A stretch of 64,000 nucleotides of DNA from Micromonospora sp. HM5-17. Its GTDB lineage: Bacteria; Actinomycetota; Actinomycetes; Mycobacteriales; Micromonosporaceae. The stretch is taken from NCBI RefSeq assembly GCF_003762835.1, contig NZ_RJWA01000007.1, positions 186,001 through 250,000 on the forward strand. The letters are read 5' to 3'. Below are positions 1 to 64,000 of the stretch, piece after piece (the first letter of the stretch is position 1; each line of letters opens with the position of its first letter). The position numbers were made by a program, and so were the translations under genes. The notes below the pieces were generated by a model. The model saw only the letters and a program-made list of their open reading frames with translations. It was not told the origin of the DNA and did not search any database.

Positions 1-462
1 CGTCGGCTCCTTGACCGGCCGCCATGTCGGCCGGTCCTGCCGGACGCGCCGTACCGCGCGCTCCCAGCGGTGGTAGACGGTGCTGAAGCGTTCACCGTCC
101 TCGGCGCGCAACGCGGCGAGGATCAACGCTCGGGGAGACACCGGTGCCAGGCCGAGGAGGTCGTCCGGCCGCACCAGCGGCGGGTGCGGGGCCGACTCGG
201 GCCAGATCCAGGCCCCGCCGCCCCGCCGCATCAGCGTCTCGCCCACGTACGCCACGACACCGTCGACAAACCGCTGCTCGCCGGGGTCGGCGAGATCGTC
301 GGGACCGTCGAGCCGGTCGATGACGTGGCCCTCCACCGCCCGTAGCGAGGCGGCCGAATAGTCGAGGGAGAACTCCTCGGGCAGTTCGAACAGGCGAAGA
401 TACGCGATCTTCAGGCCGACGTCGCGCCGCCATCGGGTGAGCGCTTCGGCGGGTACGACCAC
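1..462 (-). CDS. Conserved hypothetical protein, 3' end beyond window
   Basis: The reverse strand reads open for 154 codons from a GTG at 462 to the window edge, with an in-frame TAG four codons upstream, so this GTG is the likely start. The N-terminus reads VVPAEALTRWRRDVGLKIAY. The visible part is soluble, rich in Leu/Arg/Asp, and has no signal peptide or membrane segment. I do not recognise a family. It lies on the same strand as the ROK kinase, 65 bp downstream of it, so it could be the last gene of that operon. Its C-terminus is not seen. Confidence 0.6.
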   Translation of the reverse strand, partial: MVVPAEALTRWRRDVGLKIAYLRLFELPEEFSLDYSAASLRAVEGHVIDRLDGPDDLADPGEQRFVDGVVAYVGETLMRRGGGAWIWPESAPHPPLVRPDDLLGLAPVSPRALILAALRAEDGERFSTVYHRWERAVRRVRQDRPTWRPVKEPT

Positions 463-527
463 ACCACCAATCTACGGACGACCTCGCCGCGCGGCCCCGA
501 GCCGGGCGAACGGGAGGTCCGAAGCGG

Positions 528-1541
528 TCAGGAGTGGACGGGCGCGAGGGCTCCCCAGCCGTCCGGGACGGCGAGACCGGCCGCGCGCCGGGCCAGGATC
601 GCGGCGCCGATCCGGGCGCCGGTCGTGCCGAACGCGGAGGGGACCAGGTCGGGCGCGTCCCGCCAGGCCAGCGCCGCACCCAGCGTCTCCCGGACCGGGT
701 CGAAGAGCTGCGCCCCCGCCTCGGCGAGCCCGCCGCCGAGGACGATCCGGGCCGGGTCGAGGGTCAGGGTGAGGGTGGCCAGGGCGATCCCCAGCGCCTC
801 GGTCGCGGTCTCCCAGACCGACCGGGCCAGCGGGTCGCTCTCGACCGCCGCGGCGATGGCCCGGCTGTCCCGCCCCGGTGTCCCGCCGAGCCGGGCGTAG
901 CGTCGGGCCAGCCCGCCGGCGGAGGCGTACACCTCCAGGCAGCCGCGCTGCCCGCAGCTGCACGGCTCGCCGCCCGGGAAGACCGGCATGTGGCCGACCT
1001 CCCCGGCCGACCAGGTGGTTCCCGGCACCGGCGCGCCGTGCACCACCACGGTGGCGGCGATGCCGGTGCCGAGCGGCAGCAGCAGGAAGTTGTCGAGCCC
1101 ACGGCCCGCGCCGGCGACCGCCTCGGCGATTCCGGCGGCCCGGGCGTCGTGCCCGATCCCCACCGGCAGGTCCAGGTCGTCCTCGACGAGCGCCCGCAGC
1201 GGCACGTCCCGGAACCGGATGTTCGAGGCGTACCGCACCACCCCGGCGGTCTCGTCGACGATGCCGGGGGTCACCACCCCGATCCCGGCCGGGACCACGC
1301 CCCGGGCGAGCGCGTCGTCGCGGAGCCGGCGGCACAGCGCCCGTACCGCGTCGACCGGCTCGGCCCCGGTCTCGGTCTGCGACGGCACGACCACACTGTG
1401 TTGGATCCGGCCGGCACCGTCGACGATCGAGCCCTTCATCGTGGTCCCGCCGACGTCGACGGCGAGCACCGCGCCGTCCGGGTCGGGGGCGGGCACCTCC
1501 GTCACCGGACCCGCGGGACTCGCCGGATCGACCGGGCTCAC
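528..1541 (-). CDS. ROK family sugar kinase
   Basis: A 337-aa ROK kinase, predicted to phosphorylate a hexose or amino sugar with ATP in the cytoplasm. It has the N-terminal phosphate-binding motif AVDVGGTTMKG, the HDARAA segment, and the ROK zinc motif (EVGHM followed by CSCGQRGCLE) near residues 175-205. The GTG start overlaps the M81 peptidase stop by 4 bp (GTGA at 1538-1541), so translation is coupled. A longer in-frame reading upstream overlaps the M81 gene and is not needed. Pairing with an M81 peptidase and a ROK repressor suggests a sugar- or glycopeptide-responsive pathway. The substrate cannot be read from sequence. Confidence 0.88.
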   Translation of the reverse strand: MSPVDPASPAGPVTEVPAPDPDGAVLAVDVGGTTMKGSIVDGAGRIQHSVVVPSQTETGAEPVDAVRALCRRLRDDALARGVVPAGIGVVTPGIVDETAGVVRYASNIRFRDVPLRALVEDDLDLPVGIGHDARAAGIAEAVAGAGRGLDNFLLLPLGTGIAATVVVHGAPVPGTTWSAGEVGHMPVFPGGEPCSCGQRGCLEVYASAGGLARRYARLGGTPGRDSRAIAAAVESDPLARSVWETATEALGIALATLTLTLDPARIVLGGGLAEAGAQLFDPVRETLGAALAWRDAPDLVPSAFGTTGARIGAAILARRAAGLAVPDGWGALAPVHS

Positions 1542-3007
1542 CGGACCACCACGGTCAGGTCCGCGGTGAAGTCGCGGTCCAGCGGGAAGAGCGGACGGCG
1601 CACCCGCTGGTACGGCAGCCGGGTGAGATTCTGGTCGACGCCGCCCGGGGTCAGGGCGAGCCGCCAGTCGCCGGCCGCCTCGAACAGCTCCGGCTCCAGG
1701 TAGCCGATCTTGACCACGACCAGGTCCACCTCGTCCACCGCCACCCCGAGCCGGGCGTACGACGACAGCAGCCGGTACTGCATCCGCCGGGAGGTGACGA
1801 AGACACTCACCCCGCCGACCCGGATGCTGACGCACCGGCCCCCGTCCGGATCCTCGGCGACCGCCTCCAGGGTCCCGGTCAGGGTCAGCGGCCCCGGATC
1901 GCGCGGATCGATCCGGCCGCCGACCCGCACCTCGACCGGGGACCCGATCGGCTGGTCGGCGACCTGGGCCACCGCCTCCGGGTCGACGAGCGACGCGTAG
2001 ACCGCCCGGACGCTCCCGTCCCGCAGCTCGGGGCGGGCCAGCATCCGGTCCAGCGCGAAGGTGACGTCGTCGGCGCCGCCGGCGCCGGGGTTGTCACCGG
2101 AGTCGCTGATGAAGAACGGCCGGCGGGCCGGGTCGGCGACCGCCGCCAACGCGGTGTCCAGGCACTCGTCCATCGAGCCGGTGGGGGCGACGAAGTCGAA
2201 CTCGTCCCGGGCCGCCCAGAACGCCGCACCGAGTTCCCGGGCCGCCTCGGCGGTGGCGGTGGGGTCGGTGCCGGTGGCGACCACGGCACCCCGGCAGCGC
2301 GGCTGGTCGGCCCAGGCGAAGCCGATCCAGATCGCCGCATCGATGATCCCGTCCCGCGCCTCGACCTCGTCGAGCCGGGCGTAGAGGCTGCGGGCCGGCT
2401 CCTCCCGGGTGCTGGTCATCTCGCCGGGCAGCAGGATCGGCACGTGGACCAGGGCCTTGTGCGGCCGTTCCCCCCGGCGCAGCGCCGCGACGAGGTTGCG
2501 GGCGGCCCGCTCCCGGGTCTCCCAGACGTCGACGTGCGGGGCGGTGCGGTAGCAGGTGAGCAGGTCACAGGCGTCGAACAGGACCTCCGAGACGTTGCCG
2601 TGCAGGTCCATCGCGGCGGAGACGAACGGTTCCGGCCCGATCACCTCGCGGATGGCGGTGACCAGGTCACCCTCGGCGTCGTCCCGGCCGACGACGCTCA
2701 TCGCGCCGTGGATGTCCAGCAGCATGCCGTCGATCGGTCCGGCCTCGGCCAGCCGCTCCACGATCTCGGTGGCCCAGGCGTCGTACGTCGCCGCCTCGAC
2801 CGCCCCGCCCGGCAGCGCCCGGGCGTGCACCAGCGGGATCCACTCCACCCCGGCGGCCCACGGCGGGACCGGGGAGAGCCAGGCGTAGCGGGCGAGCAGC
2901 GCGTCGCCTCGGGTGACCTCGAAGTCGTGCGCGGTGCTCAGGTGCGGCGAGAAGGTGCTGGACTCGATGTGGATGCCGCCGATGGCGACACGGAGGGGAC
3001 GGGGCAC
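1538..3007 (-). CDS. M81 family metallopeptidase (MlrC-like)
   Basis: A 489-aa protein that begins like the M81/DUF1485 family (RVAIGGIHIESSTFSP) and keeps a second family block, AAMDLHGNVSE, about residues 140-150. The C-terminal MlrC domain includes ISDSGDNPGAGGADD. The founding member, MlrC, cleaves the linearised peptide product of microcystin breakdown; most relatives have unknown substrates. There is no signal peptide, so it should act on imported peptides in the cytoplasm. It sits between a ROK regulator (13 bp away) and a coupled ROK kinase, divergent from a peptide ABC importer. I infer that it trims an imported peptide or amino-sugar peptide. Confidence 0.87.
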   Translation of the reverse strand: MPRPLRVAIGGIHIESSTFSPHLSTAHDFEVTRGDALLARYAWLSPVPPWAAGVEWIPLVHARALPGGAVEAATYDAWATEIVERLAEAGPIDGMLLDIHGAMSVVGRDDAEGDLVTAIREVIGPEPFVSAAMDLHGNVSEVLFDACDLLTCYRTAPHVDVWETRERAARNLVAALRRGERPHKALVHVPILLPGEMTSTREEPARSLYARLDEVEARDGIIDAAIWIGFAWADQPRCRGAVVATGTDPTATAEAARELGAAFWAARDEFDFVAPTGSMDECLDTALAAVADPARRPFFISDSGDNPGAGGADDVTFALDRMLARPELRDGSVRAVYASLVDPEAVAQVADQPIGSPVEVRVGGRIDPRDPGPLTLTGTLEAVAEDPDGGRCVSIRVGGVSVFVTSRRMQYRLLSSYARLGVAVDEVDLVVVKIGYLEPELFEAAGDWRLALTPGGVDQNLTRLPYQRVRRPLFPLDRDFTADLTVVVR

Positions 3008-3020
3008 GGGTGGTGGCTCC

Positions 3021-4169
3021 TCAGGAGGGTCGTACGTCGGCCGTCGTGTGCAGCAGGTGCCCGAGGCCGATCAGGGCCGCGTCGGGGCCCGTGACGCTGG
3101 CTTCGATGATCAGGGACTGGGTCATGGACGGTAGGCAGCGCTCGTAGAGCATCCCGCGGGCGGCGGCCACGTAGACGTCGAGGCTGGAGAGTCCGCCGCC
3201 GATGACGACGGCGTCGGGGTTGAGGAAGTTGACCAGGCCGGAGAGGGCCACACCGAGCAGCCGTCCGGCGTTCCGGACCATTGCCACCACGGTCGGGTCG
3301 GCGTCGGCGACCGCGGCCATGATGTCCCGGGTGGTGGTCGCCGTCGAGCCCTGCTCGGCGAGTTGCCGGGCCAGGGCGGCGCCGCTGGCGACCGTCTCCA
3401 GGCAGCCCCGGCTGCCGCAGGAGCAGTGTCGTTCGCCGCTGTCCGCGACCCGGACGTGGGTGACGTCGCCGCTGAGCCCTCGGCCGCCGCGGAAGATCTG
3501 GCCCCCGGTCACCAGGCAGGCGCCGATGCCGGTACCGGCCTTCACGTAGATCATGTCGCCGGTGTCCCGGCCCCGGGTGATGTGTTCGCCGATCGCCGCC
3601 GCCTTGGCGTCGTTGTCGACCACCACGGGCACCTGGAAGAGGTCCCGGAGGTGGCTGCGGGCGTCGACGCCGCTCCACCCGGGCATCCGGGCCGGGCCGA
3701 CCAGTCGCCCGCTCGGGTACTCCACCGGACCGGGCAGGGCGACCCCGACCCCGAGCAGGGCCTGACCGGGCGTGGTCGCGGCGGAGAGTCGGGCGTACGT
3801 CGCCGCGACGACGTCGAAGACCTCCTTCGGGCCGGCGGCGATGTCGATCGCCACCTCCTCGGTGGCGCGCAGCTTGCCGCCGGGGGCGCAGAGTCCGACC
3901 CGGGCGTGCCGGCCGCCGAGTTCGGCGACGGCGTACACCCCCTCGACCTCGCGCAGCCGCAGGATCCGGGGGCGCCGGCCACCGGTGGACCGCCCCACCC
4001 CCTCCTCCAGGATCGCGCCCTCCTCGAGCAGTCGGCGCACCAGGGTGGTGACCGTCGAGGGGGCGACCTGCAACGCCTCCACGAGGTCGGCCCGCGACGT
4101 GGCCCGGCCGCTCGCGAGCAGGCTGAGGGTCTGCTCGCGCAGGGTGGCGGAGATCGATGATTCCGACAT
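3021..4169 (-). CDS. ROK family transcriptional regulator
   Basis: A 382-aa NagC/XylR-type regulator. The N-terminal winged helix (about residues 10-65; SRADLVEALQVAPSTVTTLV) precedes a ROK sugar-binding fold with the VVVDNDAKAAA motif, GTGIG, and the zinc motif HCSCGSRGCLE. Members of this family repress transport or catabolic genes until an effector sugar binds. It is the first gene of a minus-strand unit with the M81 peptidase and ROK kinase, and it is divergent from the ABC importer across 315 bp. It is the natural regulator of both units. Confidence 0.9.
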   Translation of the reverse strand: MSESSISATLREQTLSLLASGRATSRADLVEALQVAPSTVTTLVRRLLEEGAILEEGVGRSTGGRRPRILRLREVEGVYAVAELGGRHARVGLCAPGGKLRATEEVAIDIAAGPKEVFDVVAATYARLSAATTPGQALLGVGVALPGPVEYPSGRLVGPARMPGWSGVDARSHLRDLFQVPVVVDNDAKAAAIGEHITRGRDTGDMIYVKAGTGIGACLVTGGQIFRGGRGLSGDVTHVRVADSGERHCSCGSRGCLETVASGAALARQLAEQGSTATTTRDIMAAVADADPTVVAMVRNAGRLLGVALSGLVNFLNPDAVVIGGGLSSLDVYVAAARGMLYERCLPSMTQSLIIEASVTGPDAALIGLGHLLHTTADVRPS

Positions 4170-4331
4170 TCCTCTCCTCCTTCGGGCCGGTCGTCCGGCG
4201 CTGCCTCAGCCTGTCAGGGTGCACAACGGCCAGGGATGTACGCCGGGGACACCGCGAAGAGTATCGGACGATGCTTCGCCGACTTAGATCGTAGCCTGGC
4301 CGAAGTTGCCGAATAAAGGGGGTTAGTTTCG

Positions 4332-4360
4332 TTGACTAGGAACTTCTAGCCGGCTACATT
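4332..4360 (+). promoter_or_regulatory. Housekeeping-type promoter with overlapping candidate ROK operator
   Basis: A -35 box TTGACT (4332-4337) and -10 box TACATT (4355-4360) are separated by 17 bp, a good fit to the principal sigma factor. The spacer holds CTAGGAACTTCTAG (4336-4349), two CTAG half-sites six bases apart, a plausible operator for the divergent ROK repressor. Transcription would start near 4367 and leave a leader of about 118 nt before the binding-protein gene. The rest of the 315-bp divergent region shows no gene. Confidence 0.6.
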
Positions 4361-4484
4361 CTCCGCATCACAGGTCCCGGAGCAGCACCAGAGGCTCGAG
4401 CAGCGGCATCAGGCGGCTGGACGCGAAGGGAATGCCGCGAGCGCCCGGAGACGCGGGGCACGTGCACATCAATCGAGGAGATCC

Positions 4485-6284
4485 ATGAGGAGTAGATTTC
4501 ACGGGCGCGCACTCCGCGGCGTGGTGGCGCTGACCGGCGCCGTGGCCATCGGAGTGAGCATGGCTGCCTGTGGCGGCGGTGGGTCGTCGAAAGAAGGCGG
4601 AAGCCAGGGCAAGGACACCGTCACCGTCGCCTTCCGTACCCCCAACTGGATCCTGCCGATCTCGGCGCCCGGCTACACGCAGGGGGAGAACGCGATCTTC
4701 GGTCAGGCGCTGTACCGCTCGCTCTACCAGTACCGGCTCGACGGCACGGCGCAGTACAACATCGACCCGAACCGGTCGATGGCCGAGCCGCCGGTGGTCA
4801 GCGACGGCGGTAGGACCCTGACCATCACGCTGAAGGACAACACCTGGTCGGACGGCAAGCCGATCACCACCCGCGACATCCAGTTCTGGTACGACCTGGT
4901 CACCGCGAACAAGGACAAGTGGGCGTCATACCGGCCCGGCGGCTTCCCGGACAACGTCGAGAAGTGGACGATCAAGGACGAGAAGACGTTCTCGATCACC
5001 ACCAAGCGGGTCTACAACACCGCGTGGTTCGTGGACAACCAGCTCAACCGGATCACGCCGCTGCCCCAGCACGTCTGGGACAAGGACTCCCCGGACGCGC
5101 CGGTGAGCAACCTGTCCAGCACCCCCGAGGGCGCCCGGAAGGTCTTCGACTTCCTCACCGCGGCGTCCAAGGACCCCAAGACGTACGACTCCAACGAGCT
5201 GTGGAAGGTCAACAGCGGCCCGTGGAAGCTGGAGAGGTACGTGCCCAACGGCGAGGTCACCCTCGTCTCCCAGCCGAACTACTCCGGCACCGACAAGCCG
5301 AAGCTCAAGAAGGTCGTGCTGCGGCCGTTCACCAGCGACGACGCCGAGTTCAACGTGCTGCGCGCCGGTGAGATCGACTACGGGTACGTCCCGGCGGCGC
5401 ACATCTCGCAGGAGGACTACCTCAAGTCCAAGGGCTACACCATCTCGCCCTGGTACGGCTGGTCCATCACCTACCTGCAGCTGAACTTCAACAACCCCAA
5501 GACCGGCGTGCTGTTCAAGCAGCTGTACCTGCGGCAGGCGCTGCAGATGCTGATCGACCAGAAGACGATCAGCAAGGTGATCTGGTCCGACACCGCGGCG
5601 CCGACCTGTGGCCCGGTGCCGCCCAAGCCGGGCACGAACACCGCGGGCGAGGGCTGCGTCTACTCCTTCGACCCGGAGCAGGCCCGGCAGCTGCTGGAGA
5701 GCCACGGCTGGAAGGTGACCCCGGACGGGGAGACCACCTGCGTCAACCCGGGCAGCGGGCCGAACCAGTGCGGCGAGGGGATCGCCGCCGGCACCCCGCT
5801 GAAGTTCACCGTCACCAGCCAGACCGGCTTCACCGCGACCACCAAGATGTTCGCGGAGATCAAGTCGCAGATGGCGAAGCTGGGGATCCAGCTCACCATC
5901 AAGGAGGTCCCGGACTCGGTGGCGGTCACCCCGGCCTGCAAGCCGAGCGAGCCGAGCTGCACCTGGGACATGTCCTTCTTCGGCTCCCAGGGCAGCTGGT
6001 ACTACCCGGCCTTCGCCAGCGGTGAGCGGCTCTTCGCCACCGACGCCCCGGTCAACCTCGGCAGCTACAGCGACCCGGAGGCGGACCGGCTCATCGAGGC
6101 CACCCAGTTCTCCGGCGACGAGAGCGCGCTGAAGGCGTACAACGACTACCTCGCCCGGCAGCTGCCGGTGCTCTGGATGCCGAACCCGGTCTACCAGGTC
6201 TCGGCGTACAGGTCGGGGCTCCAGGGGGTCGAGCCGCAGGACCCGATGAACTACATGTACTTCCAGGACTGGTCCTGGAAGTAA
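4485..6284 (+). CDS. ABC transporter substrate-binding lipoprotein, family 5 (peptide/nickel type)
   Basis: A 599-aa solute-binding protein of the DppA/OppA class. A lipoprotein signal ends in the lipobox GVSMAAC with the lipidated Cys at residue 29, followed by a Gly/Ser-rich tether. The mature region has the usual SBP_bac_5 landmarks, such as LKDNTWSDGKPITTRDI and LRQALQMLIDQ. The start has a clear ribosome site (GAGGAG, seven bases upstream). It is the first gene of the importer operon and would capture oligopeptides or similar ligands at the outer face of the membrane. Several paired cysteines near residues 370-400 and 480-490 may form disulfides. Confidence 0.93.
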   Translation: MRSRFHGRALRGVVALTGAVAIGVSMAACGGGGSSKEGGSQGKDTVTVAFRTPNWILPISAPGYTQGENAIFGQALYRSLYQYRLDGTAQYNIDPNRSMAEPPVVSDGGRTLTITLKDNTWSDGKPITTRDIQFWYDLVTANKDKWASYRPGGFPDNVEKWTIKDEKTFSITTKRVYNTAWFVDNQLNRITPLPQHVWDKDSPDAPVSNLSSTPEGARKVFDFLTAASKDPKTYDSNELWKVNSGPWKLERYVPNGEVTLVSQPNYSGTDKPKLKKVVLRPFTSDDAEFNVLRAGEIDYGYVPAAHISQEDYLKSKGYTISPWYGWSITYLQLNFNNPKTGVLFKQLYLRQALQMLIDQKTISKVIWSDTAAPTCGPVPPKPGTNTAGEGCVYSFDPEQARQLLESHGWKVTPDGETTCVNPGSGPNQCGEGIAAGTPLKFTVTSQTGFTATTKMFAEIKSQMAKLGIQLTIKEVPDSVAVTPACKPSEPSCTWDMSFFGSQGSWYYPAFASGERLFATDAPVNLGSYSDPEADRLIEATQFSGDESALKAYNDYLARQLPVLWMPNPVYQVSAYRSGLQGVEPQDPMNYMYFQDWSWK

Positions 6285-6301
6285 CCACCCACTGACCGTC
6301 C

Positions 6302-6331
6302 GGCCCCGGTGGCGTCCGCGCCACCGGGGCC
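6302..6331 (+). terminator. Intercistronic GC hairpin after the binding-protein gene
   Basis: A perfect 13-bp stem (GGCCCCGGTGGCG, 6302-6314, with its complement at 6319-6331) and a TCCG loop lie between the binding-protein stop and the first permease. There is no U-tract. In binding-protein operons such a hairpin usually stabilises the upstream message or partly terminates, giving more binding protein than permease. That role is inferred. Confidence 0.65.
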
Positions 6332-6354
6332 CGACCCGAACAGGAGCGGCCCAG

Positions 6355-7314
6355 GTGGTCCGGTACCTCATCACACGCTTGGGTCAGGCCCTCGTCGTCG
6401 TCCTGCTCGTGACGGTGATCGCCTTCCTCATCCTGCACCTGCTGCCCGGCGGCGCCGCCCGGGCCACGCTGGGCAAGGAGGCGACGCTGGAGCAGCTGGC
6501 GGCGTTCAACCACGAGATGGGCTACGACCGGCCCTGGATCCAGCAGTACGGCATGTTCATGCAGCGCCTGCTCCAGGGCGACCTCGGCTACTCGTACCAG
6601 CTCAACCAGTCGGTGAGCGAGGCGATCATGCAGCGGTTGCCGAAGACGATGGTGCTGTCGCTGCTCTCGACCCTGCTCGCCATCGTGGTCGCCATCCCGC
6701 TCGGGGTCATCCAGGCGGTACGGCGCAACCGCTGGCCGGACTACGTCATCACGTCGCTCTCGCTGCTGGCGTACGCGACGCCCATCTTCTTCCTGGGCCT
6801 GATGTTGATCATCCTCTTCTCGCAGGTCTGGCCGGTGCTGCCGCCGGAGGCGCCGCAGGGCTTCACCGTGGCGGAGGTCCTCTCCGACCCGGCCGGGCTC
6901 GTCCTGCCCACCGTCACCCTGGCCATCGTCACCATCGCGGTCTACTCGCGCTACGTCCGCTCCTCGATGGTCGACAACCTCAACGAGAACTACGTCCGCA
7001 CCGCGCGCAGCAAGGGGCTCTCGGAGCGGCGGGTGGTGCTGCGACACACCCTGCGCAACGGTCTCTTCCCGGTCATCACCCTGCTCGGCATGTACCTGCC
7101 CGCGCTGTTCAGCGGTGCCCTGGTCGTCGAGTCGCTCTTCAACTACCCCGGCATGGGGCAGCTGTTCTGGCAGGCGGCGCTGAAGCGCGACTTCCCGATC
7201 CTGCTCGGGGTCACGCTGATCATCTCGATCGCGACGGTCGTCGGCGCCCTCCTCGCCGACCTGCTCTACGCCGCCGTCGACCCCCGGGTCCGACTCCGCC
7301 GGAGCGCGTCATGA
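6355..7314 (+). CDS. ABC transporter permease, DppB/OppB type
   Basis: A 319-aa inner-membrane permease with about six transmembrane helices, starting at GTG behind CAGGAGC. The first helix contains ALVVVLLVTVIAFLILHLLPGG. The coupling (EAA) segment NYVRTARSKGLSERRVVLRH, near residues 215-235, contacts the ATPase. The C-terminus has the family ending LYAAVDPRVR. Together with the next gene it forms the membrane channel of the importer. The stop overlaps the following ATG by 4 bp. Confidence 0.92.
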   Translation: MVRYLITRLGQALVVVLLVTVIAFLILHLLPGGAARATLGKEATLEQLAAFNHEMGYDRPWIQQYGMFMQRLLQGDLGYSYQLNQSVSEAIMQRLPKTMVLSLLSTLLAIVVAIPLGVIQAVRRNRWPDYVITSLSLLAYATPIFFLGLMLIILFSQVWPVLPPEAPQGFTVAEVLSDPAGLVLPTVTLAIVTIAVYSRYVRSSMVDNLNENYVRTARSKGLSERRVVLRHTLRNGLFPVITLLGMYLPALFSGALVVESLFNYPGMGQLFWQAALKRDFPILLGVTLIISIATVVGALLADLLYAAVDPRVRLRRSAS

Positions 7315-8240
7315 CCACACTCTCCACGGCGGCGAACGCACAGCCGGACACCGGCGCACCGACCCCGGGCGAGGCGGCCGAGGCGCCGCTCCGGGGCATG
7401 TGGCGCCAGGGACTCATCGTCTTCTGCGAGAACCGGCTCGCCCTGGTCGGGCTGGGCCTGTTCGTGCTGCTGGCCGGGTTCTGCTTCCTCGGCCCGCTCT
7501 TCTACCACACCGACCAGGTGCACACCGACCTCACCCAGGTGCACCTGGCCCCGGGCGAGCAGGGGCACCCGCTCGGCACCGACGGCGTCGGGTACGACCA
7601 GCTCGGGCGGATGATGCTCGGCGGGCAGACCTCGATCGTGGTCGGGCTCGCGGCCGGACTCCTCGCCACCGCCCTCGGCACCATCTGGGGCGCGGTCGCC
7701 GGCTTCGTCGGCGGCTGGGTCGACGCGGCGATGATGCGGGTGGTCGACGCGATGATGTCGATCCCCTCGCTCTTCCTCTTCATGCTGCTGGCCGCGATCG
7801 TCACGCCGAGCGTGCCGATGCTGATCCTGATCATCGGCGCGTTCGCCTGGCTGGGGCCGGCCCGGCTGGTCCGGGGTGAGGCGCTGACGCTGCGGTCCCG
7901 CGAGTACGTCCAGGCGATGCGGGCGATGGGCGGCACCGGTGCCCGGGCCGTCCGCCGGCACATCGTGCCGAACGCGATCGGCACCGTGATCGTCAACGCG
8001 ACCTTCCAGGTCGCCGACGCGATCCTCTACGTCGCGTACCTCTCCTTCCTCGGCCTCGGTGTGCCGCCGCCGGCGGCGAACTGGGGCGGGATGCTCTCCG
8101 ACGGTCTCGCCGACGCCTACAGCGGCCACTGGTGGCTGCTGTACCCGCCCGGGATCGCGATCATCCTCATCGTCCTGGCCTGCAACTTCATCGGGGACGG
8201 GCTGAGGGACGCCTTCGAGGTCCGCCTCCGGCGGCGCTAG
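7311..8240 (+). CDS. ABC transporter permease, DppC/OppC type
   Basis: A 309-aa second permease of the peptide importer. The ATG at 7311 overlaps the stop of the first permease (ATGA), so translation is coupled; a longer upstream reading overlaps that gene and is rejected. An N-terminal cytoplasmic tail of about 35 residues precedes the first helix (LALVGLGLFVLLAGFCFLGP). The EAA loop is SREYVQAMRAMGGTGARAVR, about residues 195-215, and the GLGVPPPAANWG block is typical of DppC. Confidence 0.93.
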   Translation: MTTLSTAANAQPDTGAPTPGEAAEAPLRGMWRQGLIVFCENRLALVGLGLFVLLAGFCFLGPLFYHTDQVHTDLTQVHLAPGEQGHPLGTDGVGYDQLGRMMLGGQTSIVVGLAAGLLATALGTIWGAVAGFVGGWVDAAMMRVVDAMMSIPSLFLFMLLAAIVTPSVPMLILIIGAFAWLGPARLVRGEALTLRSREYVQAMRAMGGTGARAVRRHIVPNAIGTVIVNATFQVADAILYVAYLSFLGLGVPPPAANWGGMLSDGLADAYSGHWWLLYPPGIAIILIVLACNFIGDGLRDAFEVRLRRR

Positions 8241-8253
8241 GCAGGAGTACGAG

Positions 8254-10533
8254 ATGACCGCATCGAACGAGCTGACCCGTCTCGGTCCGGCGCCGGACCA
8301 GTCCGGCACCCAACCCCTGCTGGAGCTGCGGGACCTCGACACCGACATCGCGCTGCGTCGCGGCACCGTGCACGCCCTCGACGGGGTCGATCTCCAGGTG
8401 ATGCCGGGGGAGACCCTCGGCGTGGTGGGCGAGTCCGGCAGCGGCAAGACGATGACCGCGCTCTCCATCATGGGGCTGCTGCCCCCGGGCGGCCGGGTCA
8501 CCGGCGGGGAGATCCGCTTCGAGGGTCGTGACCTGCGCTCCCTGCCGGCCGACGAGGTACGGCGGATCCGGGGCGTCCGGATGGGCATGGTCTTCCAGGA
8601 CCCGCTCACCTCGCTCAACCCGACGATGCGGATCGGGTTCCAGGTCGCCGAACCACTCCGGGTGCACCAGGGCGTCGGCAAGGCGGAGGCCCGGGAGCGG
8701 GCCATCGAGATCCTGCGCCGGGTCGGCATGCCCCGCCCGGAGCGGATCGTCGACAACTACCCGCACGAGCTCTCCGGCGGCATGCGGCAGCGGGTCGCGA
8801 TCGCGATGGCGTTGGTCTGCTCCCCGCGGCTGCTCATCGCCGACGAGCCGACCACCGCGCTGGACGTCACCACCCAGCGGCAGATCCTCGAACTCATCGA
8901 CGACCTGAAGGACGAGTTCGGGATGGCGGTCATCCTGGTCACCCACGACCTCGGGGTGATCGCCGGCCGGGCCGACCGGGTCGCGGTGATGTACGCCGGC
9001 CGGGTGGTGGAGACCGCGGCGACCGGGGAGCTGTTCCGGTCGCCCCGGCACCGATACACCGAGGCGCTGATGGAGGCGCTGCCCGAGTCGGCGATCCGGG
9101 ACGACGGCGCGCACGCCCGGCTCTACAGCATCCCCGGCCTGCCGCCGGACCTGTCCCAGCCGCTGACCGGCTGCCGGTTCGCGCCCCGCTGCCGGTACGT
9201 CACCGCCGAGTGCCGGACCACCGAGGTGACCCTGTCGACCGGTCCGCACCAGCACGCCTGCCTGCACCCGGTGCCGGCGACGGCTCCCGCCCCGCTCGCC
9301 CGGACCGCGCCGGCGGCCCCGTCCGCCGACGCCGGCGGGACCCCGCCGGCCGCCGACGACCGGACCGCGCCGGCTTCGGCTGCCGAGCCCGTGGCGGCTT
9401 CGGCGGCCAAGGCCGTGGCGGCCGAGCCCACGGCGGCCGAGCCCGCGGTGGCTCCGGCGGCCGGGTCCGCGGTGGCCGAGCCCGCGGCGGCGCCGATCCT
9501 GTCGGTCCGCGGGCTGGTCAAGAACTACCCGGCCGGTGGCGGGCTGTGGCGGCGGTCAGCCGGACAGGTGAGCGCCGTCGCCGGGGTCTCCTTCGAGGTA
9601 CGTCCCGGCGAGACCTTCGGCCTGGTCGGCGAGTCCGGCTGCGGCAAGTCGACGATCGGTCGGCTGGTGGTGGGGTTGGAGACGCCGACCGCCGGCCAGA
9701 TCGTGCTGGACGGCACCGACATCGCCACCCTCCGCGGGCGAGAGCGGCGCCGGATGCACCGGCAGGTGCAGTTGATGTTCCAGGACAGCTACGCGGCGAT
9801 GAACCCGCGGATGCGGGTCGACGCGATCCTGGCCGAGCCGCTGGAGATCCAGCAGGTCGGCAACGCCGCCGCCCGCCGGGCCCGGATCGCCACCCTGCTC
9901 GACCAGGTCGGGCTCTCCCGCCGCGCGCTGGAGCGCTACCCGCACGAGTTCTCCGGCGGTCAGCTGCAACGGATCGGGCTGGCCCGGTCGCTGGCGCTGC
10001 AACCCCGGCTGATCGTCGGGGACGAGCCGGTCAGCGCGCTGGACGTCTCGATCCAGGCCCAGGTGCTCAACCTCATGCGGGACCTCCAGCAGGAACTCGG
10101 CCTGGCGTACGTCTTCATCAGCCACGACCTCTCGGTGGTCGACTACATGGCCGACCGGATCGGCGTGATGTACCTGGGCAAGCTGGTCGAGGTCGGCCCG
10201 GCCCGGGAGGTGGTCCGGGCCGCCCGGCACCCGTACACGCAGGCGCTGATCGACGCGGTGCCGACGGTCACCCCGAACGCGGAGGCGGCCCGGTCGGGCA
10301 TCGCGATCCGCGGCGAGCTGCCCAGCGCACTCAACCCGCCGACCGGCTGCCGGTTCCGTACCCGCTGCCCGTTCGCCCAGGAAATCTGCGAGACTGAGCC
10401 GCCGCTGACCGGCGGCGTCCACCAGGTGGCGTGCCACTTCCCGCTGCGCCCGGAGTCGACGGCGTCGACCGCCGGGTCGGCCGACGGCGTCCCGGCCGTG
10501 AACGCCGTACCCTCCGCCGAGGCGGCCCGGTGA
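8254..10533 (+). CDS. Fused double ABC ATPase, DppD-DppF type
   Basis: A 759-aa protein carrying both nucleotide-binding domains of a peptide importer. Domain 1 (about 20-335) has Walker A GESGSGKT (59-66), signature LSGGM, and ends with the oligopeptide-type cysteine motif CRFAPRC. An Ala/Pro/Glu-rich linker of about 75 residues (roughly 340-415), built from repeated AEPA-like units, leads into domain 2, with Walker A GESGCGKS (about 459-466), signature FSGGQ and CRFRTRCPF at its end. Separate subunits are more usual; fusions occur in actinomycetes. The start has a good site (CAGGAG), 13 bp after the permease. Confidence 0.93.
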   Translation: MTASNELTRLGPAPDQSGTQPLLELRDLDTDIALRRGTVHALDGVDLQVMPGETLGVVGESGSGKTMTALSIMGLLPPGGRVTGGEIRFEGRDLRSLPADEVRRIRGVRMGMVFQDPLTSLNPTMRIGFQVAEPLRVHQGVGKAEARERAIEILRRVGMPRPERIVDNYPHELSGGMRQRVAIAMALVCSPRLLIADEPTTALDVTTQRQILELIDDLKDEFGMAVILVTHDLGVIAGRADRVAVMYAGRVVETAATGELFRSPRHRYTEALMEALPESAIRDDGAHARLYSIPGLPPDLSQPLTGCRFAPRCRYVTAECRTTEVTLSTGPHQHACLHPVPATAPAPLARTAPAAPSADAGGTPPAADDRTAPASAAEPVAASAAKAVAAEPTAAEPAVAPAAGSAVAEPAAAPILSVRGLVKNYPAGGGLWRRSAGQVSAVAGVSFEVRPGETFGLVGESGCGKSTIGRLVVGLETPTAGQIVLDGTDIATLRGRERRRMHRQVQLMFQDSYAAMNPRMRVDAILAEPLEIQQVGNAAARRARIATLLDQVGLSRRALERYPHEFSGGQLQRIGLARSLALQPRLIVGDEPVSALDVSIQAQVLNLMRDLQQELGLAYVFISHDLSVVDYMADRIGVMYLGKLVEVGPAREVVRAARHPYTQALIDAVPTVTPNAEAARSGIAIRGELPSALNPPTGCRFRTRCPFAQEICETEPPLTGGVHQVACHFPLRPESTASTAGSADGVPAVNAVPSAEAAR

Positions 10534-11243
10534 CCGCTCCGGACCGGCCGCTGGTCGAGATCTGCGTCGGCGACGTACCGGGCGCGCTGGCCGCCGAGGC
10601 CGCCGGCGCCGACCGGGTGGAGCTCTGCGCGGACCTCGGCCAGGGCGGCACCACGCCGAGCCTGGGCGCGGTGGCGGTGGCGCTACGGACGCTGCGCCGG
10701 GTCGGGGTACGGGTGATGATCCGGCCGCGGGGCGGGAACTTCGTGGTCAGCGAGGTCGAGGAGGAGGTGATGCGCGCCGACATCGCGGCGATCCGCGAGC
10801 TGCCCAACCCGCACGGCCTCGCCGTCGGGGTGGTGTTCGGCGCGCTCACCCCCGACGGTGAACTCGACCTGCCGGTGCTGCGCCGGCTCATCGCGGCGGC
10901 CGGGCCGCTGCCGGTGACCGTGCATAAGGCGTTCGACGAGGTCGCCGACCAGCAGGCCGCGTTGGACGAGATCATCGCGCTCGGCGCCGACGCCGTCCTC
11001 ACCTCGGGGGCGGCGCCGACCGCGCTGGACGGCGCGGACCGGATCGCGGCGCTACGGGCCCGGGCCGGGGACCGGCTGCGGGTCATCGTCGGCGGTGGCG
11101 TCCGCGCGCACAACGTGCGAGAGGTGCTGGCCCGGACCGGGGCGCGGGAGGTGCACCTGCGGGCGCCGGTGCACCGCGACGGCCGTGAGGCCACCGACGG
11201 CGCCGAGGTACGCCGGGTCGTCGCCGCCGTCCGTACCCGCTGA
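10530..11243 (+). CDS. cutC: CutC family protein
   Basis: A 237-aa TIM-barrel protein of the CutC family. It opens with VEICVGDVPGALAAEAAGAD and keeps the blocks RVELCADL, RPRGGNFVVS and LTSGAAPTALDG. CutC was named for copper homeostasis in E. coli, but its biochemical role is still unclear. The GTG start overlaps the ATPase stop by 4 bp, so it belongs to the importer operon. The coupling to a peptide importer rather than to metal genes suggests a metabolic role here (inference). Confidence 0.88.
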   Translation: MTAPDRPLVEICVGDVPGALAAEAAGADRVELCADLGQGGTTPSLGAVAVALRTLRRVGVRVMIRPRGGNFVVSEVEEEVMRADIAAIRELPNPHGLAVGVVFGALTPDGELDLPVLRRLIAAAGPLPVTVHKAFDEVADQQAALDEIIALGADAVLTSGAAPTALDGADRIAALRARAGDRLRVIVGGGVRAHNVREVLARTGAREVHLRAPVHRDGREATDGAEVRRVVAAVRTR

Positions 11244-11426
11244 CCTGGTCGGCGGCGGAGGGTCTCCGGACGGCGGTCCGAGGTCGACGCCCGCGGGCCG
11301 GCGGCGGCCGGGTCGGTGGCGCCCCGGGTCGGCCGTCCCGGTCCGCCGTGTCGGACGAGCGCCGGCGGACGAGGCCGCGCCGTGCGGAGACCACCGGACT
11401 TGAGTGGAGATTGCTCGGCTCGGGGT

Positions 11427-11466
11427 GGGAAAGCCTGGCGGCGGGAAACCGCTCTGCGGTGGGAAA
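11427..11466 (+). repeat. Three short GGGAAA repeats in the helR leader
   Basis: GGGAAA occurs at 11427, 11443 and 11461, each in a TGGGAAAGCC- or CGGGAAACCG-like context, 16-18 bp apart. They lie in the 583-bp gene-free stretch 11244-11826 upstream of helR, about 70 bp before the rifamycin-associated element. The meaning is unknown; regulator binding sites are one option. Apart from this and the element, I see nothing in that stretch. Confidence 0.35.
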
Positions 11467-11534
11467 CCGTCGTGGCGGACGCCGGGAAATACAGAACAAA
11501 CACTCCCCGCCACCTTCAACGTATATCCCACCCC

Positions 11535-11553
11535 GGGGCTTGCGGCAAGACCC
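11535..11553 (+). promoter_or_regulatory. Rifamycin-associated element (RAE) upstream of helR
   Basis: The 19-bp sequence GGGGCTTGCGGCAAGACCC is an imperfect palindrome with the CTTGC-GCAAG core of the RAE, the element found upstream of rifamycin-inducible resistance genes, including helR, in actinomycetes (established knowledge; recalled, not searched). It lies 273 bp before the helR start. A CAGAAT hexamer at 11565-11570 could be a -10 box, with a -35 (TTGCGG) inside the element, though the 19-bp spacing is long. Confidence 0.82.
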
Positions 11554-11826
11554 GGGTCGTGCCGCAGAATCGCTGGCCGAAGCCGACGCCGGCTGACACA
11601 ACCTTCGTCACCCCGAACCACGCAGCGCTCGGGCAGCGCGTCCGACCGCGCAAACCGCCGGACCGCAAGGGTTCACGGGAATCGCGAAAAGCGTTTGTCA
11701 TCGGCGACGTGTCGCATGCGCCCGAGCCGACGAATCGACGACGGAATTCGCGGCGCGGTGTCGGGACCTGTCGGGAACTCGGTGCGGAGTCGCGCGTACG
11801 CGCCGCCGCAGAATGGAGCTGATGAC

Positions 11827-13980
11827 GTGAACCGGTTGGCGCACGACGTGTTCGACCTCCCGGACCGGCTGGCCCACAAGGCCGACCCGGCGCTGATCGC
11901 CGGCGACGTGCGGCACTTCGCGGCCGTCGCGGAGAGCCTCGCGCAGTCGATCGCCGAGCTGTCCGAGCGCCTCGACGCCGTACGCCGGGCGCCCGGCGGC
12001 ACGGGCCGGCGGGCACTGGACCGGGACCAGGAGGTCCGCCGGCTCACGGCCCGCCTGCGCGCCCTGCGCCGCTACCGCCTGGACCTGTGCCTCGGGCACA
12101 TGGTCAGCGCGGACGACCCCGAACCCCGGTACATCGGCCGATTCGGCCTCACGGACAGCGCGGGCCGCCGGCTGCTGATCGACTGGCGTTCCCCCGCGGC
12201 CGAACCGTTCTTCGGGGCGACCCACGCCAACCCGATGGGCCTGGTGAGTCGCCGCCGGTACCGCTGGACCCGCGGCCGGATCACCGACTACTGGGACGAG
12301 GTCTTCACCCCGGACGGGTTCGAGGGGCACGCCGCCGCGCTCGACGACCAGTCCGCCTTCATCGCCAGCCTCGGCGCGAGCCGGTCACCCCGGATGCGGG
12401 ACGTGCTCAGCACCATCCAGGCCGACCAGGACGCCATCATCCGGGCGGGATCCCGGGGTGCGCTCGTCGTCGACGGTGGTCCGGGAACCGGGAAGACCGT
12501 CGTCGCGCTGCACCGCACCGCGTACCTCTGCTACTCCGACCCTCGGCTGCGCAACCGCCACGGCGGCGTGCTGGTCGTCGGCCCGCATCAGCCCTACCTG
12601 GCCTACGTCGCCGACGTTCTGCCCAGTCTGGGTGAGGAGGACGTGCAGATCTGCACCCTGCGGGACCTCGTCGCCGAGGGCGCCACAGCGGCGGTCGAGA
12701 CCGACCCGGAGGTGGCGCGCCTGAAGGCGTCCGCGGACCTGGTGCGGGCGGTCGAGGCGGCCGTGCGGTTCTACGAGGAACCGCCGACCACGGGGATGAG
12801 CGTCGCGACCGACACGTCCGAGATCTGGCTCGGCGCCGACGACTGGGCCGAGGCGTTCGACGCGGTGGAACCCGGTACGCCGCACAACGAGGCACGCGAC
12901 CAGATCTGGGCGGCGCTGCTCACGATCCTGCTGGACCGGTACGACGGCGACGAACCGGCGGACCTGGTCCGCGCGTCGCTGCTGCGCAACCGGGAACTGC
13001 GCACCGCCCTGCACCGCGCGTGGCCGCTGCTCGACTCGGCCGACCTCGTCGGCGACCTGTGGTCGGTCCCCGCCTACCTGCGCCGGTGCGCGCCCTGGCT
13101 CAGCCCGGACGAGGTCCGGACGTTGCAGCGGGCGGACCCGCGGGCCTGGACGGTCTCCGACCTGCCGCTGCTGGACGCGGCACGGCAGCGGCTCGGCGAC
13201 CCGGAGGCGGCCCGGCGTCAGCGCCGACACGACGCCGTGCTCGCCGCCGAACGCGACCGCATGGCCAGGGTCGTCGACGACCTCCTCGCGTCCACCGTCT
13301 ACGACGACGGCGAGGGCGTGCTGGTCATGCTGCACGGTCAGGACATGCGGGAGGCCCTGGTCGACGAGAGCGCGCTGCCCCACGCCGACCCGGACCGGCT
13401 CGCCGGCCCGTTCGCGCACATCGTCGTGGACGAGGCCCAGGAGCTGACCGACGCGGAGTGGCAGATGCTGCTGCGTCGGTGCCCGTCCCGGAGCTTCACC
13501 ATCGTCGGTGACCGTGCCCAGGCCCGCCACGGGTTCACCGAGTCGTGGCGGGAACGGCTGGAGCGGGTCGGGTTCGACCGGATCGAGCTGGCCTCCCTGA
13601 CCATCAACTACCGTACGCCCGAGGAGGTCATGGCGGAGGCCGAGCCGGTGATCCGGGCCGTGCTCCCGGACGCCAACGTGCCGACCTCCATCCGCCGCGG
13701 TGGTTGTCCCGTCGTCCACGGATCCATATCGGAGCTGGCCTCGATCCTCGACACCTGGCTGGCCACGCATCCCGAGGGGACCGCCTGCGTCATCGGCGAT
13801 CCCACGTTCCGCGAGACGGACCGGGTCCGGTCGCTGACCCCGGAGCTGGCGAAGGGACTCGAGTTCGACCTGGTCGTCCTCGTCGACCCCGAGGCGTTCG
13901 GCACCGGTATCGAGGGAGCGGTCGACCGCTACGTCGCGATGACCCGGGCGACCCAGCAGCTCGTCGTCCTGCACCGCTGA
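11827..13980 (+). CDS. helR: HelR, RNA polymerase recycling motor ATPase (UvrD/HelD-like)
   Basis: A 717-aa superfamily-1 helicase-like ATPase. The N-terminal coiled region (about 20-85) is the part that in HelD/HelR enters RNA polymerase. Walker A is DGGPGTGKT (about 217-224), the Walker B region is HIVVDEAQELTD (about 535-545), and later motifs are INYRTPEEV and KGLEFDLVVL. Known HelR displaces rifamycins from RNA polymerase and recycles stalled enzyme. The GTG at 11827 has GGAG eight bases upstream; longer in-frame readings lack a site. The RAE upstream points to rifamycin induction. It is a single gene. Confidence 0.88.
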   Translation: MNRLAHDVFDLPDRLAHKADPALIAGDVRHFAAVAESLAQSIAELSERLDAVRRAPGGTGRRALDRDQEVRRLTARLRALRRYRLDLCLGHMVSADDPEPRYIGRFGLTDSAGRRLLIDWRSPAAEPFFGATHANPMGLVSRRRYRWTRGRITDYWDEVFTPDGFEGHAAALDDQSAFIASLGASRSPRMRDVLSTIQADQDAIIRAGSRGALVVDGGPGTGKTVVALHRTAYLCYSDPRLRNRHGGVLVVGPHQPYLAYVADVLPSLGEEDVQICTLRDLVAEGATAAVETDPEVARLKASADLVRAVEAAVRFYEEPPTTGMSVATDTSEIWLGADDWAEAFDAVEPGTPHNEARDQIWAALLTILLDRYDGDEPADLVRASLLRNRELRTALHRAWPLLDSADLVGDLWSVPAYLRRCAPWLSPDEVRTLQRADPRAWTVSDLPLLDAARQRLGDPEAARRQRRHDAVLAAERDRMARVVDDLLASTVYDDGEGVLVMLHGQDMREALVDESALPHADPDRLAGPFAHIVVDEAQELTDAEWQMLLRRCPSRSFTIVGDRAQARHGFTESWRERLERVGFDRIELASLTINYRTPEEVMAEAEPVIRAVLPDANVPTSIRRGGCPVVHGSISELASILDTWLATHPEGTACVIGDPTFRETDRVRSLTPELAKGLEFDLVVLVDPEAFGTGIEGAVDRYVAMTRATQQLVVLHR

Positions 13981-14165
13981 CGATGTCGGGTCCGGACGCC
14001 GTGACCGGAGCCCGTCGATCGTGGAGCGTGCGGGACCGGACCGCCGGGCTCGCCGAGGCCCAGGGGGCGGCGCGTCCGCCGACCCGACGGTCCGCCGGGC
14101 TCGCACGCGTCGCGGTGGGCGGCCCTGGGATGGTCGTGTCGGTGGCCTTGGGTATGCTCCCGCAC

Positions 14166-14245
14166 GGCGAGGCCGTAGCGCAGAGGTCGTCGCGCCTTGA
14201 CAGCAAGCTTGGAGGACGCCGGTTCGAATCCGGCCGGCCTCGCCA
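14166..14245 (+). ncRNA. tRNA-like RNA with 10-bp acceptor helix and no regular anticodon arm
   Basis: Positions 14166-14175 pair perfectly over 10 bp with 14235-14244. A D-arm follows (stem 14178-14181 with 14192-14195, loop containing GG) and a perfect 5-bp T-arm (14218-14222 with 14230-14234) with canonical loop TTCGAAT. Read as a 7-bp acceptor starting at 14169, it would encode its own CCA (14243-14245). The middle segment 14196-14217 has tRNA length, but no register gives a 5-bp anticodon stem: the best is a 4-bp hairpin (CTTG ACAG CAAG, 14196-14207). TTGACAG resembles a Val(GAC) loop but its flanks do not pair. A TATGCT -10-like box lies at 14153-14158. It could be a non-translational tRNA mimic, a degenerate tRNA, or an aberrant working tRNA. 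Confidence 0.6.
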
Positions 14246-14268
14246 CTCAGCACACGGGGGAGGGGGTC

Positions 14269-15687
14269 GTGTCCGTCGACCGCGCCGAGGTGGCGGCCTG
14301 TGTGGCCGTCCTCGCCCGCCTCGACGACGCGGACCTCGACGAGTCGACCCGTGCCGAGCTCGAGCGCGCCGTGGTGACGGCGTACCGGGGGGTGAAGAAA
14401 CGGGCCCGGTCCCGTCGCGCGACGCGGAGCCGGGAGGCCGACCGCGCCCTCCTCGCCACCGCGACCCGCTTCCACACCGAGATCCCCGATCCCGCGCCGC
14501 CCGATCCTGATGCGACTCCCGCCGCGCGCGCGGTGACGCCGGCCGAGGCCGTGGCGGAGCCGGTCGCCGCCGATGCGGCGCCCGCCGGCCCGGCCGGCCC
14601 CGGCACGCTCCGGCGGGCGCGCCGCTGCTACGTCTGCAAGACGCCGTACCGCCAGGTCGACGTCGACTACCACCTGATGTGCCCGCCGTGCGCGGAGGAG
14701 AACCGCCGTCGGCGGTACGCCCGCTGCGACCTGACCGGCCGGACGGCCGTGGTCACCGGAGGGCGGGTGAAGATCGGTTTCCACACCGCCCTGAAGCTGC
14801 TCCGGGACGGCGCCGAGGTCATCGTCACGACCCGGTTCCCACGGGACGCGGCCCGCCGGTACGCCGCGGTGCCCGACTTCGACGACTGGGCCGACCGGCT
14901 CTACGTGCACGGGCTCGACCTGCTCGACCTGCCCGGCCTGCTCGACTTCATCGGCCTGGTCCAGCGGCGCTTCGCCGGGCTGGACATCCTGATCAACAAC
15001 GCCGCGCAGACGCTGTACCGGCCGGCGGCGTACTACCGCGAGATCCGGCAGGCCGAGACGACGGCGCTGAGCGGGCCGGCGGCCCGGGTGGCGATCGGCG
15101 GGTCCACCCCGGCGCCGACCGACGGCCCCGCCCTGCCGGCCAGGCTGGACGCCCTCTTCCCGCCCGGCCTGCGCGACGAGACCGGCGAGCAGCTCGACCT
15201 GCGCGACGTCAACTCCTGGGTGCTCCGGGACGCTGACGTCAGCCCGCACGAGTGGCTCCAGGTGCACGTGGTCAACGCGTTCGCGCCGTTCCTGCTCACC
15301 TCCCGGCTGCGTCCGCTGATGGAGACGAGCGTCCACCCACGACGGTACGTCGTCCAGGTCTCCGCCATGGAGGGCAGTTACTCGCGGTCGACCAAGACCG
15401 TCCGCCACCCCCACACCAACATGGCGAAGGCGGCGCTCAACATGCTGGTCCGCACGGTGGCGGCGGACTACCTGACCAGCGGGATCCATATGAACAGCGT
15501 GGACACCGGCTGGGTGACCGACGAGCGCCCGCATCCGAGCAAACGCGCCCAGCGCGACCTCGGCTTCCGCCCACCACTCGACGTGATCGACGGCGCGGCC
15601 CGGGTCTACGACCCGATCGTGCGGGGCGAGGCCGGCGCGCCGGTGAGCGGCCTGTTCCTCAAGGACTACCGGAGTGTGCCCTGGTGA
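14269..15687 (+). CDS. Zinc-ribbon/short-chain dehydrogenase-like protein, catalytic Tyr missing
   Basis: A 472-aa protein, first of five coupled genes. A helical, basic N-terminal region (1-75) and an Ala/Pro/Glu linker lead to a zinc ribbon with Cys pairs at 120/123 and 138/141, then an SDR Rossmann fold from about 155. The nucleotide motif is TGGRVKIG (163-170) and the NNAG equivalent is NNAAQT. Ser365 is present, but the YxxxK motif reads TNMAK (383-387), so the catalytic tyrosine is Thr. This suggests a nucleotide sensor, or a non-classical enzyme. The GTG start follows GGAGGGGG and lies 24 bp after the tRNA-like RNA. The stop overlaps the next start (GTGA). Confidence 0.85.
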   Translation: MSVDRAEVAACVAVLARLDDADLDESTRAELERAVVTAYRGVKKRARSRRATRSREADRALLATATRFHTEIPDPAPPDPDATPAARAVTPAEAVAEPVAADAAPAGPAGPGTLRRARRCYVCKTPYRQVDVDYHLMCPPCAEENRRRRYARCDLTGRTAVVTGGRVKIGFHTALKLLRDGAEVIVTTRFPRDAARRYAAVPDFDDWADRLYVHGLDLLDLPGLLDFIGLVQRRFAGLDILINNAAQTLYRPAAYYREIRQAETTALSGPAARVAIGGSTPAPTDGPALPARLDALFPPGLRDETGEQLDLRDVNSWVLRDADVSPHEWLQVHVVNAFAPFLLTSRLRPLMETSVHPRRYVVQVSAMEGSYSRSTKTVRHPHTNMAKAALNMLVRTVAADYLTSGIHMNSVDTGWVTDERPHPSKRAQRDLGFRPPLDVIDGAARVYDPIVRGEAGAPVSGLFLKDYRSVPW

Positions 15688-16820
15688 GCGAACCGACCCC
15701 GGTGCGCTGCCCGATCATCGCCAACCCCGAGACCGGGCTCGCCGCGCCGACCGACTTCGACCCGCTGCTGGCCCGCCTCGCGGTACCGGACGCGGTCTCG
15801 GACTCCGAGGTCTTCCCGCGCGGTACGCTCCGGGCCGACGGCCGGCTCGACCTCTGTAAGCAGGGCCTCGGACCGGTGCAGACCGGGCGGATCGCCGCCG
15901 CGGCGGTCGACTCCCCACTGGTCCGGCACCTGCTGCTCGGCACCAACGCGCTCGGTACGGAGGGCGCCCGAGCGGTGGCGGCCGCGCTCCGGCCCGGCCA
16001 CCGGGTGCAGACGCTCTACCTCGGCTGCAACCGGATCGACGCGGCCGGAGTGGAGGCCCTGGCCGCCCGGATCGAACGCGACGACACGGTCCGGGCGCTC
16101 TGGCTCAAGCGCAACCCGATCGGCGACGCGGGGGTGGTCCGGCTCGCCGCGGCGCTCGAGGTCAACACCACGATCCGGACCCTCGACCTGGTCAACGTGG
16201 GGATGAGCGAGCGCGGACTGGCCGTTCTCACCGAGGCGCTGATCCGGCGGAAGCCGGCGCTGCAACGGCTGTTCCTCGGCGGCAACGGCTTCGGCCCCGA
16301 GACGGCCTCGACCCTGGGCGCCCTGGTCCGTGAGGCGGGGGTCCGCGAACTGTTCCTCGCCGCCAACCACCTCGGCGACGACGGAGCCGCCGAGCTGGCC
16401 CGGCTCGCCGACGGATTCGAGCTGACCCTGGGGCTGGGCGGCAACGGCATCACGGCGGCCGGGGTCGCGGCGCTGGCCCGACACCTGGGGGCGTGGCACG
16501 GCCTGGACCTGGCCCGGCCGCCCTCCGAACGGGCGCTCGGGGCCCGCGGCAACGTGGTGGGGGACGAGGGCGCCGCCGCGCTCGCCGCGGCGCTGCCGGC
16601 GGCCCGGCTCCGCCGGCTGGACCTGCGGCGTACCGGGATCGGCGGGCGGGGCGCCCGACTACTCGTCGAGGCGATCGACGGCCACCCCACCCTGGAGTAC
16701 CTCGGCATCAACGGCGGGGTCCCCCGCCGGATGCGCCGCCGGGCCAGCACCCTGCTCGCCGAGCGGCCCGTCACCCCTCCCCACCCGGACATCCAGGCGA
16801 TTGTGAGCGTCTACCGGTGA
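15684..16820 (+). CDS. Leucine-rich-repeat protein, ribonuclease-inhibitor type
   Basis: A 378-aa protein, second in the operon. From about residue 70 to 350 it consists of roughly ten repeats of about 28 residues of the ribonuclease-inhibitor class, e.g. VQTLYLGCNRIDAAGVEALA, VRALWLKRNPIGDAGVVRLA and VRELFLAANHLGDDGAAELA. Such repeats form a curved scaffold for protein binding. There is no signal peptide or membrane segment, so it is cytoplasmic. The first 70 residues resemble the start of standalone bacterial LRR proteins but are unassigned. It is coupled at both ends by 4-bp overlaps. I infer a recognition or assembly subunit of the system. Confidence 0.85.
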   Translation: MSEPTPVRCPIIANPETGLAAPTDFDPLLARLAVPDAVSDSEVFPRGTLRADGRLDLCKQGLGPVQTGRIAAAAVDSPLVRHLLLGTNALGTEGARAVAAALRPGHRVQTLYLGCNRIDAAGVEALAARIERDDTVRALWLKRNPIGDAGVVRLAAALEVNTTIRTLDLVNVGMSERGLAVLTEALIRRKPALQRLFLGGNGFGPETASTLGALVREAGVRELFLAANHLGDDGAAELARLADGFELTLGLGGNGITAAGVAALARHLGAWHGLDLARPPSERALGARGNVVGDEGAAALAAALPAARLRRLDLRRTGIGGRGARLLVEAIDGHPTLEYLGINGGVPRRMRRRASTLLAERPVTPPHPDIQAIVSVYR

Positions 16821-18502
16821 CCACGACACCGCCCGTCATCCCCGAACTCCGTGTCTGGCAGCGGGTCCGCCGGTACGCCGTACCACCGGCGATGATCGAG
16901 GCGTGCACCGCGGCCCGCGAGGCCGGGGACTGGCGGGCCGCCTGCGCGGCCGGCCGGATCGACGTCACCGTCGACCTCGCCGAGGTGCGGCGCGAACACG
17001 GCCGGCGGCATGCCGAGCTGATCGAGGCGGATCTCGCCGCGCTCGCGCCGGACCTGCTGCGCTGGCACCTGCCCCGGGTCCTCGGCGGCCGGACCAGCGT
17101 CGCCACCCACCGGCAGTTCCTGCTGTCGGTACGGGAGGGACGCCTCGACCCGGGGGACCCGGTCCTGGTGCTGTCCACCCCGAAGACGGTCGACGGCTCC
17201 CAACGGCTTCGCCTCGCCGTCCGACCCGCCGTGGAGGAGGAGGCCCGGCGGTGGGACCTGCCGCCGGTCTACTGGAGCGTGCGCCACGTCGACGGTCTCG
17301 CAGCCGCCCACGGCGGCTCCCCGGCGCGGCTGCCCGGCTTCGCGCCGGACGGGACGGTCCGCTTCTTCGAGGCGTACGCGACGACCGTCGACCCGGCCGA
17401 CCCGGCGAGCCGGTCCGAGGTCTTCGACCGGTGCATCGCCGCCGGCGACCTCGTCGCCGCCTGGGCGGCCACCGGCGTGGAGCTGGATCCCACCCCGCCG
17501 GTCAGCTCCCGGGACGACGACGCGATCGAGCAGGTCCGGGCGGGCGTGGTGACGCCGGTCGGGCTGACCGCCGAGCTGACCCGCCTCCACCGGCGCTACG
17601 GAGTGGACCGGGTGGCCGTCGGCGGCCGGTGGTGGCCGACCCTGGAGGTACGCCGCCGGAGCGACGGCACCGTCACCGCCTCGTTCGTCAAGAAGCCCGC
17701 GGGCTCGCACCGCCACTTCCTCGCCGAGCCGGTGCACACCCGCCCCGTCGACCTCGAACTGCTCCGGCACGGCCTCATCGACCCGGCCGCGCTTCATCCC
17801 CTCGTGCGGCGGGCACTCCTCCCACACCTGACGGTCGACACGGCGGTCCGGCCCGACCGTATCGACCTGCGGCGCAGCGTGCCGGTGCGGTGCCGTGGCG
17901 AGTGGCACACGGTGGTGCACGCCGACGGCCGGCTGGACCTGGCCTCCCACACCGTGGAGGAGGTGGGCCGGGAGGCGGCGCTGCGGGCCCTGGGCGGCCC
18001 GATCAGCGGCTGTTTCGCGGTGCTCGACGCGTGGCGTTCCACGGGTGGCTGGCTGCCGCGGCAGCTGCGGGAACTCCGTCGCGAGGTGCTGCAACGGCTC
18101 CAGCACGGCGGGTCGGCGGCGTTTTCCGCACTACTGGACGCCGGCCTCGACCCGCTGATGCGCGACGGTCGCGGCCGTACCCTGCTGCACCACCTGCGCT
18201 GCGTCCGGGACGTCACCCTGGTCCGGCGGCTGGTCGATGCCGGAGTGCCGCTCAACGCCGCCGACCGACGCGGGCGGACGGCACTGCACGTCACCGTCGG
18301 CGACGGTGGCACCCCGGAGATGGTCCGCGCGCTGCTCGAGGCCGGCGCCGATCCAGATCTGGTTGACGCCGAGGACATGAGCGCCGCCGAGCTGGCCGAG
18401 CGGAAGACGTACCTCTACGACGATGACGAAGACGAGGTCCCCGAGGAGTTCCGGGACGTACTGCGCGTCCGTGACGTCATCGAGGATTGGCAGACGAGGT
18501 GA
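16817..18502 (+). CDS. Ankyrin-repeat protein with large N-terminal domain of unknown function
   Basis: A 561-aa protein, third in the operon. Residues 1 to about 425 form a soluble, Arg/Asp-rich region I do not recognise. It contains possible paired segments near residues 25-60 and 195-225 (both spell AAREAG- or IAAGDLVAAWAA-like helices). The C-terminus (about 430-525) carries three ankyrin-like repeats (DPLMRDGRGRTLLHHL, LNAADRRGRTALHVTV, DPDLVDAEDMSAAELA), then an acidic stretch DDDEDEVPEE. Ankyrin repeats bind proteins. The start overlaps the LRR stop and its own stop overlaps the MoxR start (both GTGA). I infer an adaptor or substrate-selecting subunit. Confidence 0.82.
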   Translation: MTTTPPVIPELRVWQRVRRYAVPPAMIEACTAAREAGDWRAACAAGRIDVTVDLAEVRREHGRRHAELIEADLAALAPDLLRWHLPRVLGGRTSVATHRQFLLSVREGRLDPGDPVLVLSTPKTVDGSQRLRLAVRPAVEEEARRWDLPPVYWSVRHVDGLAAAHGGSPARLPGFAPDGTVRFFEAYATTVDPADPASRSEVFDRCIAAGDLVAAWAATGVELDPTPPVSSRDDDAIEQVRAGVVTPVGLTAELTRLHRRYGVDRVAVGGRWWPTLEVRRRSDGTVTASFVKKPAGSHRHFLAEPVHTRPVDLELLRHGLIDPAALHPLVRRALLPHLTVDTAVRPDRIDLRRSVPVRCRGEWHTVVHADGRLDLASHTVEEVGREAALRALGGPISGCFAVLDAWRSTGGWLPRQLRELRREVLQRLQHGGSAAFSALLDAGLDPLMRDGRGRTLLHHLRCVRDVTLVRRLVDAGVPLNAADRRGRTALHVTVGDGGTPEMVRALLEAGADPDLVDAEDMSAAELAERKTYLYDDDEDEVPEEFRDVLRVRDVIEDWQTR

Positions 18503-19680
18503 CCGTGACCATGCCCGGCCTCGCCGCGGCCGACGCGCTCGTCGCCGCCACCCGAGCCTGGCGGACCGAGCCCGTTCACGACCCCAAGGTGGAGGCGCTT
18601 GCTCTGGCCGTCTCGGCGAACCTGCCGGTGCTGCTCTGGGGTGAGCCGGGGATCGGCAAGTCCGCGACGCTGCAGCAGCTCGCGGAGGGGATGGGCACGC
18701 CGCTGGAGACGGTGATCGCCAGCGTGCACGAGCCCAGCGACTTCGCCGGGCTGCCGGTCGTCGGCGACTCGCCCGCCACCGACGGGGTGCCGATGGCCCC
18801 GCCGGACTGGGCGGTACGCCTCGCCCGGGCCGGCACCGGGCTGGTCTTCTTCGACGAGCTCTCCTCCGCGCCGCCCGCGGTGCAGGCCGCGCTGCTCCGG
18901 GTGGTGCTCGAACGCCGGGTCGGGAGCCTGCAACTGCCGCCCGCGGTGCGGATCGTCGCCGCCGCGAACCCGCCCACCAGCGCCGCCGACGGCTGGCACC
19001 TCAGCCCGCCGCTGGCGAACCGCTTCGTCCACCTGCACTGGACCCACGACGCGCGGACCGTCGCCCGGGGTCTCGCCGGCACCTGGCCGGCGGTGTCGGT
19101 GCCGACCGTCGAACCGGGCCGTACGTCGACCGCGCTGGCGAAGGCGCGGGGCGCGGTCGCCGGCTTCCTCACCGCCCGCCCCGGCCTCGCCCACCACCTG
19201 CCGGCGGACACCGAGGCCCGGGGCGGAGCATGGCCCTCCCCGCGCACCTGGGAGATGGTGCTGCGGCTGCTGACCTTCCACTACAGCGCCGGCACCAGCG
19301 CGGAGGCGCTGGCACTCGCGGTGGTGGGCGCGGTCGGGGACGGCGCCGGCCTCGAGTTCGTCAGCTACCTGGAGCACCTCGACCTGCCCGACCCCGAGCG
19401 GGTGCTCGCCAACCCGGAGGCGTTCGCGCTGCCCGAGCGGGGAGACCGGCAGCTCGCCTTCCTCACCGCGGTGGTCTCCGCCGTGCAGACCCGCGTCGAC
19501 CGACGGCGCTGGGAGGCGGGCTGGACGGTGCTGGAGAAGGCGGTCGAGGCCGGGGTGCCGGACGTCGCGGCCCGGGCGGCGATGGACCTCGCCGCGCTGC
19601 GGGACCCGGCCTGGCCGGTGCCGGCGACGATCGACGCCTTCGTCGAGGTGCTGCGGCTCTCCGGACGCCTGCCGGGATGA
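18499..19680 (+). CDS. MoxR-family AAA+ ATPase
   Basis: A 393-aa AAA+ ATPase, fourth in the operon. Walker A is WGEPGIGKSATL (48-55 core). Walker B is LVFFDELSS (about residue 118). Sensor and arginine-finger elements follow (RIVAAANPP; LANRFVHL). MoxR ATPases work with VWA-domain partners as chaperones that assemble or activate complexes; the VWA partner is the next gene. The GTG at 18499 keeps the operon's GTGA overlap pattern. A TTG four codons earlier is in frame but less likely. The C-terminal helical domain extends to about 390, longer than minimal MoxR proteins. Confidence 0.92.
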   Translation: MTVTMPGLAAADALVAATRAWRTEPVHDPKVEALALAVSANLPVLLWGEPGIGKSATLQQLAEGMGTPLETVIASVHEPSDFAGLPVVGDSPATDGVPMAPPDWAVRLARAGTGLVFFDELSSAPPAVQAALLRVVLERRVGSLQLPPAVRIVAAANPPTSAADGWHLSPPLANRFVHLHWTHDARTVARGLAGTWPAVSVPTVEPGRTSTALAKARGAVAGFLTARPGLAHHLPADTEARGGAWPSPRTWEMVLRLLTFHYSAGTSAEALALAVVGAVGDGAGLEFVSYLEHLDLPDPERVLANPEAFALPERGDRQLAFLTAVVSAVQTRVDRRRWEAGWTVLEKAVEAGVPDVAARAAMDLAALRDPAWPVPATIDAFVEVLRLSGRLPG

Positions 19681-20894
19681 CCGGGGCGCTCGACCGGACG
19701 AAGCTGCTCGCGGCCCGGTTCCGGGCGGCCCAGGAGCGGCCGTACCTGGCCACCGCGTTGTTCAGCGTTACCGTCGTCGAGTCCCGGCTGGTGCCGACGA
19801 TGGGTGTGGACCGGCGGTGGCGCTGCTACGTCTCGCCGGGGTTCGTCGACCGGACACCGGTGGCGCAGCTCGCCGCGGTCTGGGTCCACGAGGTCGCTCA
19901 CCTGCTCCGCGACCACCACGGCCGGGCCGACCGGCTCGACACCGGGGACCGGTTGGACCACTACCGGGTCAACGTGGCGCAGGACTGCGAGATCAACGAC
20001 GACCTGGTCGCGGACCGGCTCCCGCTGCCGGAGGGCCGACTGGAGCCGGCGACGTTCGGGCTTCCGACCGGGCTGCTCTTCGAGCAGTACCTGGCGCGGT
20101 TGCCGGCGAACGTCCGCAGCCGCGTCCGGCCCGGCCTCGAGGGTGTCCCCGAGGGCGGCGGCGCGCTCGACTGCGGCTCCGGCGCGCACGGTCTGGCCCG
20201 ACCCTGGGAGATCGGGGCGGTCGGCGGCGGGGTCAGCGACGTCGAGGCGGGCGCGATCCGCCGCGACACCGCCCGGGCGATCCGCGACCATGCCCGTAGC
20301 CGGGGGACGGTTCCGGGCGGCTGGCAGCGGTGGGCCGACGAGGTCCTGGAGCCGACCGTCGACTGGCGGCGGGCGCTGACCGGCGCGGTCCGGGAGGCTG
20401 CGGCCTGGGCGAGCGGGGCGGTGGACTACACGTACCACCGGCCGTCCCGACGATCGGCGGCGCTGCGGGGCGTGGTGCTGCCGAGCCTGCGCCAGCCGGT
20501 GCCCCGGGTGGCGGTCGTCGTCGACACCTCGGGCTCGATGGGTGAGGAGCGGTTGACCGCGGCGCTCGCCGAGATCTCCGGGGTGCTTCGGGCGGTGGGG
20601 ATCGGCGGGAACCGGGTCGTCGTGCTCTCCTGCGACGCGGACGTGCACGTGGTCCGCCAGGTCCACACCGTCGGCGAGGTACGGCTCGTCGGAGGCGGCG
20701 GCACCGACATGCGGGTCGGGATCACCGAGGCGCTGAAGAGCCGGCCGCACATCGTCGTGGTGCTGACCGACGGGTACACGCCCTGGCCGGAGCAACCGCT
20801 GGAGTCGACCCGGGTCGTCGTGGGACTGATCGGGGACGACGCCCCCGAGCCGCCGTCCTGGATCACCACGATCCACATCCCCGACGACCGGTAG
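19677..20894 (+). CDS. VWA-domain protein with N-terminal HExxH metallopeptidase-like domain (DUF2201 type)
   Basis: A 405-aa protein, last of the five genes. The N-terminal domain has a zinc peptidase-like motif HEVAHLLRDHHGR (His71, Glu72, His75) followed by NVAQDCEINDD. The C-terminal VWA-like domain carries the MIDAS motif DTSGS (283-287), GGGGTDM and LTDG. This DUF2201/VWA-like pair is commonly encoded beside MoxR ATPases. Whether it is a peptidase or only binds zinc is unknown. It is coupled to the MoxR gene (ATGA). The final codons and stop are duplicated immediately downstream. Confidence 0.9.
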   Translation: MTGALDRTKLLAARFRAAQERPYLATALFSVTVVESRLVPTMGVDRRWRCYVSPGFVDRTPVAQLAAVWVHEVAHLLRDHHGRADRLDTGDRLDHYRVNVAQDCEINDDLVADRLPLPEGRLEPATFGLPTGLLFEQYLARLPANVRSRVRPGLEGVPEGGGALDCGSGAHGLARPWEIGAVGGGVSDVEAGAIRRDTARAIRDHARSRGTVPGGWQRWADEVLEPTVDWRRALTGAVREAAAWASGAVDYTYHRPSRRSAALRGVVLPSLRQPVPRVAVVVDTSGSMGEERLTAALAEISGVLRAVGIGGNRVVVLSCDADVHVVRQVHTVGEVRLVGGGGTDMRVGITEALKSRPHIVVVLTDGYTPWPEQPLESTRVVVGLIGDDAPEPPSWITTIHIPDDR

Positions 20895-20920
20895 CGCCGC
20901 ATCCCCGACGACCGGTAGCG
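20876..20920 (+). repeat. 24-bp tandem duplication of the VWA gene 3' end
   Basis: The 21-bp sequence at 20876-20896 (ending in the last codons and TAG) recurs exactly at 20900-20920, a period of 24 bp or eight codons. The second copy lies after the stop and is in frame with the first. It looks like a small slippage duplication that left the protein unchanged. Confidence 0.85.
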
Positions 20921-21185
20921 GCGGGCCATGCGGCCAACGAGAGCCCCACGACCGCGCCGAGCCGCACCACTCCCACCAGGCTCCCGGGGCCACCGTCCCC
21001 CCGGGGCGGGACCCGTGCGGACCGTCACCGTGACGGTTGCTGGTCCGGTGACTTTTCCGGCCGATAGCATGCAGGGGCGAGATCGTGTACCCCGGCCGGA
21101 CCCGGTCCTTCGCGGGAGCGTCGCCGGCCGTTCCGTCATTCCGCGGTCGACCGGGTGTGGCAGACCGGAAGGACGGGGGAGTGAG

Positions 21186-22196
21186 ATGGCCGTACGCAGC
21201 CCTGCCATGACCGACGTGGCGCGTCTTGCCGGCGTGTCGCACCAGACGGTGTCGCGGGTCTTGAACGGGCACCCGAACGTGCGCGAGCAGACGCGGTTGC
21301 GGGTGCAGGCTGCGATCGCCGAGTTGGGCTACCGGCCGAACCGCGCGGCTCGGGCGCTGGTGACGGGCCGTTCGCAGGTGATCGGCGTGGTCGCCCAGAA
21401 CACGACGCTGTACGGTCCGGCGTCGTTGTTGACGGCGTTCGAGCAGGCGGCGGCGGAGGCGGGTTTCGCCGTCAGCGTCGGAAGCGTGCGCGACCTGGAC
21501 TACCGGTCGATCTCCGCGGCCGTGGAGCAGCACCTGGCGCACCGGGTGGCGGGGATCGTGGTGATCGCCCCCGTGGAGTCGGCGGGTGAGGCGTTGGAGC
21601 GGTTGCCGCAGGGTGTGCCGTTGGTGACGGTGGACGGCGATCCCCGTCGGCCGGTGCCGCTGGTGACGGTGGATCAGGTGGCGGGAGCCCGGGAGGCGAC
21701 GCGGCATCTGCTGGCGGCCGGGCACACGACGGTGTGGCACGTCTCGGGTCCGGCGGACTGGTTCGACAGCGCGGGACGGATCGAGGGGTGGCGGCAGGCG
21801 TTGGAGGAGGCGGGGGCGGAGGTGCCCCCGGTGGTGCCGGCGGACTGGTCGGCGGCGGCCGGTTACCGGTGCGGGCAGATGCTGGCGCGGATGCCGGAGG
21901 TGACCGCGGTCTTCACCGCCAACGACCACCTGGCGTTGGGCGTGTTGCGGGCGTTGCACGAGTACGGGCGCCGGGTGCCGGAGGAGGTGAGCGTGGTGGG
22001 GTTTGACGACGTGCCGGAAGCGGCGTACTTCATCCCGCCGTTGACCACGGTGCGGCCGGATTTCGCGGCGGTGGCGGAGGCGAGTCTGGCGTTGCTGTTG
22101 GCGCAGTTGGACTCGGACGGCGCGGTCGGCGTGCAGCGGCAGACCATCGCGCCGACCCTGGTACCGCGCCGCAGCGTCGCCCCACCACCGGCCTGA
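21186..22196 (+). CDS. LacI family transcriptional regulator
   Basis: A 336-aa repressor. The N-terminal helix-turn-helix and hinge (MTDVARLAGVSHQTVSRVLN, residues 8-27, through about 65) are followed by a periplasmic-binding-protein-like sensor domain with the typical VVGFDDVPEAAYFIPPLTTV block near residues 275-295. The ATG at 21186 follows GGGGGAG. It is convergent with, and clearly paralogous to, the LacI regulator at 22315-23445 (same HTH sequence and similar sensor). The likely effector is a plant-derived sugar. Its targets are uncertain; with an identical recognition helix it may share operators with the paralogue. Confidence 0.9.
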   Translation: MAVRSPAMTDVARLAGVSHQTVSRVLNGHPNVREQTRLRVQAAIAELGYRPNRAARALVTGRSQVIGVVAQNTTLYGPASLLTAFEQAAAEAGFAVSVGSVRDLDYRSISAAVEQHLAHRVAGIVVIAPVESAGEALERLPQGVPLVTVDGDPRRPVPLVTVDQVAGAREATRHLLAAGHTTVWHVSGPADWFDSAGRIEGWRQALEEAGAEVPPVVPADWSAAAGYRCGQMLARMPEVTAVFTANDHLALGVLRALHEYGRRVPEEVSVVGFDDVPEAAYFIPPLTTVRPDFAAVAEASLALLLAQLDSDGAVGVQRQTIAPTLVPRRSVAPPPA

Positions 22197-22216
22197 TCCG
22201 CCGGACCCGCGGGATC

Positions 22217-22233
22217 GGCCCGGCCGGCGGGCC
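22217..22233. terminator. Possible bidirectional hairpin between convergent lacI genes
   Basis: A 6-bp GC stem (GGCCCG with CGGGCC) with a GCCGG loop in the 118-bp gap between two convergent genes. It is short and has no U-tract, so its role is tentative. Confidence 0.3.
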
Positions 22234-22314
22234 GGCGAGGGCCACCAGGGCGGCCCCGGCGTTCGGGCCGGCGGGTCCGGCCACCTCGGCGGGTACGTCC
22301 GTCCCCGACTCGGG

Positions 22315-23445
22315 CTACCCCCGCCCGCCAGGGCCGCCGGGCCGGGCACCGCCTGATGGGCGGCCCCGCCGTCGCCGGGCGCGCCCCGGCATCGCCGTAC
22401 TGGCCCGGACCACCAGCTCCGGTGCGAGCACCACATGGTCCGGCGACCGTCCGCGACCCTGCCGATCGATCTGGTCGAGCAGGACCCTGAGGCTGCGCCG
22501 GCCGAGTTCGGCGAAGTCCTGGCGGACCGTGGTCAGCGGGGGCAGGAAGTACTCGGCGTCCGGGGTGTCGTCGAAGCCGACGACGCTGACCTGTTCCGGC
22601 ACCCGACGACCGGCCTCGTGCAGGGCGCGCAGCACGCCGAGCGCGATCTGGTCGTTGCCGCAGAAGATCGCGGTGACCGACGGGTCCCGGGCGAGCACCA
22701 TGCCCTGCTCGTAGCCGGAGCGCGCGGTCCAGGCGCCGGGCGCGACGGGCGGCACGACGGCGCCCGCGTCGTAGAGGGTCCGGCGCCAGCCCTCGATCCG
22801 CTCGTACGCCTCCGGCCAGTCGATCGGCCCGGCCACGTGGTGTACGGTCGGGTGCCCCAGGTCGAGCAGGTGCTGGGTGGCCAGCCGGGCACCCGCTCCG
22901 TTGTCGATCCGCACCGTCGGTACCGCGTCGTCGTCGGTGGCGCCCCCGCCGACCCCGACACTGGCCAGCCCGGCCGGCACCTGGAGGAGCGCGGTGGTGA
23001 CGGTCGGCTTGGGTGCGATCGCGATGATGCCCTCGACGGACTGCTGGGTGAGCCGGTCCACGGCGTCGAGCACCGACCGGCGGTCGAGGTTGGGTACGGT
23101 GGCGACGCTGACGAAGTAGCCGGCCTGCCGCGCGGCCGCCTCGATGCCGTAGAGCATCGAGGCGGGGCCGAAGAGCGTGGTCTCGAAGCCGATGATCCCG
23201 AGGGTGCGGGACCGGCGGGTGACCAGGGTGCGGGCCGCCAGGTTGCGGCGGTAGTTCAGGGCCCGCATCGCCTCCAGGACCCGCGCCCGGGTCTCCGGAC
23301 GGACGTTCGGGTGCTCGTTGAGCACCCGCGACACGGTCTGGTGGGAGACGCCGGCCAGCCGGGCGACGTCACGCATGACCGAACCGCGCGGGCGGGCGCT
23401 CGGCGCCTCGGCCGGGTCGGCGTCCCCATCGGTCGAGGAATTCAC
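22315..23445 (-). CDS. LacI family transcriptional regulator of the arabinose locus
   Basis: A 376-aa repressor. The HTH MRDVARLAGVSHQTVSRVLN lies at about residues 24-43 after a disordered N-terminal tail, so a shorter start at residue 24 is possible. The sensor domain carries FCGNDQIALGVLRALHEAG and VVGFDDTPDAEYFLPPLTTV. The C-terminus is a basic, Gly/Arg-rich tail. It sits at the end of the arabinose locus. Its promoter contains a TGTTACCGCTCACA site that is repeated exactly (opposite strand) upstream of araB, so it probably represses the regulon and itself until L-arabinose or an arabino-oligosaccharide binds. Confidence 0.9.
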   Translation of the reverse strand: MNSSTDGDADPAEAPSARPRGSVMRDVARLAGVSHQTVSRVLNEHPNVRPETRARVLEAMRALNYRRNLAARTLVTRRSRTLGIIGFETTLFGPASMLYGIEAAARQAGYFVSVATVPNLDRRSVLDAVDRLTQQSVEGIIAIAPKPTVTTALLQVPAGLASVGVGGGATDDDAVPTVRIDNGAGARLATQHLLDLGHPTVHHVAGPIDWPEAYERIEGWRRTLYDAGAVVPPVAPGAWTARSGYEQGMVLARDPSVTAIFCGNDQIALGVLRALHEAGRRVPEQVSVVGFDDTPDAEYFLPPLTTVRQDFAELGRRSLRVLLDQIDRQGRGRSPDHVVLAPELVVRASTAMPGRARRRRGRPSGGARPGGPGGRG

Positions 23446-23929
23446 TGGCTCGCCCCCTGATCTTGATGTTACCGCTCACACCATACCGCGTGTCAGGTTC
23501 CGGTCGTACGCGTACCCGTCGATCGAACGTGGCGAAGTGCTCAGGTCAGGCGGGGAGTGGCGAGGGAACGGCGCGACGAGATCCGCGGCCGTGGATGGAG
23601 AACGATAACAATCGGGCTTCCGGGGGCACCATATCTCGGGGATGTCGGTCCCGGGGGACGAGGCATGGTCGTTTGCGGTCCTCGACGCTGGTGGTCGCAG
23701 CGCGGCCGGGGACCGGCGTGGGGCGATCGGCCGGAACCCGGGTCCCCCAGGTCGGTCCCTGGCCACCGCCGGCGCCGGTGACAGGTTCACCGGGCCGGCG
23801 GTGGCCGGTCAGGGGCGTCGGCGGTGGCCGGTCAGGGGGGCGCGGCCGGCCGGCGGGCCCGGAGCGGTGCTGGCGGGGCGGTGTCACTCGCCCGAGGGCG
23901 CGGTCAGCGTGACACCGAGGCGCACCGGC
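23446..23929. other. Gene-free stretch between lacI and the arabinanase gene
   Basis: No convincing gene in 484 bp. It holds the operator at 23467-23480 and a half-operator-like AACGATAACAATC at 23601-23613 (TTGTTATCGTT on the minus strand). The remainder is GC-rich and includes a direct repeat of GGTGGCCGGTCAGGGG near 23800-23838. Reading frames here lack ribosome sites. Confidence 0.5.
23467..23480. promoter_or_regulatory. LacI-type operator in the lacI promoter (autoregulation site)
   Basis: TGTTACCGCTCACA is a near-palindrome, 22 bp upstream of the lacI start at 23445. The same 14-mer lies in reverse complement at 33872-33885, upstream of araB, and it resembles the perfect TGTTAGCGCTAACA operator at 25442. 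This supports autoregulation (inference). Confidence 0.65.
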
Positions 23930-25111
23930 TCAGTAGACGTACGGCCAGCCGGCGGCGTCGTAGCCGATCCGGTTGATGCCGAGCAGGGCGGCGCCGTCGT
24001 CGGCGTAGTAGTGATAGACGAGAACGTCGCCGTCGCTGTCGGCGACCACCGCCTGGTGGCCGGGTCCGTGCACACTGCCGTGCCCGGCCAGGACCTGGGT
24101 ACCGCCGCCGGAGGTCATGGCGACGCCGTTACGGTCGACGAAGGGTCCGGTGGGGCTGGTCGAGCGGCCGACCATCACCCGGTAGGTGCTGGAGGCACCT
24201 CGGCAGCACAGGTCGAACGAGACGTACAGGTAGTAGTACGAGCCGCGCTTGACCATGAACGGCGCCTCGATCGCGCCGCCGTTGCGGCCGGCGATACTGT
24301 GCATCGTCCCGTTGAGCCGTCGTCCGGTGGCGGGGTCGAGCTGGATCAGCTTGATGCCGGACCAGAAGGAGCCGAAGCTGAGCCACCAGCGGCCCTGGTC
24401 GTCGATGATGAGGTTCGGGTCGATCGCGTTGAAGGTGTCCGAGCTGCGGGACTCGATGACCAGACCCTCGTTCCGCCAGCTTCCCGAGGCACCGGTGGTA
24501 CTGGTGGCCAGGAAGATCGCCGAGTGGTTCGACCCGAAGGTCGAGGCGGAGTAGTAGAGGTAGTAGCGGCCGTTGTGGTAGGAGATGTCCGGCGCCCAGA
24601 GGTTGCGGCTGCCGTTGGTGTACGCGCTCGTCCAGGGTGCGCCGCCGGGAAAGACGGTGCCGGCGTTGCGGAACGTCACCCGGTCGGTCGAGGTCTTCAG
24701 TGCGATGTCGTCCCCGGTGTGCGCCAGGAGGTATCCGCCGGCCGGCGTCTTCACCACCGCGGGATCGTGGACCCCGATGTCCCCGGAAACGACTCCGGGA
24801 TTCGGGTACGACCCGGGCGGTGTGCCGGTGTCGTGGTCGATGGGGATGAGTTGCCATTGTTGGTTGGCGCCGTTGAGGTCGGTGTATTGGATGAGTGTGG
24901 CGCCGTCGGCGGTGGAGTGGTCGAGGACGTCGATGGCTTTTCCGCTGTTGCGGTTGACCAGCACGTACCAGGCGCTGGTGTCCACGACGGCCGCCGAGAC
25001 GCTCGGCGCGGCGACCGTCACGCCGGCGCCGACCAGCAGGGTGGCCAGGACGGCCGCCAGCCAGCCGCGTCGTCGGACGCGGGAGGTGTCGGATCGGCGG
25101 GTGGGGGTCAT
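23930..25111 (-). CDS. Secreted GH43 arabinan endo-1,5-alpha-L-arabinosidase with one ricin-type repeat
   Basis: A 393-aa secreted enzyme expected to cut alpha-1,5-arabinan outside the cell. An Arg-rich signal peptide (1-40, RRRGWLAAV, possibly Tat) ends at SVSA-AV. Residues about 45-90 form a single ricin/CBM13-like repeat ending in ANQQWQLIP. The GH43 five-blade propeller follows, with candidate catalytic residues in VHDPAV (Asp base), AIDPNLI (Asp) and GAIEAPF (Glu acid). HGSVHGPGHQAVV near the end fits the endo-arabinanase metal site. A LacI-type operator and promoter lie about 330 bp upstream. A lone trefoil repeat, with lower GC coding, is unusual. Confidence 0.88.
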   Translation of the reverse strand: MTPTRRSDTSRVRRRGWLAAVLATLLVGAGVTVAAPSVSAAVVDTSAWYVLVNRNSGKAIDVLDHSTADGATLIQYTDLNGANQQWQLIPIDHDTGTPPGSYPNPGVVSGDIGVHDPAVVKTPAGGYLLAHTGDDIALKTSTDRVTFRNAGTVFPGGAPWTSAYTNGSRNLWAPDISYHNGRYYLYYSASTFGSNHSAIFLATSTTGASGSWRNEGLVIESRSSDTFNAIDPNLIIDDQGRWWLSFGSFWSGIKLIQLDPATGRRLNGTMHSIAGRNGGAIEAPFMVKRGSYYYLYVSFDLCCRGASSTYRVMVGRSTSPTGPFVDRNGVAMTSGGGTQVLAGHGSVHGPGHQAVVADSDGDVLVYHYYADDGAALLGINRIGYDAAGWPYVY

Positions 25112-25441
25112 GATGCTCCTGTTCGCCGGAGGGACGGGGTCGCGGTGGGGTGTGGTGCTCCGGTGGAACGCCGGCCGGTGCCGACGCCGCGGGCCGGCGT
25201 CGGCGGCCGTGGCCGGACCGGTCCGACGGGCCGCGGACGGGCGGTCGAGCGAGCCGGCGGGGTGAGCAGGCGACGGGTGTCGAACCGGCAGGAGCGAACC
25301 CCCGACCGGTCGCCGGCCCGGCTGCTGACGTTCACGGGCAGGGCTGGCACGGTGTGGGCGGGAGGGACTGTCCCTGCCGCCGCGTCAACCCGAATCGGCG
25401 CCGGTCGCCGGGGGTGGGTGCGACGACGCCGGAGTCCTAAG

Positions 25442-25469
25442 TGTTAGCGCTAACAAAGGTATAAGTCAA
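25442..25469 (-). promoter_or_regulatory. Promoter with perfect LacI operator upstream of the arabinanase gene
   Basis: On the minus strand a -35 box TTGACT (25469-25464) is followed, after 17 bp, by a TAACAC -10. The perfect 14-bp palindrome TGTTAGCGCTAACA (25442-25455) overlaps the -10, the classic position for repression. The same layout occurs at araB. It leaves a leader of about 330 nt before the arabinanase start. I see no gene in 25112-25441. Confidence 0.75.
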
Positions 25470-25577
25470 TACCTTCTCCGGTCCTCGCGCCTGGCGGTGC
25501 CCGTGGTCGCGGCCGTCCCCGCCGACGAGGCGAGGGGCGCGTGCCGTCGTCCTGCCGCGTCGTCGACCACATGCGAC

Positions 25578-25624
25578 AGCGGGTCCATCCGCGTCCCGAC
25601 GAGGGGAGGGCGGACGGACCCGCT
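25578..25624 (-). terminator. Terminator hairpin after the arabinose importer operon
   Basis: AGCGGGTCC (25578-25586) pairs perfectly with GGACCCGCT (25616-25624), and the inner bases extend the stem with one mismatch. It lies 16 bp after the mmsB stop, upstream of the arabinanase promoter, and so separates the two transcription units. Confidence 0.65.
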
Positions 25625-25639
25625 GGCGTGGGTGTCGGG

Positions 25640-26893
25640 TCAGCGGGCGGCGCCCGCGCGACGCTTGGTCCAGACGTCGAAGGCGACGGCCGCCAGCAGC
25701 ACCAGGCCCTTGACCAGCATGACCCGCTCCGACGGGGCGTTCAGCAGCGACATTCCGTTGTTGATCACGCCCATGATCAGGCCACCCGTGATGGCGCCGA
25801 CGATGCGGCCGACGCCGCCCTGGACCGCGGCGCCGCCGATGAAGGCCGCCGCGATCGCGTCCAGCTCGAACTGGTTGCCGGCGACCGGGTTCGCCTGGTT
25901 GAGCCGGCCGGCGAAGATGACGCCGGCGAGGGCGGCGAGGACCCCCATGTTGACGAAGAGCCAGAAGACCACCGACTTGACCTTGATGCCGGAGAGGGTG
26001 GCGGCGTGCAGGTTGCCGCCCACGGCGTAGATGTGCCGGCCGAAGACCGAGCGGTTGGTCAGCAGCGAGTACCCGAGCACGAGCGCGGCCAGGAGCACCA
26101 GCACCCAGGGCAGGTTGCGGAACCGGGCGAGCTGGACGACGACGAAGAGCACCAGGGCCGACGGCACAATGATCTTGAGTAGGAAGACCGGCATCGGGTC
26201 GACGGTCTGCTGGTAGCGGATCCGTCCCACCCGGGCCCGCCACTGCGTGACGGCGATGCCGGCGACCGCGAGAAGGCCGACCAGCAGGCTGACCAGATCG
26301 GCGCCGCCGAGCGGCCCGAGACCGACGTTGCCGAGGTAGCCCTCGGTGAAGCCGTTGGAGAGGGTGCGCAGCGGGTCCGGGAACGGGCCGATGCCCTGGT
26401 TGCCCAGGGTGGTCAGGGTCAGCGCCCGGAACAGCAGCATGCCGGCGAGGGTGACGATGAACGCCGGGATGCCGAAGTACGCGATCCAGAAGCCCTGCCA
26501 GGCGCCGATCAGGCCGCCGGCGATCAGCGTGACCAGCAGCGCCAGTGGCCAGGGCATGTCGTGATTGACCGTGAGTACGGCGGTGATGGCGCCGCAGACC
26601 GCCACCACCGAGCCGACCGACAGGTCGATGTGCCCGGCGATGATGACCATGATCATGCCGATCGCCAGGATCAGGATGTAGGAGTTCTGCACGATGATGT
26701 TGCTGATGTTCTGCGGCTGCAACATGTCGCCGCCGGTCAGCACCGAGAAGAGCGCGACGATCAGGGCGAACGCGATGTAGATGCCGCTCTGCCGTAGGTT
26801 GACGCTGAACCGGCGCGGCGCGGTCGGCTTCTCGGGGGCGGCCGGGTTCTTGTCGACCGCGAGGTCGGTGTTGGTCGGTGCGACACTGGTCAT
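25640..26893 (-). CDS. mmsB: Multiple-monosaccharide ABC transporter permease (MmsB/GguB type)
   Basis: A 417-aa membrane permease of the ribose/xylose/arabinose importer class with about ten transmembrane helices. The family block GHIDLSVGSVVAVCGAITAV lies near residues 87-106, and FIGGAAVQGGVGRIVGAITG near 345-365. The longer length (about 400 rather than 330) fits the GguB/MmsB branch. It follows the ATPase gene by 6 bp. It is the last gene of the arabinose operon before a strong hairpin. Confidence 0.9.
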   Translation of the reverse strand: MTSVAPTNTDLAVDKNPAAPEKPTAPRRFSVNLRQSGIYIAFALIVALFSVLTGGDMLQPQNISNIIVQNSYILILAIGMIMVIIAGHIDLSVGSVVAVCGAITAVLTVNHDMPWPLALLVTLIAGGLIGAWQGFWIAYFGIPAFIVTLAGMLLFRALTLTTLGNQGIGPFPDPLRTLSNGFTEGYLGNVGLGPLGGADLVSLLVGLLAVAGIAVTQWRARVGRIRYQQTVDPMPVFLLKIIVPSALVLFVVVQLARFRNLPWVLVLLAALVLGYSLLTNRSVFGRHIYAVGGNLHAATLSGIKVKSVVFWLFVNMGVLAALAGVIFAGRLNQANPVAGNQFELDAIAAAFIGGAAVQGGVGRIVGAITGGLIMGVINNGMSLLNAPSERVMLVKGLVLLAAVAFDVWTKRRAGAAR

Positions 26894-26899
26894 CGCGGC

Positions 26900-28429
26900 C
26901 TACTCCTGTTCCTTGGTCATGTACGTCATGAGGCGTTCCTGGGTGGCCTCCGCGCGGGGCAGCTCGCCGGTGATCCGACCGGCCGAGAGGGTGTAGATCC
27001 GATCCGCCAGACCAAGCAGCTCGGGTAGCTCCGAGGAGATCAGCAGGATGGCCTTCCCCTCGTCCGCCAGTCGGTTGATGATCGTGTATATCTCGAACTT
27101 GGCGCCGACGTCGATGCCTCGGGTGGGCTCGTCGAGGATGAGGACGTCCGGATCGGTGAAGATCCACTTGGCGAGCACGACCTTCTGCTGGTTCCCGCCC
27201 GAGAGGGTGCCGGTGACGCTCAGCACGTCCGGGGCCTTGATGCCCAGGCTCTGCCGGAAGCCGTCGGCAACCTGGTACTCCCGGTTGTCGTCCACCCACC
27301 CGCGGCGGGCCAGCCTCTCCAGCGCCGCGGCGGAGACGTTCCGCTTGATGTCCTCGATCAGGTTCAGGCCGTACCGCTTGCGGTCCTCGGTGGCGTACGC
27401 GATGCCGTGCCGGATCGCGTCCCGGACGCTGCGGACCTCGATCGGGCGGCCGTCCTTGATGATCCGGCCCGAGATCCGGTGCCCGTAGGACCGGCCGAAG
27501 ACACTCATCGCCAGCTCGGTGCGGCCGGCTCCCATCAGCCCGGCGAGCCCGACGATCTCGCCGCGGCGCAGGCTCAGCGTGACGTTCGACACCACCCGGC
27601 GGTCATGCTGGGTGGTGGAGTAGACCGTCCAGTCCTCGATCCGCAGCACCTCCGCGCCGATGCGCGGCTCACGCGGCGGGAACCGGTGGTCCAGGTCGCG
27701 ACCGACCATGCCGGAGATGATCCGCTCCTCGGTCACCTGGTCGGTGGCCGTGTCGAGGGTCTCGACGGTACGGCCGTCGCGAAGGATGGTGATCGCGTCG
27801 GCGACCGAGATCACCTCGTGCAGCTTGTGCGAGATGATCACGCAGGTGATGCCGTCGTTCCGCAGGCCGCGCAGCAGCTCCAGCAGGTGTTCCGAGTCCT
27901 CGTCGTTGAGCGCCGCGGTCGGCTCGTCGAGGATCAGCAGCCGTACCTTCTTGGAGAGCGCCTTGGCGATCTCCACCAGTTGCTGCTTGCCGACCCCGAG
28001 CTCGGTGACCGGGGTCGTCGGGTTCTCGGCCAGGCCGACCCGTCGCAGCAGCAGCCCGGCCTCGTGGTTGGTGCGATTCCAGTCGATCAGCCCGCGTCGG
28101 GCCCGTTCGTTGCCGAGGAAGATGTTCTCCGCGATCGACAGCTGCGGGGCCAGCGCCAGTTCCTGGTGGATGATGACGATGCCGCGCTGCTCGCTGTCCC
28201 GGATCCCGGAGAAGTGGCACGGCTCGCCGTCAAAGACGATCTCACCCTCGTACGTCCCGTGCCGGTAGACCCCGGACAGCACCTTCATCAGGGTGGACTT
28301 GCCGGCGCCGTTCTCGCCACAGATCGCGTGGATCTGCCCCCGGCGTACCGACAGGTTGACGTCCTGCAACGCCGTGACCCCGGGGAACGACTTCGTGATG
28401 CCGCGCATCTGCAGGATGTGGTCGCTCAT
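26900..28429 (-). CDS. mmsA: Multiple-monosaccharide ABC transporter ATP-binding protein (MmsA/GguA type)
   Basis: A 509-aa double-domain sugar ATPase. Domain 1 has Walker [10 protein letters not shown] (about 34-42) and signature within [14 protein letters not shown]. Domain 2 carries a degenerate Walker A region (GLMGAGRTE), signature [15 protein letters not shown] and Walker [13 protein letters not shown]. It energises import of L-arabinose or related pentoses. I chose the ATG at 28429; a GTG three codons earlier (28438) also has a plausible site (GGAGAG), so the start is not certain. Confidence 0.9.
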
Positions 28430-28463
28430 GGTCCTCACCGCTCTCCGCCGGTACCGACGACGA

Positions 28464-28498
28464 CCCCGCCGGCGCGATCCACGACCACGCCGGCGGGG
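28464..28498 (-). terminator. Intercistronic hairpin between chvE and mmsA
   Basis: CCCCGCCGGC (28464-28473) pairs over 10 bp with GCCGGCGGGG (28489-28498). It lies just after the binding-protein stop, as in the peptide importer at 6302, and probably sets a higher level of binding protein than of ATPase and permease (inference). Confidence 0.6.
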
Positions 28499-28505
28499 CC
28501 TCCGG

Positions 28506-29633
28506 TCACGTCAGGTCCGCCTCGGTGTAGTACCCGCTGTCGATCAGGACCTGCCGGTAGTTGTTCTTGTCCACGATCACCGGCTCGAGCAGGTACGACG
28601 GCACGACCTTGGTGCCGTTGTCGTAGTCCGTCGTGTTGTTCACCTCGGGCGTGCCGCCCTTGAGCAGCGCGTCGGCCATCTTCACGGTCACCTCGGCGAG
28701 CTTGCGGGTGTCCTTGTAGATGGTCGAGAACTGCTCGCCCGCGATGATCGACTTGACCGACGCCCGCTCCGCGTCCTGCCCGGTGACCACCGGGTACGGC
28801 TGCCCGGCCACCCCGTAGCCGGCGCTCTTCAGCGCGGACAGGATCCCGATGGAGAGCCCGTCGTACGGCGAGAGCACCCCGTCGACCTTGGTGCCGTCCC
28901 GGTACGTGGAGGTGAGCAGGTCCTCCATCCGCTTCTGCGCGGTGCCCGGGTCCCAGCGCGGGATCGCCACGGTCTTGAAGTCGGTCTGGCCGCTGGCGAC
29001 CCTGAGCGTTCCCTTGTCGATGTACGGCTGCAGCACGCTCATCGCCCCGTTGAAGAAGAACGTGGCGTTGTTGTCGTCCGGCGAGCCGGCGAAGAGTTCG
29101 ATGTTGAACGGCCCCTTCGCCTCGCCGGGTGACCCGTCCGGCTTGAGGACCTTGAGGCCGATCAGCAGCGAGGTCGCCTGCTGCACGCCGACCTTGAAGT
29201 TGTCGAAGGTGGCGTAGTAGTCGACGTTCGGGCTGTTGCGGATCAGGCGGTCGTAGGCGATCACCGGAATGTTCGCCGCCTTGGCCTGCTCCAGTTGGCT
29301 GGTCAGCGCCGTGCCGTCGATCGAGGCGATGATGAGCAGCTTGGCGCCCTTGGTGATCTGGTTCTCGAGCTGGTTGACCTGGGTCGGGATGTCGTTCTCG
29401 GCGTACTGGAGGTCGACCTTGTAGCCGAGCGCCTCGAGCTGCTTGCGGACGTTGTCGCCGTCGGCGACCCACCGCTCCGAGGACTTCGTGGGCATGGTGA
29501 CGCCGATCAGCGCACCGGCGTTGTCTCCGGGCTGCGGCTTCTGGTCCACCGACTTGGTACTGGAGCCGCAGGCGGACAGGGCGGCGGCGAGCGTGACGGC
29601 GGTGGCCGCCGTCACGAGCCGGGCGAACTTCAT
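28506..29633 (-). CDS. chvE: Sugar-binding lipoprotein of the arabinose importer (ChvE type)
   Basis: A 375-aa substrate-binding lipoprotein. The signal ends at the lipobox AALSAC (Cys22). The mature protein matches the multiple-monosaccharide binding class: [18 protein letters not shown] after the tether, then [17 protein letters not shown] and [11 protein letters not shown]. ChvE-type proteins bind L-arabinose, glucose, galactose and xylose. The ATG at 29633 has GGAGAG five bases upstream and is preferred over a longer reading from 29699. It follows araA in the same operon, so L-arabinose is the likely ligand. Confidence 0.9.
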
Positions 29634-29735
29634 CGTTCTCTCCTTCATCGGTGGCGGCGCGGGCCGGTCCGGGGGTTCCCGGGTGCCGGGCGGGCGCATC
29701 GGACGGTGGGGTGCGGGCCGCCCCCGCCGCTGCGG

Positions 29736-31253
29736 TCAGCGGTTGGTCGGCAGCCCCTGGGCGAGTCGGTGGTACGCGTGGTTCCACCGGATGCGGTCAC
29801 GGAAGTCGGCGACGGTGGTCGTGTGGTCGATGAACAGGAGTTCGGTGTGGAGCATGTCGGCGAAGTCCCGGAGGGTCTCGGCGGTGACGGCCTGGGTGAG
29901 GACGGTGTGGTGGGGGCCGCCGGCGGTGATCCAGGCCTCGGCGGAGGTGTGGAGCGAGGGGGCGGGTTTCCAGACGGCGCGGGCGACGGGGAGCCGGGGA
30001 AGCGGCTCGTCGGGTGGCACCACCTCGACCTCGTTGGCGACCAGCCGGAACCGGTCGCCGAGGTCGACCAGGCCGATCACGACCGCGGGGCCGGGAGCGG
30101 CGTCGAAGACGAGCCGGACCGGGTCCTCCCGGCCACCGATGCTCAGCGGGTGGATCTCGCAGGAGGGCCGCCCGGCGGCGATGCTGGGGCAGACCTCCAG
30201 CATGTGCGCACCGAGGATCTTGGGTTCGCCCGGACCGAAGTGGTAGGTGTAGTCCTCCATGAACGAGGTGCCACGGTCGCGGCCGGTGCCCATGGCCTTG
30301 ACGGCGGCGAGGAGGGCCGAGGTCTTCCAGTCGCCCTCGCCGCCGAAGCCGTAGCCGTCGGCCATCAGGCGCTGGACGGCGAGGCCGGGGAGTTGGCGTA
30401 GCCCGCCGAGGTCCTCGAAGTTGGTGGTGAACGCACCGAAGCCACCGGCGGTCAGGAAGTGACGGAGTCCCGCCTCGATGCGCGCCGCGTACCGGAGGGA
30501 TTCGTGCCGGGCGCCGCCCCGGGCGAGTTCCGGAGCGAGCCGGTACGCGTCGGCGTACTCGGCGACCAGGGCGTCGACGGTGGACTCGTCGGCGGTGTCG
30601 ACGGCGGCGACGAGGTCGTTGACCGCGTGGGTGTTGACGGAGAAGCCGAACCGGAGTTCGGCCTCGATCTTGTCCCCCTCGGTGACGGCGACGTTGCGCA
30701 TGTTGTCGCCGAAACGAACCAGCCGGAGCCCTCGGAGGTGGTCGAACCCGATGGCGGCGCGGATCCAGCTGTCGATCCGGTCGACGGTCGCCGGCTCGGA
30801 GACGTGTCCGACGACGGTCTTGCGGGCGACGCCGAGCCGGGTCTGGATGTAGCCGAACTCGCGGTCGCCGTGTGCCGCCTGGTTGAGGTTCATGTAGTCC
30901 ATGTCGATGGACTGCCAGGGCAGGCTGACGTTGTGCTGGGTGTGCAGGTGCAGCAGGGGCTTGCGGAGGGCGTCCAGGCCGGAGATCCACATCTTGGCCG
31001 GGGAGAAGGTGTGCATCCAGGCGATGACTCCGATGCATGCGGGGTCGGCGTTCGCCTCCAGCAGCACCGTGCGGATCGTGGCCGGGTCGGTGAGCACGGG
31101 GCGCCAGACGAGTTCGGCGGGGAGTCGGCCGGAGCCGACGAGCTCGCGGTGGATGTGCCGGGACTGGTCGGCGACCTGGGCCAGGGTCTCCGGTCCATAC
31201 AGATCCTGGCTGCCGGTGAGGAACCAGACCTGCGGCGTACTGGTGCGCGACAT
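29736..31253 (-). CDS. araA: L-arabinose isomerase
   Basis: A 505-aa enzyme that converts L-arabinose to L-ribulose, the first step of the pathway; it needs Mn2+. It starts with [19 protein letters not shown], typical of AraA, and has [36 protein letters not shown] and [20 protein letters not shown]. The length matches E. coli AraA (500). The ATG at 31253 has GAAGGG six bases upstream; a GTG at 31277 is in frame but poorer. It is 28 bp after araD and shares its operon. Confidence 0.95.
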
Positions 31254-31281
31254 GACGGACCCTTCGGTGGCTGGCACGGGG

Positions 31282-31962
31282 TCACCCCTGCCCGTAGACG
31301 TTCTGGTAGCGCGCGTACAGCGCGTCGATGTCCCGCTGGTCGATCGGCACCGGGGTGCCGAGCTGCCGGGCGATGTGGACGGTGCGGGCCACGTCCTCGC
31401 ACATGACCGCCGCCTTCACCGCCGCTCTGGCGGTGGCACCGATGGTGAAGACGCCGTGGTTGCGCATCAACACGGCCGGCGAGCGGTGCCCGGCGAGCGT
31501 CTCGACGATGCCCCGTCCGATCGAGTCGTCGCCGATCAACGCGAACGGCCCCACCGGGATCTCACCGCCGAACTCGTCGGCGATCATGGTGAGCACGCAG
31601 GGGATCGGCTCACCCCGGGCGGCCCATGCCGTCGCGTATGTCGAGTGGGTGTGCACCACCCCGCCGACCTCCGGCATGTGCCGATAGACGTACGCGTGCG
31701 CGGCGGTGTCGGAGGAGGGCGCCAGGTCGCCGTCGACGAGGCGGCCGGTCAGGTCGGTCACCACCATGTTCGCCGGGCTGATCTCGTCGTACGCCACGCC
31801 GGACGGCTTGATCACCATCAGGTCTGCGCCCGGCACCCGGGCCGAGACGTTGCCGGCGGTCCAGACCACGAGCTGGTTGCGGGGCAGCTCGGCGTGCAGG
31901 GCGGCGACCTCGCGGCGGAGCGCGGCGACCGTGTCGGCGACCGCCGCCACCGTCCCGGTCAC
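31282..31962 (-). CDS. araD: L-ribulose-5-phosphate 4-epimerase
   Basis: A 226-aa class II aldolase-fold enzyme that makes D-xylulose 5-phosphate from L-ribulose 5-phosphate. Motifs: [41 protein letters not shown] with the zinc ligands in [14 protein letters not shown], and [10 protein letters not shown]. It is slightly shorter than E. coli AraD (231). The GTG start overlaps the araB stop by 4 bp (GTGA). It completes the araB-araD-araA set. Confidence 0.95.
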
Positions 31963-33671
31963 CGGGCCACCGCCGGCTCGGCGGCCGGTACGCCCTCCTC
32001 CGTCGCCGCGAGCGCGCGGCGCTGGATGCTCCGAAGTCTGCGCATCACCGTGTTCCCACCCCGTCCGAAGTAGTCGTGCAGCTCGCGGTACTCGCGGTAG
32101 AGCTCGTCGTAGCGGGTTGCCGCGGTCTCGTCGGGTCGGTAGACGTCGCGCTCCACCCGGCCCATCCGGGCGGCGGCGGCGCGGATGTCCGGGTACGCCC
32201 CGGCGGCGACGGCGGCGTGGATGGCGGAGCCGAGCGCCGGCCCCTGGTCGGAGACGATCCGGTGCAGCGGCAGCCGGGTGACGTCGCTGTAGATCTGCAT
32301 CAGCAGCGGGTTGCGGACCAGTCCGCCGCTGACCACGAGGTCGGTGACCGGCACCCCGGCCTTGGCGAAGGTCTCGATGATCGTCCGGGTGCCGAAGGCG
32401 GTCGCCTCGATCAGCGCCCGGTAGATGTCCTCCGGACGGGTCGCCAGGGTCTCGCCGACCAGCAGGCCGGAGAGTTCGTGGTCGACCAGCACCGAACGGT
32501 TGCCGCTGTGCCAGTCCAGGGCGATCAGACCGTGTTCGCCGATCCGCTGCCGGGCGGCCAGCCGGGTCAGGTGCTCGTGGACGGAGATGCCCTCGGCGCG
32601 AGCCGCCTCGACGTACTCCGAAGGGACGTGCCGGCGGACGAAGTGGGCGAAGATGTCGCCGACGCCGCTCTGGCCGGCCTCGTAGCCCCACAGGCCCGGG
32701 ACGATGCCGCCGTGCACCACCCCACACATCCCGGGGACCTCGCGCAGCTCGGCGCCGTTCATCACGTGGCAGGTGGAGGTGCCCATGATGGCGACCATCT
32801 GGCCGGGGTCGAGGGCCTGCCCCGCGGCGGCGGTGACGTGGGCGTCGACGTTGCCGACCGCGACGGTGATGCCGGCCGGCAGACCGGTCCAGGCGGCGGC
32901 GCGGGGCGAGAGCGTCCCGGCCGCGGCACCGAGCTGGCCGATCGGCTGGTCGAGCTTGCTGGTGACGAAGTCGGCGAATCCGGGGTGCAGGGCGGTCAGG
33001 AACTCCGGGTCGGGGTAGCGGCCGTCCTGGAGGATGCCCTTGTAGCCGGCGGAGCAGACGTTGCGGACGTAGGTGCCGGTGAGCTGCCAGACGATCCAGT
33101 CGGCGGCCTCGACCCACCGCTCGATCGCCGCGTAGACCTCGGGGTCCTCCTCCAGGATCTGCAGCGCCTTGGCGAACTCCCATTCCGAGGAGATGAAGCC
33201 GCCGTAGCGGGGCAGCCACCACTCGCCGCGTTCGGCGGCGAGGCGGTTGATTCGGTCGGCCTGCGGCTGCGCGGCGTGGTGGCGCCACAGTTTCACGTAG
33301 GCGTGCGGCCGGTCGGCGAAGCGGTCCAGCTCGCACAGCGGGGTGCCGTCGGCCAGGGTCGGCACCATCGTGCAGGCCGTGAAGTCCGTGCCGATGCCGA
33401 TCACCCGGGACGGGTCCACCCCGGCCGCCCGAACCGCCGCCGGTACGGCGTTCCGCAACACCTCGACGTAGTCGCCCGGCACCTGCAAGGCCCAGTCCGG
33501 GCCCAACGGCACGTCGTGCCCGGGCAGCGTGTCCGTCACCACCGCGTGCGGGTACTCGTGTACCGCCGAGCCGAGCTCGGCACCGTCCGCCACCCGGACC
33601 ACCACGGCGCGCCCGGACAGCGTGCCGAAGTCGACTCCGACGACGAAGGCCTCCGACAGGTCATCCGACAT
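31959..33671 (-). CDS. araB: Ribulokinase
   Basis: A 570-aa FGGY-family kinase that phosphorylates L-ribulose. It begins VVGVDFGTLSGRAVVVRVADG, the ribulokinase form of the phosphate loop, and has GIGTDFTACTMVP, GNVDAHVTAAAGQ, MGTSTCHVM and the C-terminal VVSGGLVRNPLLMQIYSD. The ATG at 33671 has GAGG eight bases upstream; a GTG three codons earlier is too close to that site. It is the first gene of the araBDA-importer operon. A promoter with a LacI operator lies about 50-80 bp upstream. Confidence 0.95.
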   Translation of the reverse strand: MSDDLSEAFVVGVDFGTLSGRAVVVRVADGAELGSAVHEYPHAVVTDTLPGHDVPLGPDWALQVPGDYVEVLRNAVPAAVRAAGVDPSRVIGIGTDFTACTMVPTLADGTPLCELDRFADRPHAYVKLWRHHAAQPQADRINRLAAERGEWWLPRYGGFISSEWEFAKALQILEEDPEVYAAIERWVEAADWIVWQLTGTYVRNVCSAGYKGILQDGRYPDPEFLTALHPGFADFVTSKLDQPIGQLGAAAGTLSPRAAAWTGLPAGITVAVGNVDAHVTAAAGQALDPGQMVAIMGTSTCHVMNGAELREVPGMCGVVHGGIVPGLWGYEAGQSGVGDIFAHFVRRHVPSEYVEAARAEGISVHEHLTRLAARQRIGEHGLIALDWHSGNRSVLVDHELSGLLVGETLATRPEDIYRALIEATAFGTRTIIETFAKAGVPVTDLVVSGGLVRNPLLMQIYSDVTRLPLHRIVSDQGPALGSAIHAAVAAGAYPDIRAAAARMGRVERDVYRPDETAATRYDELYREYRELHDYFGRGGNTVMRRLRSIQRRALAATEEGVPAAEPAVAR

Positions 33672-33722
33672 TCGCGACACCTCGGTGCGTGGGTGGAGGG
33701 CGAAGTCCTTTCATGGCCGCCA

Positions 33723-33751
33723 TTGTTATCGCTAACAAATACGGAGGTCAA
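33723..33751 (-). promoter_or_regulatory. araB promoter with overlapping LacI operator
   Basis: On the minus strand -35 TTGACC (33751-33746), 17 bp, -10 TAACAA. A 16-bp near-palindrome TTGTTATCGCTAACAA (33723-33738) covers the -10. Same arrangement as at the arabinanase gene. Two direct GTAACGC heptamers (33761, 33772; 11 bp apart) lie just upstream of the -35 and could bind an activator. Confidence 0.75.
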
Positions 33752-33871
33752 CGGAGCTTCGTAACGCTTGGGTAACGCCGGATCGATGGTGGTAACATTC
33801 CCTGTGCTGCGGGCTCGCCCGTTGACCACGGCGCCAGACCTGCTCGTGACCGCTGTGCTCGCGCCATTTCC

Positions 33872-33885
33872 TGTGAGCGGTAACA
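33872..33885. promoter_or_regulatory. Distal LacI operator upstream of araB
   Basis: TGTGAGCGGTAACA is the exact reverse complement of the site in the lacI promoter (23467-23480). It is about 145 bp upstream of the araB promoter operator and 12 bp beyond the stop of the neighbouring glycosyltransferase gene, so it may act as an auxiliary operator by looping (inference). Confidence 0.6.
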
Positions 33886-33896
33886 GCAGGGTCGCC

Positions 33897-36758
33897 CTAC
33901 CCGGCCGGTGCCTGATCCGTCCACTCCGACCGCAGCTCGGCGACGGCGGTCTGCAGGGCGGCGACGAACTCCGGCCCGGTCTCGGCCAGCGACTCGTCGA
34001 GCAGGACCCCCACGTTCGTCGTCTCGCCCCAGCGAAGGACGCCGATCCCGATGGGTACGCCCTCGGCCAGCGCCACGACCGGCGTGATCCGTCGCAGCGG
34101 CGCCCCGGCCAGCCGTTGCGGACGCGGGTTGCCGCCGCTCATGTAGGACACGATCACGTTCATGAACCGGCTGTTGTAGACCTGCCGCGCCAGCATGCCG
34201 TGCACCGGAGACGGCAGTAGTCCCATGGCCCGCATGACGAGCGCGGCGGCGATCGGTTGCCCACCCGACACGCTGCGCCGCAGCTGGTCACGGACCAGGC
34301 TCGTTCGCTGCCGCCGGGTCAGCCGGCCGAGCGGCAGGTCCAGCGCGACCGCCCCGGTCCAGTTGCCGTAGGTCCGGGCCCGGTTTCGGGGATCCAGGGA
34401 GACCGCGAACATCGCCCGCAGCCGGGACGAGGTCGCCCGGGGGCGGTAGGTACGGTCCAACGCCTCGGCCACCAGGCTGCACATCAGCTCGCTGACGTGC
34501 GCGCCGTACTCCCGGGCCGCGCGCCGCAGGTCGTCGGTGGGCACCGTCGCGACGACGAGGGCCCGCCCCGGGGTCCGCAGTGGACCGTTGACGGTGGAGT
34601 GTGGCGCCCGGCCGGCCGTGGCCAGCCGGGCCAGCCCCCGCACGACGAGCCCGCCGCGCCGCGCCCCGGTCCTGACCAGCTCGGCGAGGGCCCGACGGCG
34701 GGATTCGGGCCCGGAGTCGGCCACCGTCCGCGACGCGGTCCCGGCCGGCTGTCCGGTGTTGGTGGCTCGGCCGGTTGCGGGGCGGTGCTCGGGCGCGTCG
34801 ACGGGCTGCCCGGCGTGGGCCGGTCGGCGGGGCGCGGGGTGGCGGTCCGGTGTCTCGCCGGGCTGCCCGGTCCCGGGCGGGTGGTCGGTCGTGGCGCGAC
34901 GGTCCGCCCCAATCGGCTGGTCGGTCGGGGCTGGCCCGCCGGTCTCGGGATCGAGCAGCCGTTGCAGCGTGCCGATGACGGAGAGCCCGTCGCCGAGGCT
35001 GTGGTGCAGCTTGATGGCGAGCCGGGTCCGTCCACCGGCCAAACCGGTGACCAGCAGGATCCGCCACAGCGGCCGGTGCAGCGCCAGGGGCTGCGACCAG
35101 AACTCGTTGACCACCGCGTCGACGTCGCCGCCGCCGGCCGGGACGCGGTGCTCTGCCACGTGCTCGGACGGGTCGACGCCGGGGTCGATGACCCAGCCGG
35201 GGCGCCGGAACCGGCCCCGTCCGGAGAGCCGTCGGCGCAGGGTGGTCAGGGCGGGAAGGCGCCGACGCAGCAGGTCCACGATGTCGTCCCGGCCGACGGG
35301 GCTGCCGTCCGGCCGGGGGTCGAGGTCGAGGACGGCGCCGATCTGCTGCGCGACCGTCGCGGACTGGACGTGCAGGAAGAACGCGTCCTGCGCCCGCAAC
35401 GGCCAACTCGGCGGGGGACGGCGTCGGCGGGGGCGGCCGACCGGGGGCACACCCGCCGGCCCGGGGCGCGCGGTGCCGGCGACTCGCTCGGGGACGGCGA
35501 CCGATCCGGTGGCCCGATCCGGTGCCGGCGGCGGCGCCGCGGTGGCGGCCAGGGCGAGCAGGCCCAGCTCGGCCAGGCCGTCGTCCTCGGGACCGGGGTG
35601 CGGCCGGGCCGAGGCGACCTGCTGGGCCCAGCGCACCCGCCGGACCAGATCGGGCAGGCTCTGGTAGGTCTCGGTCAGGCCGCAGGCGGTCATCAGCGCC
35701 GCGTTGGCCGCGCCGTGCGCGGCGATGGGCCGGTACATCAGCATCGGGGTACCGGTCGCCCAGGCCTCCAGGGCGGTGGCCCCACCGGCGTTGGTGATCA
35801 GCAGGTCGGCGGCGCGCAGCAGGGCGGGCATGTCGTCGACCCAGCCGAGCACGGTCAGTCGGTCCGGGGACACGCAGAGCCGGTTGAGCCGATCGACGAG
35901 CCGCCGGTTCTGCGCGCACACCACGACCACCTGGACCGGATCGGTGAGCGTGCAGAGCCCGCGGACGGCCTCCTCCACCGCCCCGAACCCGAACGACCCG
36001 CAGGCGACCACCACGACGTACCGGGTGGGGTCGAGGCCGAGCCGGCGCCGGGCGTCGTCCCGGTCACCGGGGTGGAAGCGCCTCAGCACCGGCGGCGCGC
36101 AGACCGCGACCGGGGCGCCGGGCGCCGCCGCGTCCGCCAGCGGCACGGCACGGGGATGGACCACCAGGTTCAGGTCGAGCTGCGGATAGACCCAGAACGG
36201 GTGCGGGGCGAAATCGGATACCCAGGCTCCGATCGGCACACCGAGCCCCCGGTGCTGTCGCAACCAGGCCAGGCCGGCACTACCCAGCGGGTACGTGGAG
36301 ATGATGAGGTCCGGGTCGAAGATCTCGATCCGCGAGGCGAGCCGGCGCCCGGCCCAGGAGCCGGTGAACGCCTTCGACGCCCGGGCGAGCCAGGGGTACC
36401 GCCACAGCGAGGAGTAGAAGAACTCGTACAGCCAGGGCGTCACCTCGACATTGGTGATGTAGATACGCCGGAAGGCGGCCCCGACGCCCGGCCCCATCAC
36501 GTCGAGGGTGTCCAGCCAGCGCACCTGGCTGCCGGGCCACAGCTCCAGCACCCGTTCCTGCAGGGCGCGGCCGGTCGCGTGGTGCCCGCCTCCGATGTCG
36601 GCCGACACCATCAGCACCCGCCGCGGCGTTGCCCCGGGAATGGCCGGCCCGGCCGGCCGGTCGGTGGGCGGGTGGTCGGCGGAGGGATGACCGGAGGCGG
36701 GCGGGTCGGCGGCGGGGTGGCCTGAGGCGGGGCGGCCGACCGTCGGAGGGAACGTCAT
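33897..36758 (-). CDS. Glycosyltransferase (MGDG synthase-like) fused to WS/DGAT acyltransferase
   Basis: A 953-aa two-enzyme protein. After a Pro/His-rich repeat tail (1-45), residues about 45-400 form a GT-B glycosyltransferase of the MGDG synthase class, with SADIGGGHHATGRAL and the sugar-nucleotide motif ITNAGGATALEAWATGTPM. Residues about 455-950 form a WS/DGAT (wax ester synthase/diacylglycerol acyltransferase) domain with HHSLGDG (585-591) matching the catalytic HHxxxDG. A low-complexity Pro/Thr/Arg insert of about 75 residues (about 609-686) separates its two halves. Together they could make and acylate a glycolipid at the membrane. The fusion looks continuous, with no frame change. 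Confidence 0.82.
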   Translation of the reverse strand: MTFPPTVGRPASGHPAADPPASGHPSADHPPTDRPAGPAIPGATPRRVLMVSADIGGGHHATGRALQERVLELWPGSQVRWLDTLDVMGPGVGAAFRRIYITNVEVTPWLYEFFYSSLWRYPWLARASKAFTGSWAGRRLASRIEIFDPDLIISTYPLGSAGLAWLRQHRGLGVPIGAWVSDFAPHPFWVYPQLDLNLVVHPRAVPLADAAAPGAPVAVCAPPVLRRFHPGDRDDARRRLGLDPTRYVVVVACGSFGFGAVEEAVRGLCTLTDPVQVVVVCAQNRRLVDRLNRLCVSPDRLTVLGWVDDMPALLRAADLLITNAGGATALEAWATGTPMLMYRPIAAHGAANAALMTACGLTETYQSLPDLVRRVRWAQQVASARPHPGPEDDGLAELGLLALAATAAPPPAPDRATGSVAVPERVAGTARPGPAGVPPVGRPRRRRPPPSWPLRAQDAFFLHVQSATVAQQIGAVLDLDPRPDGSPVGRDDIVDLLRRRLPALTTLRRRLSGRGRFRRPGWVIDPGVDPSEHVAEHRVPAGGGDVDAVVNEFWSQPLALHRPLWRILLVTGLAGGRTRLAIKLHHSLGDGLSVIGTLQRLLDPETGGPAPTDQPIGADRRATTDHPPGTGQPGETPDRHPAPRRPAHAGQPVDAPEHRPATGRATNTGQPAGTASRTVADSGPESRRRALAELVRTGARRGGLVVRGLARLATAGRAPHSTVNGPLRTPGRALVVATVPTDDLRRAAREYGAHVSELMCSLVAEALDRTYRPRATSSRLRAMFAVSLDPRNRARTYGNWTGAVALDLPLGRLTRRQRTSLVRDQLRRSVSGGQPIAAALVMRAMGLLPSPVHGMLARQVYNSRFMNVIVSYMSGGNPRPQRLAGAPLRRITPVVALAEGVPIGIGVLRWGETTNVGVLLDESLAETGPEFVAALQTAVAELRSEWTDQAPAG

Positions 36759-36868
36759 GCCACCTCCTCAACCAGGCCGGCGTCGTGCCGGTACGTTCCG
36801 TTCGTCTGGATTCGCCGCGGGTCATCCCGGGCGGCGGTGCGGGCCACGGCACCGTCACGCTCAGATTG

Positions 36869-38527
36869 TCACGACGAGCCGCGGTCGGTCTGCCAGACCG
36901 GATTGAGGCCGGTGGCGAGCTCCGGAGCCTGCCAGGCGGCACCGGCGGCGCCGAGCACCCGGTAGGCGGCCCCGGCGGGGCCGTTGGCGGGGGTGACCGG
37001 CATCCCGTTGAGGAAGGCGACGAGGAGCCGCTGGGTCCGTGCTCTCCCGTAGTCCATGGCGTGCCGTTCGGGTACCACGACGACCGGGATCCGGGGCCGG
37101 GGACCGGGCGTATCCGTCACCGCGTCGAGCAGAGGCAGAACGGCGATCATCCGTACGCCGGGCACCGGTTGGAGCATCCGGTCCCGGTACCGCGGCCCGT
37201 GGTCGAGGAGCGAACGGACGAACGGGGTGTCCGCGCCGAGCCGGGCGCCGCCGGTCCGGTTCACCACGGCGAAGATGATCCGCAACTGCCAGCCGGCGGC
37301 GATCCCCCAGCCGGTGTCGGCGTGGGCCGGCGGATAGTAGGCCCGGGCGGGCCGGGTCAGCGGGCTCAGCAGCGCGACCGCCTCGACCTCGGGGCGAGGG
37401 TCGCGCTCCAGGTAGGTGCGGATGACCAGGGTTCCCTCGCTGTGCCCGAGCAGCGCCACCGGCCGTCCCGTCCGGCGGCGTATCTCCCGGACCTGCGCGG
37501 CGAGCAGGTCGGCGCTGCGGGCGAGCGACTGGTGGGTGTCGGCGGCCGCGTACGGCCGGGGATGCCCCTGTGCGTCGAGCCCGGCGTACGAGAAACGGTG
37601 TACCGGAATCGACGTCCGGCCCGCGGGGTCCGGGACGCTGGCGGTCGAGCCGTCGTACCGGGAGTCGTAGCCGCCGACGTAGAGCACCGCCTGGCGGGGG
37701 TGTTCGGTCCCGTCCCGCAGCACCAGCGCCGGCGGTGGCCGGGCGGCGGCCCGGGAGCCCGCCCCGGCCACCGCCCCGCTGCCGGCGAGGGCGAGCAGCA
37801 GCACCAGCGCGACGGCCGGGACGGCCGGCAGCCGGGGCAGCCGCGCCCGGCGCCCGACCACCGTGCCGAGCAGCCCGCGCCACAGCGGCGCGTTCGCCGC
37901 GCCGCCGGCGGCGGCCACCGGCACGGCCGCCCAGTCGGGTCCGAGCCCGACGACCAGGGCACCCGCGGTGAGGACCGCGAACGTCGCCACCACCCAGAGC
38001 AGCACCGCCGGCGGCGGCAGTCCCCGCCACCAGGTGCCCGCCATCGGCCCGCGCTGCAGCACCACGGCCAGGACCAGCAGCGCGAGCACCGAGCCGATCG
38101 AGAACCAGGAGAGGGCCGTGACGGCGGCGGCCACGGTGACCGCGGCCCAGGGCGCCAGCGCGAGCGCGGTCACCGCGGTGACCGCGAGGCTGGTGCGGAT
38201 CAGCCGGCGAGTCCCCGGCCGGCGCCGTCCCGGCGGCCAGGCCACGACGATGATCGCCACGGTGTACAGGGCCCGCGCCACGACCGCGCCGACCGACAGC
38301 GCGGCGAAGGAGAGCCACGAGTCGTGGTAGACGACGATCCACCGCAGGTCGTGGAAGACACCGAACGGGTTGGGCGCGGCGGCCTGCGGGGCCAGCGCCA
38401 GCGGCGACCGGTTGCCGGTCCAGCCGAGGATCGCCGCCTCGACCGCGGCCGGTCCGGCGGTCAGCCCGACCAGCAGCGGCAGCCGGCCCCGACCGCTCCA
38501 CCACCGGACGTCGTCCGCCTCGGCCAT
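36869..38527 (-). CDS. Membrane protein with C-terminal alpha/beta-hydrolase domain
   Basis: A 552-aa protein. The N-terminal half (about 15-250) has around six to seven hydrophobic helices; another helix precedes the hydrolase at about 250-275. The C-terminal domain has the nucleophile elbow LLGHSEGTLVIRTYL (GxSxG) and VVVVPERHAMDYG near the end, where the catalytic His is expected. The ATG at 38527 has GGAGA upstream; a longer reading from 38728 is not supported. It lies 110 bp upstream of the glycosyltransferase/acyltransferase gene on the same strand, so a shared role in lipid turnover is possible. The substrate is unknown. Confidence 0.75.
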   Translation of the reverse strand: MAEADDVRWWSGRGRLPLLVGLTAGPAAVEAAILGWTGNRSPLALAPQAAAPNPFGVFHDLRWIVVYHDSWLSFAALSVGAVVARALYTVAIIVVAWPPGRRRPGTRRLIRTSLAVTAVTALALAPWAAVTVAAAVTALSWFSIGSVLALLVLAVVLQRGPMAGTWWRGLPPPAVLLWVVATFAVLTAGALVVGLGPDWAAVPVAAAGGAANAPLWRGLLGTVVGRRARLPRLPAVPAVALVLLLALAGSGAVAGAGSRAAARPPPALVLRDGTEHPRQAVLYVGGYDSRYDGSTASVPDPAGRTSIPVHRFSYAGLDAQGHPRPYAAADTHQSLARSADLLAAQVREIRRRTGRPVALLGHSEGTLVIRTYLERDPRPEVEAVALLSPLTRPARAYYPPAHADTGWGIAAGWQLRIIFAVVNRTGGARLGADTPFVRSLLDHGPRYRDRMLQPVPGVRMIAVLPLLDAVTDTPGPRPRIPVVVVPERHAMDYGRARTQRLLVAFLNGMPVTPANGPAGAAYRVLGAAGAAWQAPELATGLNPVWQTDRGSS

Positions 38528-38760
38528 CGCCCGCCCGTCTCCGCTCACCGTCGGCGGGCGGCTACCCCACGCCGACTCCGCCAAACCGGGTCCGTCGGGC
38601 CGATGAGGTTTGCCGACGACGGGTACGGGAAGGGCACCACGGCGGTCCGAGCCGCCGCCGGCGCTTCCGCCCCGGAGTCCGGCGTACGGCCGCCGGCCGG
38701 AAGCGGACGCGCGTGCCTGTCCCGCCACCGAGGATCTGTGATGATCGGACCGACCAGTCG

Positions 38761-39681
38761 GTGAACGACGCCCTGCACCTGGCGCTCGGCACCACGCTCG
38801 CGGTGGCCGCCGGCGCGTCCTTTGGAGCCTCGTCGGTCCTGCAGTACCGGGCGAACCGAAATGTGCCGCAGGAGCGGGTGGCCCGTCCCCGGCTGCTGTG
38901 GCGGCTCGTGCACCGGCGGGCCTGGCGATGGTCCGTCCTGCTGGCGGCGGCGGCCTTCGCCATGCAGACGGCGGCCCTCGTCTTCGTGCCGCTGATCCTG
39001 GTCCAGGCCATCCTGGTGACCGGCCTGCTCTGGTACGTCCTCCTGCTCGCCGCGCTGGAGCGGCACCGCCCGGACGGGCCGATCCTGCTGGAGGCGCTGC
39101 TCTGCCTGCTCGGCCTGGCCGCCTTTCTGCTGATCGCCGCCCCCACCGCCGGCTCCAGCCGGGGGCTCGACTCGATCCGGTCCGGGGCGCTGCTGGCCGG
39201 CGCGCTCGCCGTCACCGTCGCCGGCTGCCTCGGCGCGGCGGCCCGACTGGGCCCGCACTGGCGTCCGCTGCCGCTGGCGCTCGCCGCCGGCGCCTGCTAC
39301 GGCGTGACGGCCGGCCTGATCAGCAGTCTCTCCCACTCCCTCGACGGCGGCCCGATCGCCGTGCTCGGGCACTGGCAGACGTACGCCATCGTGGTGCTCG
39401 GTCCGCTCGGGGTCCTGCTGAGCCAGAACGCGTACCAGGCCGGTCCGCTCGGCGCGCCGGCGCTGGCGACGTTCACGGTCACGGATCCGCTGGTGGCGAT
39501 CGCGGTGGGGCTGCTCTGGCTCGACGAGCGGATCCGGACCGGGGTGTGGAACGCGGTCGGTGAGGCCGTCGCGCTCGCCACCCTTGTCGTCGGGGTCTTC
39601 CTGCTCGCCCGGCGCGCCCCGCGGGCGGACCCGGAGGGCACCGCTCCGCCGGGAGCCGACGACGGCGACGCGTCGACCTGA
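38761..39681 (+). CDS. DMT superfamily transporter (NIPA-like)
   Basis: A 306-aa membrane protein with about nine hydrophobic helices. The opening LGTTLAVAAGASFGASSVLQY and the central SLSHSLDGGPIAVLGHWQTY resemble the actinobacterial DMT/NIPA group; some NIPA proteins carry Mg2+, but the substrate here is not predictable. The GTG at 38761 places the first helix at the N-terminus; an in-frame GTG at 38713 is possible, and neither has a strong ribosome site. It is divergent from the membrane hydrolase across 233 bp and convergent with the flavoprotein gene. Confidence 0.75.
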   Translation: MNDALHLALGTTLAVAAGASFGASSVLQYRANRNVPQERVARPRLLWRLVHRRAWRWSVLLAAAAFAMQTAALVFVPLILVQAILVTGLLWYVLLLAALERHRPDGPILLEALLCLLGLAAFLLIAAPTAGSSRGLDSIRSGALLAGALAVTVAGCLGAAARLGPHWRPLPLALAAGACYGVTAGLISSLSHSLDGGPIAVLGHWQTYAIVVLGPLGVLLSQNAYQAGPLGAPALATFTVTDPLVAIAVGLLWLDERIRTGVWNAVGEAVALATLVVGVFLLARRAPRADPEGTAPPGADDGDAST

Positions 39682-39764
39682 CGGGGACACCCCGGCCGGG
39701 GCGCGGCGGAAGGTCGCCGTCCTGGACTCACGCGGAACGCCGCGGCCGGGCTCGTGGTGTCGCC

Positions 39765-41279
39765 TCAGCCGCAGCATTCCCCCGCGGTGTCCGACCGACG
39801 GCTGAGCCCGCTTCCGAGCGGGGCGGCCCGCTCGGTGTCAGCCTCGAACCGGTCGCCGGCGAGCGCGGCGAGCTGCACCGCGACCTCGGGGTCGAGACCG
39901 AGTTCGATGGCGGCGGCCCGGGTGGCGGCGGCGATGGTGCCGGCGGTGGGGAGGTGCCGCAGCGCGGCCGAGATCAGCCTGGCCGGAATGTCCGGGGCGA
40001 GCCCGTGGCGGGCGGCCGCGTCGGCGAGCATCGCCTGAGCGCCCTGGGTCGCGGAGCAGACCCCGGTGGCGGGCAGGTCGAGCCGGACGTCGCGGGCTGC
40101 GGTCCAGTCGCCGGCGAGGGCGGCGGTGACGGAGCGGACCTGTTCGTAGCCGGTGGCCAGCAGGAAGGTGGGGGCACGGCCGTAGGACTTCATGCCGACG
40201 ATGTAGTAGCCGGGCTCCGGATGGGCGAGTTCGTCGACGCCGTGTGGTCGTACCGTGCCGCAGGAGTGCTCGTTCGGGTCGATCAGCGGGGCTAGGAGCC
40301 GGGCGCAGCCGAGGGCCGGGTCGAGGTCGAGCCGCAGTTCGGCGGCGATCGTATGGTCGGGGCGGAAACCGGTGGCCGAGACGACGCGGTCGCCGACGAG
40401 GGTACGGCCGTCGGCGGCGGTCAGCTCGGCCCGACCGCCGACGGCCCGAATCCGGCGTACGGCGAACCCGGTCACCAGCTCGACGCGGCCGGTCTCGACC
40501 AGCAGCCGGACGCCCGTGCCGAGCGCGCCCCGGCCCGGGAGGGCGTCGGCCTCGCCACCCCCGACGGCCCGGTCGATGGAGCCGCGGGTGGCCCAGGTGA
40601 TCCGGGTACCCGGCTCGTGTTGGGCCAGCTCGGCGAGGGCGAGGAGGGTGTTGGCGGCGGAGTGTCCAGCGCCGACCACGACGGTGTGCCGGCCGGCGTG
40701 GGCGGCCCGGTCGGCGCCGAGGACGTCGGGCAGCGCCGGACCGATCAGCCCGGCGGCCTGCTCCTCCCCGAGCGCCGGCAGTCCGTTGGCGCCGAGCACG
40801 TTCGGGGTGTACCAGGTGCCGGACGCGTCGATCACGGCGGAGGCGGTTAGCTCCTCGCCGGTGTGCAGCCGGACCACGAACGGGCTGTGCTCCCGGCCGG
40901 CGGTGGTGACCCGGTCGACGTCGCGACGGCCGATCGCGGTGACCCGGGCCTGGTAGCGCAGGTGCGGTGCGAGGTCGGGGAGTTGCGCCAGCGGCGCGAG
41001 GTACGCCTTGACGAGATCGGCGCCGGTGGGAAGGACCTCGGGGTCGGGCGTGCTCCAGCCGGCGGCGTCGAGCAACCGGCGGGCGGCGGCGTCGATCGTG
41101 AAGCGCCACGGGGAGAAAAGACGGATGTGCCCCCACTCGGCCACGGCGGCGCCGGGACCGGTGCCGGCTTCGAGGACGGTGAACGGCAGGCCGCGTTCGT
41201 GGAGGTGGGCGGCGGCGGCCAGGCCGACCGGGCCGGCACCGATCACGACCACGGGCAGGTCCGGCAAACGATCGGTCAT
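39765..41279 (-). CDS. FAD/NAD(P)-dependent flavoprotein monooxygenase-like, ArsR-linked
   Basis: A 504-aa flavoprotein with two Rossmann sites: VVIGAGPVGLAAAAHL near the N-terminus for FAD, and TVVVGAGHSAANTLLAL near residue 205 for NAD(P)H. SATGFRPDH follows, as in flavin monooxygenase-like enzymes. The C-terminal extension ends in a CC pair (ECCG). It is divergent from an ArsR regulator whose operators overlap both promoters, so it is probably induced by a metalloid. ArsO-type flavoproteins of arsenic loci are the closest known group; the exact reaction is uncertain. The ATG at 41279 fits the fold; the longer reading runs through the operator. Confidence 0.8.
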   Translation of the reverse strand: MTDRLPDLPVVVIGAGPVGLAAAAHLHERGLPFTVLEAGTGPGAAVAEWGHIRLFSPWRFTIDAAARRLLDAAGWSTPDPEVLPTGADLVKAYLAPLAQLPDLAPHLRYQARVTAIGRRDVDRVTTAGREHSPFVVRLHTGEELTASAVIDASGTWYTPNVLGANGLPALGEEQAAGLIGPALPDVLGADRAAHAGRHTVVVGAGHSAANTLLALAELAQHEPGTRITWATRGSIDRAVGGGEADALPGRGALGTGVRLLVETGRVELVTGFAVRRIRAVGGRAELTAADGRTLVGDRVVSATGFRPDHTIAAELRLDLDPALGCARLLAPLIDPNEHSCGTVRPHGVDELAHPEPGYYIVGMKSYGRAPTFLLATGYEQVRSVTAALAGDWTAARDVRLDLPATGVCSATQGAQAMLADAAARHGLAPDIPARLISAALRHLPTAGTIAAATRAAAIELGLDPEVAVQLAALAGDRFEADTERAAPLGSGLSRRSDTAGECCG

Positions 41280-41303
41280 CACGGGCTCCCTGTTTTGACG
41301 TAA

Positions 41304-41429
41304 TTCGAAACAGCGGGCCGGCGGGTGCCGCGGTGCCACGTTCGGCTTCCCCTCGTGACCAGGCGGCCGGCGCCGGCCGGCGGGCTGTCTTGACATTTCT
41401 CGAATCAGAGGTTTGCATGCTGTTTCGAG
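41304..41429. promoter_or_regulatory. Divergent ArsR-controlled promoter region
   Basis: Inverted copies of CTGTTTCGA are found: TTCGAAACAG at 41304-41313 near the flavoprotein start, and CTGTTTCGAG at 41420-41429 near the arsR start, with a related TTTCTCGAATCAG between (41396-41408). On the plus strand a -35 TTGACA lies at 41390-41395 and a weak -10 TTGCAT at 41413-41418, next to the arsR-side site. ArsR probably represses both genes. Confidence 0.6.
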
Positions 41430-41447
41430 ATCTGTCAACCTAGAGGA

Positions 41448-41825
41448 ATGTCGAAGCAGGCGGTGTCACGCATCCTGGCCGCCCTGACCGCCGGGCAACC
41501 CTGTTGCGCGCCGATCAGCGAGCGGCGGATCCCGGCGGAGGTTGCCGCGCTGCTCGCCCCGGCCTTCAAGGCGCTCGGTGACCCCGTGCGCCTCCAACTG
41601 ATGTCGATGATCGCCTCGGCGCCCGGCGGCGAGATCTGTGTCTGCGACCTGACGCCGGCCTTCGCGCTGTCCGGCCCGACGATCTCCCACCACCTGAGGA
41701 CGCTGCGCGAGGCGGGCCTCGTCGAGGCCGAGCGACGCGGTACCTGGGTCTACTACCGGGCCCGGCCGCAAGTCATGCGGCGGCTCGCGAGCCTGCTCTC
41801 GACCGAGGTCGCCGCCGGCGCGTGA
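41448..41825 (+). CDS. ArsR family metalloregulator
   Basis: A 125-aa winged-helix repressor. The metal motif is EICVCDL (about residues 64-70), the CVCDL signature of arsenite/antimonite-sensing ArsR proteins, followed by the recognition helix SGPTISHHLRTLREAGLV. A further CC pair near residue 24 (GQPCCAPISER) may add ligands. Metal binding should release it from DNA and switch on the divergent flavoprotein. The ATG at 41448 lies directly after TAGAGGA, a rather close ribosome site. Confidence 0.9.
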   Translation: MSKQAVSRILAALTAGQPCCAPISERRIPAEVAALLAPAFKALGDPVRLQLMSMIASAPGGEICVCDLTPAFALSGPTISHHLRTLREAGLVEAERRGTWVYYRARPQVMRRLASLLSTEVAAGA

Positions 41826-42207
41826 GGCCGGACCGGGCCGACGCGCCCGGCGTCACCACCGACTTGGTCGACACCGTCCCCGACGGGATGGCCGGGCCGG
41901 TACCCGTCCCCGTGGTCCTGGACGGTCCCCTCCCGCTGACCGAGGACGCCGTCCTGGTGGCCGAGGTGTCCGATCGTCACCGGCATGCGGGTGCTGCTGA
42001 CGCACCCCGGCCGGGTCGCGGCCACCCTCGGCGTCCGGACGATCAGCGGCGCGTCGCCACCCGACGCTGGTACGCCGCCGCGGCGCGCCCCTGTCGGGCC
42101 GACCGGATCGATTGCGACGAAATTACGCCTAGCGGTCGGCGTCGATGCATGGTAGAAATCCTTCAAATGGCGTCATTAGATGTAAAGAACTTACAAGGAG
42201 GACCCGG
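41826..42207. other. Stretch without a convincing gene
   Basis: A GTG-started frame overlaps the arsR stop (41822) and runs to 42211, but its protein (DLVDTVPDGMAGPVPVPVV near the start) has no family I know and no site of its own. A different frame gives MRVLLTHPGRVAATLGVRT near 41982, so this may be a decayed gene with a frameshift. The last 90 bp are A/T-rich and lead into a strong AAGGAGG site for the next gene. Confidence 0.35.
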
Positions 42208-43989
42208 ATGACGGGAATCAGGACGGGTCTGGCCGGTCTCGCGGCCGTGGTCGCCGGCTCGGTCGGGGCGATCGTGCCGACGCCGTCGGCGTGGGCGGCC
42301 GGTCCGGACCCGGCGGAGGGCACCCACACCGTCAGCTACCGGGGCTATCGGGTGGCGGTGCCGAAGACCTGGCGGGTCGTCGACCTCGCGGCCGAGCCGG
42401 ACTCGTGTGTGCGGTTCGACCTGCCCACGGTCTACCTGGGCCACCCGGGGGACCAGTCCTCGTGTCCCACCCGCCTCGGCGGGCGCACCGCCGGGTTGGT
42501 CATCGAGCCGATCGACGCCGTCACGGCGGCGCGTCACCGGACAGAGGTGGCGGTGACCGCGCCGGGCGCGGCCAGCGTGCCCGCCCCGGCGTCACACGAC
42601 GACGCCATCCAGGTCGCGGTACGAGACGCCGGCGTCCTCGTCACGGCGGCGCACACCCCGCTGACCGAGCCCCTCGTGCGCCGGATCCTCGCCTCCGCGA
42701 CGCTCGGACCGGACGCCGAACCGGCGGAGCCCTCCGACCTCGACGCCACCGTCCGCGACACGGCGGCCCTGGCCCCGACCGGTTCGACGGCGGTGCCGGC
42801 CGGGACGGGGGCGGCGCGGGCCACGGCCGGCCCGGTGACGCCGTCGGCGGTCAGCCCCCAGCCCGGCACCTATCAGGGCCGGGGCTTCGACACCTGCGCG
42901 GCCCCGTCCCAGGCGACCATGGACGCCTGGCGGACGAGCTCGCCGTACCGCGTGATCGGCATCTACATCAGCGGCGCCAGCCGCTCCTGCGCCCAGCCGA
43001 ACCTGACCGCGACCTGGGTCGCCAACCAGGTCGCCAAGGGCTGGCGGCTGATCCCGATCGAACTCGACCGCCAGGCGCCGTGCGGCACCCGGACGCCGAA
43101 GATGTCCAGCGACCCGGCCGTCGCGCGGGACCAGGGCGCGAGCCGGGCGACGGCCGCGGTGAACGCCGCGCGGGCGCTGGGCATCCCGCCGGGCAGCGCG
43201 ATCTACAACGACATCGAGCACTACCCGTCGGACGCGTCGTGCAAGGCCGCCGTGCTGTCGTACCTCTCCGGCTGGACCGAGCGGCTGCACTCCCTCGGGT
43301 ACCTCTCCGGCATGTACTCGAGTGGCTCGTCCGGCGTGGCGGACCTGTGCAGCGCGTACCACGACCCGGCGTACACCCGGGTCGACCACCTCTGGTTCGC
43401 CTGGTGGAACGGCGTGGCGGACCTCGACGCCGGCCCGTACTGCCCGGCCGAGTACTACGCCGACCACCAGCGGCTGCACCAGTACGCCGGGGACGTCTAC
43501 GAGACCTGGGGCGGGGTGCGGTTGCGCATCGACCGCAACTACCTCGACGTCGCGGCCGGCACCAACCCCGAGCCGCCGGTCTGGAGCACCATCGTCGACA
43601 ACACGACCCCCGGGCGCTTCACCGCCAGCGCGAACTGGGGCACCTCCAACTACTCCGACCAGCGGTACGGCGACGACTACCGCTTCGCCGAGCCGGTGCT
43701 CTCCAGCGACGTCGCCTGGTACCGCGTGGAGATCCCGGAGACCGCCGGTTACGAGGTCTCGGTCTGGTACGCCGCCAACGCGGGCTACAACGACGCCACC
43801 CCGTTCATCATCGCCACCGCGACCGGCAACCAGACCGTACGCGTGAACCAGCGGGTCAACGGCGGCCAGTGGGTCTCGCTCGGGGTGTACACGCTCGCCG
43901 CCGGGGACAGCGACCGGGTCGGGGTCAGCCGGTGGACCACCGGTACCGGCTACGTCATCGCGGACGCGGTCCGGATCACCCGGGTCTGA
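42208..43989 (+). CDS. Secreted DUF1906 (glycoside hydrolase-like) protein with C-terminal golvesin/Xly-type domain
   Basis: A 593-aa exported protein. The signal peptide (1-30) ends at PSAWA-AG. Residues about 31-215 are a poorly characterised N-terminal region with an Ala/Thr/Pro linker. The DUF1906/Rv2525c-like TIM-barrel spans about 220-455: GTYQGRGFDTCAAPSQATMD, IGIYISGASRSC, AIYNDIEHYP and FAWWNGV. A C-terminal beta-sandwich (about 460-593; VDNTTPGRFTASANWGTSN) resembles the golvesin/Xly CBD-like domain and probably binds a glycan. DUF1906 proteins are proposed cell-wall hydrolases, not proven. It starts behind an ideal AAGGAGG site. Confidence 0.85.
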   Translation: MTGIRTGLAGLAAVVAGSVGAIVPTPSAWAAGPDPAEGTHTVSYRGYRVAVPKTWRVVDLAAEPDSCVRFDLPTVYLGHPGDQSSCPTRLGGRTAGLVIEPIDAVTAARHRTEVAVTAPGAASVPAPASHDDAIQVAVRDAGVLVTAAHTPLTEPLVRRILASATLGPDAEPAEPSDLDATVRDTAALAPTGSTAVPAGTGAARATAGPVTPSAVSPQPGTYQGRGFDTCAAPSQATMDAWRTSSPYRVIGIYISGASRSCAQPNLTATWVANQVAKGWRLIPIELDRQAPCGTRTPKMSSDPAVARDQGASRATAAVNAARALGIPPGSAIYNDIEHYPSDASCKAAVLSYLSGWTERLHSLGYLSGMYSSGSSGVADLCSAYHDPAYTRVDHLWFAWWNGVADLDAGPYCPAEYYADHQRLHQYAGDVYETWGGVRLRIDRNYLDVAAGTNPEPPVWSTIVDNTTPGRFTASANWGTSNYSDQRYGDDYRFAEPVLSSDVAWYRVEIPETAGYEVSVWYAANAGYNDATPFIIATATGNQTVRVNQRVNGGQWVSLGVYTLAAGDSDRVGVSRWTTGTGYVIADAVRITRV

Positions 43990-44249
43990 GCCAGCCGGGG
44001 CGGACCAGGCCGCGGCCCGCCGACCGTGGGCGGTGAGAACGCGGTCCTGATCCCTCCCGACCGGTGTCGATGCGCGGCCCGTCTCACCCGGGCGACCGGG
44101 TGGCCGGGCCGCGCCGACCCGGGACGGCGCCGGCGGACATCTCCGTCAGGAACGCGTCGATCCTGCGCAGGTGCCGCGGCGTCAGCCCGGTCGTCGTCCT
44201 CGGCGCCACGATCGGACACGGCGCCGCCGTCGGGTGCCGGGGCTTCCGG

Positions 44250-44750
44250 TCAGGGCTCGCGCGGGGGTGGCAGCGAGGAGTACCGCGCCCGACGGTGGTT
44301 GAAGTGGGCGAGGTAGTAGGTCACGCCGTCGCGCTCGACCTCCATCGGCGGCGGGTCCGGTACCCAGTACCAGCGCTGGCCGTCGAACTCGGCCTCGATG
44401 CCGCGGTAGTTCAGGCGCGCCGCCCACTCGGCCGCCTTCTCCGCGGAGTCGAACAGCATCACTCCCGGCCGCTTGGAGAGCAACCGGTGCACCGTCGGAC
44501 TGTAGACGGCCTTGGCGCGGGCGTTCTTGAGGTGGCGCGACTCGATGATGATCCGGATGTACCGGTGACCGACCCGGTGGCGTCCGACGACGTACAGCCG
44601 CTCGCCGCCGTCACCGCTGAACGGCAGCGACACCCACACCCTGGCGCCACCGGCGAAGTGCTTGAGCCCGCGCCGGACCTCGAGGTCGGGACCGGCGAGA
44701 CGTTCCTGGACGATGTTCGCCACGACGCCCCAGCCGAGGGGTTCATCCAC
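44250..44750 (-). CDS. Conserved hypothetical protein, 166 aa
   Basis: A 166-aa soluble protein starting at GTG (44750). It has no signal peptide or membrane segment and a mixed alpha/beta look: VWVSLPFSGDGGERLYVVG, then RYIRIIIESRHLKNARAKA, and a helical middle with LLSKRPGVMLFDSAEKAAEW. Codon use fits the neighbours. I do not recognise a family. It is convergent with the DUF1906 gene and has no operon partner. Confidence 0.65.
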   Translation of the reverse strand: MDEPLGWGVVANIVQERLAGPDLEVRRGLKHFAGGARVWVSLPFSGDGGERLYVVGRHRVGHRYIRIIIESRHLKNARAKAVYSPTVHRLLSKRPGVMLFDSAEKAAEWAARLNYRGIEAEFDGQRWYWVPDPPPMEVERDGVTYYLAHFNHRRARYSSLPPPREP

Positions 44751-45194
44751 CCCATCGATGCTAGTACCGGCCTGCCCACGCGGTGGCTGGCCTCCCCGGC
44801 ACCGTGCCGAACGAGGTTGTCACCGATCGCATCGACCGGGTCACCGGGGGCACCGGCAGGTGTCGAGAAAGTGTCGTAAAGATGTCCGCCCTGCAATTCT
44901 GCCCTGGTCGACAGAGCGTTTGTGACCGAGGTCGCAGCGGCCCATTCCATGAGGTGGAATTGTGGGCCATCGACCCCGGGTGGCGCGATAGGCGGATGTC
45001 GAACTCGCAGGTGGGCGGCGGCGAGGGGTGATCTACGACACCTTTCTCCAGGTACTGGACGTACGTTCGATACGGCCTGTCATCCTCTATCCCGGATTGT
45101 GCCCACCAAAATGGGCGGGCGAATGCGTCCGGACCGCGTAGCTTGACCTGCGCATGTCGACAACATCCCACTGGCCCGACGGACCTGGAGAGTC
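44751..45194. other. Gene-free region upstream of the MFS gene
   Basis: I find no supported gene in 444 bp. The region is lower in GC than its surroundings. A small hairpin GCCCA-CCAAAA-TGGGC lies at about 45099-45114, and a TTGACC hexamer at 45143-45148 may be part of the MFS promoter, but no matching -10 is clear. Confidence 0.45.
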
Positions 45195-46775
45195 GTGACC
45201 AACCAAGCCACCGCGGCGCCGAACAAGCTCGATGCCGCCGTATTCAAGATCGCTGGCGTGGTCGTGCTCGGCGCGATCATGTCCATCCTCGACGTCACCG
45301 TCGTCAGCGTCGCGCTGCCGACCTTCCAGACCGAGTTCGACGCCACGTACGCCGAGGTCGCCTGGACCATGACGGGCTACACCCTGGCCCTGGCCACGGT
45401 GATCCCGCTCAGCGGGTGGGCCGCCGACCGGTTCGGCACCAAACGGCTGTACATGCTCGCCCTGCTGCTGTTCACGCTCGGCTCGGCGCTCTGCGCCGTC
45501 GCCGACTCGATCGGCCAGCTCATCGCGTTCCGGGTCCTCCAGGGCCTGGGCGGCGGCATGCTGATGCCGATCGGCATGACGATCATGACCCGGGCGGCCG
45601 GTCCGGAGCGGATGGGCCGGCTGATGGCGGTCCTCGGCATCCCGATGCTGCTCGGCCCGATCGGTGGACCGATCCTCGGCGGCTGGTTGATCGAGGCGGC
45701 GAGCTGGCACTGGATCTTCCTGATCAACGTTCCGATCGGCGCGATCGCGCTCGTGTACGCCGCCGTCGCGCTGCCGAAGGACGCGCCCGAACCGTCCGAG
45801 TCGTTCGACTTCCTCGGCATGCTGATGCTCTCGCCGGGGCTTGCCCTCTTCCTCTTCGGCGTCTCGTCACTGCCGGAGACCGGCACGATCACCGCCACCA
45901 AGGTCTGGGCGACGATGCTGGTGGGTGGGGCGCTGGTGATCGGGTTCGTCCTGTACTCGTTCCGCCCTCGGCACCCGCTGCTCGACCTCCGGCTGTTCCG
46001 CAACCGCAGCCTGACGATCGCCGCGATCTCGCTGTTCGTCTTCGTCATCGCGTTCATGGGCGCCGGCCTGCTGTTCCCGAGCTACTTCCTGCAGGTTCGG
46101 GGTGAGTCGACCCTGCACGCCGGTCTCCTGATGGCGCCGCAGGGGATCGGGGCGATGCTCACGATGCCGATCGCCGGCACCCTGGCCGACAAGATCCCGG
46201 TCGGCCGGACGGTGCCGTTCGCGATGGCGCTCATCGCCACCGGGCTCTTCACCTTCACCCAGGTCGGGACGGACACCTCGTACCTGCTGCTCTGCGGCTC
46301 GCTGTTCGTGATGGGCCTCGGCATGGGCGGCACGATGATGCCGATCATGACCTCGGCGCTGCGGACGCTGGCCCCGCACGAGACGGCGCGGGGTTCGACC
46401 CTGGTGAACATCCTCCAGCAGATCGCCGGCTCCATCGGGTCCGCGATCATGTCGGTGATCCTCACCAGCCAGCTCAACAAGTCGGATCCGATCCCGGGGC
46501 TGACCGACCCGGGCACCGGCAAGCCGGTCACCGAGGCCGGGGCGGCGATCGCCCACCAGCAGGGGGCACAGCTTCCGCTGGATCCGTCGCTGCTGCACCG
46601 CGGTCTGGAGTTCGTGGCCGACTCGTTCGCCACGACGTTCTGGGTCGGCTTCGTGCTGGTGCTGGCGACGTTCGTGCCGATCGCGTTCCTGCCCAAGCGG
46701 CGCGCGGTGTCGCGGCCGGGCGGCGACCCGACCGGGGACGGCGACCAGGCGGCGGCTCCGGTGCTGGTCCACTGA
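45195..46775 (+). CDS. MFS transporter, DHA2 (EmrB/QacA) drug-exporter family
   Basis: A 526-aa membrane protein with about 14 helices, a proton-coupled drug exporter by family. It has the DHA2 opening GAIMSILDVTVVSVALPTFQ, motif A in WAADRFGTKRLYM, and motif C-like GIPMLLGPIGGPILGGWLI in helix 5. The GTG start follows CTGGAGAG. The C-terminal tail is cytoplasmic. It has no adjacent TetR or MarR regulator, so its control is unknown. Two strong hairpins follow the stop. Confidence 0.92.
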   Translation: MTNQATAAPNKLDAAVFKIAGVVVLGAIMSILDVTVVSVALPTFQTEFDATYAEVAWTMTGYTLALATVIPLSGWAADRFGTKRLYMLALLLFTLGSALCAVADSIGQLIAFRVLQGLGGGMLMPIGMTIMTRAAGPERMGRLMAVLGIPMLLGPIGGPILGGWLIEAASWHWIFLINVPIGAIALVYAAVALPKDAPEPSESFDFLGMLMLSPGLALFLFGVSSLPETGTITATKVWATMLVGGALVIGFVLYSFRPRHPLLDLRLFRNRSLTIAAISLFVFVIAFMGAGLLFPSYFLQVRGESTLHAGLLMAPQGIGAMLTMPIAGTLADKIPVGRTVPFAMALIATGLFTFTQVGTDTSYLLLCGSLFVMGLGMGGTMMPIMTSALRTLAPHETARGSTLVNILQQIAGSIGSAIMSVILTSQLNKSDPIPGLTDPGTGKPVTEAGAAIAHQQGAQLPLDPSLLHRGLEFVADSFATTFWVGFVLVLATFVPIAFLPKRRAVSRPGGDPTGDGDQAAAPVLVH

Positions 46776-46791
46776 CCGTACCGCGACCCGC

Positions 46792-46828
46792 GCCCTGGGC
46801 AGCCGCGGCTCGACCGCCTGCCCAGGGC
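46792..46828 (+). terminator. Terminator hairpin after the MFS gene
   Basis: GCCCTGGGCAG (46792-46802) pairs over 11 bp with CTGCCCAGGGC (46818-46828), 17 bp after the MFS stop. The loop is 15 nt and there is no clear U-tract, as usual in actinomycetes. Confidence 0.7.
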
Positions 46829-46886
46829 GGCCGAGCTATCGGCGCGTCGCCGGCTGGTGACGCCGGCTGACGGCGCGGTCCGTGGG

Positions 46887-46932
46887 CGGCGGGCCGCGTC
46901 CCGGGTGGCACCATCCGGGACGCGGCCCGCCG
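46887..46932. terminator. Second, 18-bp perfect hairpin downstream of the MFS gene
   Basis: An 18-bp perfect inverted repeat (46887-46904 with 46915-46932, arms CGGCGGGCCGCGTCCCGG and complement) around a 10-nt loop. It stands in tandem with the hairpin at 46792 and before the next gene at 47066. It is stronger than needed for termination and could also stabilise RNA or bind protein. Confidence 0.6.
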
Positions 46933-47065
46933 TGCTGTGTACCGGGACGTCGTCGTCCTCCCCGGCAGCGCGACGGCGAGGAGGTGGCGCGGGGGTGAGA
47001 GGCTGTCGCTGCTCGAGCCGAGGCTCCGGCCGCGGCAGGGGTCGTACCGACAGGAGGTGGGAGTG

Positions 47066-47560
47066 ATGCTGACCGGGGTCGCGCTGGTTGCCGCCGCGCT
47101 GACCAGCGGGCTGGTCACCGGCGTGTTCCTGCTCTACGCGCACACGATCATGCCAGGACTGCGCCGGACCGACGACCGTACGTTCGTCGGGGCGTTTCAG
47201 GCGATCGACCGGGCCATCATCAACCCGATCTTCATGGCGTGCTTCTTCGGAGCGCTGGTCCTCAGTGGTGTCGCGACCGGCCTGCTGTGGAACGCGGAGC
47301 ACCGCGCCCCGCTGCCGTGGGTCGCCGGCGCGTTCCTGCTGTACCTGCCGGTCATCGTCATCACTCTCGCGGTCAACGTGCCCCGTAACGACGCCCTCAA
47401 GGCGGCCGGTGACCCTGACCAGATCGTCGACCTCGGCCGGGTGCGCCGGGACTTCGACGAGGCGCGGTGGTGGAGGTGGAACCTGGTACGCGTCGGGCTG
47501 AGCGTCGCCTCGTTCGGCTGTCTGCTCGTCGCCCTGACCGAGTACGGCAGCCTGCCCTGA
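47066..47560 (+). CDS. DUF1772 (anthrone oxygenase-like) membrane protein
   Basis: A 164-aa protein with four hydrophobic helices (LVAAALTSGLVTGVFLLYAH; FMACFFGALVLSGVATGLL; AGAFLLYLPVIVITLAVNV; SVASFGCLLVALTEY). The segment VNVPRNDALKAAG, followed later by ARWWRWNLVRV, is typical of the DUF1772/anthrone oxygenase-like family. Some members oxidise anthrones in polyketide clusters; most have no known role. The ATG at 47066 has AGGAGG eight bases upstream. Confidence 0.8.
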   Translation: MLTGVALVAAALTSGLVTGVFLLYAHTIMPGLRRTDDRTFVGAFQAIDRAIINPIFMACFFGALVLSGVATGLLWNAEHRAPLPWVAGAFLLYLPVIVITLAVNVPRNDALKAAGDPDQIVDLGRVRRDFDEARWWRWNLVRVGLSVASFGCLLVALTEYGSLP

Positions 47561-47730
47561 GGCCCGCCCCGTACGGGCGGCCGACGGGGACCGGTGCGGG
47601 GTGAGCGTACGCCGTAGAGCCGCAGAACTCGCCAGACATCGGGTGTTCTTCGGGGAGGCGCTCCCGACCGGCCATGACTTGCCCACGGTGGCAGCGCCGG
47701 GCGCGGACTAGTTCGGCTGTAGGCTGAGAT

Positions 47731-47741
47731 ACATCCGATGT
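47731..47741. promoter_or_regulatory. Palindromic operator of the FadR-type regulator
   Basis: ACATCCGATGT is a perfect 11-bp palindrome around a central C, 17 bp upstream of the chosen regulator start and just after a TAGGCT -10-like box (47720-47725). The position suggests autorepression of the regulator-reductase operon (inference). Confidence 0.6.
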
Positions 47742-47758
47742 CCTGCGAAGGGGGCGAG

Positions 47759-48517
47759 GTGCCGGTCACCGACGAGGCGATCGAGAAGATCAAGTTGATG
47801 ATCGTCCAGGGAGAACTCGCTCCCGGCGCCCGGCTGCCCAGGGAGGCCGACCTCGCGGAACGGCTCGGGCTGTCCCGCAACTCGCTCCGGGAGGCGGTGA
47901 GGGCGTTGTCCCTGATCCGGGTCCTGGACGTCCGGCAGGGGGACGGCACGTACGTGACGAGCCTGGAACCCGAGTTGCTGCTGGACGCGGTCGGGTTCGT
48001 CGTCGACTTCCACCAGGACGACACGGTGCTCCAGTTCCTGGAGGTGCGGCGCATCCTCGAGCCCGCGGCGACCGAGCTGGCGGCGACCAGGATGACCGAC
48101 GACGACGTCGCCGGACTGCGGGCCATCCTCGACGAGCTGGACGACGCGCCGTCGGTGGAGGCGCTGGTGGCCAACGATCTCCGGTTCCACAACCACATCG
48201 CCGCCAGCTCCGGCAACAAGGTGCTGAGTTCGTTGATCGACAGCCTCTCCGCCCCGACGACCCGGGCGCGGATCTGGCGCGGGCTGACCCAGGAGGGGGC
48301 CGTGCAGCGTACCCGGGAGCAGCACGAGGCGATCTGCGAGGCGATCGAGGCGCGTCAGCCCGACGTGGCGCGGGCCTGGGCGGCCGTGCATGTCGCCGGC
48401 GTCGAACAGTGGTTGCGGAACGCGCTCGGCGAGTCCACGTCGGCGTCCGGGCCGCCGGGGAGGGCCGCCGCCGCGGCAAGGAACGGTCGTCCTCGCCGTG
48501 CCCGGAGGTCGGCGTGA
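47759..48517 (+). CDS. GntR/FadR family transcriptional regulator
   Basis: A 252-aa repressor. The winged helix (about 1-70) has IVQGELAPGARLPREADLAE and the recognition helix LGLSRNSLREAVRALSLI. The FCD effector domain (about 85-225) has metal-site-like residues in NDLRFHNHIAASSGN and EQHEAICEAIEARQ. I chose the GTG at 47759, which has GGGGGCGAG just upstream. An ATG at 47738 overlaps the operator. Coupled to the aldo/keto reductase (GTGA), it probably responds to a sugar or sugar acid handled by that enzyme. Confidence 0.88.
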   Translation: MPVTDEAIEKIKLMIVQGELAPGARLPREADLAERLGLSRNSLREAVRALSLIRVLDVRQGDGTYVTSLEPELLLDAVGFVVDFHQDDTVLQFLEVRRILEPAATELAATRMTDDDVAGLRAILDELDDAPSVEALVANDLRFHNHIAASSGNKVLSSLIDSLSAPTTRARIWRGLTQEGAVQRTREQHEAICEAIEARQPDVARAWAAVHVAGVEQWLRNALGESTSASGPPGRAAAAARNGRPRRARRSA

Positions 48518-49482
48518 GGACCGCGCGGCTCGGCCGGTCCCAGGTACGGGTGACCGGTCTCGGATTCGGTGGGGCCGGCATCGGCAACCTGTACCAGGCC
48601 GTGGATGACGAGACGGCGCGGCGGGCGGTCGACGCCGCGTGGGAGGCCGGGATCCGGTACTTCGACACCGCCCCGCACTACGGTCTGGGGCTCTCCGAAC
48701 GTCGGCTCGGCGCCGCGCTCGCCGGACGTCCGCGGGGCGACTACACCATCTCGACCAAGGTCGGGCGCCTGCTGGTACCCACCCCGGAGACCGCGCACCT
48801 CCGCGACGACGAGGCCGGGTTCGACGTACCGGCGGACCATGCCCGGCGGTGGGACTTCAGCGCCGACGGGGTACGCCGGTCACTGGAGTCCAGTCTGGAG
48901 CGGCTGGGCGTCGACCGGGTGGACGTCGTGCTGATCCACGACCCGGACGACCACTGGCGGCAGGCGGTCGACGAGGCGTACCCGGCGCTGCACGAGCTGC
49001 GTGACCAGGGCGTGGTCGGGGCGATCGGGGTCGGGATGAACCAGTGGCAGATGCTGGAGCGGTTCGTCGTCGAGACCGACGTCGACGCGGTCATGCTCGC
49101 GGGACGGTACACGTTGCTGGACCAGTCGGCGGGGGAGAGCCTGCTGCCGCGCTGCCGGGAACGCGGTGTGTCGGTGCTGGCGGCAGGGGTGTTCAACAGC
49201 GGTGTTCTCGCCACGGACGAGCCGGGCGGGATGTACGACTACCGCCCCATCTCCACCGCGCTGTACGACCGCGCCCTCCGGCTCGCCGAGGTGTGCCGCG
49301 CCCACGGGGTACGGCTGCCGCAGGCGGCGATGGCCTTCGTGGCGCGCCACCCCGCGGTCGCCTCCGTGGTGGTCGGGGCGCAGCGCGTCGAGCAGGTCAG
49401 CCGCAACGCGGCCCTCGCCGCCGCGCCGGTTCCCGACGGGCTGTGGGACGACCTGGTCGCGGCGGGGCTGATCCGCGGCTGA
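48514..49482 (+). CDS. Aldo/keto reductase, L-fucose/D-threo-aldose dehydrogenase-like
   Basis: A 322-aa TIM-barrel oxidoreductase. The opening LGFGGAGIGNLYQAVDDETA and YFDTAPHYGLGLSERRLG are typical of the L-fucose dehydrogenase-like AKR branch. The catalytic Tyr is in HYGLGLSE, with Lys in TISTKVGRLL and His in VVLIHDPD. The C-terminal cofactor segment is SVVVGAQRVEQVSRN. It probably oxidises an aldose with NAD(P)+. The start overlaps the regulator stop. There are no other sugar-pathway genes next to it. Confidence 0.86.
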   Translation: MRTARLGRSQVRVTGLGFGGAGIGNLYQAVDDETARRAVDAAWEAGIRYFDTAPHYGLGLSERRLGAALAGRPRGDYTISTKVGRLLVPTPETAHLRDDEAGFDVPADHARRWDFSADGVRRSLESSLERLGVDRVDVVLIHDPDDHWRQAVDEAYPALHELRDQGVVGAIGVGMNQWQMLERFVVETDVDAVMLAGRYTLLDQSAGESLLPRCRERGVSVLAAGVFNSGVLATDEPGGMYDYRPISTALYDRALRLAEVCRAHGVRLPQAAMAFVARHPAVASVVVGAQRVEQVSRNAALAAAPVPDGLWDDLVAAGLIRG

Positions 49483-49529
49483 GCGGGGTCACGAGCCGAC
49501 CCGTGAGGTGTCGTGGCGCCGGGTCCGGC

Positions 49530-49562
49530 GGCGTGCGCCGACCGGACCGGCCGGCGCACGCC
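49530..49562. terminator. Bidirectional hairpin between convergent genes
   Basis: GGCGTGCGCCG (49530-49540) pairs over 11 bp with CGGCGCACGCC (49552-49562). It lies between the convergent aldo/keto reductase and small secreted protein genes, 11 bp from the latter's stop, and can serve both. Confidence 0.65.
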
Positions 49563-49573
49563 CGGACGACGGG

Positions 49574-49882
49574 TCAGTCGCTGACGCAGGTGGCGGTGGC
49601 GAGGAACACCGTGGTGCTGTCCGGGTAGTACGGCGTCAGCGTCGCCTCGGGATGGGTGCCGGCCGGGCAGGTCTCGGAGTGGACCCAGCGGGGCGTGAAC
49701 GGCTCCGGTATGCAGAAGAAGATCTGCTGGTCGTGGTTGATCGGATAGCGGCCGTACATCGAGACGCCCTCGGCGCGGCACGGTTGCGGCCAGGCGGCCT
49801 GGGCCGGTGTCGGGGCGACCCCGACGGCGACCGTGGCGCCGACCACTCCCAGGATCGCCGCCCGAACCGTGAGCCTTCGCAT
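49574..49882 (-). CDS. Small secreted cysteine-containing protein
   Basis: A 102-aa exported protein. The signal peptide (MRRLTVRAAILGVVGATVAV) ends at AQA-AW near residue 30. The mature part is about 72 residues with four cysteines (PCRAE, FFCIP, ETCPAG, TCVSD), probably two disulfides, and is rich in aromatic residues and Pro. There is no family I know. The ATG has a good GGAGAGGCG site. It is divergent from the sigma-factor gene. Confidence 0.65.
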   Translation of the reverse strand: MRRLTVRAAILGVVGATVAVGVAPTPAQAAWPQPCRAEGVSMYGRYPINHDQQIFFCIPEPFTPRWVHSETCPAGTHPEATLTPYYPDSTTVFLATATCVSD

Positions 49883-50109
49883 CGCCTCTCCTCCCCGTTG
49901 CCGGTCGCTTGTTTGACTATTGACCAAACTAAATGACCGCTGCTCGGGGGGCAACGCCTCGTACATTGGGGTGTTTTACGATGTTGGAGGTGATCGCCCG
50001 GGACATCGGCGCCGACGGTGCGGTGCGGCGGAGGACGCCCGAGCCGGCGGGCGCCATGCCGGACCGGACGGGCGGGCACGACACCGGCTCGGGCGGGGGT
50101 GGGACGGCG

Positions 50110-51069
50110 ATGACGGCGATCGGCGGTGACGGGGCGACCAACGGTTCCGGGTCGGTCGCCGGGTCCGAGGCGACCCGGGTCTTCGCCCGGTACCGGGCCC
50201 GGCTCCACGCGATCGCCTACCGGCTGCTCGGCCGGGTTGGTGACGCCGAGGACGTGGTGCAGGACGCCTGGGTGCGTTGGTCGGAGGTGGACCTGGCCGA
50301 GGTGGCCGACCCGGAGGCGTACCTGGTGCGGGTGGTGACGCGGCTGGCGATCGACCGGCTGCGCAGCGCCCAGGTCCAGCGGGAGCGGTACGTCGGATCC
50401 TGGCTCCCGGAACCCCTCGCCACCACGCCGGACATCGCCGACCGGGTGGCGCTCGCCGACACCGTCTCCACGGCCATGCTGGTGGTCCTCGAGTCGCTCT
50501 CGCCGCTGGAGCGGGCCGTCTTCGTGCTGCGCGAGGCGTTCGACTACCCGTACGCGGCGATCGCCGAGATGGTCGGTCGCAGCGAGGCCTCGGTGCGGCA
50601 GACCGCCCGTCGGGCCCGCGAGCATGTCGCGCGGCGGCAGCTTCGGTACGACACCGACCCGGCGACCCGCGCCCGGGTGACCCGGCGCTTCCTCGCCGCC
50701 GCCGCGGGCGGTGACCTGACCGACCTGATGGCGGTGCTGGCGCCGGACGTGACGCTGATCAGCGACGGCGGCGGCGTGGCGCCCGCGCCACGCCGGCCCA
50801 TCGTGGGCGCGGAACCGGTGGCGCGGGCGCTGATGACGTTCACCGGGCGGATGCCGGCCGACCCGCGGGTCGAGGTGGTGGAGCTCAACGGCGGCCCGGG
50901 CATCGTGGTCTACTCGGGAGACACCCCGGCCGTCGCGATCACCCTGCACCTGGTCGACGGCGCGGTGCGCACCATCCACCTGGTGAGCAACCCCGCCAAG
51001 CTCACCGGGGTACGGCCACCCGGTTCGCTCGCCCACCGGTCCGCGCCAGGGCTCGGGCCGGGATCGTGA
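50110..51069 (+). CDS. ECF RNA polymerase sigma factor, SigJ/ECF41-like
   Basis: A 319-aa sigma factor. Region 2 (about 25-90) includes YRLLGRVGDAEDVVQDAWVR; region 4 (about 120-175) includes LSPLERAVFVLREAFDYPYA. A C-terminal SnoaL-like domain (about 190-300) carries DVTLISDGGGVAP. The ECF41 group is regulated by this fused domain instead of an anti-sigma factor. Partner genes are often FAD oxidoreductases, as in the convergent neighbour. I chose the ATG at 50110; an ATG at 49981 is in frame and cannot be excluded. Its 3' end overlaps the oxidoreductase gene by 68 bp. Confidence 0.85.
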   Translation: MTAIGGDGATNGSGSVAGSEATRVFARYRARLHAIAYRLLGRVGDAEDVVQDAWVRWSEVDLAEVADPEAYLVRVVTRLAIDRLRSAQVQRERYVGSWLPEPLATTPDIADRVALADTVSTAMLVVLESLSPLERAVFVLREAFDYPYAAIAEMVGRSEASVRQTARRAREHVARRQLRYDTDPATRARVTRRFLAAAAGGDLTDLMAVLAPDVTLISDGGGVAPAPRRPIVGAEPVARALMTFTGRMPADPRVEVVELNGGPGIVVYSGDTPAVAITLHLVDGAVRTIHLVSNPAKLTGVRPPGSLAHRSAPGLGPGS

Positions 51070-52195
51070 TCCGCTGCGACAGCCGGTACAACTTGGGCGG
51101 GCTGCTGGTGAACGTCTCCTTGTACGTCACCGCGGCGCGACCGGTCAGGTACCACCGGCCCGGCGAGTCGTCGGGCCGGGTGAACTGGATGACCGCGTCC
51201 CGCCGGCCGAGGCTGACCGGCTGGTGCAGGTACCCGAACCGGAACGGTCGGGCCTGCTTGCCCCGCAGCCGCCGAGCGATGCTCTCGGCGGCGTGTACCC
51301 CGGACGGCACGCCGCTCTGGCAGGTGCCGTGGATCTCGCCCCATCCCTGCCGGATGGCGGCGGCGTCGCCGATCGCGTACACCGAGGGGTGCGAGACCGA
51401 GGCGAGCGTGGCGTCGACCACCACCCGATCCCGGTCGTCCACGGTCAGCCCGGCCTCCCGAGCGAGCGGCGAGGCGACGACCCCGGTGGTCCACAGGGTG
51501 GCGTCGGACGGTACCAGCTCGCCGCCGGCCAACTCCACCGCGTCCGGCAGCACCTTGGTCACCTCGACCCCGGCACGTACCTCGACCCCGAGCCGGTCCA
51601 GCGCGGCGCGCAGGTAGCGGCGGGCCGGCGCGCCCATCATGGTGCCCGGCTCGTTGCGGCCGAGCAGCACCACGTGCAGGTTCGGGTAACGCTCGGCGAT
51701 CTCGGCGGCCGCCTCGACGCCGGTGAGGCCGGCCCCGGCGACGGCCACCGCACCGCTGCCCCGGTGGACCAGCTCGGCCAGCCGTGCGGCGAACCGCTCG
51801 GCCTCGGCACGGTCGTTGAGCGTGTACCCGTGCGCGTCCATCCCCGGCACGGTGGCGGTGTCGGCCACGCTACCGATGGCGTAGACCAGGTAGTCGTACC
51901 TCAGCGTGAGCTCGCCGTCCGGGACCGCGACGCTGACCTCGCGCTGCTGGGGATCGATGCGGGTCGCCCAGCCCTGGACGAACTCGACACGGCTGCCCTC
52001 GAGCAGCGCCGGGATCCGGTAGTCGGTCAGGGTCTGACCAGTGGCGATCTGGTGCATCCGGAGCCGCTCCGTGAACCGGTCGGACGGGTTGACCAGTATC
52101 ACCCGGGCGCGGAGGCGGCGGGTACGCCGGGCCAGCACGAGCGCGTTCATGATGCCGGTGTAGCCACCGCCGAGCACGACGATCGTGGGTGTCAT
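51002..52195 (-). CDS. NAD(P)/FAD-dependent oxidoreductase (NDH-2-like)
   Basis: A 397-aa two-dinucleotide-binding flavoprotein. The FAD site is VVLGGGYTGIMNALVLA at the N-terminus. The NAD(P)H site is VAVAGAGLTGVEAAAEIAE near residue 150. A second FAD block is PSVYAIGDAAAI near 275. There is no obvious membrane anchor. It could pass electrons from NADH to a quinone or to another acceptor. The ATG at 52195 has GAGAGAAAG upstream. Its convergence with an ECF41 sigma gene matches a known pairing, so it may be that sigma factor's target. Confidence 0.85.
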   Translation of the reverse strand: MTPTIVVLGGGYTGIMNALVLARRTRRLRARVILVNPSDRFTERLRMHQIATGQTLTDYRIPALLEGSRVEFVQGWATRIDPQQREVSVAVPDGELTLRYDYLVYAIGSVADTATVPGMDAHGYTLNDRAEAERFAARLAELVHRGSGAVAVAGAGLTGVEAAAEIAERYPNLHVVLLGRNEPGTMMGAPARRYLRAALDRLGVEVRAGVEVTKVLPDAVELAGGELVPSDATLWTTGVVASPLAREAGLTVDDRDRVVVDATLASVSHPSVYAIGDAAAIRQGWGEIHGTCQSGVPSGVHAAESIARRLRGKQARPFRFGYLHQPVSLGRRDAVIQFTRPDDSPGRWYLTGRAAVTYKETFTSSPPKLYRLSQRITIPARALARTGGRANRVAVPR

Positions 52196-52401
52196 GGCAC
52201 TTTCTCTCCTCAACCGGCACCCGCTCGGGTGCCCTCACACCCCACGGACGAGGCAACGGGCCCCGCGCGTGAGCCGGGTCTGGCGTGAGGCAGGCCACAG
52301 CGGTCGGCGGCGACGTCCGGCCGGTGCGTCCTCCGAGGCCGGCCGCGGTGGGAGAGCGTGGTGCGCGGGGGCTGGCCGAGCCGGTCAGGTCCCGGGGGTG
52401 G

Positions 52402-52818
52402 TCACCGGCGGTCCGGGGACGGCCCGGACGAGGCCGACGCGCCTGACGCGCTCGACGCGTCCGACGCGCCCGAGGCGGCTGGCGCGGCCGCGCGGGCGGC
52501 GACGAGCGCCGCGATGCCGTCGAGCAGGCGCTGCAGACCGAACTCGAAGCTCTCGTCCCAGCCCGCGTCGAACGCGTCCTCGTTGAGCGCGGCCATCGCC
52601 GGGAAGTTCCCCGACTCCATGGCCCGGACGAGCGTTGGAAAGTGCTGGTTCCAGAACTCCTCGTCGCTGATCCCGCTCTCCTCCACCGCGGCGTCGTACT
52701 GGATCCGGTGCCGCGCGAAGCCGGTGACGAAGCCGTCGAGCGTGATCACCGCGCTGAGCCGTTCCTGGTCGGTCAGGCCAAGGTTGGCGAGGCCGGCGAT
52801 CATGGCCTCGGAGGCCAG
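52402..52818 (-). pseudogene. Headless TetR-type regulator (C-terminal ligand domain only)
   Basis: The reverse strand encodes a TetR C-terminal domain: LASEAMIAGLANLGLTDQER, VITLDGFVTGFARHRIQYDA, EEFWNQHFPTLVRAMESG, then ESFEFGLQRLLDGIAAL and an Ala/Ser tail. The DNA-binding HTH that should precede it is absent. The coding sequence stops looking like protein right where the ABC permease gene begins on the other strand. The missing half and the missing ATPase of the permease suggest one deletion removed both. Confidence 0.65.
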
Positions 52819-52821
52819 TCG

Positions 52822-53664
52822 ATGAGTGCACTCGACCTCGTACCCGACGACCGCGACACCCTGGGCAGCCGGGTTCGGTGGGCGGTGGTCGACTGCTGGA
52901 CGATCGTGCTGCAGGAGCTGACGCACCTCGTCCGCCAGCCCTCCAACGTCGCCTGGCAGCTCGGCTTCCCGATTGTCATGGTGCTGCTGTTCGTCTACGT
53001 CTTCGGCAGCGCCATGGACGTTGCCGGGCAGGGTGCCGGCGAGGGCTACCTGGAGTTCGCGATGCCCGGCCTATTCACCATGACCATGGTGCTCAGCTTC
53101 ATGAACACCGCGTTCGCGGTGGCCATGATGAAGGAACGCGGATTCATCGACCGGTTTCGGTCGATGCCGATGGCCTCCTCGGCGGTCGTCACCGGACGGG
53201 GTGTGGCCGACATCATTCACGCCGCCGTGGACCTGGCGATCCTGGTCGTCATCGCGCTGATCCTGGGCTGGCGCCCCGGCGGCGACCTGGTCGCCACGCT
53301 GAGCGCCTTCGTGCTCCTGCTCTGGCTGCGACTGGCGCTCATATTCGTGGGTATCTATCTCGGCCTCCTGGTCAAGAACACCGAGATGGCGGGGAACCTG
53401 TTCGCCGTCGCGTTCCCGTTCGGGATGATCTCCTCGGTGCTCACGCCGCCCGACCTGATGCCGGGATGGCTGGGCGCGATCGCCGCGTGGAATCCGGTCT
53501 CCTCCACCGCGGCGGCGATCCGGAGGCTGTTCGAGTCGCCGGCGGTGGCCAGCGGGTACTGGATCGAGGAGCACCCGATCGCCGCCGCCGTGGTCTGGCC
53601 GGCGGTGATCACCGGGATCTTCCTGTTCCTGGCGGTCCGCCAGTACCTGCGGCTCGGCCGCTGA
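52822..53664 (+). CDS. ABC-2 type transporter permease (DrrB-like), without its ATPase
   Basis: A 280-aa membrane protein with six helices. The N-terminal segment WTIVLQELTHLVRQPSNVAW and FPIVMVLLFVYVFGSAMDV, then MKERGFIDRFRSMPMASSAV, are the DrrB/NodJ drug-export permease pattern; the C-terminal LFAVAFPFGMISSVLTPPD completes it. These exporters need an ATPase, normally encoded just upstream, which is not present here. Its ATG is 4 bp from the remains of a TetR gene, so its native promoter may be lost. It could pair with an ATPase elsewhere or be decaying. Confidence 0.82.
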   Translation: MSALDLVPDDRDTLGSRVRWAVVDCWTIVLQELTHLVRQPSNVAWQLGFPIVMVLLFVYVFGSAMDVAGQGAGEGYLEFAMPGLFTMTMVLSFMNTAFAVAMMKERGFIDRFRSMPMASSAVVTGRGVADIIHAAVDLAILVVIALILGWRPGGDLVATLSAFVLLLWLRLALIFVGIYLGLLVKNTEMAGNLFAVAFPFGMISSVLTPPDLMPGWLGAIAAWNPVSSTAAAIRRLFESPAVASGYWIEEHPIAAAVVWPAVITGIFLFLAVRQYLRLGR

Positions 53665-53666
53665 GC

Positions 53667-53708
53667 ACCGGGCGGGCGCGGGTGGAGACCGGGTCCCGCC
53701 CGCCCGGT
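53667..53708. terminator. Bidirectional hairpin between convergent genes
   Basis: ACCGGGCGGGC (53667-53677) pairs over 11 bp with GCCCGCCCGGT (53698-53708). It starts 2 bp after the permease stop and faces the stop of the convergent M23 peptidase gene. Confidence 0.6.
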
Positions 53709-53748
53709 CCGCCGATGCTGCGTGTCGGCCGCCGGGCTGGGCCCACGG

Positions 53749-54393
53749 TCACCCCGGCTGGCAGTTGTTGCTGGTCAGGGTGACCGTGTACTCGGCATCG
53801 TCGTGGGTGATGCCGGAGGGTCGACCGTCGAAGTAGGTCTCCACCTTCTGCCAACCCCGGCGCTGTTCGTAGTGCAGGTGTGGCGCCCCGGAGTTGCCGG
53901 TGCTGCCGACCCGTCCGATCTGCTCGCCCTGGGCGACCCGCTGGCCCACCCTGACCAGGGGCGGTTCCAGCAGGTGGAGGTACTGCGTCTCCCACCGGCC
54001 GCCGTGGTCGATCTTCACCCAGTAGCCACCGCCGCGACCCCGCGGGCCGTTCGGGTTGTCCGGGGTGCGGCCCCCGAGCGTCCCGTTGATCCCCGCCGCG
54101 GTCACGGTGCCCTCGTAGGACGCGAGCACCGGCCGGCCCCACGCCTCGCCCTCGGTCGGGAACATGTCGACGTCGTAGTCGTCGTGGCCGGGATAGGTGC
54201 CGAGCTGCCAGGTCTCGCCGCACGGTACGGGAAGCTGGAAGAGCGGGCGCGGACCCGGCGGCAGCAGCAGGGGTACAACGAGGACGGCCGCGCCGAGCAG
54301 GGCCGCGACCGCGGCCAGGGCGAGCAGCAGGCGGGTGGTACGGCTCCGGGCGCGGCGGCGGTCGCCGCGTCCGGTCGGGTGGCCGGTCGTCAC
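53749..54393 (-). CDS. M23 family metallopeptidase (membrane-anchored)
   Basis: A 214-aa peptidase of the lysostaphin/LytM class. A basic N-terminus (GRGDRRRARSRTTR) and one transmembrane helix (LLLALAAVAALLGAAVLVVP) are followed by the zinc domain: HDDYDVDMF gives the first ligands (HxxxD form) and GAPHLHYEQ the HxH ligand. It should cut peptidoglycan cross-bridges outside the cell. The GTG at 54393 fits the N-terminal anchor. The longer frame upstream includes a fragment of a different gene. Confidence 0.8.
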   Translation of the reverse strand: MTTGHPTGRGDRRRARSRTTRLLLALAAVAALLGAAVLVVPLLLPPGPRPLFQLPVPCGETWQLGTYPGHDDYDVDMFPTEGEAWGRPVLASYEGTVTAAGINGTLGGRTPDNPNGPRGRGGGYWVKIDHGGRWETQYLHLLEPPLVRVGQRVAQGEQIGRVGSTGNSGAPHLHYEQRRGWQKVETYFDGRPSGITHDDAEYTVTLTSNNCQPG

Positions 54394-54468
54394 CGTCCCG
54401 AGGATGGCAGATGCCGGCAAGCCACGGACCATCGGGTACGCGGGCCGCGCGCCGGGGGCGCCGCGCGG

Positions 54469-54597
54469 AGCAGGCCCGACCGCCGGGCCGCCGAGCCTGT
54501 CCGCCATGAACGGATGAAACGCCTGCGGCATCCCGAAGAACATCGCGTTCATGTCGACGAGGTGGATGCCGAGCAGTTCGGGCCGGGCGGGCGTTCG
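54469..54597 (-). pseudogene. Short remnant of an MFS transporter gene
   Basis: About 43 codons read RPELLGIHLVDMNAMFFGMP followed by QAFHPFMADRLGGPAVG, which matches the central loop and helix 7 of DHA3/EntS-like exporters (LLG-x-YLVDxNAMFFGMPxALFPALAERLGG, from memory). The reading loses this character on both sides, and no start or membrane-helix series remains. It lies in the 426-bp gap before the AfsR-type gene and in frame with the M23 gene. Confidence 0.5.
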
Positions 54598-54743
54598 CCG
54601 GCCACCGCCGCCAGGGCCAGTAAACCGGAGGCCGGTCACCACCGAGCGAAGCGACGGACGGCCGGCGGGGGCGGCACCGCCCGGATCAGCGACAGGCGGA
54701 TGGATATCCCCTGCACAACGGCCGTCAGTGTGGCCTCACCCGG

Positions 54744-54776
54744 ACGTTCGGGCACGTTCGGCTGCCCCGGTAGGCT
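54744..54776 (+). promoter_or_regulatory. Direct repeats and -10 box upstream of the AfsR-type regulator gene
   Basis: ACGTTCGG occurs at 54744-54751 and, as ACGTTCGG, at 54754-54761 (10-bp period), followed by a TAGGCT -10-like box at 54771-54776, 44 bp before the start codon. SARP regulators bind heptad direct repeats at the -35, usually 11 bp apart, so autoregulation is possible but unproven. Confidence 0.4.
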
Positions 54777-54819
54777 GCGGCCACGGTATCCACCATCGCC
54801 GTGACCCCCGGGGGTTGGT

Positions 54820-57615
54820 GTGGAATTTCGGCTGCTGGGTCCGTTGGAGGTGGTCAGCCGCGGCCAGGTGCTCCGGCTCGGCGGTACGAAGCGTCCCGCG
54901 CTGATGGCGGTGTTGCTGCTGCACCCGAATCGCGTGGTGCCCCTCGGCCAGCTCGTCGAGGCGCTCTGGGCCAACCCGCCCCGCGCCGCGGAGTCCAACC
55001 TCCGGACCTATGTCGCGGCCCTGCGCACCACCTTCATCAGGGCAGGCGAGGATGGGGCGCGCCTGTCGACGGACCAGCGAGGGTACCGACTCTCGGTCGA
55101 GCCCGGCGAGTGTGACCTGGCCACCTTTGTGGACCTCGCCGCGGAGGGGGAGCAGGCACTCGCCCGAGGCGACACCGCCACCGCGGCCCGACGCCTGCGC
55201 GCCGCGCTTGACCTGTGGCGCGGACCTGCGCTGGCAGGCCTGACTGGCGGGCCCTACCTCGCCCTCGAGGCAGACCGGATGGATCAGCACCGGCTCCAGG
55301 TCGTTGGACGCTGGGCCGAGGCAGCCCTGGCCGAGCGCTGCCACGAGCAGGTGGCGGCGGAGCTCGATCCGTTGGTGCGATCGTACCCGATGTGGGAGGG
55401 GCTGTGGGGGCAGCTGATGCTCGCCCTGTATCGCTGCGGGCGGCGGTCGGCCGCGCTGGCGGCGTACCGGGAGGCGTACCGGGTGCTCACCCGCGAGCTG
55501 GGTGTCCTGCCGGGCCAGGAGTTGCAGGACCTGCACCGGCGGATGCTCGCCGCCGATCCCACCCTCGACCCGCCGCCGGCCCGCGAGTCGGTACGCGTCG
55601 CGCTGCCGGCGCCGCGGCAGCTACCCGCGGACATCGCCGCCTTCGCGGGCCGGACCGAGCAGCTCGACGCACTGGACAGGTTGCTGGGCGCTGCCGACGG
55701 CGCCCAGCCGGAGACGGTGACGATCGCCGTCCTGACCGGCTCCCCGGGGATCGGCAAGACCACGTTGGCGGTGCACTGGGCACACCGGGTGGCGGCGCGG
55801 TTCCCGGACGGGCAGTTGTACGTGAACCTGCGGGGCTTCGACCCCGGGGGAGCGGTGATGAGCCCGTACGACGCCCTCCGCGGCTTCCTGGACGCCCTGG
55901 GCGTGGCACCGCAGCAGATTCCCACGACCCCCGACGCCCAGGCCGCGCTCTACCGCAGTCTGCTCGCCGGGCGGCGGGTGCTGGTGGTGCTGGACAACGC
56001 CCGCGACGCCGAGCAGGCGCGCCCCCTGCTGCCCGGCACACCGGGCTGCATGGCCGTGGTGACCAGCCGCAACCAGCTCGCCGGCCTGGTCGCCGCCGAG
56101 GGCGCCCACCCGGTGACGGTCGAGCTGCCCAGCACGGCCGAGGCCCGCCGGATGCTCGTCGGCCGGCTGGGTGAGCGGCGGGCAGCGGCCGAACCGGCCG
56201 CGGTGGACGAGATCATCGCCGGCTGCGCCCGGTTGCCACTGGCCCTGGCGATCGTCGCCGCCCGGACCGCATGCCGCCCCGACTTCCCACTCGCCGCGAT
56301 CGCCGCCGAACTGCGCGCCGCCCGCGGCGGCTTGGAGCCGTTCGCCGGCGACGACCCCGCCACCGACGTACGGGCGGTCTTCTCCTGGTCGTACCAGGCC
56401 CTGCCGCCGCCGGCGGCCCGGGTGTTCCGGCTGCTCGGCCTGCACCCCGGCCCCGACATCGCCGCCCCGGCCGTGGCCAGTCTCGCCGCGCTGCCGGTCG
56501 AGCGGGTCCGCCCGCTGCTGGGTGCGCTGGCCGAGGCACACCTGCTCACCGAACGCGTCCCCGGCCGGTACGCCTTTCACGACCTGCTGCGCGCGTACGC
56601 CGCCGAACTCGCGCACACCCTGGACTCGGCGGCGGACCGGCGGGCCGCGCTGGCCCGGCTGCTCGGCCACTACCTCCAGACCGCGCACGCCGCCGCGCTG
56701 CTGCTGCACCCGACCCGGGAGCCGATCGCGCTGCCCGCGATGCCGCCCGGCGTCACGGTCGAGCGGCTCGCCGACGGTGCGCAGGCGGTCGCCTGGTTCA
56801 CCACGGAGCACCGGGTGCTGCTGGCCCTCACCCGGTGGATCGCGGAGCACGGCCCCGACGACCACGCCGGCCCGCTCGCGTGGGCCCTGTCGGACTTCCT
56901 CCAGCGCCAGGGGCACTGGCTCGACTGGGCCACCAGCCAGCAGGTCGCGCTGACCGCCGCGCGGCGGCTCGGCGACCGGGCCGGCCAGGGCGACGCGCAC
57001 CGCGGCCTCGGCTTCGCGTACGCCCGGCTGGGGCGGCACCGGGACGCGCTGGACGAACTCGGGCACGCCCTCGACCACTACCGCGCGTGCGACGACGAGA
57101 CCGGGCAGGCCAACGCCCACCTCGGCATCGGCTGGGTGCTGGAGCGGGAGGGCCGGCACTCCGAGGCGCTGGCGCACGGCCAGCATGCGCTCGACCACTT
57201 CCGCCGCGCGGACAACCGGATCGGGCAGGCCCGGGCCCTGAACAGCATCGGCTGGTGCCACACCCTGCTCGGCGACCACCGACCGGCGCTCGCCCACTGC
57301 CAGGCAGCGCTGGCCATCCAACGGGAACTCGGCGACCGGCGCGGCGCGGCCACCAGCCTGGACAGCATCGGCTACATCCACCACCAGCTCGGCGACCACG
57401 CCGCGGCCGTGGACTGCTACCAGGAGGCCATCGCGCTGTTCCGGGAGGACGGCGACCGGTACTACGAGGCCGACGTCCTGCACCATCTCGGAGACTGCCA
57501 CCACGCCCGGGGCGACCGCGCCGCGGCCGTCGCCGCCTGGCGCCAGGCCCTGGCCATCCTCGACGAACTCGGCCACCCCGACGCCGCCACGCTCCGCGGC
57601 AAGCTCGACTCCTGA
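54820..57615 (+). CDS. AfsR/SARP family regulator with NB-ARC and TPR domains
   Basis: A 931-aa multidomain regulator. The OmpR-type winged helix (1-90; EFRLLGPLEVVSRGQVLRLG) and bacterial transcriptional activator domain (about 95-245) form the SARP unit. An NB-ARC ATPase follows (P-loop LTGSPGIGKTTLAVHW near 307; PLALAIVAAR near 475). The C-terminus (about 700-930) holds TPR repeats such as AHLGIGWVLEREGRHSEALA and ARALNSIGWCHTLLGDHRPA. Such proteins switch on secondary metabolism or secretion genes, with NB-ARC/TPR as the signalling part. No biosynthetic cluster is visible beside it. Confidence 0.9.
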   Translation: MEFRLLGPLEVVSRGQVLRLGGTKRPALMAVLLLHPNRVVPLGQLVEALWANPPRAAESNLRTYVAALRTTFIRAGEDGARLSTDQRGYRLSVEPGECDLATFVDLAAEGEQALARGDTATAARRLRAALDLWRGPALAGLTGGPYLALEADRMDQHRLQVVGRWAEAALAERCHEQVAAELDPLVRSYPMWEGLWGQLMLALYRCGRRSAALAAYREAYRVLTRELGVLPGQELQDLHRRMLAADPTLDPPPARESVRVALPAPRQLPADIAAFAGRTEQLDALDRLLGAADGAQPETVTIAVLTGSPGIGKTTLAVHWAHRVAARFPDGQLYVNLRGFDPGGAVMSPYDALRGFLDALGVAPQQIPTTPDAQAALYRSLLAGRRVLVVLDNARDAEQARPLLPGTPGCMAVVTSRNQLAGLVAAEGAHPVTVELPSTAEARRMLVGRLGERRAAAEPAAVDEIIAGCARLPLALAIVAARTACRPDFPLAAIAAELRAARGGLEPFAGDDPATDVRAVFSWSYQALPPPAARVFRLLGLHPGPDIAAPAVASLAALPVERVRPLLGALAEAHLLTERVPGRYAFHDLLRAYAAELAHTLDSAADRRAALARLLGHYLQTAHAAALLLHPTREPIALPAMPPGVTVERLADGAQAVAWFTTEHRVLLALTRWIAEHGPDDHAGPLAWALSDFLQRQGHWLDWATSQQVALTAARRLGDRAGQGDAHRGLGFAYARLGRHRDALDELGHALDHYRACDDETGQANAHLGIGWVLEREGRHSEALAHGQHALDHFRRADNRIGQARALNSIGWCHTLLGDHRPALAHCQAALAIQRELGDRRGAATSLDSIGYIHHQLGDHAAAVDCYQEAIALFREDGDRYYEADVLHHLGDCHHARGDRAAAVAAWRQALAILDELGHPDAATLRGKLDS

Positions 57616-57637
57616 CGTGTCCCGGTCGCCGGGTCCC

Positions 57638-57655
57638 GACGGCGGGTTCGCCGTC
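57638..57655 (+). terminator. Short terminator hairpin after the AfsR-type gene
   Basis: GACGGCG (57638-57644) pairs with CGCCGTC (57649-57655) around a GGTT loop, 23 bp after the stop, followed by a GTTCG stretch. Confidence 0.5.
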
Positions 57656-57794
57656 GTTCGTGGTCCGGGGACCGCCGTGGTCCGGCCGCCCTGTGCGGAA
57701 AATGTGCGGATCGGCTGGCAGCCTCGGAGCGACCCGTGTCAAGACCCGCGCTGATGCCGGCCGGGCGGGTGCGGACCTGCGCGGTGGAGGCGCG

Positions 57795-60700
57795 ATGACG
57801 GTGTGGGCTGGAATAACCGGTTGGTCGACGACCCTCGTGGCGGCGCTCGTGGTCGGCTCCGCCGTACCGCCCGGTCCGCTCTTCTCGCCGGCGGATGCGG
57901 GCGGGACCGGGGCGCGGTCCGCCGAACCCGCGGCCGCGAGCCTGACCGAGGCCGCGCGGGCGGCCGAGACGGCACGTCGCACCGGCGAGCCGGTGGAGAT
58001 CCTCAGCGAGGGCACCGAGACGTCCCGGGTCTTTGCCAACCCGTCCGGGACCCGGACGCTCGAACAGTACGCGCTGCCGATCCGGACGCGTCGCGACGGA
58101 CAGTGGGTGCCGATCGACACCCGACTGGTCCGCGACCCGGACGGGCGGGTGTCGCCGGCCGCGACCCCGGTCGGGCTCCGGCTCTCCGGGGGTGGCGACG
58201 GCCCTCTGGTCGCCGCCGAGCAGGACGGCGCCGAGCTCGCGCTCTCCTGGCCGACGCCGCTGCCGGAGCCGATCCTGGCCGACGACACCGCGACCTATCC
58301 CGAGGTGCTGCCCGGGGTGGACCTGCAGGTGCGGGTCAATCCGGTGGGCTTCTCGCAGGTCCTGGTGGTGAAGAACGCGGCGGCGGCGAAGAATCCGGCG
58401 CTGCGGCGGATCCGCTTCGGCACCCAGACCCGGGGGCTGACCCTGCGGGAGGGTGAGGACGGCAGCACCGTCGCCGTGGACCCGAGTGGCCGCCCGGTCT
58501 TCAGCTCCGGGCCACCGCTGATGTGGGACAGCACCCCGGCACCGACCGGAGCCGAGGGGGTCGGCGCGCGCAGCGTCGCGACGGAGGCACCCCCGGTCGG
58601 ACCGGATCCGTCGACCGCGTACCGGCAGCGCGTGATGGAGCTGGAGGTGAAGCCGGGGGAGCTCACGGTCGTTCCGGACCAGGACCTGCTGACCGGTCCG
58701 GACACCCGGTACCCGGTCTACCTCGACCCCTCGTACAGCGCGGTCCAGTACCGGTGGACGCTGGTCAGTAAGGGCGCTCCGAACAAGTCGTACTGGGTTC
58801 ACGACCACTACCGCGAGGATGTCCGGGTCGGCACGACCTACGGGGTCTCTGAAGCAGAAGCACGGGGTCCCTGGCGGACGTTCTTCCAGATGCGCGTCGC
58901 GCGGCTGCCCAGGGCGACGATCTCCCGCGCCTGGTTCTCCATCTCGATGACGCACACCGCGAGCTGTTCGGCGACCACCGTCGAGCTGTGGCACACCAAG
59001 CTGATCGACCCCGCGACCTCCGTCACCTGGAACAACAGCGGTGGACACTGGCTCGGCGGCAAGGCGCTCTTCACCCAGTCTGGTAAGGCCAACAAGGTGA
59101 CGTGCGGCCAGCCCGCGCTGCTGATGGAGTTCGGGCTGAGCCCGGACACGGTCACCCCGGTGGTGCAGCAGGCGGTGGCGGGCGCCGACGGACCGCAGGA
59201 GGCGATCGGCTTCGGGCTGCGTATCCCGTCCGCCCACGAGGACGAAGAAACCTACTGGAAGCGGTTCAACCCCTCCACCGCCCGCCTGAACATCGAGTAC
59301 AACACGCCGCCGGAGATCCCGACCGGAGTGTCGACCGTGCCGCCCACCCGCTGCGGCACCGCCACCGCGCCGACGGTGCTGAACACCACCACCCCGACCT
59401 TCTCCGCGGTGGGCTACGACCGGGACGGGGACAACCTCGTCCACGAACTGGAGGTGCTCTCCGGCGAGACGGTGCTGACCCGGCTCCAGTCCGGCACCGT
59501 CGGCACCGGCACCGTGGCCCGTTGGTCGCCGGTGCCCGCCGGGACCCTGCCCTCCGGCTCGTCCGGGACCGTCTTCAGCTACCGGGCCCGTAGCCGCGAC
59601 GCCAGCCTGACCAGCGGATACACCGACCGCTGCTACTTCACCGTCGACACCACCCGGCCGGCTCCGCCGGTGGTGTCGTCAACCGACTACCCCGGCGCGA
59701 CAGCGGCCATTCCGGTCGGCCGGGCCGGCATGGTGACCTTCGACCCGGGCGGGGCGGAGACCGACGTCGTCGCCTACCGGTACGGCTTCAGCCCGGACGT
59801 CACCACCATGTGGGTGGCCGCCGGGGCGCAGGGCCGGGCCAGCGTGCCGATCACCCTGTGGCCGTCGAGCCCGGGGGAGACCGGTGACGTCCGGCGGACC
59901 CTCTACGTACGCGCGATCGACCGGGCCGGCAACAGCAGCCCGCTGAGCTCCGGATACGAGCTGGTCGCCCGGGGGAGGACCGTGTCGGATCCGCCGGTGC
60001 GCGGTGACGTCAACGGCGACCGGCGCGGTGACGTGACCACCCTGGTGGACCACGGGTTCGGCCGGACCGCGGTGTGGAACCTGCTCGCCGCACCGGACGG
60101 CTTCCACCCCGGCTACATCGGCTGGGACACCGACGTCAGCGGCGGCTTCCCCGCCGACCTGGTGCGCAGCGCCGCCGGGGACTTCGACGGGGACGGGCGT
60201 ACCGACCTGGTCATCTTCCGGGAGGACGCCGACAAGGTGGTCCGGCTCTTCCTGCTCCGCTCCGACGGCAACCGGTTCTCCGCGGCCAGCGAGCCGGTGT
60301 GGAGCGGCAGCACGTTCCGGCTGAGCCACCTGAAGGCGGTCGCCGGGGACTTCGACGGCGACGGCGACGACGATCTGGCCGCGTACCAGGGGCTGGTGGA
60401 CGGTCAGGTCCGGCTCTGGACGTTCCGCTCGGACCGGGGCGCCTTCGCCGCGCCCGTGTCGCACTGGGACAGCGGCGCCGGCGGTCCCGGCGTCGCCGGT
60501 GCCAACCTGGTCGCCGGCGACTTCGACGGCGACGGGGACGACGATGTCGCCGATGTCCACGACGTCGGTGGCGCCCGGACCCGGCTGATGGTGCACACCG
60601 CCACGGCCGGTGCGTTCGGCGCCCCGGCGCAGGTCTGGGACAGTGGCGCCGGCGGTCTCGACGCGGCCCGGTCCCGGTTCGTCGCCGCGAACGTGACCGG

Positions 60701-61487
60701 GGACGCGGCGGGTGTGGCCGAGGTGGTGGCGCTCGTGGACGACGGCGCGGCGACCGCCCGGCTGGTCACCATCGCCCGCCAGGACGGTACGTGGACGGCG
60801 GCGACCTGGTGGAGCAGCGGCGCGGGCGGGTTCGACGCCACCCGGGCGACCCTGGCCGCCGGGGACTTCGACGCGGACGGGCGGGACGACGTCGCCACCC
60901 TCTCCGACATCGGAGGCGGGAACCGGCGCCTCGTCAGCTTCCCGTCGACCGGCACCGGCTTCGCCTCGGCGCGGACCGGCTGGGAGGGCTACGTCAGCGA
61001 CGCCACCCCGACGCTGCACATCGACCCGACCCGGAAGTACCGGATCCACCCGGTGCACAGCGGCAAGTGCCTCGACGTTCCGGGTGGGAGCAGCGCCAAC
61101 GACGTCGTGATCGACCAGTGGGACTGCGTCACGACGGCGACGTGGGAGCAGTTCCGCTTCGAGCGGGTCGGCGCCTCGCCGTACTTCCAGATCCGGACCG
61201 CGGCCGAGAAGTGCGTGGACCTCAAGGCGTGGAGCCTGCTGGACGGCACCCCGGTGCTCCAGTACACCTGCCACGACGCGGGGGTGACGAAGCCGAACCA
61301 GCAGTTCCGGCTGGAGTGGGTGTCGGGCAGCGGGTACGAGCCCGTGGTCCGGCTCCAGGTGGTGCACAGCGGCAAGTGTCTGCAGGTCAGTGGCGGCAGC
61401 GTGGCCAACGGGGCGCAGATCGTGCAGACGCCGTGCGCCACGACGCCGCCGCCGGAGGCGCGGTTCATCCTGCGGATGGAGCCGTGA
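57795..61487 (+). CDS. Large secreted protein with FG-GAP repeats and C-terminal ricin lectin
   Basis: A 1230-aa exported protein. A short signal peptide (TLVAALVVGSAVPPGPLF) leads into about 400 residues typical of actinomycete DNRLRE/Rhs-like surface proteins (GTRTLEQYALPIRTRRDGQW; YPVYLDPSY; FFQMRVARLPRATISRAWF). Fibronectin-like segments follow (about 500-730). Then come FG-GAP repeats with Ca-binding loops (DFDGDGRTDLVIFRE, DFDGDGDDDLAAYQG, DFDADGRDDVATLSD; about 740-1065), and a C-terminal ricin-type trefoil (VHSGKCLDVPGGSS, KCVDLKAWS, VHSGKCLQVSGGSV). It probably binds carbohydrate outside the cell. The ATG at 57795 has a GGAGGCGCG site. Confidence 0.83.
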   Translation: MTVWAGITGWSTTLVAALVVGSAVPPGPLFSPADAGGTGARSAEPAAASLTEAARAAETARRTGEPVEILSEGTETSRVFANPSGTRTLEQYALPIRTRRDGQWVPIDTRLVRDPDGRVSPAATPVGLRLSGGGDGPLVAAEQDGAELALSWPTPLPEPILADDTATYPEVLPGVDLQVRVNPVGFSQVLVVKNAAAAKNPALRRIRFGTQTRGLTLREGEDGSTVAVDPSGRPVFSSGPPLMWDSTPAPTGAEGVGARSVATEAPPVGPDPSTAYRQRVMELEVKPGELTVVPDQDLLTGPDTRYPVYLDPSYSAVQYRWTLVSKGAPNKSYWVHDHYREDVRVGTTYGVSEAEARGPWRTFFQMRVARLPRATISRAWFSISMTHTASCSATTVELWHTKLIDPATSVTWNNSGGHWLGGKALFTQSGKANKVTCGQPALLMEFGLSPDTVTPVVQQAVAGADGPQEAIGFGLRIPSAHEDEETYWKRFNPSTARLNIEYNTPPEIPTGVSTVPPTRCGTATAPTVLNTTTPTFSAVGYDRDGDNLVHELEVLSGETVLTRLQSGTVGTGTVARWSPVPAGTLPSGSSGTVFSYRARSRDASLTSGYTDRCYFTVDTTRPAPPVVSSTDYPGATAAIPVGRAGMVTFDPGGAETDVVAYRYGFSPDVTTMWVAAGAQGRASVPITLWPSSPGETGDVRRTLYVRAIDRAGNSSPLSSGYELVARGRTVSDPPVRGDVNGDRRGDVTTLVDHGFGRTAVWNLLAAPDGFHPGYIGWDTDVSGGFPADLVRSAAGDFDGDGRTDLVIFREDADKVVRLFLLRSDGNRFSAASEPVWSGSTFRLSHLKAVAGDFDGDGDDDLAAYQGLVDGQVRLWTFRSDRGAFAAPVSHWDSGAGGPGVAGANLVAGDFDGDGDDDVADVHDVGGARTRLMVHTATAGAFGAPAQVWDSGAGGLDAARSRFVAANVTGDAAGVAEVVALVDDGAATARLVTIARQDGTWTAATWWSSGAGGFDATRATLAAGDFDADGRDDVATLSDIGGGNRRLVSFPSTGTGFASARTGWEGYVSDATPTLHIDPTRKYRIHPVHSGKCLDVPGGSSANDVVIDQWDCVTTATWEQFRFERVGASPYFQIRTAAEKCVDLKAWSLLDGTPVLQYTCHDAGVTKPNQQFRLEWVSGSGYEPVVRLQVVHSGKCLQVSGGSVANGAQIVQTPCATTPPPEARFILRMEP

Positions 61488-61628
61488 CGGCGTGCGCGTC
61501 GGACGACGCCCGTCCGGAGGCACGGAGGCCCGAACCGGCCGCATGGCGGGCCTGCCCGGAAGCGGGATGACGGCCGTCGTGCGGGCGGGGTGACCCGGGT
61601 CCGACGCGTACGACGAGGGGAGGACGCG

Positions 61629-63329
61629 ATGGGGATCGGCCGGCGTACGGGTGCGGTACGGCGCGGGGTGCTGGCCCTGGTGCTGGCGCTCGGCCTGGTG
61701 ACCGCCGGCTCGACCGTGCCGGCCGGAGCCGCCGCAGCCGGTGCCGGGGGACCGGCCGTCGGTGCCAGGGGATCGGCCGGCGCCGCCGCCACCTTCACCA
61801 ACCCGGTCGCCACCAACCGGTCCGACCCGCACATCATCTCCTTCGGCGGGCGGTACTACTACACGAGTACGGACGGGTGTCAGGCCGGCTGGCTCTGTGT
61901 CTGGGAGTCCGCGACGCTGACCGGTCTCGGCGGGGCCACCCGGCACCCGGTGTGGCAGATCCCGGCGTGCCCGGCGCCGAACTGCCGCGAGGTGTGGGCG
62001 CCGGAGATCCACGAGCTCGGGGGGCAGTTCTACATCTACTACACCGCGACCGACGCGACGGAGCACGCGAACCACCGGATCTTCGTGCTGCGGTCCACCA
62101 CCGGCGCGCCCACCGGTCCGTACGTGGAGGCGGACACGGGGTACCCGCACGGCCAGCTCCGGGAGTCCAGCGACCTCTTCGCGATCGACCTGAACGTCTT
62201 CACCGGCCCGGACGGGCGGCTCTACGCCACCTGGTCCGGTTGGCCGACCAGCGCCGGCGGCCGGCAGCACCTCTACATCGCGCCGATGAGCGACCCGCTG
62301 CACATCAGCGGGCCCCGGGTGCAGATCTCGGCCCCGGAGCGGCCCTGGGAGACCGTGCGGTACCCGGTCAACGAGGGTCCGGTCGGCTTCGTCCGCAACG
62401 GGACGACCTTCATCACGTACTCGGCGAGCGCCTGCTGGAGCGACAGCTACGCGGTCGGCCTGCTCACGAACACCTCCGGCAACCTGCTCGACCCCGCCGC
62501 CTGGGTCAAGACCGGTCCGCACTTCAAGTTCCACTCCGGGGTGCGCGGCACGGCGTCGTTCGTACCGATCCAGACCCTCGACGGCGCCGAGACATGGTTT
62601 CTCGTGCACGCCAACACCAACGCCTGCGACCCGGGGCGGGTGCTGCGGGCACAGCGGCTGTACTGGGACCCGACCGGCACCCCGGTGCTCGGCTACCCGG
62701 TGGCCGACGGCGTGCCGCTGCCACCGCCCTCCGGCGAGCTGGGCTCGACGGGTACGCCCAACCCGTACGAGCGGGGCTGGGGAGACGCCTTCGGCGACGC
62801 CGCGATCGGCGACACCGTACACGGCCGGCGTACCGGCGCCTGGACCGTGCTGAGTCCCACCGAGGCGCGGCTCACCTCGTTCGGCGGTACCACCTGGACC
62901 CAGCTGTTCCGGGCCGCCAACCCCAACTACGAGACGTACACCGCCGCGGTCGACGTGCAGTGGGTGGCGACCGGCACCACGTCGGCGTACCCCAAGTACG
63001 GGATGTACGCCTCGTATGCGGACCGGAACAACTACGTGGCGGTCTTCATCGACATCAAGTACCGGGTGCTCGCCACCTTCGCCGTGGTCCAGGGAGTCCC
63101 GGCCGGGTGGCAGAACGCCCCGCTTCCCGCCGGTTTCGTGGCGACCAGCTACCACCGGCTCACCGTCCGCAAGACCGGGGCGACCTACCGGTTCCTGCTC
63201 GACGGTAAGCAGCTGCAGCAGCGGACCTTCTCCGGAGAGTTCCCGGTGCTGCTCAACGGCCAGGTGGGGCTGGTAACCGAGGACACCAAGGCGAACTACC
63301 GCAACCTGGCGATCACCGACACCTGGTGA
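61629..63329 (+). CDS. Secreted GH43 family glycoside hydrolase with C-terminal concanavalin-like domain
   Basis: A 566-aa exported enzyme. The signal peptide (GVLALVLALGLVTAGSTVPA) ends near residue 42. A GH43 propeller spans about 55-365, with candidate catalytic residues in RSDPHIISF (Asp), AIDLNVF (Asp) and VNEGPVGF (Glu), and REVWAPEIH as a conserved turn. A beta-sandwich (about 375-566; WTQLFRAANPNYETYTAAVD, LLDGKQLQQRTFSGE) resembles concanavalin-like accessory domains. It is likely an arabinofuranosidase or xylosidase; the exact bond is unclear. The ATG follows GAGGGGAGGACGCG. Confidence 0.83.
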   Translation: MGIGRRTGAVRRGVLALVLALGLVTAGSTVPAGAAAAGAGGPAVGARGSAGAAATFTNPVATNRSDPHIISFGGRYYYTSTDGCQAGWLCVWESATLTGLGGATRHPVWQIPACPAPNCREVWAPEIHELGGQFYIYYTATDATEHANHRIFVLRSTTGAPTGPYVEADTGYPHGQLRESSDLFAIDLNVFTGPDGRLYATWSGWPTSAGGRQHLYIAPMSDPLHISGPRVQISAPERPWETVRYPVNEGPVGFVRNGTTFITYSASACWSDSYAVGLLTNTSGNLLDPAAWVKTGPHFKFHSGVRGTASFVPIQTLDGAETWFLVHANTNACDPGRVLRAQRLYWDPTGTPVLGYPVADGVPLPPPSGELGSTGTPNPYERGWGDAFGDAAIGDTVHGRRTGAWTVLSPTEARLTSFGGTTWTQLFRAANPNYETYTAAVDVQWVATGTTSAYPKYGMYASYADRNNYVAVFIDIKYRVLATFAVVQGVPAGWQNAPLPAGFVATSYHRLTVRKTGATYRFLLDGKQLQQRTFSGEFPVLLNGQVGLVTEDTKANYRNLAITDTW

Positions 63330-63600
63330 CCCGGGCCTCGTGCCGTTCCGGTCACCCGGCCGGGTCGCCCGCGTGGACGGGATAACGCCCGCCCGCCGCC
63401 GGCCGTGGTGTGTCGCCGACCGGCGTCGACCGTGGGGCGTGCCAGGACCCGCGGCCGATCCGGACCCCCTCCGCCCGCCCGTAACTGTGCAGTTCCTGTG
63501 CATCTCGCCCGGAACGATGGTCAATATCGGGGAATCTGGATGCGGCAACAGATCTGTCGACAGTCCCCGATACGGCTGGGATTACGGGACTGGAGGCGAG

Positions 63601-64000
63601 ATGGACCGTGACCGGAGACCGAGGCACCACCGATGGCGGGTATCACGCCAAGGGGCGACCCGGCGCTGGGCCCGCGGTGTCCGACACGCGCTGGTGCCGG
63701 CGCTGAGCCTGGTGTTGGTCGTCACCATGACGGACGCGCCCGTGTCGGCGCGACCGGCCGAGGAGGACCTGTGGAAACCCCGCGCCGAGCGATCCGTGCC
63801 GGTGCGGAGCGTGACCGTGCCCGAGCCCGAACCCGACCCGGCCGAGCAGCTGGCGCTGCGGGCCACCCCGACGGTGACCTGGCCGACTCCGGGCGCCACG
63901 GAGGTGGTGCTGGACACCGGGACGCGGCGGGCCGTGGCCGGCACCGCCGGCTCGCTGCCGATCCGGGTGGCGCCGGTCGAGGGCGCGACCGCGTCCGGGG
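63601..64000 (+). CDS. Secreted protein N-terminus (Rhs/polymorphic-toxin-like), cut by window end
   Basis: The first 133 codons of a protein start at ATG behind GGAGGCGAG. A long basic region (MDRDRRPRHHRWRVSRQGAT) precedes a hydrophobic helix (LVPALSLVLVVTMTDAPVSA). The mature part contains PEPEPDPAEQ, then a segment ATPTVTWPTPGATEVVLDTG that resembles the opening of large secreted Rhs-repeat or wall-associated proteins of this order. The rest lies outside the window, so this identity is a guess. Confidence 0.6.
   Translation, partial: MDRDRRPRHHRWRVSRQGATRRWARGVRHALVPALSLVLVVTMTDAPVSARPAEEDLWKPRAERSVPVRSVTVPEPEPDPAEQLALRATPTVTWPTPGATEVVLDTGTRRAVAGTAGSLPIRVAPVEGATASG

What the first reader, a model, noticed from the sequence alone, without database searches (positions are those of the whole stretch)
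14166..20894. Candidate new system: tRNA-like RNA plus five coupled genes (zinc-ribbon SDR, LRR, ankyrin, MoxR, HExxH-VWA)
Seen: a tRNA-like sequence 24 bp before five genes, all joined by 4-bp overlaps. Two genes form a MoxR-VWA pair; two are repeat scaffolds (LRR and ankyrin); one is a dehydrogenase fold lacking its catalytic Tyr. Known: MoxR-VWA pairs act as ATP-driven assembly factors and appear in bacterial conflict systems (vWA-MoxR ternary systems). VWA proteins of the Ro60/Rsr type bind tRNA-like Y RNAs. Inference: the RNA could be a scaffold, sensor ligand or substrate of the complex, for example in RNA damage or phage response. I recognise no published system with this gene set.
Basis: partly seen in the sequence, partly recalled or inferred. 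Interest (0 to 1): 0.85.

Follow-up and report, generated by a model that had tools for sequence, protein, structure and literature searches.

The report
tRNA-mimic RNA system with dedicated proteins
A small RNA shaped like a transfer RNA, but with an over-long stem, sits at the head of a five-gene bacterial operon, and the same kind of RNA heads relatives of these genes in other bacteria, which points to an undescribed RNA-protein system that may answer DNA damage or attack on the cell's RNA.

Summary
The RNA at 14166-14244 is a structured tRNA mimic: its 10-bp acceptor stem (canonical: 7) abuts a 5-bp T stem, and it begins 13 nt after the start of its own -10 box. In 101 relatives the extra acceptor pairs covary; 58 Streptomycetaceae RNAs repeat the covariation with 7-10 bp. 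The host has 50 other tRNAs for all 20 amino acids.

In 250 Micromonosporaceae genomes the RNA and the operon's LRR gene coincide (54 both, 3 LRR only, 11 RNA only, 182 neither). Cassettes of RNA plus SDR, LRR or ankyrin gene recur. Streptomycetaceae have up to four RNAs before the SDR and, in two loci examined, one beside a DUF2201-VWA/AAA pair. tRNA-like genes also precede the SDR in some Cyanobacteria, Armatimonadota, SAR324 and Thiotrichaceae, with weaker evidence. The promoter resembles the PafBC DNA-damage motif (window 8/9; 31 of 113 upstreams, 0.8 expected).

I infer a stress-induced, trans-acting RNP system: tRNA mimics as ligands or baits of SDR/LRR/ANK proteins, MoxR/VWA as effector. 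Function is unproven. Nine library searches showed no description.

The parts
14136..14158 (+). predicted PafBC-type promoter: GTGTCGGTG (8 of 9 to TTGTCRGTG), 8-nt spacer, TATGCT; -10 box starts 13 nt before the RNA
   Evidence: 31 of 113 upstreams match at >=7 of 9, all with spacer 8, shuffled 0.8; one of 5 strict sites in the host genome, reversed control 1; motif from PMC5656591
14166..14244 (+). tRNA-mimic RNA: 10-bp acceptor stem, D arm, variable anticodon region, 5-nt variable loop, 5-bp T arm; no encoded CCA
14269..15687 (+). zinc-ribbon SDR without catalytic Tyr (Thr instead); the most widespread protein partner seen
15684..16820 (+). LRR protein (LRR_6 repeats), orthologues in several phyla, C-terminal S-V-Y/H-R
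16817..18502 (+). ANK protein: about 410-aa N-terminal region without a recognised family plus ankyrin repeats; expanded, often with its own RNA
18499..19680 (+). MoxR-type AAA+ ATPase
19677..20894 (+). DUF2201 protein: HExxH metallopeptidase-like domain plus VWA-like domain

Best explanation
A stress-induced RNA-protein system built on tRNA mimics. Shown by sequence: (1) the RNA is a covarying structured RNA, and in most actinobacterial copies a -10 box places its 5' end at or near the start of transcription; (2) it recurs with relatives of the SDR, LRR or ANK gene in most loci examined; (3) the scaffold is nearly constant while the anticodon arm differs between cassettes and is kept among orthologous cassettes. 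Inferred: the RNA is made with the mRNA, is cut out or folds as a small RNA, and works in trans as the ligand of the SDR (basic N-terminal helix plus zinc ribbon), LRR and ANK proteins. Its exchangeable anticodon arm makes each RNA a specific bait or identity tag, and its long acceptor should keep it out of translation. When the bait is cleaved, bound or depleted during DNA damage or RNA attack, the scaffold proteins pass the signal to the MoxR AAA+ / DUF2201-VWA protease-like pair, which acts on a target.
For: RNA structure: 94.7% of cells paired against 79.6% shuffled, 351 double-change cells against 112, 0 of 500 shuffles; 9 of 10 acceptor pairs change on both sides; repeated on 58 Streptomycetaceae RNAs (219 against 87 cells, 0 of 500). 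Association: Micromonosporaceae 54/3/11/182, p=8e-40, relatedness not corrected; the 3 apparent exceptions carry RNAs of 58-87 bits before the SDR. Of 53 actinobacterial window-type LRR loci fetched (L111-L114, L116-L157, L032, L033, L231-L233, L235, L236; L031 left out as the same locus as L118), 51 have an RNA of >57 bits on the coding strand in the stretch held, L135 only through its extension L237. Of 30 Streptomycetaceae RNA loci, 25 have the SDR downstream on the same strand and 2 more adjoin the AAA or VWA gene. In L103 and L064 a third RNA lies divergent from a DUF2201-VWA + double-AAA pair, which favours a trans role and links RNA to VWA/AAA apart from the window's operon. SDR tree: 8 label changes against 46.8 shuffled; 0 of 73 in the solo clade and 28 of 28 in the Streptomyces-type clade have an RNA close upstream. 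Promoter: -10 in 96 of 108 (shuffled 4.3); PafBC-type motif in 31 of 113; a PafC-type protein is in the host.
Against: No binding, expression or phenotype data. Most RNAs lie close before an ORF (median 28 nt in 61 cassettes, mechanical ORF choice), equally expected of a cis-acting leader. The bait idea predicts host-like anticodon arms: only 5 of 41 distinct perfect arms share a loop with a host tRNA (2.9% expected), and overall arm identity is not above the swapped control, apart from two exact 17-nt matches (0.2 expected). Loops are biased, not free: C36 in 24 of 41 and 37 of 42. The PafBC-type motif is in 31 of 62 upstreams from operon-centred loci but in 0 of 51 from the scattered-RNA loci L158-L197, and the strict motif is not clearly above control in the host genome (5 against 1). 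14 of 40 scattered-RNA loci have no recognised partner in the stretch held. L235 has the operon but no RNA, L236 only a 40-bit one. One solo-clade SDR (L051) has two RNAs about 2 kb upstream. Outside Actinomycetota the RNAs score no higher on the family model than ordinary tRNAs (none to 50 bits; host tRNAs up to 56), so there they rest on position and a somewhat long acceptor (8 or more pairs in 6 of 8; host tRNAs 7 of 49).
Confidence: 0.4

Rival explanations
1. Cis-acting leader: the tRNA-like fold is a 5' mRNA element that tunes expression or stability of the SDR, LRR or ANK gene below it (RNase P/Z processing, autoregulation as recalled for thrS, or stress-controlled access), and has no trans role.
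For: Transcription seems to start at the RNA, usually same orientation and a median 28 nt before an ORF, and the anticodon arm follows the gene type.
Against: Divergent RNA beside the VWA/AAA pair in L103 and L064; tandem arrays of 2-4 RNAs; RNAs without a recognised downstream gene; an intact tRNA fold with variable arm is more than a leader needs.
Confidence: 0.27
2. Real adaptor RNAs: the mimics are charged with an amino acid and feed a dedicated tRNA-dependent reaction run by the SDR-LRR proteins (tagging, modification or special decoding).
For: Intact D and T arms; anticodons concentrate on a few amino acids (Ala, Asp, Glu, Gly, Val, Cys, Ser: 36 of 41 and 40 of 42 perfect arms); some Streptomycetaceae copies have acceptors of about 7 bp; CCA can be added after transcription (recalled).
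Against: 10 uninterrupted acceptor pairs in 70 of 101; broken arms or 6-nt loops in part of the family, among them the window's own arm; no synthetase or ligase among the five proteins; full canonical tRNA set in the host.
Confidence: 0.22
3. Chance or hitch-hiking: the RNA is a decayed tRNA gene used as an integration site by a mobile element carrying these genes.
For: Patchy distribution (57 of 250 in the family; 2 of 396 in a phylum sample, one of them the host itself); one hit in a putative viral contig.
Against: Strong covariation and conserved promoter; RNAs lead individual cassettes and form arrays; no match of the LRR protein in the phage and plasmid collections. Integrases near the loci were not searched for.
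Confidence: 0.04

Closest known systems
Ro60/Rsr with Y RNA / YrlA (VWA protein plus tRNA-like RNA; recalled; PMC7790460 seen only as a search listing)
   Same: A VWA protein genetically linked to a small RNA with a tRNA-like fold, in stress or RNA-quality contexts.
   Different: No TROVE domain found; VWA is joined to a DUF2201 metallopeptidase-like domain and paired with MoxR; the RNA has a full cloverleaf with a long acceptor; the core partner is an SDR.
MoxR-vWA ternary conflict systems (PMC7159879, passages)
   Same: MoxR AAA+ gene next to a VWA gene.
   Different: bpMoxR model 24.3 bits, below its cut-off 27; a word find in that paper gave tRNA and LRR only in its references and no SDR, ankyrin or DUF2201; here RNA genes and SDR/LRR/ANK partners recur.
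Allo-tRNAs, selC*-tRNA-Cys and irregular tRNA-like polycistrons of soil metatranscriptomes (review PMC7609411, passages; the original paper was not held)
   Same: Bacterial tRNA-like genes with acceptor stems longer than 7 bp and diverse anticodons; the review mentions destabilised forms and polycistrons thought to belong to transposons or toxin-antitoxin systems, which might overlap with the RNAs seen here.
   Different: Allo-tRNAs have long variable arms and 8/4 or 9/3 (12-bp) acceptor domains with Ser or Ala identity, and several work in translation; here the variable loop is 5 nt and the acceptor domain up to 15 bp. The passages name no protein partners.
PafBC regulon (PMC5656591, PMC11804915, passages)
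   Same: Promoter motif tTGTCRgtg-N8-TAnnnT.
   Different: Described there for DNA repair genes of mycobacteria; no structured tRNA-like RNA in the passages seen.
Mitochondrial RNase P subunit SDR5C1/MRPP2 (recalled)
   Same: An SDR-fold protein working with tRNA.
   Different: No link was tested; this family lacks the catalytic Tyr and has a zinc ribbon.

Membership tests
Canonical tRNA used in translation | 7-bp acceptor stem on a 5-bp T stem | tested here: not met
   Window RNA 10 bp; 70 of 101 family RNAs have 10 uninterrupted pairs, 85 of 101 at least 8; extra pairs covary. Some Streptomycetaceae copies have about 7.
Canonical tRNA used in translation | regular 5-bp anticodon stem with 7-nt loop | tested here: not met
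   Window arm CCTTGACAGCAAGCTTGG (18 nt) has no regular stem; 42 of 76 17-nt arms in the family do have 5 pairs.
Canonical tRNA used in translation | needed for decoding | tested here: not met
   50 other tRNAs, all 20 amino acids, incl. a separate tRNA-Ser(tga).
Allo-tRNA | long variable arm and 8/4 or 9/3 acceptor domain | tested here: not met
   5-nt variable loop; 10/5.
Ro60/Rsr-Y RNA RNP | TROVE domain | tested here: not met
   No TROVE hit listed for any of five proteins at E<=0.1 in Pfam.
Ro60/Rsr-Y RNA RNP | VWA protein with linked tRNA-like RNA | tested here: met
Ro60/Rsr-Y RNA RNP | physical binding of RNA by the VWA protein | not testable with these tools
   needs experiment
MoxR-vWA-beta-propeller ternary conflict system | bpMoxR ATPase over its cut-off | tested here: not met
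   24.3 bits against 27
MoxR-vWA-beta-propeller ternary conflict system | adjacent MoxR and VWA genes | tested here: met
Known anti-phage defence system | PADLOC profile match along the protein | tested here: not met
   Only ankyrin-repeat stretches of ANK and weak partial AAA matches of MoxR; none for the other three
PafBC regulon | tTGTCRgtg-N8-TAnnnT promoter | tested here: met
   window 8/9; 31 of 113 upstreams at >=7 of 9
PafBC regulon | induction by DNA damage through PafBC | not testable with these tools
   needs RNA-seq with mitomycin C and a pafBC deletion
Classical SDR enzyme | catalytic Tyr of YxxxK | tested here: not met
   Thr in 17 of 17; HPHTNMAK in 172 of 172 frames found with H[PA]H.NMAK

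The most novel reading that the evidence does not exclude
A bacterial RNA-surveillance system with interchangeable tRNA baits: small RNAs with one constant, translation-incompetent tRNA scaffold and exchangeable anticodon arms, each paired with its own sensor protein (SDR, LRR or ankyrin), watch for enzymes or invaders that attack tRNA and fire a shared AAA+/VWA protease effector, with expression primed by the PafBC DNA-damage response.
Probability: 0.2. Interest if true: 0.95.

Novelty: categorically new. Interest (0 to 1): 0.85.

Why it matters
If the RNA acts in trans, this is a new class of bacterial small RNA: a family of tRNA mimics with dedicated proteins, in two sampled actinobacterial families and perhaps sparsely in other phyla, which ARAGORN reports as odd or undetermined tRNAs. 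It gives a function to search for in a conserved SDR family without its catalytic Tyr, gives DUF2201-VWA/MoxR pairs a concrete RNA partner, and possibly ties tRNA mimicry to the RecA-independent DNA-damage response. Each step can be tested in culturable soil actinomycetes.

Tried and rejected
Anticodon-arm mimicry of host tRNAs as a general rule: two exact matches looked striking, but the full comparison gave only mild enrichment, so it is kept as a weak hint. 'Hypervariable arm' was dropped: loops favour C36-A37. One-RNA-per-five-genes model: dropped after one search showed RNAs leading LRR, ANK and SDR genes separately. Universal 10-bp acceptor: limited to Micromonosporaceae-type RNAs. PafBC control of all cassettes: limited to 31 of 113 upstreams. 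Same RNA family in other phyla: lowered to 'tRNA-like genes in the same place'. Phage or plasmid carriage: no LRR match in the phage and plasmid collections, one putative viral contig. Ankyrin protein N-terminal fold: model of high confidence, but the 50 best of 1014 PDB matches printed were, by their descriptions, ankyrin or DARPin entries. PDB sequence searches gave generic SDRs and ankyrins in the 60 shown, and nothing significant for the DUF2201/VWA protein. PADLOC and NCBIfam gave no specific name. A Cyanobacteria sample of 244 genomes gave only the two already known LRR loci. DUF2201_N was found in 4 of 9 non-window genomes tested, not in the cyanobacterial, Armatimonadota, SAR324 and Chitinophaga ones. 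Rows dropped: SDRs without RNA and with under 900 nt before the zinc ribbon were left out while RNA-bearing ones were kept, identical proteins were collapsed, and seven loci (L028, L034, L035, L044, L046, L047, L115) were labelled by hand as RNA-bearing; identical RNAs were collapsed.
Full report
WHAT WAS CHECKED. The RNA runs from 14166 to 14244, 24 nt before the probable SDR start GTG at 14269. Four gene junctions overlap by 4 bp each. Rfam scores the RNA as tRNA at 42.1 bits, the weakest of 51 hits in the host genome. Fifty other tRNAs cover all 20 amino acids (49 and a tRNA-Ser(tga)), so it is not needed for decoding.

THE RNA. Read as a cloverleaf, the window RNA has a 10-bp acceptor stem (GGCGAGGCCG with CGGCCTCGCC) directly against a 5-bp T stem, a standard D arm, and an anticodon region that does not form a regular stem-loop. 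I collected 101 distinct relatives, mostly from Micromonosporaceae. With this structure 94.7% of cells pair (shuffled 79.6%), 351 cells show changes on both sides (shuffled 112), and no shuffle of 500 reached these values; with partners slid by 1-3 columns 29-49% pair. Nine of ten acceptor pairs, including pairs 8 and 9 beyond the canonical seven, change on both sides; all five anticodon-stem pairs do too, though that stem is paired in only 85% of cells. Seventy of 101 have ten uninterrupted acceptor pairs, 85 at least eight. An independent set of 58 RNAs from Streptomycetaceae, found with a different pattern, repeats the result (88.8% paired, 219 against 87 double changes, 0 of 500), but there the three outer acceptor pairs are missing in 21-37 of 58, so the acceptor varies from about 7 to 10 bp. 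A covariance model from the 101 gives the window RNA 92 bits and the host's canonical tRNAs at most 56 bits; the model was built from these RNAs, so their high scores are partly by construction.

OUTSIDE ACTINOMYCETOTA. tRNA-like genes stand before the SDR in L034 and L046 (Cyanobacteria), L035 (Thiotrichaceae), L044 (SAR324) and L047 (Armatimonadota). The model scores them at 50 bits or less and misses both of L034, no better than ordinary tRNAs. Counted outward from the base before U8, six of these eight have 8-9 acceptor pairs and two have 6-7; of 49 host tRNAs 7 reach 8 and none more. Membership in the same RNA family is therefore probable but not shown. L036, L038, L039 and L040 have the SDR without such an RNA.

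THE PARTNERS. The SDR tree (RNA looked for within 900 nt before the zinc ribbon, seven loci labelled by hand) splits as follows. A clade of 73 'solo' SDRs, spread over actinobacterial orders, has none, although one of its members, L051, has two RNAs about 2 kb upstream. A Streptomyces-type clade has the RNA in 28 of 28, the window's clade in 26 of 32; of the other six, L116, L117, L142 and L153 have RNAs farther upstream, mostly at ANK genes, L236 has a weak one and L235 none. Among 18 SDRs from other phyla and deep lineages, 5 have one. The label needs 8 changes against 46.8 when shuffled. The tree program warns of long branches in the deep part. In 250 Micromonosporaceae genomes the strict RNA pattern occurs in 65 (reversed control 0 in each genome) and the operon's LRR in 57. 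They coincide in 54, with 3 LRR-only and 11 RNA-only (p=8e-40, not corrected for kinship). The 3 LRR-only genomes do have RNAs of 58-87 bits before the SDR. Of 53 actinobacterial window-type LRR loci fetched, 51 have an RNA of >57 bits on the coding strand in the stretch held. The gene order RNA-SDR-LRR-ANK-MoxR-VWA of the window is kept in 19 of 47 loci. Elsewhere the parts are modular: RNAs directly precede LRR genes without SDR (for example L137, L144, L149), ANK genes (L138, L142, L155) or an SDR with no LRR or ANK relative in the stretch held (L168, L174, L179, L180), and several loci hold three or four RNAs. Of 40 loci picked for scattered RNAs, 26 hold a recognised SDR, LRR or ANK relative and 14 do not; one of the 14, L196, overlaps L184. 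Mechanical ORF calling gave 80 distinct ANK-family proteins in the fetched loci, up to four per locus.

STREPTOMYCETACEAE. The RNA pattern occurs in 33 of 200 genomes (reversed control 0), often as tandem arrays of two to four. In 25 of 30 fetched loci the SDR follows on the same strand; two more RNAs adjoin AAA or VWA genes (L257, L263); three have none of these nearby. In L103 and L064 a gene pair on the opposite strand encodes a DUF2201 metallopeptidase-VWA protein and a double-AAA ATPase (L103 by Pfam, with the VWA-like part below its cut-off; L064 by 80-86% identity), and a third RNA lies just upstream of it in divergent orientation. This links the RNA to VWA plus AAA+ apart from the window's operon, and speaks against a purely cis-acting leader.

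REGULATION. A -10 box TANNNT starts within 5-20 nt before the RNA, most often at 13, in 96 of 108 upstreams (shuffled 4.3), and in 34 of 58 Streptomycetaceae ones (shuffled 2.3), so transcription should begin at or near the RNA's 5' end. In 31 of 113 upstreams it is preceded at exactly 8 nt by a match of at least 7 of 9 to TTGTCRGTG (0.8 expected from shuffled upstreams). This is the RecA-independent DNA-damage promoter motif given as tTGTCRgtg - 8 nt - TannnT in PMC5656591 (passages). PafBC is activated by single-stranded DNA (PMC11804915, passages). The window's promoter matches 8 of 9 and is one of five strict sites in the host genome (reversed control 1); the host has a PafC-type protein (150 bits). 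All 31 come from operon-centred loci (31 of 62 such upstreams), many of them close relatives; none of the 51 upstreams from the scattered-RNA loci L158-L197 reaches 7 of 9.

THE ANTICODON ARM. It differs between cassettes and is conserved among orthologous cassettes (CCTTGACTGCAAGCTGG before many window-type SDRs, CCTTGGCATCGAGCAGG before many LRRs). About half of the 17-nt arms are perfect 5-bp stem-loops (42 of 76). Two are identical to host arms (Asp GTC, Ser GCT), and 5 of 41 distinct perfect arms share the loop with a host tRNA against 2.9% expected; overall identity is not above the swapped control. Loops favour C36 (24 of 41; 37 of 42) and A37 (27 of 41; 36 of 42), so anticodons point mostly to Ala, Asp, Glu, Gly, Val, Cys and Ser. 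I take this as recognition by a protein rather than decoding, but charging by a synthetase is not excluded.

MECHANISM AND STATUS. Shown: structured RNA family in two actinobacterial families, promoter position, association with a defined protein set. Inferred: processing to a small RNA, protein binding, bait or identity role of the anticodon arm, MoxR/VWA as effector, and the trigger. The cis-leader and adaptor-RNA rivals remain open, and the experiments that separate them are listed. Nine searches of the held library (listings capped at 20) showed no paper whose title or abstract start describes this system. A review (PMC7609411, passages) reports irregular tRNA-like polycistrons from soil metatranscriptomes that might overlap with these RNAs; the original paper was not held under the ids tried, so priority cannot be settled here.

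Noticed in passing
L058, L068, L070, L071, L082, L085 upstream of the SDR: In Mycobacteriales the solo SDR lies downstream of one or two tRNA-Leu(gag) genes called by ARAGORN (0.07 to 3.5 kb). Whether this is more than conserved gene order was not tested.
   Followed up: no
L230:217-2325: A putative viral contig (IMGVR_UViG_2687453458) encodes SDR plus LRR; only about 217 nt before the SDR match are held, without RNA.
   Followed up: partly
L051:6813-6977: Two RNAs of the family (84 and 86 bits) lie about 2 kb before a solo-clade SDR in Micromonospora sp. CP22.
   Followed up: no
L167:773-852 and L171:8115-8193: Orphan RNAs follow the same small membrane-protein gene in two genomes; no ANK, SDR or LRR relative in the stretch held.
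   Followed up: partly
L189:8086-8165: An RNA of the family precedes a FIST-domain gene.
   Followed up: no
L270: Streptomyces genome G461 has a second MoxR/DUF2201-VWA pair closer to the window's (60% and 48% identity); the Streptomycetaceae RNA pattern was not found in the 3.8 kb held.
   Followed up: no
window 20928-22196 and 22315-23445: Two LacI-type regulator ORFs (by eye) point towards each other just after the operon; they look unrelated to it.
   Followed up: no
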